IMG/VR virus record: IMGVR_UViG_3300010430_000243
Coordinates: 1-36,623 of that record
Direction: 5' to 3' (one strand)
Length of the DNA: 36,623 nt
Source: a virus
Shown: in pieces, positions 1 to 36,623 of the stretch
How positions within the stretch are numbered: position 1 is the stretch's first letter
Layout of the letters: each line of letters begins with the position of its first letter
Translations under genes and position numbers: made by a program
The notes under the pieces: model-generated
Told to the model about the DNA's origin: nothing
The model's database searches: none
Seen by the model: only the letters and a program-made list of their open reading frames with translations

Positions 1-16
1 GACACCAGCCCGATGT

Positions 17-103
17 GCGGTCGTGGCGGAATTGGTAGACGCGCAGCGTTGAGGTCGCTGTGGGGTAACACCCGTGGAAGTTCGAGTCTTCTCGACCGCA
101 CCA
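17..103 (+). tRNA. tRNA-Leu (anticodon GAG)
   Basis: The acceptor strands 17-23 (GCGGTCG) and 93-99 (CGACCGC) pair perfectly, followed by discriminator A100 and an encoded CCA at 101-103. The anticodon stem is CAGCG/CGCTG (44-48 and 56-60) around the loop TTGAGGT, giving anticodon GAG at 51-53, which reads CUC/CUU leucine codons. A long variable arm (about 61-76) and a T-arm with TTCGAGT fit a class II leucine tRNA. It is a host gene whose 3' end is the likely integration target, because the integrase gene begins only 146 bases downstream. Confidence 0.97.
78..103 (+). other. Putative attL core (3' end of tRNA-Leu)
   Basis: Tyrosine integrases commonly recombine at the T-arm and acceptor end of a tRNA gene, and the phage attachment site restores the tRNA 3' end. 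The integrase gene follows directly and the tRNA is intact here. The core limits cannot be fixed because the matching attR copy lies beyond the right edge. The position is inferred from context only. Confidence 0.4.
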
Positions 104-215
104 GCTATATCCCGTAATTGCAGCTATTTGCAGCGTTTTGCCAAGGAAATAGGGACTTATCCCCATCTTCCTGCGGCTGCGTGCGTTCCAAGATGCGTAA
201 AAAACTGCAACGGTT

Positions 216-240
216 CGCTCACAGATTCCCCACGTGAGCG
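216..240 (+). other. Inverted repeat just upstream of int
   Basis: CGCTCAC (216-222) and GTGAGCG (234-240) form a perfect 7-bp stem with an 11-base loop that ends 9 bases before the int ATG at 250. No good Shine-Dalgarno sequence is present there, so the hairpin covers the ribosome-loading region and could reduce int translation, or it could be an integrase arm or regulator site. The remainder of 104-249 shows no gene. Confidence 0.35.
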
Positions 241-249
241 ATTCTCTGC

Positions 250-1215
250 ATGGCGTCGATCATCAGGCACAAGAAAAGATACCGGGCGCTGGTCGCGCGC
301 AAGGGTGTGCGCCGCTCCAAGGTGTTCCCGACCAAGCAGGAGGCCAAGGACTGGGCGGCGCGGGTCGAGTACGAGATTGCTCACGGTGCCGAGATAGCGG
401 CCCTTGGCACCTTTGGCGAGGCGATGGATCGGTACGCCCGCGAGGTCAGCCCTAAGAAGAAGGGGGCACGCTGGGAAATCATCCGGCTCGAAAAGCTGCA
501 ACGCGATCCGGTCGCCAAGGTCAGGATGGGCGATCTGGCGGCAAGGCACTTTGCCGAATGGCGCGACAAGCGATTGTCGGAGGTTGCCTCGGCTAGCGTT
601 ATCCGTGAGATGCAACTCATGTCATCGGTGCTCAACGTGGCGCGCAAGGAGTGGGGCATCATCGGCCGCAACCCCATGTCTGACGTGAGCCGCCCGAAGA
701 AAGCGCCGCCGCGCGACCGGCTGCCGGCACAAGACGAGTTGGAGCGACTGGCGCATGCCGCTGGGGACGATCTGACCAAGGCGACGGCGCGGGCCTTTCA
801 CGCCTTCCTGTTCGCGCTGGAAACGGCGATGCGGGCCGGGGAGATCTGCGGGCTGCGCTGGGAGAACGTGGATCTCGACCGGCGCGTTGCCCGGCTGCTG
901 CACACCAAGAACGGGCGTCCGCGCGATGTGCCGCTGTCTGGGGAGGCTGTGAGGATGCTGGAAGCCCTGCCGCGCGCGGACCCGGTGTTCGGGCTTACCC
1001 CGCGCCAGTTGGACGTTCTGTGGCGGTCCAAGGTGCGGGACAGGGCAGGTGTGAAGGGGCTGACCTTCCACGATGCCAGGCATGCCGCGATCACGGCGCT
1101 GGCGAAGAAACTGGATGTGCTGGATCTGGCCCGGATGGTGGGCCACTCCGATCTTCGTATGCTGCAGGTCTACTACAACGAGTCCGCCGAGAATATCGCC
1201 AAGCTACTCGATTAG
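250..1215 (+). CDS. int: Tyrosine site-specific integrase
   Basis: A 321-residue phage integrase that would recombine attP with the tRNA-Leu attB site. Catalytic residues are visible in the C-terminal domain: Arg195 (ETAMRAGEICGL), Lys220 in the beta-hairpin, His274 and Arg277 (HDARH), His299 (GHSD) and nucleophile Tyr308, nine residues after His299 as is usual. The N-terminal 60 residues resemble an arm-type DNA-binding domain (KVFPTKQEAKDWA) and residues 60-150 the core-binding SAM-like domain. The start is the ATG at 250, which has only a weak ribosome site. The gene is transcribed away from the tRNA and converges with the excisionase-like gene, overlapping it by 12 bases. Confidence 0.96.
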   Translation: MASIIRHKKRYRALVARKGVRRSKVFPTKQEAKDWAARVEYEIAHGAEIAALGTFGEAMDRYAREVSPKKKGARWEIIRLEKLQRDPVAKVRMGDLAARHFAEWRDKRLSEVASASVIREMQLMSSVLNVARKEWGIIGRNPMSDVSRPKKAPPRDRLPAQDELERLAHAAGDDLTKATARAFHAFLFALETAMRAGEICGLRWENVDLDRRVARLLHTKNGRPRDVPLSGEAVRMLEALPRADPVFGLTPRQLDVLWRSKVRDRAGVKGLTFHDARHAAITALAKKLDVLDLARMVGHSDLRMLQVYYNESAENIAKLLD

Positions 1216-1434
1216 GCGAACCTCCCGCAGCTTGCCGTTGCCGCGCGCCTCCAGCTGGCCCGAGGCGATCCGGCGGCGGATGGTGTCCGGTGACACGTCC
1301 TTGATCTTCGCGGCCTCCGGTATGCTCACCCACTCCGGGCGCGGGTCGATCTTCTCTTTCAGGCTCCGTACTTCCTCGACCAGCGGCGCGACGGCGCGGG
1401 CGACGGCGGTCTCGATCATGGCGTCGATGCTCAT
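1204..1434 (-). CDS. Excisionase-like small HTH DNA-binding protein
   Basis: A 76-residue protein and the last gene of the leftward operon. Residues about 36-70 (EWVSIPEAAKIKDVSPDTIR followed by RRIASGQLEARG) look like a MerR/excisionase-type winged HTH of the AlpA/Xis kind. Residues 1-30 are a probable short coiled coil (VARAVAPLVEEVRSLKEKI). The start ATG at 1434 overlaps the upstream stop as ATGA and has GAGAGG eight bases before it. The stop lies inside the 3' end of int on the other strand. Role as recombination directionality factor is inferred from position and fold. Confidence 0.7.
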   Translation of the reverse strand: MSIDAMIETAVARAVAPLVEEVRSLKEKIDPRPEWVSIPEAAKIKDVSPDTIRRRIASGQLEARGNGKLREVRLIE

Positions 1435-1616
1435 CGACCGGCCCTCTCGCATGGGTTCTCCATCATCCATTTCAGCGCCTGCCATACGACTTGATGCGCG
1501 CGCTTTTCCGGCGTGTAATCGTCGTCTTCAACTATGTCGGCGAGGTCGGCTATCAGGTCTGATGGGATTGGTTCATTCAGCCATCGTTTGGCGTGGTACA
1601 CGATTTTGTCGCTCAT
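1431..1616 (-). CDS. Small phage protein, unknown function
   Basis: A 61-residue acidic protein (MSDKIVYHAKRWLNEPIPSD at the N-terminus; IVEDDDYTPEKRAHQVVWQA in the middle). It looks like a compact helical protein with no recognisable domain. The start ATG at 1616 overlaps the upstream gene's stop as ATGA and its own stop overlaps the next start the same way, so it is translationally coupled within the leftward operon. I do not recognise the family. Confidence 0.7.
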   Translation of the reverse strand: MSDKIVYHAKRWLNEPIPSDLIADLADIVEDDDYTPEKRAHQVVWQALKWMMENPCERAGR

Positions 1617-1873
1617 TCGCTGGCCTCCGCTATGAGTGCGCGCAGGCGGGCTATCTCTGCGGCCTGCTGTTCGATGCGGGCGGCCATGTCTTGAGCGATG
1701 CGCAGCATGTGCCCAACCCTTTGCAGCGTCGTGAAGTCGGGGTGGTACAGGCACCGGCAGCCTCCGTTGGTGTGCTGCCCGGTGGTCTTTTCAATGACGC
1801 AATATCCGTCGCTACAACCATGACCCAGAGCTGTCTGCATTTCCTTGAAGCACCTCACCAGATCGTCACTCAT
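1613..1873 (-). CDS. Small phage protein with C-terminal coiled coil, unknown function
   Basis: An 86-residue protein (MSDDLVRCFKEMQTALGHGC at the N-terminus). The middle is cysteine-rich (GHGCSDGYCV, GGCRCLYH) and could bind a metal. The last 30 residues (RIAQDMAARIEQQAAEIARL) have heptad spacing of a coiled coil. I chose the ATG at 1873 because a GGAGG lies five bases upstream; two earlier in-frame ATGs at 1885 and 1876 overlap that Shine-Dalgarno sequence. It overlaps both neighbours in the leftward operon by a few bases. Family not recognised. Confidence 0.7.
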   Translation of the reverse strand: MSDDLVRCFKEMQTALGHGCSDGYCVIEKTTGQHTNGGCRCLYHPDFTTLQRVGHMLRIAQDMAARIEQQAAEIARLRALIAEASE

Positions 1874-2156
1874 CATCACCTCCATCGGCTATTGCGCGCA
1901 GGGCGGCGGCGATGATCTGCTTCTGCACCACCCATGGCACGTTCACTTTGCGCACGTGTTCCCTTCCGTCGTCATCAAGGGCGGGAAGGCTGACATGATG
2001 TTCACCAATCAGAACTGGCTTGAGCGCATCGAATATCGGGTTCGGTATTCCGTCCAGCAACACGCGCGCGGCTTCTGCCGGGGTGGTGGCGCGGACTGGT
2101 CGGCTATCTGTCGCAGCTGTTGTTATTGATCCGTCTCGCTGCATGAACACGCTCAT
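1866..2156 (-). CDS. Phage protein, unknown function
   Basis: A 96-residue protein (MSVFMQRDGSITTAATDSRP at the N-terminus, ending ADGGDDE). The composition is that of a soluble globular protein with a predicted C-terminal helix (VVQKQIIAAALRAIADGG). The start at 2156 overlaps the upstream stop by four bases (ATGA). No catalytic motif or known family is evident. It belongs to the tightly packed leftward operon between the repressor region and xis. Confidence 0.68.
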   Translation of the reverse strand: MSVFMQRDGSITTAATDSRPVRATTPAEAARVLLDGIPNPIFDALKPVLIGEHHVSLPALDDDGREHVRKVNVPWVVQKQIIAAALRAIADGGDDE

Positions 2157-2740
2157 TCGCTCTCTCCCCGTGCGCGGATGGCGTAAAAGCGAAGCGAGAA
2201 TTCTTCGTAATCGAAGTATTCTATTTCTCCGCTTTTACTCGTCATTGCGCAGTCATCGACAATACCTTTTATCAAAAATGCAGCGGCTATCCATTCCTCG
2301 GCCCGCACGGCTTCCAGCGCGGCGGCGTGGTCTGTGTCGATCAGCGCGCGGATATTTTTCGATACGAAATACAGCAATTCCGCGTCATACGGATTGTTCA
2401 CCTCTTCCTCTGATCGCGCCATTCCGTCTGCCACACTCGCCGCCCGTTCCAGCGCCGCCGCCACAAGGGCTTTCGGGTCGGCGGTGAGGGCTGACAGGAC
2501 GGCCGGATCTGCGCCGCGCATGTACAGCATCATGGCAAGGTTCGCGATGTCCTCGAAGTTCCCTGCGTTGCCCTTGGAGACATGCCCGAGCAGCAGTTCC
2601 GCGAGAAATTCCACGCTGCATTGCGCCGGATCGTTCCAGCCACCGCGCCCCTTTTCGCGCGCCGCAGCAAGCTTTTCTTTCATCGCACTTGCAAATATAT
2701 CCACGGCCTTGTCGTCATAGTGCTTCACGATCCCGGTCAT
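2153..2740 (-). CDS. Phage protein with AMKEKL...KGRGGW module
   Basis: A 195-residue protein. The N-terminal half has a pattern seen in many phage accessory proteins: FASAMKEKLAAAREKGRGGW, then a Cys (NDPAQCS), LLLGHVSKG and IANLAMMLYMRGA. Its biochemical role is unknown to me. The C-terminal half is helical and acidic (EEVNNPYDAELLYFVSKN; GEIEYFDYEEFSLRFYAIRA) with no recognised motif. The start at 2740 overlaps the upstream stop (ATGA). As the longest gene of the leftward operon it is a reasonable candidate for a host-interaction function, but this is inference only. Confidence 0.72.
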   Translation of the reverse strand: MTGIVKHYDDKAVDIFASAMKEKLAAAREKGRGGWNDPAQCSVEFLAELLLGHVSKGNAGNFEDIANLAMMLYMRGADPAVLSALTADPKALVAAALERAASVADGMARSEEEVNNPYDAELLYFVSKNIRALIDTDHAAALEAVRAEEWIAAAFLIKGIVDDCAMTSKSGEIEYFDYEEFSLRFYAIRARGESE

Positions 2741-3027
2741 TGGCCTGCCTCCTCGAGTGCGATAGCTGCTGTGTGCATGGCGACATGAAGCCCGGCATGT
2801 GCATCTGCTATCGACTGATCCAGCTCGATTTCACTGGCGCTGAAATGGCCGTCTATTGCGCTGTATGCCCCGGTCATTTCCTTGAAGGCGTAATCCAAAG
2901 CCTCCCGCAGCCGGTCACGCTCGGCGCGTAGCCGGTCGATTTCGTCTGCGGCGCTTAGGGCCGGGCCGCACAAATACCCGTCATTACTATTGACCGCCAA
3001 CTTGCGCAGGTGTTCAGTATTGCTCAT
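2737..3027 (-). CDS. Small coiled-coil phage protein
   Basis: A 96-residue protein with a central coiled-coil-like segment (ADEIDRLRAERDRLREALDY) typical of many small phage early proteins. The N-terminus (MSNTEHLRKLAVNSNDGYLC) and the C-terminal helix (DAHAGLHVAMHTAAIALEEA) show no known domain. The start at 3027 overlaps the previous stop as ATGA, and the stop overlaps the next start. Function unknown. Confidence 0.7.
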   Translation of the reverse strand: MSNTEHLRKLAVNSNDGYLCGPALSAADEIDRLRAERDRLREALDYAFKEMTGAYSAIDGHFSASEIELDQSIADAHAGLHVAMHTAAIALEEAGQ

Positions 3028-3239
3028 TGTCCATCCCTCTCGCTCTCTATCAGCCGCCCGGTTGCCGTGGTGGTCGGGCCGGTGCGGACGGTGGCGCGGT
3101 CATCTGCGCAGTCGCATCTTCCAGAGCAGTAGTTCGCGCACTTGCGCGCGGGCTCGACGCCACATTCGCAAGCGAAGCCGCAGCAGTATCCCTGCGCCAG
3201 CGGCCCGCCGTGGCTGATCTCTACCGTGCGGATGGTCAT
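3024..3239 (-). CDS. Small cysteine-rich phage protein
   Basis: A 71-residue protein with nine cysteines clustered between residues 19 and 44 (YCCGFACECG, CANYCSGRCDC), which suggests one or two zinc-binding knuckles. The C-terminal third is Thr- and Arg-rich without obvious structure. It is coupled by ATGA overlaps at both ends in the leftward operon. Metal binding is inferred from cysteine spacing; function unknown. Confidence 0.65.
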   Translation of the reverse strand: MTIRTVEISHGGPLAQGYCCGFACECGVEPARKCANYCSGRCDCADDRATVRTGPTTTATGRLIESERDGQ

Positions 3240-3550
3240 GCGGATGCCTCTTGCTTCACCGGCATCGGAGCGATGTTGTCGAGCAGGGCGCGCAAGACGC
3301 TTTCGGCACCATCCTTGGCCGTCCAGTCCTGGTCAAAGCTATCGGTGATTGCCGTCTCGATCACGTCGAGAAGTTCGGCGCGGCAATCTGCCAATGGGGT
3401 TCCCGCTTTGCACCCGGACAGTGCATCAACAACACTGTCGCGCATCTCTCCGATGTGGTATTCCCTCGCCCCGCCTGCCATGAAGTGGCAGAGCATGGCG
3501 CTTTGTGCCGCCGCGCTCAGCGCCAGTTTTGTTGAATAAAAGTCGGTCAT
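3236..3550 (-). CDS. Phage protein, unknown function
   Basis: A 104-residue protein beginning MTDFYSTKLALSAAAQSAML. It appears all-helical, with segments REYHIGEMRDSVVDAL and ELLDVIETAITDSFDQDW. I used the ATG at 3550, which follows GGAG about nine bases upstream; a longer frame reaches to 3619 but its extra residues are unrelated, arginine-rich sequence. Nineteen bases separate it from the upstream gene's stop. No family recognised. Confidence 0.68.
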   Translation of the reverse strand: MTDFYSTKLALSAAAQSAMLCHFMAGGAREYHIGEMRDSVVDALSGCKAGTPLADCRAELLDVIETAITDSFDQDWTAKDGAESVLRALLDNIAPMPVKQEASA

Positions 3551-3569
3551 ATCTCTCACTCCGCTCTGT

Positions 3570-3866
3570 TCACGCCGCCAAATCGCCGCGCTGGATTTCC
3601 TCTGTGATGGTCTCGGCAATAAGCTCCTCTTGCCGCGTTACCTCGTCCCCGCCGCACATCTCGACAAGCTCGATGCGGCCCGCCTTCCACCCGCCGATCT
3701 GTACGGTGGTTATCTCCAGGTCGGTGATCTCGTAGTATCCGGTGAAGATCCCAACATCGGGTTCTGCGGGCTGCCAGCGCGCGTCGTAGTCCACCGTGAC
3801 CGGCACGTCGTAGATCTCTATGCCGTCGCTTGCGCAGACTGTGATTTCGGTGCGGTAGATCGCCAT
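3570..3866 (-). CDS. Phage protein, probably beta-rich, unknown function
   Basis: A 98-residue protein. The first 70 residues alternate hydrophobic and polar residues like a beta-sandwich (MAIYRTEITVCASDGIEIYD; FTGYYEITDLEITTVQIGGW), and the last 25 form an acidic helix (RQEELIAETITEEIQRGDLA). The ATG at 3866 shares one base with the upstream stop (TGATG) and is preceded by GAGGTGG. A GTG three codons earlier is possible but has no better ribosome site. Function unknown. Confidence 0.68.
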   Translation of the reverse strand: MAIYRTEITVCASDGIEIYDVPVTVDYDARWQPAEPDVGIFTGYYEITDLEITTVQIGGWKAGRIELVEMCGGDEVTRQEELIAETITEEIQRGDLAA

Positions 3867-4132
3867 CACAGCCACCTCACGACAGCCTGCGCGAACACCA
3901 CACCGCCGCCGAGAACGCAGGTCGCGATCAGCATCCAGAACAGCACGCGGTCGATAACAGGCTGCTGGTCGATCCAGCGCTCTTCTTCGCAGCGGGCAAG
4001 CAGGCCGTCGCGCATCTGGGCGTCAGCACGCTCGGCCGCTGTCGGCTGCTCAAGTCGCTTGATGCAAGGGCGCAGCACGGCGCGGCGCTGCTCGCTGGTC
4101 ATGGGCTGGGTTTTGGGGCTGGTTGCGTGCAT
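3866..4132 (-). CDS. Small single-pass membrane protein
   Basis: An 88-residue protein with a charged N-terminal helix (RRAVLRPCIKRLEQPTAAER) and one C-terminal transmembrane segment of about 22 residues (RVLFWMLIATCVLGGGVVFA). No signal peptide is seen, so a C-terminal membrane anchor facing the cytoplasm is likely. A strong AAGGAGG precedes the ATG at 4132, which overlaps the upstream stop (TGATG). Small membrane proteins in temperate-phage early operons are often exclusion or host-modulating proteins, but nothing in the sequence proves that here. Confidence 0.68.
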   Translation of the reverse strand: MHATSPKTQPMTSEQRRAVLRPCIKRLEQPTAAERADAQMRDGLLARCEEERWIDQQPVIDRVLFWMLIATCVLGGGVVFAQAVVRWL

Positions 4133-4680
4133 CACTCCGCCTCCTTTTCGGTTTCCCGCGTCGGCTTTGCCGGGCACAGTTCGATTGTCTGGAAAATCCA
4201 GTCCTTGTACTTGCGCCAGAAGCGCAGAGCCGCTTTGCCATCCATTTCGGCAATGCGGCGGTCATCGAACTCGCGCCACTCGCTGATCTTGTGCTGCTGA
4301 CAGCCGATCTGCATCACGTCACTGGTGTAGGTGATCGGGTATTGGTCGATTTGGATGCACTTGATGTAATCGTTGACTCCGCTGGCCCTGTAGAGGTTGG
4401 CCCCGTCGAGGTTGGCCCTGTAGAGGTTGGCCCCGTCGAGGTTGGCCCCGTCGAGGTTGGCCCCGTCGAGGTTGGCCCTGTAGAGGTTGGCCCTGTTGAG
4501 GCTGGCCCCGTCGAGGTTGGCCCCGTCGAGGTTGGCCCTGTTGAGGCTGGCCCCCGTCTTCACGGCCCACCTGACTGCAAGCCCGAGCTTTACGGAACGC
4601 GGCGTGCTTTCGGCGCAGTCGATTTCGGCGGTGAACTGGACTTCGCCGGAAAATCTATTGAGAACATCGAACTTTATCAC
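4132..4680 (-). CDS. Pentapeptide-repeat protein
   Basis: A 182-residue protein starting at a GTG at 4680 that overlaps the upstream stop (GTGA) and follows AAGGAGG at good spacing. After a 40-residue N-terminal region it has 11 uninterrupted pentapeptides of the form A(N/S)L(D/N/Y)(G/R), encoded at 4387-4551 and predicted to fold as a right-handed quadrilateral beta-helix. The remaining 75 residues are globular (ISEWREFDDRRIAEMDGKAA) and contain CysIleGlnIleAsp-type strands. Some members of this superfamily mimic DNA and bind gyrase (MfpA, Qnr). Whether this one does is unknown, and it has fewer repeats than those proteins. Confidence 0.85.
   Translation of the reverse strand: MIKFDVLNRFSGEVQFTAEIDCAESTPRSVKLGLAVRWAVKTGASLNRANLDGANLDGASLNRANLYRANLDGANLDGANLDGANLYRANLDGANLYRASGVNDYIKCIQIDQYPITYTSDVMQIGCQQHKISEWREFDDRRIAEMDGKAALRFWRKYKDWIFQTIELCPAKPTRETEKEAE
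4387..4551 (-). repeat. 11 x 15-bp tandem repeat encoding pentapeptides
   Basis: Eleven consecutive 15-base units, plus-strand consensus near GAGGTTGGCCCCGTC, encode the pentapeptide block. Neighbouring units are almost identical at DNA level (for example the ANLDG units), including third positions. This points to recent unit duplication or gene conversion rather than old protein repeats held only by selection. Copy number is likely to vary between related phages. Confidence 0.9.
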
Positions 4681-4874
4681 AGCGCGCCCTCCTTCTCGGT
4701 CAGCAGCCCCGCCAGAGGCGATCCGAACTCGGTCACAGACGAGTGCTGCCATGCTCCGATAGGCGCGGTGATTTCCTCGTCGGGCAGCCCGCTGTTCAGG
4801 CTGTGCTGCAGGCGCTCCCCGGCGGTCATGTGCGCCGTGGTGCCGCGTTCTGGGTGGTGCTTGAAACAAGGCAT
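4677..4874 (-). CDS. Small phage protein, unknown function
   Basis: A 65-residue protein beginning MPCFKHHPERGTTAHMTAGE and ending LTEKEGAL. The Cys/His-rich N-terminus (CFKHH) could bind metal, but the spacing is not a standard motif. The ATG at 4874 follows AAGGGAGACACGAC, a leader almost identical to the one before the gene that starts at 5329. It overlaps the pentapeptide-repeat gene by four bases. Function unknown. Confidence 0.6.
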   Translation of the reverse strand: MPCFKHHPERGTTAHMTAGERLQHSLNSGLPDEEITAPIGAWQHSSVTEFGSPLAGLLTEKEGAL

Positions 4875-4936
4875 GTCGTGTCTCCCTTCGTTGATCCGTC
4901 CAATGGGATGCCGCCCCACGCGAGGGCGGTCACCGA

Positions 4937-5329
4937 TTAGGTGGCGAGAGCTTTCTCTTGGTTTCTCCGGTAGGCTTCTTCGAGTCCGGGGTGCGTTTTC
5001 ACATCACGGGCTGGCACAAAGTCCATGCGATACCCATCCGGGTAGTGCTGACGAAATGCCTCGTGGCGGTCTGGCCTCGACCCATCGATGACGCCGAGAT
5101 CATGCGGCATGTAGCCTTCTGCACTGCACCCGTGCCCGCCAAGACAGGTGCCATCTTCGGCGAGCAGCACAGCCCTAAGGATGTAAGGGCCGCCGCCATT
5201 GTTGAAGCCGTAGATCACGGGCAGCGCGTCGAGCGGCTTGTTGTGCGGGTTGTAGACTGCATAGCCCTTGTCAGCCCATTTGTTCATGTGCTGCGCTAGG
5301 TATAAGTTTGCTGCTGCTGCGGTGGTCAT
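4937..5329 (-). CDS. First gene of the leftward operon, unknown function
   Basis: A 130-residue protein (MTTAAAANLYLAQHMNKWAD). The middle looks like mixed alpha/beta (ALPVIYGFNNGGGPYILRAV, LAEDGTCLGGHGCSAEGYMP), and the C-terminus has repeated Asp/His/Arg residues. It is not a family I recognise. The ATG at 5329 has GGGAG upstream and lies about 85 bases after the predicted leftward transcription start, so it would be the first gene made when the repressor is lifted. Product of 62 untranslated bases separates it from the next gene. Confidence 0.68.
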   Translation of the reverse strand: MTTAAAANLYLAQHMNKWADKGYAVYNPHNKPLDALPVIYGFNNGGGPYILRAVLLAEDGTCLGGHGCSAEGYMPHDLGVIDGSRPDRHEAFRQHYPDGYRMDFVPARDVKTHPGLEEAYRRNQEKALAT

Positions 5330-5419
5330 GTCGTGTCTCCCTTGCTGGTTGGCTATATCCCGCGATCTGCGCCCCGTTGGCGGTCTGCCGGTTGGGCGGG
5401 TCTTCGGCGGTATGGGGAG

Positions 5420-5448
5420 AATGTAAATGTGAAAGATCACACCGTCAA
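5420..5448 (-). promoter_or_regulatory. Leftward early promoter (PL-like) with operator in the spacer
   Basis: On the minus strand TTGACG (5448-5443), a 17-base spacer and TACATT (5425-5420) form a good sigma-70-type promoter. The spacer contains the perfect inverted repeat TGTGATCTTTCACA (5441-5428). Transcription would start near 5413 and run into the leftward operon. Binding of the prophage repressor in the spacer would block polymerase. The promoter and the repeat are seen directly; the identity of the binding protein is inferred. Confidence 0.75.
5428..5441. promoter_or_regulatory. Operator copy 1 (TGTGA-N4-TCACA)
   Basis: Perfect palindromic half sites TGTGA and TCACA separated by AAGA, lying within the leftward promoter spacer. 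It has the same half sites and spacing as the copies at 5947-5960 and 6168-6181. A looser relative, CGTGAGAAAAAACA, occurs at 5456-5469. Confidence 0.75.
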
Positions 5449-5523
5449 GGCAAAACGTGAGAAAAAACACATTTGCACGGCATTAACCATCGCCATACGC
5501 TTTCCCGTGGAAGGCGAGGTAAC

Positions 5524-5664
5524 ATGGATTTATCACATTTTCAGGAGGTAGCGGCGCTTATCGCCCTGCGGTTGGCCGAACGGGAAAGGCCTGAATTGCG
5601 GCTTCAAGCTGCTCTTGCCCATCTTCGTCGTATTGCGAAAGAAGATCAGCAAGCCCCGCCCTGA
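5524..5664 (+). CDS. Possible 46-residue protein antisense to the repressor 3' end
   Basis: An open frame (MDLSHFQEVAALIALRLAER at the N-terminus) with a helical, charged composition. A GAGGT lies five bases before the ATG, and a possible plus-strand promoter TTGCAC-N17-TACGCT occupies 5473-5501. It overlaps the last 107 bases of the repressor gene on the opposite strand, which makes it doubtful as a gene. If expressed, its transcript would run against the repressor mRNA. Confidence 0.4.
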   Translation: MDLSHFQEVAALIALRLAERERPELRLQAALAHLRRIAKEDQQAPP

Positions 5665-5887
5665 TCTTCGGGCGCTTGCCGAGGCCCATCATTTCACCAG
5701 GGTCTCGGCCAAGCGCCCTTGCCAGTGCAAACACTGTAGATAGTTTAGGGCTGCGGACACGGCCCTCACGGATATCGGTAACGGCGCGCCTATTCAGGCC
5801 CGCCTTCACCGAAAGCTCGGCCTCTTTCATGCCGGTTTCCGCCAGTGCAGCGAACAAGTTTTCTCGGAATGCCGTGTTCTCATCCAT
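5558..5887 (-). CDS. Prophage repressor, XRE-family HTH
   Basis: A 109-residue Cro/CI-type regulator. Residues about 20-60 hold the helix-turn-helix (MKEAELSVKAGLNRRAVTDI, then REGRVRSPKLSTVFALARAL). The remaining 45 residues form a short C-terminal helix rather than a LexA-like peptidase domain, so classical RecA-stimulated self-cleavage is not expected. The ATG at 5887 has no strong Shine-Dalgarno sequence. It diverges from the Cro-like gene, and the intergenic region carries a perfect operator. It is the obvious candidate for maintaining lysogeny and binding all three TGTGA-N4-TCACA sites. Confidence 0.85.
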   Translation of the reverse strand: MDENTAFRENLFAALAETGMKEAELSVKAGLNRRAVTDIREGRVRSPKLSTVFALARALGRDPGEMMGLGKRPKIRAGLADLLSQYDEDGQEQLEAAIQAFPVRPTAGR

Positions 5888-5938
5888 GTTGAGAACTTTA
5901 CCGCACCTAATTTTTGGGAGCGAATGGTATGTTTCTGC

Positions 5939-5967
5939 TTGCGACGTGTGATTTATCACACTAATAT
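5939..5967 (+). promoter_or_regulatory. Rightward early promoter (PR-like)
   Basis: TTGCGA (5939-5944), a 17-base spacer (5945-5961) and TAATAT (5962-5967) form a strong sigma-70-type promoter. The spacer is almost filled by the 16-base palindrome 5946-5961 (GTGTGATTTATCACAC). Expected initiation near 5973-5976 coincides with the ATG at 5976, so the message for the Cro-like protein may be leaderless. Upstream to 5888 there is no clear consensus promoter for the leftward repressor gene. Confidence 0.78.
5946..5961. promoter_or_regulatory. Operator copy 2 (GTGTGA-TTTA-TCACAC)
   Basis: A perfect 6+6 palindrome around TTTA between the repressor and Cro-like genes, exactly within the rightward promoter spacer. 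The core TGTGA/TCACA and the 4-base spacing match copies 1 and 3. Confidence 0.8.
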
Positions 5968-5975
5968 CAGAACCC

Positions 5976-6224
5976 ATGAGCATCACCGATCAGTTGAAAT
6001 CCGACATTGAGGCGGTCGCGGAAAAGCTTGGTATCGCGCCAAGCACCGTGGGGGAACGAGCCGGGCAAGGCGGACGGTTTTACGCGCGCCTCTGCGAGGG
6101 GCGCAGGGTTTGGCCTGAGACTGCTGAAACTGTCCGGTCTCGGCTGGATCAAATGGTCATTTCGCATTGTGAGAAATCACATGGTGTCAATGCGGCAAAT
6201 CATCAAGGGGGAGACGCAGCATGA
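5976..6224 (+). CDS. Cro-like early regulator, HTH
   Basis: An 82-residue protein, first gene of the rightward operon. Residues about 8-45 (AVAEKLGIAPSTVGERAGQG, FYARLCEGRRVWPET) fit a short HTH that recognises phage operators. The C-terminus is hydrophilic. No Shine-Dalgarno sequence precedes the ATG at 5976, which sits at the predicted transcription start, so leaderless initiation is likely. Its 3' part contains operator copy 3. It overlaps the next gene by four bases (ATGA). Cro function is inferred from divergent orientation and size. Confidence 0.75.
   Translation: MSITDQLKSDIEAVAEKLGIAPSTVGERAGQGGRFYARLCEGRRVWPETAETVRSRLDQMVISHCEKSHGVNAANHQGGDAA
6168..6181. promoter_or_regulatory. Operator copy 3, inside the cro-like gene
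   Basis: TGTGA-GAAA-TCACA, perfect half sites with the same 4-base spacing as the other two copies, located 193 bases downstream of the rightward promoter. On the minus strand a consensus -35 hexamer TTGACA (6190-6185) lies three bases upstream of it, but the matching -10 (ATGCGA at 17 bases) is poor. It may control an antisense, activator-dependent repressor promoter or act in repressor looping. Confidence 0.7.
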
Positions 6225-6415
6225 GCATCCGCACAAAGTACCGCCGCTGCAAAGTGTGCCGCGAACTCGTCACCGATCCAGACAACTGCGCGAACTGCGC
6301 CAACCGTGACCCGCTGGCATGGACGCCAAGGCATCACGTGGAAGGAAAGCGCGGGTCGAACACCCTCGATATGCAAGAGGGCAACTGGGAAGAATGGCAC
6401 GGGGGTGACCAATGA
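6221..6415 (+). CDS. Small zinc-ribbon-like phage protein
   Basis: A 64-residue protein with CKVC near residue 10 and CANCANR near residue 23, spacing that suits a single zinc knuckle. The C-terminal half is Trp-, His- and Gly-rich (WTPRHHVEGKRG, NWEEWHGGDQ) and looks unstructured. It is coupled to the Cro-like gene (ATGA) and to the next gene (ATGA). Function unknown; a DNA- or RNA-binding role would be a guess. Confidence 0.68.
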   Translation: MSIRTKYRRCKVCRELVTDPDNCANCANRDPLAWTPRHHVEGKRGSNTLDMQEGNWEEWHGGDQ

Positions 6416-6621
6416 CACGACGCATGACCCCCAACAGCCGCGCGAGTGACGAGCGCATTCTCGACTGGCTGGCGCTGAAACCGAAGGGCTACGAGTGGCA
6501 GCAGATAGGCAAGATGTTCGGCGTTGCCGGATCGTCGGTCAACCGCACCTGCAACCGCGTCAAGCGCGAAGACATGGTGTCCGGCGACAACCCGGCTGAA
6601 ATCGAAATGGGGTACTGGTGA
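6412..6621 (+). CDS. Small HTH protein
   Basis: A 69-residue protein whose residues about 12-50 (ASDERILDWLALKPKGYEWQ, QIGKMFGVAGSSVNRTCNRV) form a clear helix-turn-helix of the sigma-region-4/MarR-like type. It overlaps both neighbours by one to four bases in the rightward early operon. It may be a second early regulator or a replication accessory protein; no closer family is evident. Confidence 0.7.
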   Translation: MTRRMTPNSRASDERILDWLALKPKGYEWQQIGKMFGVAGSSVNRTCNRVKREDMVSGDNPAEIEMGYW

Positions 6622-6986
6622 TGACCGCCATCTCCATCACCATGCCGTGGCCGCCTGTCGAGCTGTCGCCCAACTTCCGGACGCGCTCCACCCGCTGGAT
6701 TGCGCGCAAGAAGAAAGAATACCGGCAGGCTTGCGCACAGGTCGCATGGGATCGCGGCGTGCAGCCTGGGCGTGAATTGCGGCTCGACCGGATCACCTTC
6801 CACCCGCCCACGGCGAACCTGCCCGATTTGGACAACGCCATTGCACGCTTCAAGGCGGGGCAGGACGGGCTGGCGGACGCCATGGGGGCAGACGACCGGA
6901 CGTTCAACGATGCCATGCGCGCCATGGGCGCTGTGGTCAAGGGCGGCGCTGTCGTGGCGCTGCTGAGTGAAATTCCGCCCGACTGA
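6621..6986 (+). CDS. rusA: RusA-like Holliday junction endonuclease
   Basis: A 121-residue protein. Residues 66-92 carry the RusA signature: paired aspartates in LPDLDNAIARFKAG (Asp69, Asp71), Lys78, then DGLADAMGADDR (Asp82, Asp91, Asp92), the metal-binding and catalytic residues of the family. It resolves four-way junctions formed by phage recombination. The ATG at 6621 shares a base with the upstream stop (TGATG). Its position just before the Sak4/DUF669 pair fits a recombination module. Confidence 0.92.
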   Translation: MTAISITMPWPPVELSPNFRTRSTRWIARKKKEYRQACAQVAWDRGVQPGRELRLDRITFHPPTANLPDLDNAIARFKAGQDGLADAMGADDRTFNDAMRAMGAVVKGGAVVALLSEIPPD

Positions 6987-6993
6987 GGCGGGC

Positions 6994-7046
6994 GAGGGGA
7001 GGCCATACGGACGCCGCGCGCAGCCAATCTTGCCGCGCCTCCCCTC
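6994..7046 (+). other. GC-rich intergenic hairpin after rusA
   Basis: GAGGGGAGGC (6994-7003) pairs perfectly with GCCTCCCCTC (7037-7046) over a 33-base loop. No T-run follows, so it is not a standard intrinsic terminator. The rest of 6987-7128 holds only the ribosome site (GGAAGGAAA) of the next gene. Confidence 0.6.
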
Positions 7047-7128
7047 AAATACCACGGCCCCGGTGAACAGGGGCAGACCGCGCAAGGGGTTTGGCGATCA
7101 CTTGCGATAACACGGAAGGAAATGAGCT

Positions 7129-7914
7129 ATGGCCATTTCTCTCAACAACCTGGTCCGAAAGCGGGCCGACAAGCCTCCCATGATCGCGATCTATGGCAGG
7201 GGCAAAATGGGCAAGACGACGCTGGCGAGCGAATTCCCCGATCCGATCTTCCTGCAAACCGAAGACGGCTCCGGCGCGCTGGAAATCGTCAGCTTCTCCG
7301 AGGGGCCGATCACGCAATGGTCGGACGTGGATGCGGCGTTGCAGGAGCTTGCGACCGAGGATCACGAATTCCGCACGCTGGTGGTCGATAGCGTCACGCA
7401 GTTGGAGCCGCTGATCTGGGCTGAGGCGTGCAAGCGCAACAACTGGGACAGCATCGAAGCTCCGGGCTACGGCAAGGGGTATCTGGCGGCCGACGAAATC
7501 TGGCGCGAGTTCCTGAACGCCTGCACGTGGCTGCGCGATCACAAGCGCATGTGCATCGTGCTCATCGGTCATGAGGTGGTCGAGACGTTCAGCGATCCGG
7601 AGCGAGAGGACTACAACAGGTACAAGATGCGGCTGCACAAGCGGGCCGAGGCGCTGTTGCGCGAGCGGGTCGATATCGTCGGATTCCTCAACATGTCCGT
7701 CAGCCTGAACAAGGGCAAGAAAGGAGAAGATCGCGCCGTTGCGACCGGCTCCGGTCAGCGGCAGATCAACCTCGCACCGCGCCCGACATTCGAGGCCGGG
7801 AACCGCTACGGGATGCCAGACAAGATCCTCATCAATCCGGGGCAGGGGTTTGCCGCCCTCGCCCCACACATGCCGGGCTTTTCCGGTGAACCCAAAGCCG
7901 CTGTGGCGGCCTGA
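7129..7914 (+). CDS. Sak4-like RecA-fold ATPase (single-strand annealing recombinase)
   Basis: A 261-residue P-loop protein. The Walker A motif GRGKMGKT is at residues 23-30, with a Walker B-like LVVDS at 84-88 and QRQINLAPRP in the C-terminal third. This architecture matches the phage Sak4 family, RecA-core ATPases that act with an SSB-like partner to promote homologous annealing. GGAAGGAAA precedes the ATG. The DUF669 gene follows immediately, the usual pairing for this family. Annotation as a generic AAA nucleotide-binding phage protein would also be acceptable. Confidence 0.88.
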   Translation: MAISLNNLVRKRADKPPMIAIYGRGKMGKTTLASEFPDPIFLQTEDGSGALEIVSFSEGPITQWSDVDAALQELATEDHEFRTLVVDSVTQLEPLIWAEACKRNNWDSIEAPGYGKGYLAADEIWREFLNACTWLRDHKRMCIVLIGHEVVETFSDPEREDYNRYKMRLHKRAEALLRERVDIVGFLNMSVSLNKGKKGEDRAVATGSGQRQINLAPRPTFEAGNRYGMPDKILINPGQGFAALAPHMPGFSGEPKAAVAA

Positions 7915-7938
7915 TCGAAAGACAGAAAGGAAACGACA

Positions 7939-8424
7939 ATGGCAAATCTCGGTGGAGCCTACGAGGCTGGCGACGAAACGATGGGCGAGCGCGACGCGCT
8001 TCCCGCTGGCGAATACGTCGCCGCACTCGTGAAGAGCGATCGCGTCGAGGCGAAGTCCGGTAACGGCAACGCCTACATCAACTGCGAATTCGAGGTGCAG
8101 GACGGCGAAAAGCAGGGCCGTCGGTTCTGGACGCTGCTGAACCTCTGGAACAACAACTCTACCGCCGTCGATATCGCACAGCGCGAGTTGAACAGCATGA
8201 TGCACGCCTGCGGCAAGCTCCGCGTCGAGGATACCGAGGAACTGCACGGCATCCCGATGCTGGTCAAGCTCAAGGTCAAGACGGATGCACAGTACGGCGA
8301 CAAGAACGAAGTTGCTTCCTACAAGCCCATGAACGCTGGCTCGGGCGGCAACTTCGGCGGGCAGCAGTCCCAAGCATCCGGTGGCGCTGACAACTCGTCG
8401 GCACCGTGGAAGCGCAGCGCATGA
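7939..8424 (+). CDS. DUF669 family protein, SSB-like partner of Sak4
   Basis: A 161-residue protein. LPAGEYVAALVKSDRV and GNAYINCEFEVQDGEKQGRR followed by FWTLLNLWNNN are characteristic of DUF669, a family with an OB-fold-like core found beside Sak4/AAA recombinases. The last 35 residues are a Gly/Ser/Gln-rich tail ending APWKRSA, similar to disordered SSB tails. It likely binds single-stranded DNA during replication and recombination. AAAGGAAA lies before the ATG. Confidence 0.86.
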   Translation: MANLGGAYEAGDETMGERDALPAGEYVAALVKSDRVEAKSGNGNAYINCEFEVQDGEKQGRRFWTLLNLWNNNSTAVDIAQRELNSMMHACGKLRVEDTEELHGIPMLVKLKVKTDAQYGDKNEVASYKPMNAGSGGNFGGQQSQASGGADNSSAPWKRSA

Positions 8425-8431
8425 CGTAGCC

Positions 8432-8471
8432 GGGCGCGCGGGCTTAGTCGCCAAACCTACCCCGCGCGCCC
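8432..8471 (+). other. GC-rich hairpin after the DUF669 gene
   Basis: GGGCGCGCGGG (8432-8442) and CCCGCGCGCCC (8461-8471) form a perfect 11-bp stem with an 18-base loop, starting seven bases after the stop codon. No T-run follows. It may stabilise the upstream mRNA end or cause partial termination between the DUF669 gene and the gene at 8515. Confidence 0.65.
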
Positions 8472-8514
8472 ACTCACAAGCTGAAATTCAATCCAGCCAT
8501 GAGGAGGTTATTCC

Positions 8515-8745
8515 ATGGCACAGAAACACTATGCCTCGCTAGAAGGCACGAAGGTTTCGATCACCCACCTGACCGGCCCGTTTCGGCGCTGCGGATCGTG
8601 TGGCGGTATCGAGGCCACGCTGACACTCTCAGCACCCGGCACCCATGCAGCGCGGCTCGAATGCACCTTCTGCGGGGCGCACACAGCCTACCTGTCCCGC
8701 GATCACCTGGCCGCCATGAATGCGCAGAAGAAGGGGGCCGCGTGA
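8515..8745 (+). CDS. Small zinc-ribbon protein
   Basis: A 76-residue protein with CGSCG near residue 26 and CTFCGAH near residue 51, the two halves of a treble-clef or zinc-ribbon fold separated by a beta-rich stretch (GIEATLTLSAPGTHAARLE). A strong GAGGAGG lies nine bases before the ATG. It overlaps the next gene (TGATG). Likely a nucleic-acid-binding accessory protein; specific role unknown. Confidence 0.72.
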   Translation: MAQKHYASLEGTKVSITHLTGPFRRCGSCGGIEATLTLSAPGTHAARLECTFCGAHTAYLSRDHLAAMNAQKKGAA

Positions 8746-9008
8746 TGTTGCAACCCAGAACCGAAGCCCTCGCATACCGCATCTGGTGGCACGCTCAGGC
8801 CGCCGGATGGGATCTGACCCTGTACGATCTGGCAGAACTGACCGGCGAGAGCTGGCACCGCGTCCGGGCCGTCTGCCAGCGCAAGAACTGGCTGAGCAGG
8901 CTGCGGGTACAGACGCCACAGAGTGACCCACGCCACACGTTTTTCAGTGGCGAAGCCGTCCGCGACGAGCAATCGGCACTCCGGCAGATCGGGGGTGCGG
9001 CATGGTAG
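8745..9008 (+). CDS. Small HTH-like phage protein
   Basis: An 87-residue protein. Residues about 25-57 (LTLYDLAELTGESWHRVRAV, CQRKNWLSRLR) look like a winged HTH. The C-terminus (TFFSGEAVRDEQSALRQIGG) is unrelated to anything I know. It starts at an ATG sharing one base with the previous stop and ends overlapping the exonuclease start by seven bases. Probably a DNA-binding early protein. Confidence 0.68.
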   Translation: MLQPRTEALAYRIWWHAQAAGWDLTLYDLAELTGESWHRVRAVCQRKNWLSRLRVQTPQSDPRHTFFSGEAVRDEQSALRQIGGAAW

Positions 9009-9748
9009 CACTCCCTGCACAGGCAGAGGCCGAATTCGTCGCGGCACCGCTGCACCCGCGCGTGATCGAGGAGTACGAGGCATCCGATTACCTCTACTTC
9101 GACATTGAGACGATCCCAGATCAGCGCCCCGGCACGCTCGACAAGCTGCGCGAGGAAGTGACCGCGCCGGCGCGCTACAGCAAGCCCGACAGTATTGATC
9201 TCTGGTTGGCCGAGAACCGCGAAAAGGCGGCGCTGGAGGCCCTGTCCAAGACGAGCTTCGATCCGGCTTACGGGCATGTCTGTACCATCGGATGGGCCAC
9301 GAACGACGGCGATGTGCGCGTCGAACATGCGGAAACCGTGGGCGAAGAGGCCGAAATCCTGTCCGCCTTCTTCAGGGCTGTGCCGCGCCGTGACGTGACG
9401 CTGGTCGGGCACAATATCGTCGGGTTCGATCTGCGGTTCCTGTCGCGCCGGGCACTCCTGCTGGGCGTCGAACTGCCGTCCGATCGGACGTGGCCGCGCG
9501 ACCCTAAGCCGTGGGGCGCGGGCATCTTCGACACCATGCACGGTTGGGCCGGGACCGGGCGCGGCGACATGATCAGCATGAACAAGCTCTGCGGCATTCT
9601 CGGCATCGTCGGCAAGGAGGACTTCGACGGTTCGATGGTCGCGGATGCATGGGCGGAGGGCCGGCACATGACCATCGCCCAGTATTGCGACGACGACGTG
9701 CGGCGGACGCGCGCCATTCATCAAAAATTCCTGACTGTGGGGTACTGA
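9002..9748 (+). CDS. DnaQ-fold 3'-5' exonuclease (DEDDy, PolB-exo-like)
   Basis: A 248-residue nuclease. ExoI is FDIET (Asp34, Glu36), ExoII is GHNIVGFDLRFL (136-147, Asp143) and ExoIII is YCDDD (Tyr228, Asp232). The tyrosine places it in the DEDDy group, close to the stand-alone exonuclease family related to the PolB proofreading domain. It would degrade or trim single-stranded 3' ends during phage recombination or repair. There is no polymerase domain and none elsewhere in the window. Confidence 0.9.
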   Translation: MVALPAQAEAEFVAAPLHPRVIEEYEASDYLYFDIETIPDQRPGTLDKLREEVTAPARYSKPDSIDLWLAENREKAALEALSKTSFDPAYGHVCTIGWATNDGDVRVEHAETVGEEAEILSAFFRAVPRRDVTLVGHNIVGFDLRFLSRRALLLGVELPSDRTWPRDPKPWGAGIFDTMHGWAGTGRGDMISMNKLCGILGIVGKEDFDGSMVADAWAEGRHMTIAQYCDDDVRRTRAIHQKFLTVGY

Positions 9749-9751
9749 AGC

Positions 9752-10132
9752 ATGCGAGAAACCGCAAAATCAATCATGTTGAAATGGGCCGTGGCGTTCG
9801 CTTTTACCGGTAGCCGTTACATCTGCAATCCGGCTCCAGTTGACAGTGACGAGGATTACGTCTGCCTTGCGACAGACGGACTTCGTAAGGCGCTGGAATT
9901 GGCCGGAGCCACCGTGGACGGCGATCCCGAAAAATACGAGGGAATGAGTTCCTTTGTCTCTATGCGCCTCGGGTCAGTGAACATGATCCTGACGGATGAG
10001 CCTGATTTTTATCGCCGCTTTGTCGATGCGACGGAAGAGGCCAAACGCCTGAACCTTCTGCACAAACCTGACCGGATCGCCCTGTTTCAACGCCACCTTT
10101 ACGGCGTCGAAGCAGAAGAAATTCCGCTCTGA
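9752..10132 (+). CDS. Putative minimal nucleotidyltransferase-fold phage protein
   Basis: A 126-residue protein. Gly20-Ser21 in FAFTGSRYICNP followed by DSDEDYV (Asp33, Asp35) resembles the GS-x10-DxD active site of the nucleotidyltransferase superfamily. Later conserved-looking parts are MRLGSVNMILTDEPDFYRRF and KRLNLLHKPDRIALFQRHLY. It lacks a second domain. The substrate is unknown, and the family call rests on the motif pattern only. It follows the exonuclease by three bases. Confidence 0.6.
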   Translation: MRETAKSIMLKWAVAFAFTGSRYICNPAPVDSDEDYVCLATDGLRKALELAGATVDGDPEKYEGMSSFVSMRLGSVNMILTDEPDFYRRFVDATEEAKRLNLLHKPDRIALFQRHLYGVEAEEIPL

Positions 10133-10145
10133 GGAGATATTGACC

Positions 10146-10412
10146 ATGGACTATTTCACGCAAATACCAGGCGCTACTGCGCTGGTTCACTCCGGCGGCG
10201 TCTACCGCCAAACCGATCTCTACGCGCGCAAGGATGCGATCTACGCCAAGCATGGCGCGGGCTACATCCGGCTTGGCATCGGCGGGGCCACGAGTGCGCC
10301 GAAAATCCGCTGGGCCGAATTCGACCAGGGCGAAATGGCAAAGATCAGCGAACGCGACGGCTGCCAGCCGAAGCTGGAAAGCATGGGCGATGTGCGGGAG
10401 GCGGCGGAATGA
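10146..10412 (+). CDS. Phage protein, unknown function
   Basis: An 88-residue protein (MDYFTQIPGATALVHSGGVY at the N-terminus). The first part looks beta-rich (HSGGVYRQTDLYARKDAIYA, GAGYIRLGIGG) and the last 30 residues are charged. GAGGAG (10131-10136) precedes the ATG at 10146 by nine bases. It overlaps the next gene by four bases. Family not recognised. Confidence 0.68.
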   Translation: MDYFTQIPGATALVHSGGVYRQTDLYARKDAIYAKHGAGYIRLGIGGATSAPKIRWAEFDQGEMAKISERDGCQPKLESMGDVREAAE

Positions 10413-10687
10413 CTGACATCACAACTCGCAGCGCCCTTGAGGTGGTTCTGTCTCGGGTTACAATGGACGGCCATGCTGCTTCATCCTTGCGTTGCGCCCT
10501 TGCCAACGAGATCCGCAAGGGCGGGAATGAAGCGTACACGGTCAATGTGGATAGCGTTCGCGCATCCTTCCATATGGTTCTTGATGCGCTGGACGGTGCT
10601 GATGAGAGCTTCAGCAAGCGCGCTTTAGTCGGCCGGATTCGTGACGCGCAGAAGATCGCGCAGAGCTTTTTGGGGGACTGCGCATGA
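10409..10687 (+). CDS. Small helical phage protein, unknown function
   Basis: A 92-residue protein beginning MTDITTRSALEVVLSRVTMD. It looks all-helical (HAASSLRCALANEIRKGGNE; SKRALVGRIRDAQKIAQSFL). It sits between ATGA overlaps with both neighbours, immediately before the sliding-clamp gene, so it is translated together with it. No motif allows a function to be assigned. Confidence 0.68.
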   Translation: MTDITTRSALEVVLSRVTMDGHAASSLRCALANEIRKGGNEAYTVNVDSVRASFHMVLDALDGADESFSKRALVGRIRDAQKIAQSFLGDCA

Positions 10688-11841
10688 TCCTCACCGCAGA
10701 AACCAAGCCATTTCGCGCCGCCATGCAGACCGTTGGCCGCGTGGTTCCCGCAAAGTCGCCATGGCCGATCCTGACCAATCTCAAGCTGGTCACGAATGAC
10801 GACCGCGTGACACTGATCGGCTCCGATGGTGACATGACCGTCGAGGCCGATGTGCCTGCCAATGTCGAGACCGAGGGCGTTGCCTGCATCCCTTTCGCAC
10901 CGCTCGCCAAGTTCATCGGTGCGGCCAAGGCCGATCTGGTCAAGATCAGCATGGACGGCAACGCGGCCAAGGTATCCGCCAGCCGGTCCCGCATCGCGCT
11001 CAGCGCGTGGCCGGTGGACGATTACCCAAACTATCGGCCGCCGGAGGGCGAGCCGGTCACGCTCGACCGTGACAGCTTCGTTGCCGCCCTGCGCTTTGCC
11101 GTCGCCGCTGCCGAGGATGACGAAGTGCGATACCACATCGCCGGGCCGAACATCTCGGAGAAGCCGGGGCAGGTGGATTTCTGGGGCACGGACGGCAAGT
11201 CGGCGCACCATGCCACGCTGCACGGCATCGATGCTATCGGCGGGGGCGGCACGCTGCCCATGTCGGCGGCGATGGTCATCCTTGCGGCGGCCGAGAAGGC
11301 CGAAAGCGTGGCCTTCATGATCTGCGCGCGCGGCTGGCACCTCGCAACTCCCGGACTGCGCCTCTGGGGCAAGGTCATCGACGGGCAGTATCCCGACATG
11401 GAGCGTGTCATTTCGCAATTCGAGGACTGGTCGGAAATCACCATCGCCGCGAATGACGATCTGTCGGCGGCGCTCAGCGTGGCGTCCTGCGGGGCGGAAC
11501 AGGACAGCGGAAAGAGCCGCAACCTGATCCTGCGGGCACGGGAAGGCGAGCCCATCGTTCTGCGCGGTCAGAAGGCCATGGGCGGCGTGCTGGCGGCTGG
11601 CCGGGCCGAGATGGAGGCGGAAGGCCAGATGGAGTTCGCCGGGGCTATTTCGGCGAAATACCTGTCCGCAGCCGTGGCCGGTATCCCGGAAAAGGATCTG
11701 GCTATCGAGGGCTGCGTGCAGGAGGGCAGCGCGATCGGCAAGGCGATCCGCGTCAAGCCCGCGCAGTCGTCCAACACACTCGACATGTCGGCGCTCATCA
11801 TGGCCCTGCGTGTCTCGGAAGCGGAGATGGCAGATGTTTGA
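10684..11841 (+). CDS. dnaN: DnaN-like sliding clamp (DNA polymerase III beta homolog)
   Basis: A 385-residue protein of about the normal length for bacterial beta clamps. The first domain starts FRAAMQTVGRVVPAKSPWPI, the familiar beta-clamp opening (…V..KSP.PIL.NL…). The second domain contains the DGQYPDMERVI loop typical of the family. The C-terminal consensus that ends host clamps (MPMRL-like) is absent; this protein ends RVSEAEMADV. It could load on phage DNA and recruit host polymerase or phage enzymes. It overlaps the upstream gene by four and the helicase gene by eight bases. Confidence 0.86.
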   Translation: MILTAETKPFRAAMQTVGRVVPAKSPWPILTNLKLVTNDDRVTLIGSDGDMTVEADVPANVETEGVACIPFAPLAKFIGAAKADLVKISMDGNAAKVSASRSRIALSAWPVDDYPNYRPPEGEPVTLDRDSFVAALRFAVAAAEDDEVRYHIAGPNISEKPGQVDFWGTDGKSAHHATLHGIDAIGGGGTLPMSAAMVILAAAEKAESVAFMICARGWHLATPGLRLWGKVIDGQYPDMERVISQFEDWSEITIAANDDLSAALSVASCGAEQDSGKSRNLILRAREGEPIVLRGQKAMGGVLAAGRAEMEAEGQMEFAGAISAKYLSAAVAGIPEKDLAIEGCVQEGSAIGKAIRVKPAQSSNTLDMSALIMALRVSEAEMADV

Positions 11842-13219
11842 CCGCAAGGCATATCTCGACTTCATCGCAAGTAAGGGGGCGGCGGCGCAAACCGCCGGCT
11901 TCACCCCGAAGAACCTGCCGGATCGGCTGTTCACGCACCAGGAGCGCGCCACGCGGTTCGCGCTCGAGAAAGGCCGGGCGGCGCTGTTCCTCGATACCGG
12001 GCTGGGCAAGAGCGGCTGCGAGGCCGTCTTTGCCGATGAATGCGCGCGGGAGACCGGCAAGCCGTCGCTGATCCTGACACCGCTTGCTGTGGCCCGGCAG
12101 ATGCAGCGTGAGTGCGAGGCGTTCGGCGTGGACGCGGCCGTGATCCGCGAGGACGGCGACAGCGACTGTTACGTGCAGATCGCCAACTACGAGCGCCTGC
12201 AAAAGCTTGACCCATCGCGCTATGGGGCGGTGGTTCTGGATGAATCGAGCATTCTGAAATCGTTTCAGGGCAGCACCAAGCGCAAGCTGGTCGAGGCGTT
12301 CCGCGACACGCCATACCGCCTAGCCGCGACTGCGACCCCGGCGCCCAACGATCACATGGAGCTAGGCACGCACGCCGAATTTCTCGGGATCATGGGCAGC
12401 ATGGAAATGCTCTGCCGCTGGTTCATCAACGACACCACCACCGCCTCGCAGGACTGGCGGCTGAAAGGCCATGCCAAGGATGATTTCTGGGCGTGGGTCG
12501 CGTCGTGGGGCCGGGCTGCATCCCTGCCGTCCGATCTGGGCGGCGAGGATGATGGTTTCGTCCTGCCGGCGCTGCACCACCAGACGCATATCGTGGGCGT
12601 CGATCTGACGGACGGTGCCGAAGATGCCTTGTTCCGCATCCCGTCCATGGCCGCGACGGATATCCACCGGGAAAAGCAACGCACCATGCTTGAACGCGTC
12701 GTTCGCGCCGCTGATATCGCCAATGGGCACAATGGCTATGTCATCGTCTGGTGCGAACGTGACGATGAGAGTGCGGCGCTCACCGATGCCATTCCCGGCG
12801 CGGTGGAGGTCAAGGGCAGTATGCCACTCGAAGCCAAGGAGGCGGCGCTTGAAAGCTTCGCGCTCGGCAACGCTCCGGTGATGGTGACCAAGCCCAGGCT
12901 GGCTGGGTTCGGGCTGAACTTGCAGCATTGCCATTGCCAGGTATTCGCCAGCATCTCGCACAGCTACGAGCAGTACTATCAGGCCATTCGGCGCAGTTGG
13001 CGGTTCGGGCAAAAGCACGAGGTCACCGCGCATATCGTCATGGCCGAAACCGAACTGCCGATCTGGCGGAACGTGCAGCGCAAGGCCGCCGATCACGATG
13101 CCATGAAGGCCGCCATGACGAAGGCGATGCGAGGCGCGCAGCGCGAGAGCAAGCGCCGGGCCTATACCCGCGCGCCTGCCGTCGATCTTCCTGACTTTCT
13201 GAAAGGCTCAGCAGCATGA
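11834..13219 (+). CDS. SNF2-like superfamily II helicase/translocase
   Basis: A 461-residue protein. Walker A DTGLGKS is at 54-60, motif II LDES at 135-138 and motif III TATP at 166-169. The second RecA lobe ends with QAIRRSWRFGQ, the motif VI arginine finger of SNF2-like enzymes. I used the ATG at 11834 because GGAG lies upstream; the preceding in-frame GTG at 11810 lacks a ribosome site. It overlaps dnaN by eight bases and the methyltransferase gene by four. A double-stranded DNA translocase role in phage replication or DNA modification is inferred. Confidence 0.88.
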   Translation: MFDRKAYLDFIASKGAAAQTAGFTPKNLPDRLFTHQERATRFALEKGRAALFLDTGLGKSGCEAVFADECARETGKPSLILTPLAVARQMQRECEAFGVDAAVIREDGDSDCYVQIANYERLQKLDPSRYGAVVLDESSILKSFQGSTKRKLVEAFRDTPYRLAATATPAPNDHMELGTHAEFLGIMGSMEMLCRWFINDTTTASQDWRLKGHAKDDFWAWVASWGRAASLPSDLGGEDDGFVLPALHHQTHIVGVDLTDGAEDALFRIPSMAATDIHREKQRTMLERVVRAADIANGHNGYVIVWCERDDESAALTDAIPGAVEVKGSMPLEAKEAALESFALGNAPVMVTKPRLAGFGLNLQHCHCQVFASISHSYEQYYQAIRRSWRFGQKHEVTAHIVMAETELPIWRNVQRKAADHDAMKAAMTKAMRGAQRESKRRAYTRAPAVDLPDFLKGSAA

Positions 13220-14178
13220 AACCTGAATTCCAAGGCCGAGATTGGGGCCTCTACAACGCCGACTGCATCGAGGTCATAAACGGGATGCCGGAAGGCATGA
13301 TCGACCTTTCGATCTTCTCGCCACCGTTCGCAGATCTGTTCGTCTATTCCGACAGCGAGCGGGACATGGGCAACTGCGGCGGATACGACGAGTTTTTCGA
13401 CCATTACCGCTATTTTGCAGATGGGCTGTTCCGCGTCATGAAACCTGGGCGGATCACCTGCGTGCACTGCACCGATCTTCCGGCGCGCAAAGGCAAGGAC
13501 GGGTTCATCGGCCTGCATGACTTCTCGGGCGATCTGATCAAGGCGCACCGCGAAGCCGGGTTCGTCTACCACGCCCGCGCGACGATCTGGAAAGACCCCG
13601 TAGTCGAGATGCAGCGGACCAAGGCGCTTGGGCTGCTCTACAAGCAGCTCCGCAAGGACAGCAGCATGTCCCGCGTCGGGATGCCCGACTACATGCTGTT
13701 TTTCCGCAAGGACGAACCGAACCCGGACCCGGTGCGGCACTTCTCAGAGGGCGAACGTCAGGACGCAATCGAGTGGGCGATGGGATACCATAAAATGTCC
13801 CGCGAGGAAGCGGAGGCGGTCGCAGAAAGCATGACGATCCCCGTCACCCAGTGGCAGGAACTGGCATCGCCCGTCTGGATGACGGTGCAGCAGGGCAATG
13901 TGCTCAACGGGCGCATGGCGAAAGGTAGCGAGGATGAGCGCCACATTTGCCCGCTTCAACTTGACGTGATCGAGCGGTGCCTGCGCCTCTACTCCAACCC
14001 CGGCGATCTGGTGCTCGACCCGTTCAACGGCATCGGCAGCACCGGATTCCAGTCGCTCAAGATGCACCGCAAGTATCTCGGGATCGAGTTGAAGCCGGAA
14101 TACGCAGCGCAGGCCGCGAGGTTCCTGTCTGAGGCCGAAGAGGGCGCGGTGTCCATGATTTCGGAGGGCGCGGCATGA
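13216..14178 (+). CDS. DNA amino-methyltransferase (N4-cytosine or N6-adenine, beta class)
   Basis: A 320-residue enzyme. The catalytic motif IV SPPF is at 35-38 near the N-terminus and the SAM-binding motif I DPFNGIGSTG at 268-277 near the C-terminus, the circularly permuted order of beta-class methyltransferases. SPPF rather than DPPY slightly favours N4-cytosine, but the class does not settle this. No partner endonuclease is present, so it is an orphan enzyme, probably protecting phage DNA from restriction. It overlaps the SNF2-like gene, which suggests joint action. Confidence 0.9.
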   Translation: MKPEFQGRDWGLYNADCIEVINGMPEGMIDLSIFSPPFADLFVYSDSERDMGNCGGYDEFFDHYRYFADGLFRVMKPGRITCVHCTDLPARKGKDGFIGLHDFSGDLIKAHREAGFVYHARATIWKDPVVEMQRTKALGLLYKQLRKDSSMSRVGMPDYMLFFRKDEPNPDPVRHFSEGERQDAIEWAMGYHKMSREEAEAVAESMTIPVTQWQELASPVWMTVQQGNVLNGRMAKGSEDERHICPLQLDVIERCLRLYSNPGDLVLDPFNGIGSTGFQSLKMHRKYLGIELKPEYAAQAARFLSEAEEGAVSMISEGAA

Positions 14179-14336
14179 CTGGGCGCGAAGCATACGAGGA
14201 AGATGTCCGGCGCCGACCGCTTTACGAAAACGGAGCACCGAGACCCGATTGGGATGATCTGGACGAGCACGCGCAATGGAGCTGGAACAAGAGCCCAACG
14301 CCACGGGAATGGGCAAAGAAAGGGCGCGCGGCATGA
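14175..14336 (+). CDS. Tiny 53-residue phage protein
   Basis: A short open frame between the methyltransferase and the HD protein, beginning MTGREAYEEDVRRRPLYENG and ending PTPREWAKKGRAA. It is tryptophan-rich (PDWDDL, AQWSWNKSP, REWAKK) and strongly charged. Both ends overlap the neighbours as ATGA, exactly like the other genes of the operon, which is the main reason to accept it. Function unknown. Confidence 0.72.
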   Translation: MTGREAYEEDVRRRPLYENGAPRPDWDDLDEHAQWSWNKSPTPREWAKKGRAA

Positions 14337-14863
14337 TCGACCTTCTCGCAATCTTCCGCGCCGGTGCGGTCAGACGCTGGCACACAAATCCGGACCTCGC
14401 CCACACCTGCGACCGGATCGACGGGCACTCTGCGCGCGTGGCGCGGATCATCCTCGCACTGCACCCTGAGCCGTCCACAGATCTCCTGCGCGCCGCCCTG
14501 ATCCATGATGATGGGGAGAGCGTGGTGGGGGATATTCCGGCGCCCGCCAAAATGGCGATGGATACCCGCTACGGGCAGCTTGGTGAACATCTGCGCGATG
14601 TTGAGGACGAGGCAATTGAGGCTCTTTGGGGTAGGTCATGGTTCACTGCTGAATTCGTCATTCGCGGCATGAATGAAGTCGCATGGCTCAAGTTCGCTGA
14701 TCGTCTCGACGCCTTCATGTGGGCCGCGCACCACGCGCCGCATGTGATGGACGGCGATGGATGGCCGGAGGCGCGGCAATGGCTGATCAGCCAATCCCAT
14801 GCGCTCGGCTGCGCGGCACAGGTGGAAAGGATCATGACGGGAGGAATGCGCCATGCAGCTTAG
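14333..14863 (+). CDS. HD-domain 5'-deoxynucleotidase (YfbR-like)
   Basis: A 176-residue HD phosphohydrolase. It contains RWHT (15-18), GHSARVA with His32, the HD pair His58-Asp59 in LIHDDGE, IPAPAK, and KFADRLDA with Asp123, the metal ligands of the YfbR-type deoxynucleotidase family. Such enzymes dephosphorylate dNMPs and alter nucleotide pools. It starts at an ATGA overlap and runs 11 bases into the helicase gene. Confidence 0.88.
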   Translation: MIDLLAIFRAGAVRRWHTNPDLAHTCDRIDGHSARVARIILALHPEPSTDLLRAALIHDDGESVVGDIPAPAKMAMDTRYGQLGEHLRDVEDEAIEALWGRSWFTAEFVIRGMNEVAWLKFADRLDAFMWAAHHAPHVMDGDGWPEARQWLISQSHALGCAAQVERIMTGGMRHAA

Positions 14864-16463
14864 GGATTATCAGGCTCAGGCAATCGAGGCCACGTTCGAC
14901 TGGTTTGAGAGCGGGCGAAAAAACCCGCTCATCGTGGCCCCGACCGGAGCGGGCAAGAGCGTCATTCTGTCCGAACTGATCCGCCGGGCTTGCGAGGACT
15001 GGCCCGGAACCCGGGTCATCTGTGCAACCCATGTCAAGGAACTGATCGCCCAGAATTTCCAGGCGCTCACTCGCCTCTGGCCGAATGCCCCTGCTGGCAT
15101 TTATTCGGCTGGCCTCGCCCGGCGGCAGACCGGGCGGGCCGTGACTTTCGTTGGTATCCAGTCAGTCGCGAAACGGGCGGCCGAATTCGGATACATCGAC
15201 CTGCTGATCGTTGATGAGGCCCATTTGATACCCCGCAAGGGCACCACGCAATATCAGCGCTTCATTGCCGGGCTTCAAGAGGTCAACCCGAATTTGCAGG
15301 TCATCGGACTGACCGCGACACCGTTCCGGCTCGACAGCGGACGGCTCGACGCGGGCGATGGCGCGATCTTCGATGGCATCGCCTATGACATCCCGATCCC
15401 CATGCTAGTGGAGCGCGGCTACCTCGCGCCTCTGGTCAGCAAATCGCCTTCGTTCGTGTTCGACACCAAGGGCCTGCACACGCGCAACGGCGACTGGATC
15501 GAAGGCGAGATGGATGCGCGGTTCAATACCGAGGCCGTGACCCGCCATGCCGTGAGTGAGATCATGGTGTTGGGCCGCGACAGGCGGTCATGGCTGCTGT
15601 TCTGCATCTCCGTCGATCACGCAATCAACGTGCGCGACGAGTTGCGGTCGCACGGCATCACCGCCGAGACGGTCACCGGCAAGACGCCGCCGGGAGAGCG
15701 GGCGCGCATTCTGGCCGACTTCAAGGCCGGTAGGCTCAGGGCGATCACCAACGTCAATGTGCTCACCACGGGCTTCGACGCGCCGATGACGGACCTGTTG
15801 GCCTTCCTGCGCCCGACGCAATCGCTGGGGCTATACATGCAGATGGCAGGGCGGGCGATGCGGACGGCTGATGGCAAGGTGAATGGCCTCGTGCTAGATT
15901 ATGCTGGCGTCGTGCTACGGCATGGGCCGGTCGATGCGGTCAACGTGCAGGACGCTCCGGGGCGGGCCAAAGACCCGGACGCAGAGAAAGGCGAGGTGCC
16001 TGCGAAGACCTGCCCCGAGTGCCAGTCGATCCTGTTCATCGCGACCATGCAGTGCCCGGATTGCGGCTACGAATTCCCCGAGCCGGAGCCGAAGATCGAC
16101 AGCAAGGCCAGCACGGCGGCGATCATGAACATGACAGCCGAGGACGATTGGCGCGAGGTTATGGATTTCGCGCTGTTCCGGCACAGCCCGCGCGACGGGC
16201 GGCCGGTCTCCATGCGGGCCGAATACCTCATCGACGGGAAGGCCGTGCGCGAATGGGTCTGCTTCGAGCATAGCGGCTTCCCGCGCCAGAAGGCGGTCGC
16301 GTGGTGGCACACGATGGCCGGGACCACGCCGCCGGAGACCGTGGCAGAGGCGCTGGCCCGGCAGGATGAAATCCGAGTGCCAGCCGAGGCCGTGGTGCGA
16401 CGGGAAGGCAAGTACGATGTGATCGCCCGCGTGAGAGGCATGGGCAGGAGGGATGCGGCATGA
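14853..16463 (+). CDS. DEAH-box superfamily II helicase with C-terminal zinc ribbon
   Basis: A 536-residue helicase. The P-loop APTGAGKS is at 29-36, DEAH at 121-124, TATP at 154-157 and motif VI QMAGRAMR at 330-337. A zinc ribbon, CPEC (387-390) and CPDC (401-404), follows the helicase core, then a 130-residue C-terminal domain of unknown function. It resembles phage UvsW/RecG-like or RadD-like helicases that process forks and branched DNA. It is the second superfamily II helicase within four kilobases. Confidence 0.9.
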   Translation: MQLRDYQAQAIEATFDWFESGRKNPLIVAPTGAGKSVILSELIRRACEDWPGTRVICATHVKELIAQNFQALTRLWPNAPAGIYSAGLARRQTGRAVTFVGIQSVAKRAAEFGYIDLLIVDEAHLIPRKGTTQYQRFIAGLQEVNPNLQVIGLTATPFRLDSGRLDAGDGAIFDGIAYDIPIPMLVERGYLAPLVSKSPSFVFDTKGLHTRNGDWIEGEMDARFNTEAVTRHAVSEIMVLGRDRRSWLLFCISVDHAINVRDELRSHGITAETVTGKTPPGERARILADFKAGRLRAITNVNVLTTGFDAPMTDLLAFLRPTQSLGLYMQMAGRAMRTADGKVNGLVLDYAGVVLRHGPVDAVNVQDAPGRAKDPDAEKGEVPAKTCPECQSILFIATMQCPDCGYEFPEPEPKIDSKASTAAIMNMTAEDDWREVMDFALFRHSPRDGRPVSMRAEYLIDGKAVREWVCFEHSGFPRQKAVAWWHTMAGTTPPETVAEALARQDEIRVPAEAVVRREGKYDVIARVRGMGRRDAA

Positions 16464-16789
16464 CCTACCTCCCCGGATACCCGTGCCCCGTCTGCCGGAG
16501 AGCAGGCGGCAAGATCACGATCTCGATGGGCGGCGAACGCATGGAAAGCCCGTGCAGCATCGAATGCGCCGCCCTCTACATCAAAGCCAAGGGACAGCCG
16601 AAAATGGAGCAATTCGAGCGCGAGGCCGCTGCGGAAGGTGGTAATGCGGGCGGTCAGTATCTCGACCGGATCGGCAAGACGGACCTCGCCAGCCTCACCC
16701 GCGAGGAATGGGAAGAGTTCTGTGCGCTGATCTTCATCGGTGCCTGCGACGCACTGCGCAAGCGGGCTGACGACGATATTCCATTTTAG
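16460..16789 (+). CDS. Small zinc-binding protein with SSB-type C-terminal tip
   Basis: A 109-residue protein. CPVC at residues 9-12 and a later CSIEC (31-36 region) suggest a zinc-binding N-terminus. The C-terminus ends DDDIPF, the exact acidic tip of E. coli SSB through which SSB recruits repair and replication enzymes. There is no OB-fold, so it is not an SSB itself. It may imitate the SSB tail and attract SSB-binding partners. Located between the DEAH helicase and the cytosine methyltransferase. Confidence 0.75.
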   Translation: MTYLPGYPCPVCRRAGGKITISMGGERMESPCSIECAALYIKAKGQPKMEQFEREAAAEGGNAGGQYLDRIGKTDLASLTREEWEEFCALIFIGACDALRKRADDDIPF

Positions 16790-16798
16790 GAGGTGAAG

Positions 16799-18217
16799 GT
16801 GAATGACATGGTGCTACCTCCCCGACACGGCCTCTCCCTCTGCGCAGGCGGCGGCGGACTTGACATGGGTCTTGGACTTGCCGAGCCGGGCTTTGCCACC
16901 TCCTGCTACGTCGAGATCGAGGAATACCCCCGCAGCACCCTCATCGCAGGGCAGCGCGCCGGATACCTCCATACCGCGCCAATCTGGGACGACCTCAAGC
17001 GGTTCAACGCCGTGCCATGGCGCGGACAGATCGACACCTTGCTCGCAGGATACCCATGCCAGCCGTTTTCCCAAGCGGGACAGCGAAAGGGCGAGAATGA
17101 CCCGCGCCACCTATGGCCCGACATCGAACGGATCATCGGAGAGCTTGGCCCCGGCCTGCGCTGGTGCCTATTCGAGAATGTTGCGGGGCACCTCACCCTT
17201 GGCCTTGAAACCGTGGTGCGCGCCCTACAAGGAATGGGTTTCACGCCTGCGGTTGGCGTATTCTCAGCGGAAGAAGTTGGCGCGCCGCATGAAAGACAAC
17301 GGGTCTTCATTGTGGCCCACCGCGCAATCGAGGGATGTGCGCAGCGGCGACATTCCGGGAGGGAAGAGGCAGCAACGGAAGGCGGCTCAGGGCTGGTCGC
17401 AAAATCTGAACGATGTGGCGGAGGCCAAGAACTGGCCCACACCGATGGCCGGAACCCCGGCGCAGAACGGCAACAACGCGGCGGGCAACAACGACTTCAC
17501 CCGGAAGGCGGAGGAACTGGCTTCTGCGATGTGGATGACGCCAGTGGCGAACGACGACAACAAGTCGCCAGAGGCTCACATGGCGATGAAGGCCAGAATG
17601 AAGGGCGGTCCGAGAAAGACCGTAACCAGCCTGCAAGTGCAAGCCAAGATGTGGACCACCCCACAAGCGCACGATGTGACGGCGCGGGGCAGCGGTCAGA
17701 AGCCGACATCGAAGGCCGGGAACGCCTGCCTGGCGAGGGATGCGATGAATTGGCCGACACCGGCGAGCCGGGACCACAAGGGCGAGAACGGCGCGGCGCA
17801 CCTGACCAACGGGACCGGCCGGCTGCATCTGGATCAGCCTCCGAATTTCGTCGCCCATTGCTTCACCCCCCCGGCCCAGCGGATATGGACCACTGGCGTG
17901 CCGCCCTCGATCTGGCGCCCGATCTCGCGCCGGCTGTTGCGCTCGGCGACATCGCAAGTGTCGCAGGTGTCGCTGCGCAGATGGTTGCGGCAGGGCACAT
18001 GGCGGAAGCGGAGGCTGAATCCATTGTTCGTGGAATGGCTGATGGGATGGCCGCCAGGACACGCGCTCTGCGCCTGCTCGGCAACGGGGTTCATCCATTG
18101 GCAGCAGCATATGCGTGGCGCTCTCTCAGCTATGCCCACGGCCTCGGGCGCGTGGATCTGGGAGCCACAGAAGGACGGGCCGAAGCTGGAAACATATGCG
18201 GATGTGAGCCTTTTTGA
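16799..18217 (+). CDS. dcm: Cytosine-5 DNA methyltransferase (Dcm-like)
   Basis: A 472-residue open frame. Motif I is LCAGGGGLDMG (14-24), motif IV GYPCQPFSQ with catalytic Cys87, motif VI ENV (126-128), motif VIII ERQRVFIV (165-172) and motif X LGNGVHPLAAAYAWRSL near 427-443. AGGAGG at 16788-16793 supports the GTG at 16799; an ATG at 16808 is too distant. Residues about 180-390, the normal target-recognition region, are low-complexity Gly/Arg/Gln/Glu, and there a second frame looks more coding-like (see next entry). It is an orphan enzyme, likely anti-restriction. Confidence 0.82.
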   Translation: MNDMVLPPRHGLSLCAGGGGLDMGLGLAEPGFATSCYVEIEEYPRSTLIAGQRAGYLHTAPIWDDLKRFNAVPWRGQIDTLLAGYPCQPFSQAGQRKGENDPRHLWPDIERIIGELGPGLRWCLFENVAGHLTLGLETVVRALQGMGFTPAVGVFSAEEVGAPHERQRVFIVAHRAIEGCAQRRHSGREEAATEGGSGLVAKSERCGGGQELAHTDGRNPGAERQQRGGQQRLHPEGGGTGFCDVDDASGERRQQVARGSHGDEGQNEGRSEKDRNQPASASQDVDHPTSARCDGAGQRSEADIEGRERLPGEGCDELADTGEPGPQGRERRGAPDQRDRPAASGSASEFRRPLLHPPGPADMDHWRAALDLAPDLAPAVALGDIASVAGVAAQMVAAGHMAEAEAESIVRGMADGMAARTRALRLLGNGVHPLAAAYAWRSLSYAHGLGRVDLGATEGRAEAGNICGCEPF

Positions 18218-18224
18218 ATGCTGA
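17289..18224 (+). CDS. Overlapping +1-frame product with W-x-T-P repeats
   Basis: A second frame over the 3' two thirds of the methyltransferase gene. From the ATG at 17289 it gives 311 residues with repeated W-x-T(P)-x-A-x-D units near 9, 49, 82, 122 and 155 (for example NWPTPASRDHKG) and LNPLFVEWLMGWPPGH at 243-258. This C-terminal type is familiar from phage cytosine methyltransferases. By hand count its third codon positions are about 80% G/C, against about 52-63% for the other frame. It may be a separate protein, or be fused to the N-terminal catalytic part by frameshifting. The ATG has no good ribosome site. Confidence 0.55.
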   Translation: MKDNGSSLWPTAQSRDVRSGDIPGGKRQQRKAAQGWSQNLNDVAEAKNWPTPMAGTPAQNGNNAAGNNDFTRKAEELASAMWMTPVANDDNKSPEAHMAMKARMKGGPRKTVTSLQVQAKMWTTPQAHDVTARGSGQKPTSKAGNACLARDAMNWPTPASRDHKGENGAAHLTNGTGRLHLDQPPNFVAHCFTPPAQRIWTTGVPPSIWRPISRRLLRSATSQVSQVSLRRWLRQGTWRKRRLNPLFVEWLMGWPPGHALCACSATGFIHWQQHMRGALSAMPTASGAWIWEPQKDGPKLETYADVSLFEC

Positions 18225-20665
18225 CCACATCCCCCTACCACCACACAGCCGCGAACATGCGCGAGAACGGGTATCACGTCCTGCCCGTCATGCCGGGGGC
18301 CAAGGTGCCCGGCAAATACCAGAATGGCGAATGGCGGCCGATGCCGGGTTGGGCGAAATTCTGCGATGCCATGCCGGCAGAGTTCATCCACGACCAATGG
18401 GAGACATGGCCCGAGGCGGGCATATGCGTGGCCCATGGCAACGTGATCGGTCTCGATCTCGATACCGACCGCAAGGACGTGGCCGAGGCGCTGCACAAGG
18501 CCGTGGAGCCGCCCAGCGTGCGCAGGAGGGGCGCGAAGGGCTGGATGGGCTACTATCGCCCCGGCGACGGGCTGGACGGGCTCACCGCGCGCGTGAGGTG
18601 GTACGAGAAGGGCAGCGACAGCAAGTCGCCGCTGGTGGAGCTTCTTTTGCACGGCACGCAGTCGGTATTGCCGCCGACGATCCATCCTGACACCGGCCTG
18701 CCATACACATGGCTGACCGACGAGGGGCTGGCCGATGTGTCGCTTGAAGAGCTGGCCGAGTTCACCGGATCTGACCTTGAGGCGCTGGATCGGGAGTTCG
18801 GCAAGATCGGGCTGACGCGGGAAGCGCCACGCCGCGTCTCATGCCAGGATTACGACAGGCCGGCGGCTACGGATCACGATCTTGAAAAACCATTCGGTCG
18901 CAGCCTCAATGATAGGTCGCTGGAAAGCCTCGATGCGTGGTGGCCGGCGCTCGATCTGCCAAAGTCCAGACAGCGTGGATATGGCGCATGGGAGGCGGTC
19001 CCGTTCTGGCGCGTGTCAAATTCCGGGCGGTCGCTATCGGAGCGCAACCCGAACCTCAAGGCATCGCCACGCGGGATCGTGGATTTCGGCGCAGACAGAT
19101 CCTACACGCCGGTTGATGTCGTCATGGCCGCGCGCGACTGTTCTTTCGGTGCGGCCGCCGAATGGCTCAAGGGCTTCGTGCGGGAAGAGGCCGGCGCATT
19201 TGTGGCTGACATGATGGAAGGAAATCACCCGGAAAGCCATGAAGGCAAGGGCGATACCGGCGTTAGCGATCGGGATGGAAATCAGCCCGATCTGCCGACA
19301 TTCGATCCTTCACGGTGGGCCGCCACCCCGGTATTCGCCGGCAAGCGGCGGTTCAGCGCGATCAAGCCCATAGCGGAACCCTCACCGGCGGAGTGGGAAG
19401 CGATCATGCCGAAGGAGGCGCCGCCGTTCCCGGTGCAGGATTTCAGCGTCTGCGAGGGGCTGTTGGGGGACGTTGCAAGCCATATCGACGCGGCAAGCGC
19501 CACGGCGACGGAGGCGGGCGCTCTGGCGGTGGCGATACCGCTGCTTGGAGCCGTGTTCGGGCAGGCTTATGCCACCCCGTCCAACCTGCGCAGCAACGTC
19601 TACACGGTGGCCCTCGGCGGCTCAGGGACCGGCAAGACGAGCCTCGTGAACCCGGCGAAAGAGATGATGGTCACGGCGGGGCATGGCGATCTGATCGGCG
19701 CTGACAGGTTCATGTCAGGGTCCGGCGTGCTCCAGATGCTGAGGCAGGGCGCGCGTCGGATATGCTTTCTGGACGAGTTCGGCCACATGCTGCAACAGAT
19801 CGGCGCGGCGGGGTCAGGTATCCATGCCAAGCAGATCCTGACCGAACTCACGGCGCTCTATTCGGCGGCCAATACGATCTTCTCCGGAAGCGCCTATGCC
19901 GATGGCAGATCGAGCGAGATTCACTATCCGAACCTATGCCTGTTCGGCATGGCGACACCGGAACAATTCTGGCGGGCGTTCGGATCGTCGAGCCTTGAGG
20001 ACGGGTCCATCGCGCGATACCTCGTGTTTCCGCTTGGAGAGACCGCCCCGAAAGAGATGGACACCAGCGCGGGGGATCGTGTCGCAATGGCGCTCAGGGA
20101 GGCTCAGGCGGCCATTTCAGCGCGCGTGACGGGCAACCTTGGTAATATCCGCCCCAAGACAGTCCCGCTCGATGACGCGGGGGAAAAGGCGCGGCTTGAC
20201 CTCAAGGACAAGGAGGCATCGTTCGCGCTGTATGCCGAGAAGAATGGCATCAGGGGTGGCCCGGCGATCCTGCGGCGTGTCACGGAAAACGCGCTCAAGA
20301 TCGCCCTGATATCAGCCGTTGGCCGCAATCTTGACAACCCGGAGATTGACGGCCGCGACATGGAGATCGGCCACGCTCTGGCGTGGTGGAGCGCCAACGT
20401 GATGATCAGCAACATCGCCAGCCATATCGCAGACAACCAGCTTGAGCGCGACGTGAATGAAGTCGAACGCAAGATCAGGGATGCAGGGCCAAACGGCATC
20501 ATGCGCGGGAAGCTGAAAGACAGGTGCCGGGGGATCGGAAAGCGGGCGTTCGAGGAAATTCTTGAGGGCTTGAGCGACGCCGGCCTTATCGACAAGGTGA
20601 AGGTAGAGACCAGGACGCGCGTTGCGTGGAAGATCGTTTACAAAGGAGACACCGAAGATGAATGA
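18218..20665 (+). CDS. Phage primase-helicase (PrimPol domain + DUF3987-type P-loop)
   Basis: An 815-residue replication protein. The N-terminal bifunctional primase/polymerase domain shows LPVMPGAKVP and the metal-binding GLDLDTD (residues 78-84). After a linker region (about 240-400), a RecA-like helicase domain has Walker A GGSGTGKT at 467-474 and a Walker B FLDEFG near 516-521. The last 60 residues (KLKDRCRGIGKRAFEEILEG) look like a winged helix. The ATG at 18218 directly follows the methyltransferase stop. It would prime and unwind phage DNA, so the replication origin may be nearby. Confidence 0.9.
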   Translation: MLTTSPYHHTAANMRENGYHVLPVMPGAKVPGKYQNGEWRPMPGWAKFCDAMPAEFIHDQWETWPEAGICVAHGNVIGLDLDTDRKDVAEALHKAVEPPSVRRRGAKGWMGYYRPGDGLDGLTARVRWYEKGSDSKSPLVELLLHGTQSVLPPTIHPDTGLPYTWLTDEGLADVSLEELAEFTGSDLEALDREFGKIGLTREAPRRVSCQDYDRPAATDHDLEKPFGRSLNDRSLESLDAWWPALDLPKSRQRGYGAWEAVPFWRVSNSGRSLSERNPNLKASPRGIVDFGADRSYTPVDVVMAARDCSFGAAAEWLKGFVREEAGAFVADMMEGNHPESHEGKGDTGVSDRDGNQPDLPTFDPSRWAATPVFAGKRRFSAIKPIAEPSPAEWEAIMPKEAPPFPVQDFSVCEGLLGDVASHIDAASATATEAGALAVAIPLLGAVFGQAYATPSNLRSNVYTVALGGSGTGKTSLVNPAKEMMVTAGHGDLIGADRFMSGSGVLQMLRQGARRICFLDEFGHMLQQIGAAGSGIHAKQILTELTALYSAANTIFSGSAYADGRSSEIHYPNLCLFGMATPEQFWRAFGSSSLEDGSIARYLVFPLGETAPKEMDTSAGDRVAMALREAQAAISARVTGNLGNIRPKTVPLDDAGEKARLDLKDKEASFALYAEKNGIRGGPAILRRVTENALKIALISAVGRNLDNPEIDGRDMEIGHALAWWSANVMISNIASHIADNQLERDVNEVERKIRDAGPNGIMRGKLKDRCRGIGKRAFEEILEGLSDAGLIDKVKVETRTRVAWKIVYKGDTEDE

Positions 20666-20837
20666 GACATGCGAAGGGTGCCGGTTCTGGCGAGCGCACG
20701 AGGTGCCGGAAACGAATAGGGGGTACTGCCACAGGCACGCTCCGAGGTGGGGGCAGGGCGGGATGCGAGCGCAAGACGATTGGTTCCCGGAGGTGCCGAA
20801 GTTCGCTTGGTGCGGCGATTTTGAGGCCAGCAAATAA
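20658..20837 (+). CDS. Small cysteine-rich zinc-binding protein
   Basis: A 59-residue protein: CEGCRFW at residues 5-11, GYCHRHAP at 23-30 and WCGDF near 52. The four cysteines with the His are arranged like a one-zinc rubredoxin-type knuckle. AAAGGAG stands nine bases before the ATG at 20658, which overlaps the primase stop by eight bases. It is the end of the tightly packed early operon. Function unknown. Confidence 0.75.
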   Translation: MNETCEGCRFWRAHEVPETNRGYCHRHAPRWGQGGMRAQDDWFPEVPKFAWCGDFEASK

Positions 20838-20849
20838 TCGGAATAAATG

Positions 20850-20888
20850 TTGCGCTTTTCGTAATTTGTGAGATAATCTTAATTATCT
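20850..20888 (+). promoter_or_regulatory. Promoter and palindrome before the gene at 20908
   Basis: TTGCGC (20850-20855) with GATAAT (20872-20877, 16-base spacer) or TAATCT (20874-20879, 18-base spacer) gives a plausible promoter. AGATAAT-CTTA-ATTATCT (20871-20888) is a perfect 7+7 palindrome covering the -10 region, a candidate operator. The segment is AT-rich compared with its surroundings. Confidence 0.55.
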
Positions 20889-20907
20889 TATTGATCGAGG
20901 TGCAGTT

Positions 20908-21150
20908 ATGATATCGAAAGACTTCCCAATCCCCGAAACATTCCGCAGGGCCGGAGGCGGAAACAAGGGTCGCAGGCCAAAATATCCGTTTGCTAGCATG
21001 GAGATTGGCGACAGCTTCCTTGCTGAGGGTGACACGCGTGACACAAAATGGCGCGCTGCGGATGCTGCGTACAAAATAGGTCGGAAGTTAGGTTGGCAAT
21101 TCACGGCCCGAAAAGAGGGTTATGACGTCAGAATTTGGCGCGTTGAATAA
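20908..21150 (+). CDS. Small basic phage protein, unknown function
   Basis: An 80-residue protein. After a basic N-terminus (GGGNKGRRPKYPFASM) it has MEIGDSFLAEG, RAADAAYKIGRKLGWQFTAR and VRIWRVE, a pattern I have seen in small phage proteins: a beta-strand, a helix with repeated Ala/Arg, and a C-terminal VRIWRV strand. It probably binds DNA, given its charge. It has its own promoter and lies inside the GATTAT-rich region, so it is a candidate for the protein that reads those repeats. Confidence 0.68.
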   Translation: MISKDFPIPETFRRAGGGNKGRRPKYPFASMEIGDSFLAEGDTRDTKWRAADAAYKIGRKLGWQFTARKEGYDVRIWRVE

Positions 21151-21198
21151 TCGGAGGTCGGTTTCCGATTATTAGACGATTATTCCAGGATCGACACG

Positions 21199-21224
21199 GA
21201 AACCCGCGCTCAGGCGCGGGTTTT
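21199..21224 (+). terminator. Rho-independent terminator of the early operon
   Basis: AAACCCGCGC (21200-21209), loop TCAG and GCGCGGGTTT (21214-21223) with a further T form a perfect 10-bp stem ending in a T-run. The A-run on the left side also makes it usable on the opposite strand. It closes the rightward early transcript between the gene at 20908 and the late genes. Confidence 0.9.
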
Positions 21225-21300
21225 GCCGTTTATGGCTCCGATTATCAGATTATTTTCCGATTATTATGTTACTGAAAAATAACAGAAAAAGTGCACTGTA

Positions 21301-21309
21301 TGTAATAAT
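21301..21309 (+). promoter_or_regulatory. Possible extended -10 promoter for the late region
   Basis: TG at 21301-21302, one base, then AATAAT (21304-21309) fits an extended -10 element; no convincing -35 is seen. It lies downstream of the terminator and between GATTAT repeats, upstream of the NusG-like gene. Weak evidence. Confidence 0.35.
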
Positions 21310-21488
21310 CTGACAATCGTACCAAGCATCAAAAGTACATAGATCATGGGTATATGGTAGGTTGCTCAGATTATCAGATTATTTCGGCAAGGAGTGTCAG
21401 GGGGCATCTTCCCACTTGCGCTACCGCCACCGGGTTCGGTAGTCTGTGGGTGCCAAACCCCGAGCGCGGTTCCACGAGGGACCGAGGC

Positions 21489-22085
21489 TTGACTTACCAG
21501 ATCGGACAGTTCGTCCATTCAGAGCGGCGAGAGCCGCGCGTAACGGCCCTGACAGGCGAGCGCCTGTTCGAGCCGCTTTGGCACATTCTTCGAGTTGCAT
21601 CAGGCCAGGAGGCTGCGAAGCGGGACCGGCTCAACCTTGCCGGCGTCCATGTCTGCTATCCGACGAGGGACGTATCTTGGCGGGATGCACAGGGCAGGAC
21701 GCAGAGCCGTTCGGTTGCCGATGTGCCTGGATGGATCTTTGCCAAGTTCAGTCATGCGCCTCGGTGGCACGAGATGCGGGCGCGACGGATCATCCTCGGC
21801 GTCGTATGTCGTGATACGGACTTCGGGCCGGTGCCGTACCGGGCAACGGAAAACGATGTTCGCCGCTGGGTGGGTATTCCGACAGTCGAGGAAGAACTCG
21901 AAGCAGAGCGGCTAGAGGCTTTGCGGGTCAGGCCGGGTGACGATGCCCGCGTGCTGATCGGCGGAAATCTTGATCTGGCGGTCAAGGTGACCGATGTCCG
22001 GGCCGGGCGGGTGTTCTGGGAGATCGGAGCCCTCAAGGGCGAGGCGTCCGAGGATCGTTGTCAGCGTATCGATGTTGGAACCTAG
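21489..22085 (+). CDS. NusG-like transcription antitermination/termination factor
   Basis: About 198 residues from a TTG at 21489. WHILRVASGQEAAKRDRLNL, then PGWIFAKF and RRIILGV...GPVPYR, resemble the NGN domain of NusG. The last 50 residues (RVRPGDDARVLIGGNLDLAV, KVTDVRAGRVFWEIG) fit a KOW domain. The frame is open back to an ATG at 21354, but that stretch overlaps a GATTAT repeat and does not look coding, so I prefer the later start with GAGGGA upstream. It stands directly before the terminase genes and may act on late transcription. Confidence 0.75.
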   Translation: MTYQIGQFVHSERREPRVTALTGERLFEPLWHILRVASGQEAAKRDRLNLAGVHVCYPTRDVSWRDAQGRTQSRSVADVPGWIFAKFSHAPRWHEMRARRIILGVVCRDTDFGPVPYRATENDVRRWVGIPTVEEELEAERLEALRVRPGDDARVLIGGNLDLAVKVTDVRAGRVFWEIGALKGEASEDRCQRIDVGT

Positions 22086-22088
22086 ATG

Positions 22089-22117
22089 TTGACGAAAACG
22101 CTACATCATGTCATTTT
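22089..22117 (+). promoter_or_regulatory. Possible promoter upstream of the terminase genes
   Basis: TTGACG (22089-22094), 17 bases, then CATTTT (22112-22117). The -35 is good and the -10 poor (three matches), which would suit an activated late promoter. The remainder of 22086-22234 shows no gene. Confidence 0.35.
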
Positions 22118-22234
22118 GCGCAAAGGACCGGCCAGCCCGAACCGAGTTGAAGGCACGCCGCGAGAGTACCGACCCCACGAAAGTGCAGGCAGGGTCGGTG
22201 CTGCTGCAATTCAAGAACACCACAGGATATCACC

Positions 22235-22780
22235 ATGAGCGACCGCGACGAGGCGGGGCGCTTCGCACCGGGCAACCGCTTTTGGGAGGCCCGCAGCAGT
22301 GCGGGGCCGAAGCCCAAATTCAGCAATCCCGACGATCTGTGGAATTCCTGCGTCGAGTATTTCGAGTGGACGGCAGACAACCCGCTGCACGAGGCCAAGG
22401 CGTTCTCCTACGAGGGCGTCGTGACCATGGCGGAATTGCCAAAGATGCGCGCCATGACCATCGGCGGGCTGTGCATTTTCCTCGATATCGACCGCACAAC
22501 GTGGAACGAATGGCGGACTTCGCGTCCCGATTTGTCCCACGTCATCACGCGAGCCGAGGCAATTATCTATCAGCAGAAGTTCACAGGGGCGGCGGCCGAC
22601 CTGCTGAATTCGAACATCATCGCGCGCGACCTGGGGCTTGCGGATAAGCGCGAACACTCCGGTCCAGATGGCGGGCCGATCAAGACGCAGGAGGTGCCAG
22701 CGCGTGACCGCATCGCAAGCAAGCTTGCTCGCCTCTCAACCTCCGGAGATACGCCAGGAGATACTGGCGAGCCTGAGTGA
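22235..22780 (+). CDS. terS: Terminase small subunit
   Basis: A 181-residue DNA-packaging protein. The central MTIGGLCIFLDIDRTTWNEW is the recognisable HTH-like segment of P22 gp3/DNA-packaging-type small terminases. The N-terminus (MSDRDEAGRFAPGNRFWEAR) is the usual basic leader, and the C-terminal tail is Pro/Asp/Ser-rich. It recognises the packaging site and recruits TerL. AGGA lies eight bases before the ATG. It overlaps terL by 77 bases in another frame. Confidence 0.88.
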   Translation: MSDRDEAGRFAPGNRFWEARSSAGPKPKFSNPDDLWNSCVEYFEWTADNPLHEAKAFSYEGVVTMAELPKMRAMTIGGLCIFLDIDRTTWNEWRTSRPDLSHVITRAEAIIYQQKFTGAAADLLNSNIIARDLGLADKREHSGPDGGPIKTQEVPARDRIASKLARLSTSGDTPGDTGEPE

Positions 22781-24026
22781 CGCCGATCTGGAGCAACTCG
22801 AATGGGACTGGCGGTTCTGGGCGCGTCCGGAACAAATCGCACCGGATGGTGACTGGCTCACATGGGTCATCAACGCAGGCCGGGGTTTCGGCAAGACGCG
22901 GGCAGGTGCTGAGTGGGTTAGGGAGCAAGTCGATGCGGGGCGGCAGAGGATTGCCCTGATCGGGGAGACCTACAAGGATCTTGTGGAGGTCATGTGCTAC
23001 GGCGACAGCGGGCTTGCATCGGTATTCCCGCCGCACCAGCGACCCAAGATCGTCGCAAATCCGAACGTTCAGATCACGTTCCACACGGGCGCGGTTGCGC
23101 TTGGCTATAACGCGACACAGCCCGCACAGCTTCGCGGCCCGCAATTCGACGCTGCATGGTGCGACGAATTGGCGAAGTGGCGCTATGCACGCGAGACGTG
23201 GGATATGTTGCAATTCGGCCTGCGCCTTGGCGAGAGACCGCAGGCGCTTGTTACCACAACGCCGAGGCCGGTCCCGGTGCTGAAGGAAATCATGGCCGAC
23301 CGGACAACCATCGTCACCAGCGGTTCGACCTTCGACAATGCCGGCAATCTCGCCGGATCGTTTCTGCAAAAGATCAAGGATCGATACGAAGGCACACGGC
23401 TGGGCCGGCAGGAACTCAACGCGGAGATGCTGGACGATCTGCCCGGCGCGCTATGGACGCGTGCCATGTTCGACGAGCACCGCATCAAGGCGGCGCCCGA
23501 CATGAGGCGGATCGTGGTCGCGGTAGACCCCAGCGGGACAGGCGGCACGGATGACGACGGCGACAGCATCGGTATCGTGATCGCAGGGCAGGGCGTCGAT
23601 GGGCGTGGCTACGTGCTGGGCGACTGGACATGCAAGCTTTCGCCTGATGGTTGGGGGCGGCGCGCTGTAGAGGCGTATCACAAATTCGAGGCTGACCGGA
23701 TCATCGCGGAGCGCAACTTCGGCGGGGCGATGGTCGAGCATGTCATCCGGACTGTGGACAAGAGCGTCAGCTACAAGGAAGTCGTGGCCAGCAGGGGTAA
23801 GGTTGCACGGGCCGAGCCGGTTGCGGCGCTCTATGAGCAGGGGCGAGTGAGCCATGTCGGAGCGCATCCTGAACTTGAGGATCAATGCTGCCTGATAGGC
23901 CATGATGGCTACATCGGCGAGGGATCGCCTGACCGCGCTGACGCTCTGGTGTGGGCGCTGACCGAATTGATGCTGGGCGACGAGCAAACCGTCGCCATGA
24001 TGTTGACCAAGAGGCACCGCAGATGA
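22704..24026 (+). CDS. terL: Terminase large subunit
   Basis: A 440-residue packaging motor. Walker A GRGFGKT is at 59-65 and the Walker B is in FDAAWCDELAKW. The RNase H-like nuclease domain has AVDPSGTGG, DDDGDSIGIV, AERNFGG and PDRADALVWAL. The GTG at 22704 is chosen for the GGAGG nine bases upstream and a length typical for this family; the frame is open further upstream inside terS. The stop overlaps the portal start (ATGA). Confidence 0.96.
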   Translation: MTASQASLLASQPPEIRQEILASLSDADLEQLEWDWRFWARPEQIAPDGDWLTWVINAGRGFGKTRAGAEWVREQVDAGRQRIALIGETYKDLVEVMCYGDSGLASVFPPHQRPKIVANPNVQITFHTGAVALGYNATQPAQLRGPQFDAAWCDELAKWRYARETWDMLQFGLRLGERPQALVTTTPRPVPVLKEIMADRTTIVTSGSTFDNAGNLAGSFLQKIKDRYEGTRLGRQELNAEMLDDLPGALWTRAMFDEHRIKAAPDMRRIVVAVDPSGTGGTDDDGDSIGIVIAGQGVDGRGYVLGDWTCKLSPDGWGRRAVEAYHKFEADRIIAERNFGGAMVEHVIRTVDKSVSYKEVVASRGKVARAEPVAALYEQGRVSHVGAHPELEDQCCLIGHDGYIGEGSPDRADALVWALTELMLGDEQTVAMMLTKRHRR

Positions 24027-25321
24027 ATGTGATTTCGATGCTGGTCAACGCGGCGCGCCGGGTAGAAACGATGTTCCCCGGATACTTCGAGGCCGCCAAG
24101 CACAACCACTACAAGGACTTCTCGTGGCCGGAGAATGTCACCTTTTCGCAGTTGCACGCGATCTACCACCGCAACGGGCTGGCAAAGGCCGGGGTCGAAA
24201 AGACGATCCTCAAGACGTGGCAGGACGATCCGGAGATCTGGGAAAGCGACGAGCCGCGCGAAAGCAGCCTCGAGGCCGATATCCGCCAGCGGTTCGATGA
24301 TCTGACCCTGTGGCAGGCGCTGGCCGAGGCCGACCGGCGGGCCATGGTGGGCGGCTATGCCGGGGTGATCTTTCGGTTCGCGGACAGCAAGCCATTCGAT
24401 CAGCCGGTTGACCGCGTGAGCGGCGGTCTCGACGGTCTGGTCGAGGTGATCCCGGCATGGGGCGGGACTGGCGCGCAGCTTGAGATTGCCGAGTGGGAGA
24501 CCAACGAGGCCAGCGAGGATTACGGCAAGCCGAAGCTGTTCAAATTCAACGAGGCGGCGGTCGGCAACAACCTCAACCAGGTGCGGCAATTCATGGTCCA
24601 TCCCGACCGGGTTCTGATCTGGTCGCGCGATGGCAGTGTGCATTGCAGGTCCGACCTTGAGGCCGGGTACAACGATTTGCTCGACGCAGAGAAGGTCAAG
24701 GGCGCTGGCGGCGAGGGCTTCTACAAGGCGGCGCGGGGCAACCCGGTACTTGAAGCCGACAAGGACCTCGACATGCGCAAGATGGCCGAGGCCATGGGCG
24801 TGCCGGTATCCGAGGTCGCGGACGCGATGAACGATCAGGTCGAGGACTTCCAGAAGGGCTTCGACCGCCTGCTGATGGTGCAGGGGATGCAGGCCAAGAC
24901 GCTGCAAATCACCCTGCCGACCGGGGATACCTATTTCAACGCGGCGGTGAACAGCTTCGCCGCGTCCCTGCTGATCCCGGTCAAAATCCTGCTGGGGTCG
25001 CAGACCGGCGAGCGGGCCAGCACCGAGGACGCCAACGAGTGGTCCATGGTCAACAACGCCCGCCGGGTGAAGCTGGCCAGGCCGCGCATCCGGGCGATGC
25101 TGAACCGCTTTGAGCGCGTCGGGATCATCCCTGAGCGCGACTGGATGATCAACTGGGCCGACCTGACCGAGGCCAGCAAGGACGCCAAGATCGAGCGCGC
25201 CGCCAAGATGGCCGAGATCAACGCCAAGCAGGCTATGGAGCCGGTCTGGGAGGCTGACGAGATCCGCCTCGCCGCTGGCGACGAGGGCACGGCCCCGACC
25301 TATGAGGGAGACGACGAATGA
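24023..25321 (+). CDS. Portal protein (DUF1073 / gp6-like)
   Basis: A 432-residue protein starting MNVISMLVNAARRVETMFPG. LHAIYHRNGLAKAGVEKTIL near residue 45 and LLGSQTGERASTEDANEWSM in the C-terminal third are typical of the DUF1073 portal family. It forms the dodecameric ring at the capsid vertex through which DNA enters. It is coupled to terL (ATGA) and overlaps the protease gene by four bases. Confidence 0.9.
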   Translation: MNVISMLVNAARRVETMFPGYFEAAKHNHYKDFSWPENVTFSQLHAIYHRNGLAKAGVEKTILKTWQDDPEIWESDEPRESSLEADIRQRFDDLTLWQALAEADRRAMVGGYAGVIFRFADSKPFDQPVDRVSGGLDGLVEVIPAWGGTGAQLEIAEWETNEASEDYGKPKLFKFNEAAVGNNLNQVRQFMVHPDRVLIWSRDGSVHCRSDLEAGYNDLLDAEKVKGAGGEGFYKAARGNPVLEADKDLDMRKMAEAMGVPVSEVADAMNDQVEDFQKGFDRLLMVQGMQAKTLQITLPTGDTYFNAAVNSFAASLLIPVKILLGSQTGERASTEDANEWSMVNNARRVKLARPRIRAMLNRFERVGIIPERDWMINWADLTEASKDAKIERAAKMAEINAKQAMEPVWEADEIRLAAGDEGTAPTYEGDDE

Positions 25322-26469
25322 AGCAGGTCCGCGTCAACGTCCGCACGGCGGTCAACGCATCGACCATCCGCCGCGAGCGCCGCGACGGGCGCGACGTGAT
25401 CGTCGTCCCCAGCGCGACCCTTCCCGACGGCGTGGTGATGAATGGCATCCGCTACCCGGCCGAGGAAATCGACAAGAGCTATTCCAGCCTCGACGGCACC
25501 CCGGCGCCACTGGGGCACCCGACCATCAACGGCAGCTTCGTGAGCTCGTCCGACCCGCGCGGCATGGTGCGGGGCTTCGTCGGCGCGTGGAACGAGAACG
25601 TCCGCCGCGATGGCGGCCGCGTCCTGCTCGACAAGGTGATCGACGTGGAATTCGCAAAGCAGCTTGAGGGCGGCAAGAACGTCCTGAACGCGATCGACAG
25701 GGGCGAGCCGATCCACACGTCCACCGGCCTGCTGTGCGAGCTTGAGGCCTGCAACGGCGATCAGCCGGACGGGGCAAAGCACGTCGCCCGAAACATGCTC
25801 TTCGACCACGACGCGATCCTCCTTGGCGAGGAAGGCGCGGCCACCCCCGATCAGGGCGTGGGGATGCTGGTCAACAAGGCCATTGGCAACGATGGCGAGG
25901 AAATCGAGGTCATCAACTCGGCATTTGAAGATGCCGAGCGTGAACTCGACTGGGCGGCAGATTCCGCCCTCCGAGCGGCTGAGAGGCTGGCACGAGTGCC
26001 GCTGCTCGACCGCATCAAGTCCGCGATCATGGAGGCGATTGGCTCCGAGCGGGAACCCTCTGCAAATCGAAAGGAAGCAGATATGGCTGACGACAAGCAG
26101 CTTGAAGAGCTTTCCGCGAAGGTGAACGCCCTCTCGGAAAGCGTGAACGGCATTGGCGATCTGATTGCCAATGCGGTCAAGGACGCGGTGAAGCCGCTGA
26201 CCGACGCGCAGGCCGAAATGCAGGCCAACGCCAAGGCTCGGGAAGACGCCGAAAAGGCCGAACTGGTCAACAAGGTGGTCAAGGCGAACATCCTGACCGA
26301 GGACGTTGCCAAGGGCCTGACCAATGCCGCACTGAAGGCTCTGGCCGACAAGGCGGCGCCCGGCAAGGCGGCCCCGCTGAACGCTGGCGGCTTCGGCGGC
26401 GGAAATGACGACGAGTTCGCCGGCTACAGCCTGAACGCGGCGATCGACGCTGACAAGGAGGGCAAGTGA
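25318..26469 (+). CDS. Capsid maturation protease / scaffold (DUF2213)
   Basis: A 383-residue protein. Residues 24-70 (VIVVPSATLPDGVVMNGIRY, SLDGTPAPLGHPTINGS) are the DUF2213 signature, a phage prohead-protease-like domain, with His and Ser residues such as THTSTGLL-type HTSTGL following. Residues about 256-383 form a separate helical, Ala/Lys/Glu-rich scaffold-like part (AEMQANAKAREDAEKAELVN). The frame contains an internal start at 26083 with its own ribosome site. It should cleave the scaffold and perhaps the capsid protein during head assembly. Confidence 0.85.
   Translation: MKQVRVNVRTAVNASTIRRERRDGRDVIVVPSATLPDGVVMNGIRYPAEEIDKSYSSLDGTPAPLGHPTINGSFVSSSDPRGMVRGFVGAWNENVRRDGGRVLLDKVIDVEFAKQLEGGKNVLNAIDRGEPIHTSTGLLCELEACNGDQPDGAKHVARNMLFDHDAILLGEEGAATPDQGVGMLVNKAIGNDGEEIEVINSAFEDAERELDWAADSALRAAERLARVPLLDRIKSAIMEAIGSEREPSANRKEADMADDKQLEELSAKVNALSESVNGIGDLIANAVKDAVKPLTDAQAEMQANAKAREDAEKAELVNKVVKANILTEDVAKGLTNAALKALADKAAPGKAAPLNAGGFGGGNDDEFAGYSLNAAIDADKEGK
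26083..26469 (+). CDS. Nested in-frame scaffold protein
   Basis: An internal ATG at 26083, in frame with the protease gene, follows AAAGGAAG at 26070-26077 and would make a 128-residue protein (MADDKQLEELSAKVNALSES). Its coiled-coil N-terminus and Ala/Lys-rich body match phage scaffolds. Nested scaffold genes inside protease genes are well known (lambda C/Nu3). The internal start is seen in the sequence; its use is inferred. Confidence 0.6.
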   Translation: MADDKQLEELSAKVNALSESVNGIGDLIANAVKDAVKPLTDAQAEMQANAKAREDAEKAELVNKVVKANILTEDVAKGLTNAALKALADKAAPGKAAPLNAGGFGGGNDDEFAGYSLNAAIDADKEGK

Positions 26470-26906
26470 TGTCCGGCAACACCATCTATCGCGGCCCGAT
26501 CGACAAGCAGCCGCGCACCATCCAGAAGGAGGTCGCGGGCGCCTACGCCGTCGGCACCTTCGTGGAGGAAACCGCCACCACTCTGGCGCAGATCACCACC
26601 GCGCTGGCAAAGCGCCCGCTGCTGCTGGGCAACGCCGACTATGCCGGGCAGACCATTGCCACGGCCTACACCTCCGGCGATACCGGCGTGGCCTATGAGA
26701 TCGAGCCGGGGCAGGCCTATCAGGCCGCAATGGCCGCTGCGACCTATGCCAAGGGCGATCCGCTGACCATCGCAGCATCGGGCCGACTTGCCGCCGCGAC
26801 TGCCGCGACCGTCGTGGTTGCGTTCTTCGATGGTACTCCGGGGGCCGTCACTGCTGGCGACCTGGCGGACGTGATCATCGCCAACTTCTACACTGTCCCG
26901 GTCTAA
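26469..26906 (+). CDS. Head decoration / capsid cement-like protein
   Basis: A 145-residue protein rich in Ala, Thr and Gly (LLGNADYAGQTIATAYTSGD, ATYAKGDPLTIAASGRLAAA, DVIIANFYTVPV). The GDPLT..ASGRLAAAT pattern resembles DUF2190-type capsid cement proteins. Its position between protease/scaffold and major capsid genes supports this. The ATG at 26469 shares a base with the upstream stop (TGATG). Confidence 0.72.
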   Translation: MSGNTIYRGPIDKQPRTIQKEVAGAYAVGTFVEETATTLAQITTALAKRPLLLGNADYAGQTIATAYTSGDTGVAYEIEPGQAYQAAMAAATYAKGDPLTIAASGRLAAATAATVVVAFFDGTPGAVTAGDLADVIIANFYTVPV

Positions 26907-26918
26907 GGAGGGCCTGAC

Positions 26919-27908
26919 ATGCTTCGATTCACTCCCGAACAGGAGCGGTTGATTGTCGCCAATCGCCGCTCCTTCAATGAGCGCCAGACCGCTCTGAACG
27001 CCGCCATGGCCGGCAACGTCATGCTGGGCAACGCCTATGCCCTGCCCAAGGATGTCTGGGGCCAGTGGGACCGCGAAGGCGTCGAGGTCCAGCGTTCGAC
27101 GCTGGGCGTCTTCAATGACCTGGCGGCCAGCGTCTCGACCCCGATGGCGATCGGCAAGCTGATCCACTACTTCCAGACCATCAGCGACAGCGGCTCTGCC
27201 AACATCTCGCTGGATGGCCGATCGAAGGCCCGGACCGACAAGCCGACCTTCGATTACCACGGCACCCCGCTGCCGATCATCGACAGCACGTTCAGCTTCG
27301 GCTGGCGCGAGGTCGAGGCGGCGCGGTCGGAAGGCTTCCAGCTTGACGCCTCGGCCCGCACCAATGCCATGCGCAAGGTTGCCGAGACGCTGGAAACCGG
27401 CGTGCTGGATGGTTACTCGACCATCACCGTGAATGGTCAGACCTCTTATGGCCTGCGGACGCATCCCAAGCGCAACACCCGCTCGACCACGAACACCCTG
27501 AACGGGGCGACGGGCGCGCAATGGCTGGCGGATATCACCGCGACCCTGAAGTTGCTGCATGGCGACAACTTCAAGGTGCCGGCGACGATCTACGTCAACT
27601 GGGATGACTGGTTCTATGCAACCAGCACCGAGTACACCTCCGGCTATCCCAAGACCATCGCGCAGCGCGTGCTGGAACTGGGCGGCGTCCGCGAGATCAT
27701 CCCGGTTGACAGCCTGAGCGCCGACGAGCTTCTGGCTGTGGTCAAGGATCGCCGCGTCGTCTCGCTGCTGAACGGGATGCCGATGCACACCCGGGCGCAG
27801 ATGCGGGCGAACCCGGAGGACGACTACAACTTCGTCACCATGGCGGCCGCTGCCGTCGAGGTGAAGTTCGATGCCGAGAACAACTGCGGCATCGCTCACT
27901 CGACCTGA
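26919..27908 (+). CDS. Major capsid protein
   Basis: A 329-residue protein preceded by AAGGAGG. It looks like an HK97-fold capsid protein: an N-terminal helical arm, DGRSKARTDKPTFDYHGTPL with PIIDSTFSFGWREVEAAR as the E-loop/P-domain spine region, ETLETGVLDGY, and a C-terminal A-domain with DDYNFVTMAAAAVEVKFDAE. The order protease, decoration, capsid supports it. A GC-rich hairpin follows the stop by seven bases. Confidence 0.9.
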   Translation: MLRFTPEQERLIVANRRSFNERQTALNAAMAGNVMLGNAYALPKDVWGQWDREGVEVQRSTLGVFNDLAASVSTPMAIGKLIHYFQTISDSGSANISLDGRSKARTDKPTFDYHGTPLPIIDSTFSFGWREVEAARSEGFQLDASARTNAMRKVAETLETGVLDGYSTITVNGQTSYGLRTHPKRNTRSTTNTLNGATGAQWLADITATLKLLHGDNFKVPATIYVNWDDWFYATSTEYTSGYPKTIAQRVLELGGVREIIPVDSLSADELLAVVKDRRVVSLLNGMPMHTRAQMRANPEDDYNFVTMAAAAVEVKFDAENNCGIAHST

Positions 27909-27915
27909 CCAAGCT

Positions 27916-27939
27916 GAGGGGCCGGGAGACCGGCCCCTC
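27916..27939 (+). other. Hairpin with GAGA tetraloop after the capsid gene
   Basis: GAGGGGCCGG (27916-27925), loop GAGA and CCGGCCCCTC (27930-27939) form a perfect 10-bp stem closed by a GNRA tetraloop. No T-run follows, so it is likelier to protect the capsid mRNA 3' end or give partial termination than to stop transcription fully. Confidence 0.72.
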
Positions 27940-27965
27940 CGGCACACCGCACCGGGAGTAAATCC

Positions 27966-28229
27966 ATGACCCATCCATTCGCCGCCAGTAACGCACCATA
28001 CGGGCCGACCGCGCCGTCTCTGGATATGGTGCCGCTTTCGGCCCCGGCGTCCGATACTGCCCTGACCATGACCTGTCGCAGCTTCCTCGTCCTGACGGAC
28101 GGCACGGTATCTGTGACCACGCAGGCGGGGGAGGACCGGACGTTCACCGCATCGGCAGGAATGATGATCACCTGCTGCATCACGCATGTGCTTGCGGCGA
28201 CGACCTCTGACCTGCTGCTCTTCCAGTGA
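27966..28229 (+). CDS. Small head/spike-base-like protein
   Basis: An 87-residue beta-rich protein: LDMVPLSAPASDTALTMTCR, VLTDGTVSVTTQAGEDRTFT, AGMMITCCITHVLAATTSDL. The pattern (PSD..L......+.+..+G.++V....G....F....G....+..+++LATTTSD) is like the RCAP_rcc01079-type small structural proteins of Rhodobacter gene transfer agent and related phages. GGGAG precedes the ATG. A capsid vertex or head-tail role is inferred. Confidence 0.6.
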   Translation: MTHPFAASNAPYGPTAPSLDMVPLSAPASDTALTMTCRSFLVLTDGTVSVTTQAGEDRTFTASAGMMITCCITHVLAATTSDLLLFQ

Positions 28230-28240
28230 AAGGAAATCCG

Positions 28241-28420
28241 ATGAAAGTGAAGATCACCGAGAAAGGCGTCTATGACCAGGACGGCAACCGCGTCCCTGTC
28301 GGCGCGACCGTGGACGTGAAGGGCGACACGCTGCCCGGCTATCTGGCGAACAAGGGCGCCGTGGTCGAGGGTGGCCGGAAGACCGCCGTGACCAACCCGG
28401 CGAAGACGACCGAGGCCTGA
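28241..28420 (+). CDS. Small head protein
   Basis: A 59-residue protein, MKVKITEKGVYDQDGNRVPV, then GATVDVKGDTLPGYLANKGA. This short all-beta pattern, with a charged tail, recurs in phage head modules between capsid and connector genes. AAAGGAAA lies before the ATG at 28241. The exact role is unknown. Confidence 0.7.
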   Translation: MKVKITEKGVYDQDGNRVPVGATVDVKGDTLPGYLANKGAVVEGGRKTAVTNPAKTTEA

Positions 28421-28424
28421 GCCC

Positions 28425-28901
28425 GTGGCGCTGACCATCGAGGACGGCACGGACGTGGACGGGGCCGACAGCTTCGCCACACTGGCCGAGTTCGCCACCA
28501 TCTGCACCGACTATTTCGGCGCGGAACTGGACAAGACGAACACGATGAAAGAGGCCGGTTTGCGCCGCGCTTTCATCGCCATGTCCGGCCTCGAATGGTC
28601 CGCCGGGCTGTGGGCGACGTTCGGCGGCACGATCCCGGACGCGGTGAAGACTGCGCAGGGCGTGCTGGCGCGCGTCGAGGTGCTGAAACCACTGTCCCTG
28701 TCGCCGGATGTGACCCTAAGCGGGCGCAAGGTGCTGACCGAGGCCAAGGGCATCAAGTGGGCCGTGGTCGGGGATGCGAACACCGTCGAGGAAAGCCGCC
28801 CTGTCGTCACCATGGCGATGGACCTGCTGCGACCCTATCTGGCCTATGACCCGTCGAAAGACCGATCGGTCGGCTTCGGAATGCTGAGCGTCGGGCCGTG
28901 A
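28425..28901 (+). CDS. Head-tail connector / DnaT-like family protein
   Basis: A 158-residue protein with a GTG start at 28425. The N-terminus MALTIEDGTDVDGADSFATL matches a phage family named DnaT-like ssDNA-binding by homology, but placed in head-tail connector position in many phages. The helical middle (MKEAGLRRAFIAMSGLEWSA; VKTAQGVLARVEVLKP) and the C-terminal LLRPYLAYDP fit an adaptor protein of the gp6/gp15 kind. Confidence 0.75.
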   Translation: MALTIEDGTDVDGADSFATLAEFATICTDYFGAELDKTNTMKEAGLRRAFIAMSGLEWSAGLWATFGGTIPDAVKTAQGVLARVEVLKPLSLSPDVTLSGRKVLTEAKGIKWAVVGDANTVEESRPVVTMAMDLLRPYLAYDPSKDRSVGFGMLSVGP

Positions 28902-29308
28902 GCGAGGGCGCTGACATCGCCGCCGAAATCCACGACGCGCTGATCGAGGCGGCGGAGGCAACCGGCGATGGCGAATACACCGCCACGCTGACGCGGGCAG
29001 GCGAGGAAAGCGGCACCGACGACGACGCTGGCACACCGTGGGGCGATGCCGCGACCGGCACTGAGCCTGACCCCGTGCCCTACACCGTCACCGTTCTCGA
29101 CGGCGGCACCACGACGCGCTACGGGCACGATGCTGCCGGGTCACTGATCCCGAGGACAGTCAGGACGCTGACCATCAGCGCGACCGGCGAGGTCCCGCAG
29201 ATGGGCGACACGATCACGCTGACGGACGGGACGTATACGCTGGCGAAGGTCGAACCGTTCGCCCCCGGCGGCGAGAACTTGCTTTTCGACGTGGAAATAG
29301 CAATCTAG
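28898..29308 (+). CDS. Putative head closure / neck protein
   Basis: A 136-residue protein starting at a GTG that overlaps the upstream stop. It has an acidic, helical N-terminus followed by a beta-barrel-like part: YTATLTRAGEESGTDDDAGT, YTVTVLDGGTTTRY, TVRTLTISATGEVPQMGDTI, TLAKVEPFAPGGENLLFDVE. Similar beta proteins close the head after packaging. Position after the adaptor gene supports that. Confidence 0.65.
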   Translation: MSEGADIAAEIHDALIEAAEATGDGEYTATLTRAGEESGTDDDAGTPWGDAATGTEPDPVPYTVTVLDGGTTTRYGHDAAGSLIPRTVRTLTISATGEVPQMGDTITLTDGTYTLAKVEPFAPGGENLLFDVEIAI

Positions 29309-29313
29309 GCGGA

Positions 29314-29475
29314 GTGTTCCGCTCCTATCACCTCTGGCGGGTCTTCCTGCACCTCGGCCACGGCAACAGCCGCATGGCCCTAGACGCACGCGCCACGCCT
29401 GACGACGAATTCAGCTTTGCCGACGCCATGATCATGACCGCGTGGATCGATGGGGCGAAGAACGGGCGGGGATAG
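29314..29475 (+). CDS. Tiny 53-residue phage protein
   Basis: A GTG-initiated frame just after the neck gene: (M)FRSYHLWRVFLHLGHGNSRM then ALDARATPDDEFSFADAMIM and a short tail. The amphipathic basic N-terminus followed by an acidic helix looks protein-like, and short genes of this type occur in phage head operons. The ribosome site is weak; an internal ATG at 29374 would give 33 residues. Region 29476-29594 otherwise contains only the next gene's leader. Confidence 0.45.
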   Translation: MFRSYHLWRVFLHLGHGNSRMALDARATPDDEFSFADAMIMTAWIDGAKNGRG

Positions 29476-29594
29476 CCCGGCGACGGGCAAAGCTATGTTG
29501 CTTGACCACGTTATAGGTGGTAAGAAAATCGGGCCGAGCGGTGCGTCAACACCTGCATCGGCCCTAACCAAGACCGAACGCAGGAGGTTCGATG

Positions 29595-30056
29595 ATGGCT
29601 GACACAGCCCTAAGTGATCAGGTGGATTCTGGCAAGGCGGAACGTGTTTGCGCGTGGTGCGGGGCGGATATTTCGCAGCGGCACGCTAGGACTAAGTTTT
29701 GTGGCGTTAACTGCAAGCAAAGCTCATACCGAAGAAAGATGGGCAAAGAAGGCAGGCTTAAGAATCAAGCCTATAATAAGCGGTATTACGCTGAGAATGC
29801 AAACCGGCTGAAAGCTCAGCAACGAGAGTGGAACGACAAGAACAGAGAGCACCGTAAGATTAGGGACAAGGCTTATTACGAAGCTAACGCTGATCATCGC
29901 AGGAAAAAACAGCGGGAGTGGTTGCAGAGATTGAAGCGAGAGCGACCAGACGAATATCGGGAACACCTTCTCGGTCAACGCGAACGGCAACGCCGCCGCG
30001 ATGCACAAGCCGCCCTTTCCATGCTGATCCTGCCGATTGAGGAACCCAGCCAATGA
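29595..30056 (+). CDS. Zinc-finger protein with Y/N/R-rich repeats (HNH-endonuclease-associated type)
   Basis: A 153-residue protein. CAWCGADISQRHARTKFCGV followed by NCKQS forms a CxxC...CxxxC zinc finger. The next 80 residues repeat KRYYAENANRLKAQQREWND-like units (KAYYEANADHRRKKQREWLQ), a pattern found in phage homing endonucleases and related zinc-finger proteins; no HNH catalytic motif is visible. AGGAGG lies seven bases before the ATG at 29595. Base composition is clearly AT-richer than the structural genes, so it is probably a mobile or cargo gene. Confidence 0.68.
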   Translation: MADTALSDQVDSGKAERVCAWCGADISQRHARTKFCGVNCKQSSYRRKMGKEGRLKNQAYNKRYYAENANRLKAQQREWNDKNREHRKIRDKAYYEANADHRRKKQREWLQRLKRERPDEYREHLLGQRERQRRRDAQAALSMLILPIEEPSQ

Positions 30057-30673
30057 CCAACCACATTTCGCAAACCGACCCGCGCACCCTTTCCACCGAG
30101 GAAATCTTTGCCGAGATCGACGGGTTCAAAAGCCTCGCCGTCAACGTTCTGAAACGCTGGTCGGCGCTGCTGGCTGAGTTGAAGCGCCGCCGGGTGCCGA
30201 ACATCATGTTCAACCATCCGGTTCTGAAATTCTGGGAAAGCATCAACGATCAATCTCTCGACGCCGAGGCCGCTGTGTTGCTGGCAGACAAGCGCGATGG
30301 GAGGATGATCAAGTCGGTCCTGCCGTTGCCGCCGAAAAAGCAGGTTGCCATTGCGCGCGGGGAGCCGGTACCGGTTGCGACCGTGGCCGATACTGGTGAG
30401 ATCAAAAGCGATGACGTGCCGATTTTCCGCATGGACGCGCCGACGCTCAAGCGCGCGTTCGGGCCGGAAGGCATTCGCCCTGTGCATGTGCAGGCAGATA
30501 TGATCCGAGCCGAAGGCAAGATAGAGCGCATGGGCGCAATCACCGTTTTGCGCGATGAGCAGGCCCTAAAGATTGGCAACCAGAAAATCAGGCCGGAAGA
30601 CCTCAAGGGGCCGCTTGCGGCACTTGGTTACACGCTGGACTTGTCGCGTAACGCGACCTCGAAAGCCGGTTAA
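30053..30673 (+). CDS. Phage accessory protein, unknown function
   Basis: A 206-residue protein. The N-terminal third is a predicted coiled coil (STEEIFAEIDGFKSLAVNVL, KRWSALLAELKRRRVPN). The middle has SVLPLPPKKQVAIARGEPVP, a pattern present in a family of phage/island proteins of unknown role. The C-terminus (IRPVHVQADMIRAEGKIERM) is globular. It is coupled to the zinc-finger gene (ATGA) and joined to the MuF gene by TAATG, so the pair sits as an insertion between neck and MuF genes. Regulatory or DNA-binding function possible. Confidence 0.62.
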   Translation: MTNHISQTDPRTLSTEEIFAEIDGFKSLAVNVLKRWSALLAELKRRRVPNIMFNHPVLKFWESINDQSLDAEAAVLLADKRDGRMIKSVLPLPPKKQVAIARGEPVPVATVADTGEIKSDDVPIFRMDAPTLKRAFGPEGIRPVHVQADMIRAEGKIERMGAITVLRDEQALKIGNQKIRPEDLKGPLAALGYTLDLSRNATSKAG

Positions 30674-31695
30674 TGGCCCGCAACCCCACAGCAGCCCAGA
30701 AGGCCGCACTCGACGCGCTACTCAAGAAGTTCGGGCCGCAGATCGAGAAGGCGTTCGCAGATGCGATCTACCGGGCGCGTGGCCGCGTCAACGTAGGGGC
30801 GCTGATCGAGGCCATGGAGCGCGGCGACCTATACGGCGCGGCGGACATGCTGCGGATGGAGGCCGGCGACTTCTCGGCACTCAGGGAGGCTGTGCGGCAG
30901 ACCTATTTCGCGGCGGGCGAAGACGTGCAGGGAATGCTGCCGGGACAGATCGCGGCGGCGTGGGGCTTCGACGGCTACAACCAGCGGGCCACGGCCTATA
31001 TCGACCAACACGGCGCGGCACTGGTGCAGGGCATCATTGACGACACGCAGGCGGCGACGCAGCGGGCGCTACTGGACGTGCTGGAAAACCCGCAGGAGCG
31101 CAGCTTGCGGTCGGCGGCGCTGGATATCACCGGGCGGATGGCGAAGACCGGGACACTCAAGGGGCAGCGGGTGGGCGGCACCCTCGGGCTGACCAGCGAG
31201 CAGACGGGATATGTGATCAACGCCCGCCGGGATCTGGTGACCCTCGACAGCCGGTATTTCACCCGGAAGCTGCGCGACAAGCGGTTTGATCGGACGGTTG
31301 CCAAGGCAATCCGCGAGGGTACGCCGCTGACCCAAACGCAGATCGACAAGATCACCGGGCGGTACAAAGACAAGCTGCTGGCCTACCGAGGCAAGCTGAT
31401 CAGCGAGAACGAGGCATTCACCGCACAGGCCGCCAGCCGGGAAGAGGCGATGCAGCAAGTGCTCGACCGACCCGACGTTGAGGACGTGACCCGCAAGTGG
31501 CAACTCGGCTTCCCGCGCGAACACCGCGAGAACCATGCCGCGCTGGCCGGCAAGCGGATCAGCTTTTCGGAGCGGTTCGACCTTGGCGGTGGCGTGGTGG
31601 CGCGCTGTCCGCATGACCCGGACTTGCCGATCGGGGAAACGGCATTTTGTCGCTGCTCGTGCGTGTACCGGGTGAAACTGCGGAGGGGCATCTAA
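30673..31695 (+). CDS. Minor head protein (MuF-like head morphogenesis)
   Basis: A 340-residue protein. A long helical N-terminal region is followed by the MuF domain at about 225-335: SENEAFTAQAASREEAMQQV, RKWQLGFPREHRENHAALAG, and C-terminal PIGETAFCRCSCVYRV, the conserved GE..FCRC end. MuF-type proteins are minor head components injected or used during head morphogenesis. The ATG overlaps the upstream stop (TAATG). Confidence 0.85.
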   Translation: MARNPTAAQKAALDALLKKFGPQIEKAFADAIYRARGRVNVGALIEAMERGDLYGAADMLRMEAGDFSALREAVRQTYFAAGEDVQGMLPGQIAAAWGFDGYNQRATAYIDQHGAALVQGIIDDTQAATQRALLDVLENPQERSLRSAALDITGRMAKTGTLKGQRVGGTLGLTSEQTGYVINARRDLVTLDSRYFTRKLRDKRFDRTVAKAIREGTPLTQTQIDKITGRYKDKLLAYRGKLISENEAFTAQAASREEAMQQVLDRPDVEDVTRKWQLGFPREHRENHAALAGKRISFSERFDLGGGVVARCPHDPDLPIGETAFCRCSCVYRVKLRRGI

Positions 31696-32132
31696 TGGCA
31701 AAGACCGGCTGGGCTGGCTACCTCACTGCCGAGGTGGCCGAGATCAAGAGCGACGTGCGGTACATCCTCAACGAATCCGTGCAGGACGTGATCGAGGACG
31801 CACAGACGCCGCAGCCCCCGGCAAGTCAGACCGGCGGCAGCTTCGAGACCGGCAAGATCCCGGTGGATACCAAGGCGCTGATCCAGAGCCTGCATCTGGG
31901 CGAGGCGAAGATCGGCGAGGACGCGGGCGCGGTCATCGGCCTGATAGAGCCGGGCACGATCCAGACATTCGCGTGGCAGGTGCCTTACGCCGCCCGCATC
32001 GAATTCGGGTTCGTCGGCGAGGATGAGTTGGGCCGCAAGTACGAGCAGGCCGGGCGGTTCTTCGTCACCGAGAACGCCGCAAAGTTCGGCGAGCACGTCG
32101 AGCGCCACGCGAAAGAGGTAAACGGCAAATGA
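31695..32132 (+). CDS. HK97 gp10-like tail completion protein
   Basis: A 145-residue protein, MAKTGWAGYLTAEVAEIKSD at the N-terminus. PYAARIEFGFVGEDELGRKY then EQAGRFFVTENAAKFGEHV is the signature of the HK97 gp10/neck family, which joins the tail to the head. The start overlaps the MuF stop (TAATG), and the end overlaps the next gene by four bases. Confidence 0.82.
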   Translation: MAKTGWAGYLTAEVAEIKSDVRYILNESVQDVIEDAQTPQPPASQTGGSFETGKIPVDTKALIQSLHLGEAKIGEDAGAVIGLIEPGTIQTFAWQVPYAARIEFGFVGEDELGRKYEQAGRFFVTENAAKFGEHVERHAKEVNGK

Positions 32133-32509
32133 CCCCATCGCAGGTTCTCAACGCCCTCGGCCAGCACCTCATGACGCTGACCAACTGCCCGCCCGTGGTG
32201 TGGCCGAACAAGCAACCGGCAACGCTGCCCGCGAGGCCCTATCTGGTGGTGCAGCGGGCCGCGCGGCGCACCTTCGACCCGACGATAGACGGCAGCTCGG
32301 AGACCAGCACCGGGCGCGCTGTGATCGTCGTGGTGCATGACCTCAACGCCTACTCGACGCAGGCCGATGATCTGGCGGCACTGGTCAAGGGGCATTTCCC
32401 CAAGGGCGCGCTGACGAGCGACCTGACTATCAGCCTGTCGCATGTTCTCGACGGCTACCCGACTGACACGGATTGGCGCGTTCCCGTCGCTATCGACTGG
32501 ATCGCATAA
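32129..32509 (+). CDS. Tail terminator/completion protein (DUF4128-like)
   Basis: A 126-residue protein. RPYLVVQRAARRTFDPTIDG, TGRAVIVVVHDLNAYSTQAD and the final WRVPVAIDWIA form the alpha/beta pattern of DUF4128/gpU-like tail terminators. Such proteins cap the tail tube and set its length with the tape measure. It is in the usual order between gp10-like and tail tube genes. Confidence 0.75.
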   Translation: MTPSQVLNALGQHLMTLTNCPPVVWPNKQPATLPARPYLVVQRAARRTFDPTIDGSSETSTGRAVIVVVHDLNAYSTQADDLAALVKGHFPKGALTSDLTISLSHVLDGYPTDTDWRVPVAIDWIA

Positions 32510-32587
32510 CGGATTGCCCCGCCTCGGGCTGCGGTAACGCGAACAGGGGCAATCAACTTCAACTCAGGGACACAACCACCCCGCTAC

Positions 32588-32613
32588 AGGCGGGCCGTCC
32601 CGCTTTGCTTTTG
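32588..32613 (+). terminator. Weak intrinsic terminator before the tail tube gene
   Basis: GCGGG (32590-32594), loop CCGT and CCCGC (32599-32603), extended by a G-T and an A-T pair, are followed by TTTGCTTTT. The stem is short, so termination is probably partial. A second overlapping hairpin, CCCGC-TACAG-GCGGG, precedes it. The rest of 32510-32626 has no gene. Confidence 0.45.
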
Positions 32614-32626
32614 AAAGGGCAAAATC

Positions 32627-33112
32627 ATGGCCACCAAGACAAACATCGGGAAGAGCGTCTATTACTCTCCCGCGCTTCCCGCCACCAACGACGCCGCCGG
32701 CTTCGAGGCGCTGACCTGGACCGAGGTCGAGCACCCGATTCAGGCACCGCAGTTCGGTATCTCCCACGCGAACACAGATGTTCCCGATTTGAAGAGCGGC
32801 TTCACCACTGGCGTGAAGGGAGCGGCATCAGGCACCGACAGCCAGTCCACCTACCGGATTGACGGCGGCGCGTTGGCGACCGGCCAGACGGCGCTGAAAA
32901 CCGCAGCCGAGACGCTGGGCACCACCGGCTCGTTCAAGATCGGCCGCGGCTCCGGCACCGCTGGCGCGCTGCAAACCGGCGATCCGGTCGAGTACGCGCA
33001 GGGCTACGTGCACAGCTATACCCCGAACCAGGCGACGACCGACAGCTACGAGGGTTTCAGCGTGAACTTCAAGCAGAACGCCGTTTCCATCATCGCCACC
33101 GAGCCCGCCTAA
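32627..33112 (+). CDS. Major tail tube protein
   Basis: A 161-residue protein with the tail-tube pattern: an N-terminal strand (TNIGKSVYYSPALPATND), the long loop (VPDLKSGFTTGVKGAASGTD), and a beta-rich C-terminus (EYAQGYVHSYTPNQATTDSY, VNFKQNAVSIIATEPA). Composition is Thr/Ala/Gly-rich as in lambda gpV relatives. AAAGGGCAAAATC precedes the ATG. Two strong hairpins follow, and the G/GT chaperone gene is next. Confidence 0.85.
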   Translation: MATKTNIGKSVYYSPALPATNDAAGFEALTWTEVEHPIQAPQFGISHANTDVPDLKSGFTTGVKGAASGTDSQSTYRIDGGALATGQTALKTAAETLGTTGSFKIGRGSGTAGALQTGDPVEYAQGYVHSYTPNQATTDSYEGFSVNFKQNAVSIIATEPA

Positions 33113-33118
33113 GCGAAC

Positions 33119-33186
33119 ACCAGCCGCTACCTCCTCGGGTGGCTGGTTAATGCCGGGCGGGAGTTTTTGGGCTTCGCCCGCCCGGC
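33119..33186 (+). other. Two GC-rich hairpins after the tail tube gene
   Basis: ACCAGCC (33119-33125) pairs with GGCTGGT (33141-33147) over a 15-base loop. GCCGGGCGGG (33152-33161) pairs with CCCGCCCGGC (33177-33186), also over a 15-base loop. No T-run follows the second. They may limit transcription into the chaperone and tape-measure genes or protect the tail tube mRNA. Confidence 0.65.
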
Positions 33187-33211
33187 TGCAATCGAAACCC
33201 ACCTAACATGA

Positions 33212-33802
33212 ATGGATACCCAAATGGACTTTCTGAAAGCCTACGACGCCCGCGCGGCCGCCGAAGACCTGATCGAGCACGAGTTGCGCGACCAGGCTAC
33301 CGGCGAAGTGATCCGCAGCGGCAAGAAACCCTGCATCGTGCTCGTGCGCAGCACCATGTCGGCGGATATTCTGGCCGAGGATCGGGCCGCGAAGAACGCC
33401 GCCATGAAGGAGATGTTCCGTCGCGCCCGCGCCAAGAAGGCCGAGACCGAGGCCGCCGATGAAGAGATCGAATTCGACTGGAACGAGATCGAGGCGAAGA
33501 TCAACGAGCGCGCCGTCAAGCTGATCGCCGGGTTCCGCAACATGCAGACCGAGGGTCCGGACGGCCCGCGCGATCTGACCGCCGATGATGCGCCGGCCTT
33601 CGTGGCGCTGAACCACATCAGCGAGGAACACCACTGGCGCAACGTCATCCCGCTGTCGAAGAACGACGACGAGAGCGACGAGGATTTCGAGGCCCGTAAG
33701 GCCAAGGTCGAAGCCGAATGGCTGGGCGCATCCTTCGCGCAGCAGATCGTTGACGCCGCACGGGAGCACGCGGATTTTTTGGGCAAGCGCGCGAGGCGCT
33801 GA
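33212..33802 (+). CDS. Tail assembly chaperone, G-like
   Basis: A 196-residue acidic, helical protein that would coat the tape measure during tail assembly. MDFLKAYDARAAAEDLIEHE opens it, an Ala/Lys/Glu-rich helix follows (MFRRARAKKAETEAADEEIE), and EEHHWRNVIPLSKNDDESDE lies near the end. The stretch 33775-33781 (TTTTTTG) near the 3' end is a slippery site that shifts some ribosomes to the -1 frame to make the GT product. Confidence 0.82.
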   Translation: MDTQMDFLKAYDARAAAEDLIEHELRDQATGEVIRSGKKPCIVLVRSTMSADILAEDRAAKNAAMKEMFRRARAKKAETEAADEEIEFDWNEIEAKINERAVKLIAGFRNMQTEGPDGPRDLTADDAPAFVALNHISEEHHWRNVIPLSKNDDESDEDFEARKAKVEAEWLGASFAQQIVDAAREHADFLGKRARR

Positions 33803-34143
33803 CGCTCTGGGCTGCGCAGCTCGGGTTCTTGCACTCCACCATCAAGGGCGAGAAGAAGAGCCGCTTGGAGATGGCGCAGGAAGACGGCCAGCCGGTCGAA
33901 CTCCCTGACGTTGTGGCCTTCGACCACCTTCCCGAGGCTATGATGCGCCTCGGGCCGGTGAAATCGACCGGCATGGGTGAGCGCCCGGCGGACTGGCCGG
34001 AAATCGACGCCTTCGCGCGGGCGACGGGCCGGATTGGCAGCGCATGGGAGGCGGAGACGCTGTTCGACATGTGCCGCGTTTACATGTCCGAGCGGCAGGA
34101 CGGCGGCGACCCGTTCCGGGTGGCCCCGGTGGCGAGGGGTTAG
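33212..34143 (+). CDS. Tail assembly chaperone GT, -1 frameshift product
   Basis: The zero-frame codons GAT TTT TTG allow slippage on T-TTT-TTG at 33775-33781. The -1 frame is open from there to the stop at 34141-34143 and adds about 120 residues (GQAREALTLWAAQLGFLHST next, ending RVAPVARG). The product would be near 310 residues. The T domain has DVVAFDHLPEAMMRL and a C-terminal RVYMSERQDGGDPFRVAP. This frameshift is universal in tailed-phage tail modules, but the shift itself is inferred here. Confidence 0.8.
33775..33781 (+). promoter_or_regulatory. Programmed -1 frameshift slippery heptamer
   Basis: T-TTT-TTG in the X-XXY-YYZ arrangement relative to the G gene's codons, six codons before its stop. 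It is followed by GGGC. A GC-rich stretch downstream could serve as stimulator. Confidence 0.82.
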
Positions 34144-34155
34144 GTCCTCATAGGG

Positions 34156-34437
34156 TCAATCGTAAGAGTTGCAGAGCGCCAATAGTTCGTTGGATACGAT
34201 GCGATACTGTTCGCGGATTTCATCATATGCGCCTGCAATTTTTTCCGCTCTGTTTTTCGCGCTATCTGGGGATTTCGATAGTTCCTTTCTCCTGTAATCT
34301 GGGATTCTCTCCCAAGCATCTGCGATTACAGCCTCTGTAGAAAGAGTCCTTAGGCATCCGCCTTTTGTGGATAGATCAAATTCCGCTGCGCAAACTGGCG
34401 TAGCGAAAGCAAGAACAACAAGAAATCCAAACTTCAT
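34156..34437 (-). CDS. Small secreted protein, lysogeny-type cargo gene
   Basis: A 93-residue protein on the strand opposite to the tail genes. It has a signal peptide of 18 residues (MKFGFLVVLAFATPVCAA), likely cut after Ala18 by signal peptidase I. The mature part has two cysteines (Cys28 and one four residues from the end) that could form a disulfide in the periplasm, and is otherwise helical and charged (SPDSAKNRAEKIAGAYDEIR). GGAGGTAATT is a perfect ribosome site. A gene of this kind can be expressed in the lysogen, for example to change the cell surface or block superinfection; function unproven. Confidence 0.82.
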   Translation of the reverse strand: MKFGFLVVLAFATPVCAAEFDLSTKGGCLRTLSTEAVIADAWERIPDYRRKELSKSPDSAKNRAEKIAGAYDEIREQYRIVSNELLALCNSYD

Positions 34438-34447
34438 AATTACCTCC

Positions 34448-34480
34448 AAAGCCTCGTATCGCAGCAAGCTACGAGGCTTT
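34448..34480. terminator. Bidirectional hairpin between the secreted-protein gene and tape measure
   Basis: AAAGCCTCGTA (34448-34458) and TACGAGGCTTT (34470-34480) form a perfect 11-bp stem with an 11-base loop. A-run and T-run flanks make it terminator-like on either strand, though the T-run is only three long. Read leftwards it lies in the 5' region of the secreted-protein gene. The tape-measure Shine-Dalgarno AAGGAG follows it on the plus strand. Confidence 0.65.
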
Positions 34481-34505
34481 CCCATGTTCGACAAGGAGCA
34501 TCTAC

Positions 34506-36623
34506 ATGTCAGCAACCGCAGGCACTTTGACTCTTGTCGTAGACAGTACGTCCGTCTCTAAAGGTGAGCGTGCCCTCGACAACTTCGCTCGTACCGGCGC
34601 GCGGACCGAGAAAAGCGTCAAGGGCGACATGGGGCAGATCGAACGGGCAATGGCGCGTCTGGGCCAGAAATCCGCTACCATCGACAAGACGCTAAACGCC
34701 AGCCTCGGGCGCACCGCTGCGATCTCCAAGACCGTGGCGCGCGGGCTGGTGTCTCTGGCGGCAGGCCTCACCAGCATTGCGGCCGTCAAGCACGCGGTGA
34801 CAGAGGCGCGGAACTTCAATGCCGCACTGTCTGAAACATCTACTCTGCTGGAAGGAACGCCAGCCCAGATGGAGGCGCTGCGGACGAGCGCAATGGACCT
34901 GTCGCGGGCCTATGGTGGGTCGGCAACGGCTCAGGTCGAGGCGTTCTATCAGGCGATCAGCGCGGGCGCGGGAAATGTTTCGCAGGCCGCGCGACTGCTC
35001 GACCAGGCGAACAAGCTGGCAATCGGTGGCGTGACCAGCGTGACAACAGGCGTGGACGCACTGACCACCGCCATGAATGCCTATGCCGCCCAAGGGATGA
35101 CCGCCGCGCAGGCGTCGGATGCGCTGTTCGTCGGCATGAAGGCGGGCAAAACGACAGTTGGCGAGTTGGGCGCATCACTCGGGCAGGTTGTGCCCATTGC
35201 TGCTGCGGCAGGGGTGAGCTTTGATGAAACCGTCGCCGCTGTTGCCGCGCTGACGACCCAAGGCCAAACTACCGCGATGGCGACGACCGGTCTGCGGCAG
35301 GTGATCGCCAGCGTGATCGCGCCGACCAAGCAGGCAAGCGACATGGCCGCGCAGCTTGGCATCGCGTTCAACGCGCAATCTCTCGAAGCGCAGGGGCTCG
35401 CCGCGTTCCTTGATCAAATTGTGGAAAAGACCGGCGGCAATACCGAGGCGATGGCGCAACTGTTCGGATCGGTTGAGGCGCTGAACGCCGCCCTGGCATT
35501 CGCTGGCGGCGCTGGCGGGACGTTCTCCGAGATCATGGCGGACATGGCCGAAAAGGCCGGGGCCACTGACGAGGCATTCATAAAGGTCGCGGACTCGCTC
35601 GACAAGCGCATGTCGTTCGCCTTCGGGAAGATCGGAACGCTGGTCACGCAATTCGGCACAGCGATCCTTACCGTCACGGTTCCGGCACTTGAGGCAATCG
35701 CGGCAGGAGCCGAATTTCTGTCCCAGAACTTCGACAGCGTGACGGGTATCGTCATTTCTTCTGCGGCCGCGCTGACCGCCTATTACCTACCGGCAGTGTA
35801 CGGGGCTGTCACCGCAACCGGCGCATGGATTGCGTCCCTGATAACACTCAAGGGCGCGCTCTTGGCAACCGGGATCGGCGCGCTTGTCGTTGGCGCTGGA
35901 CTATTGGTCGGGGAGTTCCTGAAACTGGTTCGGGCAACGGGCGGGTGGGGCAATGCACTCACCCTGCTAGGTCAGGTGGCGTCTGGCGTGTGGGAGGGGA
36001 TCAAAGGCAGCGCGCTGTCCATCGTCCCCGCGCTCGGGGCTGTCTGGGCCGACATGCAGGCCGGTTTTGTTCGCGTCCTTGAGGCCATGTCGCTGCAATG
36101 GGGCAATTTCCTCTGGGGCCTTGGCGCAAAGCTGGACGGCATCCCGCTGTTTGGTTCGATGGCGCAAAGCCTGAAAGACGCCTCCGACCGCGCGATTGAC
36201 GGGATGATCGGACTGAATGCCGAGGCGTCCGCCCTTGAGGGTAAGGCGATCAGGCTTCGGGACGAGGCTGCAAGCATGGCAACCGGAGGGTTCGACAAAG
36301 CGCGCGAGGCCGCTCAAAAGCTGGCCGCCGCGCTGTCCGCGACAGAAGGTGAGTCCGACGACACGAGCGATCAGGCAGCAAAGCTGAAGAAGATCCTCGA
36401 CTCCCTGAGCACCAGCACCGGGAAAGCCGGGAAGGCCGCGAAGGATGCGGCTGAGCAGATCAAGGGCTTCAACGAAACCTTGAAAGACGCGGCATATACC
36501 GCCGCCGAGTTCGGGGCCGAAAAGGCCAACATCATGATCGGCGGCATTGACAGCCTTGCCGATGCATGGGGCGATTTCGTTGTTTCCGGGTTCTCACGCT
36601 TTGAGGACTTCACCGACGCAATC
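34506..36623 (+). CDS. Tail tape measure protein (partial, runs off the window)
   Basis: An open frame from the ATG at 34506, preceded by AAGGAG, continues for 706 codons to the window edge without a stop. FNAALSETSTLLEGTPAQME followed by AMDLSRAYGGSATAQVEAFY is the TP901-type tape-measure domain (about residues 105-300). Hydrophobic segments follow at about 415-470 (GIVISSAAALTAYYLPAVYG; LLATGIGALVVGAGLLVGEF), and later coiled-coil. The protein sets tail length and opens a path through the inner membrane. The 3' end is missing only because the window ends. Confidence 0.93.
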   Translation, partial: MSATAGTLTLVVDSTSVSKGERALDNFARTGARTEKSVKGDMGQIERAMARLGQKSATIDKTLNASLGRTAAISKTVARGLVSLAAGLTSIAAVKHAVTEARNFNAALSETSTLLEGTPAQMEALRTSAMDLSRAYGGSATAQVEAFYQAISAGAGNVSQAARLLDQANKLAIGGVTSVTTGVDALTTAMNAYAAQGMTAAQASDALFVGMKAGKTTVGELGASLGQVVPIAAAAGVSFDETVAAVAALTTQGQTTAMATTGLRQVIASVIAPTKQASDMAAQLGIAFNAQSLEAQGLAAFLDQIVEKTGGNTEAMAQLFGSVEALNAALAFAGGAGGTFSEIMADMAEKAGATDEAFIKVADSLDKRMSFAFGKIGTLVTQFGTAILTVTVPALEAIAAGAEFLSQNFDSVTGIVISSAAALTAYYLPAVYGAVTATGAWIASLITLKGALLATGIGALVVGAGLLVGEFLKLVRATGGWGNALTLLGQVASGVWEGIKGSALSIVPALGAVWADMQAGFVRVLEAMSLQWGNFLWGLGAKLDGIPLFGSMAQSLKDASDRAIDGMIGLNAEASALEGKAIRLRDEAASMATGGFDKAREAAQKLAAALSATEGESDDTSDQAAKLKKILDSLSTSTGKAGKAAKDAAEQIKGFNETLKDAAYTAAEFGAEKANIMIGGIDSLADAWGDFVVSGFSRFEDFTDAI

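Follow-up and report, generated by a model that had tools for sequence, protein, structure and literature searches.

A phage cytosine methyltransferase gene with two conserved overlapping reading frames that probably encode complementary parts of one enzyme

One gene in the viral record IMGVR_UViG_3300010430_000243 (36,623 nucleotides, analysed over its whole length and referred to here as the window) can be read in two overlapping frames, A and B (+1), as an ORF check confirmed, which raises the question of whether both readings are proteins and how their functions relate. The initial annotation had described two coding-like frames, with methyltransferase motifs I–VIII and X in A and W-x-T-P repeats in B, and had offered a frameshift fusion, a separate gene from position 17289 or real overprinting as explanations. 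The observation was confirmed and extends further than it had described, and its interpretation was partly supported. Both frames are open, and the database search of the two translations that it had proposed returned phrog_363 and PF00145 for A and phrog_27243 and phrog_1008 for B.

Frame A (16808..18217, + strand; ATG 16808, alternative start GTG 16793) encodes a C5-methyltransferase catalytic polypeptide. The PF00145 (DNA_methylase) match, with E 3.3e-26, covers residues 14–178 of the ORF starting at 16793, and motifs I–VIII of the large catalytic domain, including PCQ and ENV, occupy 16832..17326 (+) according to Pfam and the alignment. Motif X, GMAARTRALRLLGNGVHPLAAAYAWRSL, lies at 18044..18127 (+) and overlaps motif IX of frame B; it falls within the phrog_363 match, which spans frame A residues 14–448, and its position matrix scored 66.3 in A against a maximum of -35.3 in B. 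Motif IX was missing from this chain: by a matrix whose training set included the window rows, the best score in A was -27.3 vs 71.9 in B. Motif scans and the matrix likewise found no motif IX in frame A across the main locus sets.

Frame B (16803..18224, +; 473 aa) begins at ATG 16803, five bases 5' of the frame A ATG, with the N-terminus MTWCYLP, and remains open over the entire A gene, running from an image of the catalytic domain through a W-x-T-P array to motif IX. Both ATGs sit in ATGACATG, 3' of the single sequence AGGAGGTG (16788..16795, +), which, as read from the sequence, we take to be a Shine-Dalgarno site by its consensus. From 17289 onward, frame B matches phrog_27243 (E 2.8e-44, function unknown) and phrog_1008 (E 3.3e-16, labelled 'DNA methyltransferase'). 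The array (17313..17990, +) consists of five units starting at 17313, 17433, 17532, 17652 and 17751, and its W-x-T-P/A sites coincide with VAH, LAHT, VDD, VDH and LADT in frame A, as had been noticed before. We propose that these units may be target-recognition cassettes and that their frame A image is a low-complexity spacer. The motif IX-like segment, RRLNPLFVEWLMGWPPGHAL, was located by the matrix at 18009..18068 (+) and carries the conserved block LNPxFVEWLMGWP. Earlier hand counts of third-position G+C (52% in A and 79% in B; 63% and 80%) agreed with the computed GC3 of 0.50 in A vs 0.79 in B at 17341–17680 and 0.63 vs 0.79 at 17881–18160. A codon-usage model trained on 14 hand-picked long ORFs of the window favoured A in the catalytic part (0.074 vs -0.258 per codon for B) and B in the array (0.227 vs -0.144 for A), and favoured neither frame at the gene end (0.033 vs -0.009), with the third frame at -0.48 to -0.61 per codon.

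The assignment of motif IX to frame B draws on several comparisons. Apart from its first P (17/18), the block LNPxFVEWLMGWP, the most conserved in B, did not vary among the 18 B sequences aligned. The B-trained IX matrix ranked RRLTPRECARLMGFEAPGEA, presumably motif IX of E. coli Dcm, first among all Dcm positions, with a negative score of -6.7, ahead of -25.7 for the runner-up. In the same protein, the X matrix gave first place to the GNSVV segment. No matrix matches at 12 bits occurred in 1.74 million reverse-strand control residues. Two PHROG profiles were matched by both frames: B matched columns 36–58 of phrog_10223 (E 0.0013) and A columns 55–100 (E 0.038), in the order IX, X, and A matched columns 211–375 of phrog_116 (E 1.7e-33), with B matching columns 424–461 weakly (E 0.17). 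Leaving aside the phrog_116 match of B, which is too faint to count, these comparisons suggest that the frame B block is a remote form of motif IX. The B profile also matched MS2 coat protein (best E 0.0001); these matches covered about 30–35 positions in B's first half and were read as chance.

To place the window gene among its relatives, a viral search with B was performed and the best 80 of 177 matches were kept. A search with A gave 13 loci, and from a wider A search the best 80 of at least 598 were retained; a B search of named genomes contributed 80 of 82 loci, and a separately searched clade, with Salmonella phage S9-5 as the query, the best 80 of at least 563. Further sets comprised 10 loci and six loci from a Gordonia phage Trax query. 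Once the catalytic domain of a locus had been located, the frames of its motifs IX and X were scored by position matrices, trained on main-set loci (the window contig included) with IX from +1 and X from frame 0, and scanned in three frames; recall in the main set is not independent, and the S9-5 clade, the reverse-strand control and Dcm are independent. A strict motif regular expression had left 65 of 80 A-found loci without IX in B, a result that was rejected since translations of some of these loci show variants such as LNPLFVEALMGWP; the position matrix was adopted because the expression overlooked them.

Motif IX in +1 together with motif X in frame 0 was found in 314 of 350 rows over all sets, in which some contigs are present twice (e.g. 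L002/L100, L007/L082, L008/L099, L041/L112, L088/L346, L089/L347 and L091/L349) and loci within one clade are not independent. The two-frame layout occurs at about 300 phage and prophage loci. By matrix it was present in 76/79 viral loci found with B (L002–L080), in 77/80 loci found with A alone (best 80 of at least 598), in 75/80 named-genome loci, in one of three phage records and in 78/80 loci of the S9-5 clade (best 80 of at least 563). The 12 other loci of the smaller A-search set were mixed: three had the same layout, two had IX in +1 with X not found, three had X in frame 0 without IX found, two had both motifs in frame 0, one had both in +2 and one had neither. In the 10-locus set, IX was in +1 in 8/10, four of these with X in frame 0; the Trax-query set had IX in +1 in 4/6, and its two Trax-like loci are single-chain. 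At the level of sequence, one chain holds motifs I–VIII and X and its partner holds IX, which is the M.EcoHK31I arrangement.

The departures take several forms. L354 has a conventional-looking IX in frame 0, under the matrix threshold, and in L085 both IX and X are in +2. In L177, L243 and L247, frame A stops soon after motif VIII, and IX and X follow together in +1; these single-frame IX and X loci support B as the recognition half. Four others (L026, L123, L191 and L219) have the appearance of single indels. In L092 and L093, both IX and X are in frame A, and +1 holds an array of LPTP units which ends before IX; these two loci may represent recognition units alone in a second frame. Phage Jarcob genes 69/70 were considered as support and dropped: VIII, IX and X are all in +1 and gene 69 ends before VIII, so that a simple indel in a single-chain gene may account for Jarcob.

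G+C-rich DNA could by chance leave frame B open as a shadow of an ordinary methyltransferase, and the window and many of the loci are G+C-rich. We shuffled synonymous codons of one frame and counted stops in the other. With A codons shuffled over the whole window gene, 5.2 B stops were expected and none was seen; with B codons shuffled, 10.4 A stops were expected and none was seen, and in either direction 0 of 3000 shuffles were stop-free. After motif VIII only, the openness of A was remarkable (6.0 stops expected), whereas that of B was unremarkable (1.0 expected, P 0.18), a tail result that the chance explanation accommodates. Among 72 A-open loci, B had 0 stops vs 114 expected, A had 0 vs 284 expected given B, and the third frame had 485 vs 590; since B served to find these loci, only the A result is free of bias. 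This test used 76 of 80 rows, omitting L001 (the window), L026 (frameshifted) and L015 and L017 (no catalytic match). Within the catalytic domain, 46 non-redundant A-found loci had 5 B stops where 61 were expected (174 vs 201 in the third frame), and 61 genome loci had 14 vs 136; a B stop fell within the catalytic region in 14 of the 61, some being a stop just 5' of the B start. Both sets were limited to loci with IX in +1 and below 90% identity. Their tail counts extend to A's stop, so that B's own stop may be included: 18 B stops were counted in the A-found loci, with 63.5 expected, and 45 in the genome loci, with 129.5 expected.

The second clade gave the same picture, the openness and omega analyses being made there on the S9-5 clade alone. 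Across 42 loci, B had 1 stop vs 104 expected in the catalytic domain when the first three A codons were left out; with these included it had 41 vs 145, a high figure because a TGA directly precedes B's ATG. In the tail, B had 0 stops vs 37 expected and A 0 vs 83. Low G+C does not abolish two-frame openness: B openness had P 0.0005 in L271 (42% G+C) and P 0.04 in L351 (40%); in L352 (32%) it had P 0.08, but none of 2000 shuffles that kept B left A open, and in L361 (42%) it was unremarkable, P 0.66. The shuffles and the omega values given below contradict an origin by chance, which we consider exceedingly improbable. With 177 viral matches to B and a frame that is open and conserved, the suggestion of real overprinting is supported.

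Selection along the gene was measured as omega, the ratio of doubly non-synonymous to singly non-synonymous change (counted simply, Jukes-Cantor corrected and without transition bias), for which neutral controls differ from 1, with third-frame values of 1.28–3.25 in the main set. The main omega sets and the score test included only loci whose A stays open to X. In 60 pairs from 83 loci, omega in the catalytic segment was 0.17 for A and 0.59 for B (third frame given A, 1.48); in the array it was 0.87 for A and 0.17 for B (third frame given B, 1.28); and at the IX/X end it was 0.39 for A and 0.50 for B (third frame, 1.63 and 1.88). The S9-5 clade (67 pairs, 70 loci) gave 0.20 for A and 0.56 for B in the catalytic segment (third frame, 1.43), 1.46 (0.43–2.29) and 0.13 in its short array, where the third frame given B was 0.73 with a wide interval of 0.46–2.21, and 0.60 and 0.43 at the end (third frame, 1.39 and 1.40). 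A score test on 150 distant pairs among 21 representatives below 62% identity was in agreement and yielded median z values for A, B and the third frame of 17.5, 2.3 and 0.9 in the catalytic segment, 0.6, 6.2 and 0.6 in the array, and 4.6, 7.4 and 2.9 at the end.

Because omega shifts frame by segment, A functions in I–VIII, B in the array and both at the end. Purifying selection acts on both frames in the end segment (omega below 1) and elsewhere is strong in one frame only, which answers the selection test that had been suggested for this gene. The initial annotation had further asked whether two C-terminal classes of phage methyltransferase are frame images of one another; this is supported, in that the LADT tail of A is a near-passive image of the B array (omega 0.87/0.17), and low-complexity LADT tails and W-x-T-P proteins can be explained as two readings of one DNA. 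It had overlooked that the frames are complementary: with IX only in B and X only in A, they look like halves of one enzyme and not like alternative C-termini. The first 30 codons of B have an omega of 0.32, and B's front half is for that reason perhaps more than a spacer.

The start codons bear on how the two frames would be expressed. Of the 163 non-redundant loci of the main set, 137 have a recognisable B start with a W-x-Y-x-P-like motif after it; 136 of these 137 starts lie within 13 nt of an A start codon, 53 stand directly behind an in-frame stop, and all 137 B frames are open from the start through IX (median 396 codons). The S9-5 clade begins with ATGAATG in 38/42 loci and GTGAATG in one (RTGAATG, 39/42), A starting from the first codon and B from the ATG, with a TGA in B's frame between them. 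The idea of a separate gene from 17289 found no support, as an ATG at that place was found in only 37 of 212 anchored loci and was dropped as a general B start; the conserved start is 16803.

Neighbouring starts are a requirement of two translated proteins, not of a frameshift. A programmed frameshift, which the initial annotation had also entertained, would join A (I–VIII) to B (recognition and IX), perhaps returning to A for X, in a single chain. The colinear DNA order of I–VIII, array, IX and X is compatible with it, as are single-chain relatives such as Trax, the 26/163 loci without a recognised B start and the loci that open B only inside A; in the low-G+C, remoter L351, L352 and L361, B opens about 65–215 bases inside the A match and therefore starts internally or otherwise. 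Yet such a shift needs neither an open B throughout the catalytic part (in the S9-5 clade, 1 stop vs 104 expected) nor a B start beside that of A, nor an A open across the array (0 stops vs 284), and including X would demand two opposite shifts. With both frames open end to end and the B start adjacent to A's, we regard a fusion of A to B as improbable.

A small group of loci separates the parts of frame A. The initial annotation had looked to homologues with a conserved A middle and a B interrupted by stops as evidence against its reading, and the reverse was found: of 232 rows with IX in +1 and X in frame 0, 11 have an A that breaks off ahead of X, and in all 11 the VIII-to-IX stretch of B is free of stops. 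Nine of these rows are related (L041 and L112 being one contig) and have 4–14 A stops between VIII and X, with the I–VIII part and the X block open in A. In this clade A's middle is dispensable and both ends are retained, and such loci, too, favour B as the recognition half. The X block begins with an ATG behind GATGARGG in 8/9 rows, the exception being L080; GATGARGG is a possible ribosome site, and the identical bases also encode a conserved B stretch. Loci with a broken A and an open X block include L039 (3726–4000) and, at the same place, L040, L041, L109, L112, L193, L196 and L209. Judged from their reading frames, these loci could encode a three-polypeptide methyltransferase.

The W-x-T-P units were compared across the collection, which gave 880 such units from 238 loci, with 0–8 per locus and inner units mostly of 28–37 aa. 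Identical unit types recur at differing positions, and 3 of 14 unit types examined are shared by loci whose catalytic domains are only 26–40% identical. This distribution resembles that of swapped recognition cassettes, which may be their function. The WPTPMAGTPAQNG unit of the window (17432–17521) shares 81% DNA identity with Bordetella phage PHB09 and, across 80 bases, 81% with EBPR siphovirus 2, and was the sole piece of the gene to align to these two phages in that search; it may reflect cassette exchange between distant phages.

Structure prediction was applied to each frame separately. The AF2 model of A alone, made for homolog L023 with 63 sequences, had a pLDDT of 82 and a pTM of 0.79, with most of residues 185–207, which mirror the array, under 50 pLDDT, and its top Foldseek matches were M.HaeIII/M.HhaI over about 170 of 324–327 residues, in agreement with the placement of I–VIII in the window. 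By this model, A is predicted to fold by itself as the large domain. The model of B alone was of low confidence (pLDDT 60.6, pTM 0.22).

Frame B might instead be a real overlapping protein with another role, such as a regulator or an anti-restriction factor, and not the recognition half. The constraint on its first half and its openness where A is broken in 11/232 rows would suit such a role. Against it stand the lack of IX in frame A in the main sets, the existence of fused IX and X in one frame, an A model that matches the large domain only, and the retention of both A parts, I–VIII and X, in the broken-A clade, and we think it unlikely that B acts apart from the methyltransferase.

Based on the layout, its conservation, the frame-specific selection, the neighbouring starts and the motif order, all of which are established, we hold it highly probable that two polypeptides from neighbouring starts, A with catalysis and X and B with recognition and IX, form one enzyme. 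A single ribosome site would serve both start codons, which lie within a few bases of each other, and two full-length polypeptides would result. A would contribute the large domain (I–VIII; SAM binding and catalysis) and motif X, and B, whose translation and assembly with A we infer from sequence, would contribute the target-recognition cassettes and motif IX. Each frame would be mostly spacer where the other matters, and strong dual coding would be confined to the last ~67 codons, where IX in B lies over X in A. By analogy with the two chains of M.EcoHK31I, A and B may associate into one C5-methyltransferase. Phage methyltransferases commonly act against host restriction, and the A–B enzyme would presumably protect phage DNA against restriction at one or several sites. 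One caveat is that B's first half is constrained (omega 0.59) beyond the needs of a pure spacer. That the window gene represents a phage-wide gene class, with the whole region read in two frames from neighbouring starts, enzyme halves, exchanged cassettes and a functional first half of B, is a broader proposal towards which we lean only slightly.

The small chain of M.EcoHK31I is encoded in another frame inside the large-chain gene. In the accessible text of PMC3404938, this enzyme (YGGCCR) has a large chain with I–VIII, X and the predicted recognition domain and a small chain with IX, and it is termed a naturally split enzyme in that of PMC3439449. Compared by topology from these descriptions, the present gene is alike in having I–VIII and X in A and IX in B, but differs in that B spans the whole gene, starts beside A, carries a W-x-T-P array (0–8 units) and occurs in many phages; moreover, the recognition domain predicted in the large chain of M.EcoHK31I (PMC3404938) is here proposed in B. 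M.AquI, with I–VIII in the large and IX–X in the small chain (same source), resembles L177, L243 and L247, although these use two frames, whereas in most loci, the window included, X stays in frame A and the two frames overlap along the entire gene. A third comparison concerns single-chain enzymes. In the multispecific enzymes of Bacillus phages, the recognition domains lie between VIII and IX in a single chain and a single frame. Tandem recognition domains give these C5-methyltransferases several targets, as far as described in PMC8936443; in contrast, the candidate units here are in a second frame and mostly of 28–37 aa. The accessible part of a review of overlapping viral genes (PMC8227390) mentions a methyltransferase only for a plant virus replicase, and no paper on two-frame phage C5-methyltransferases was found in the literature searched, which covered few subscription papers.

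If correct, the pair would to our knowledge rank with the longest and most widely distributed dual-coding genes of tailed phages, and there would be a clear reason why both frames exist. The gene would also offer natural intermediates of a gene folding onto itself, namely a single chain, a two-way split, possibly three pieces and full overlap, and assays on one annotated frame of such methyltransferases might fail or mislead on specificity. The two readings are filed apart: phrog_363 (A) and phrog_27243 and phrog_1008 (B) are separate PHROG families and here two frames of one gene. Among eight dual-frame phage records, five list frame A only, three frame B only and none both. The three with B annotated and A unannotated (L261:1434–2567, L262:2100–2708 and L264:1625–2125) label it cytosine methyltransferase twice and hypothetical protein once; in Acidovorax phage Alfacinha1 the annotated methyltransferase is the frame B reading that starts with MWLYIP.

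At the 3' end of the window gene (18215–18224), the TGA stop of A adjoins ATG 18218, in A's frame, of a Prim-Pol/DUF3987 protein, and the final 7 bases of B overlap this gene, which lies 3' of frame A. Upstream, at 13216–14178, the window encodes a second DNA methyltransferase, of the N6/N4 type (PF01555, E 2.5e-25).
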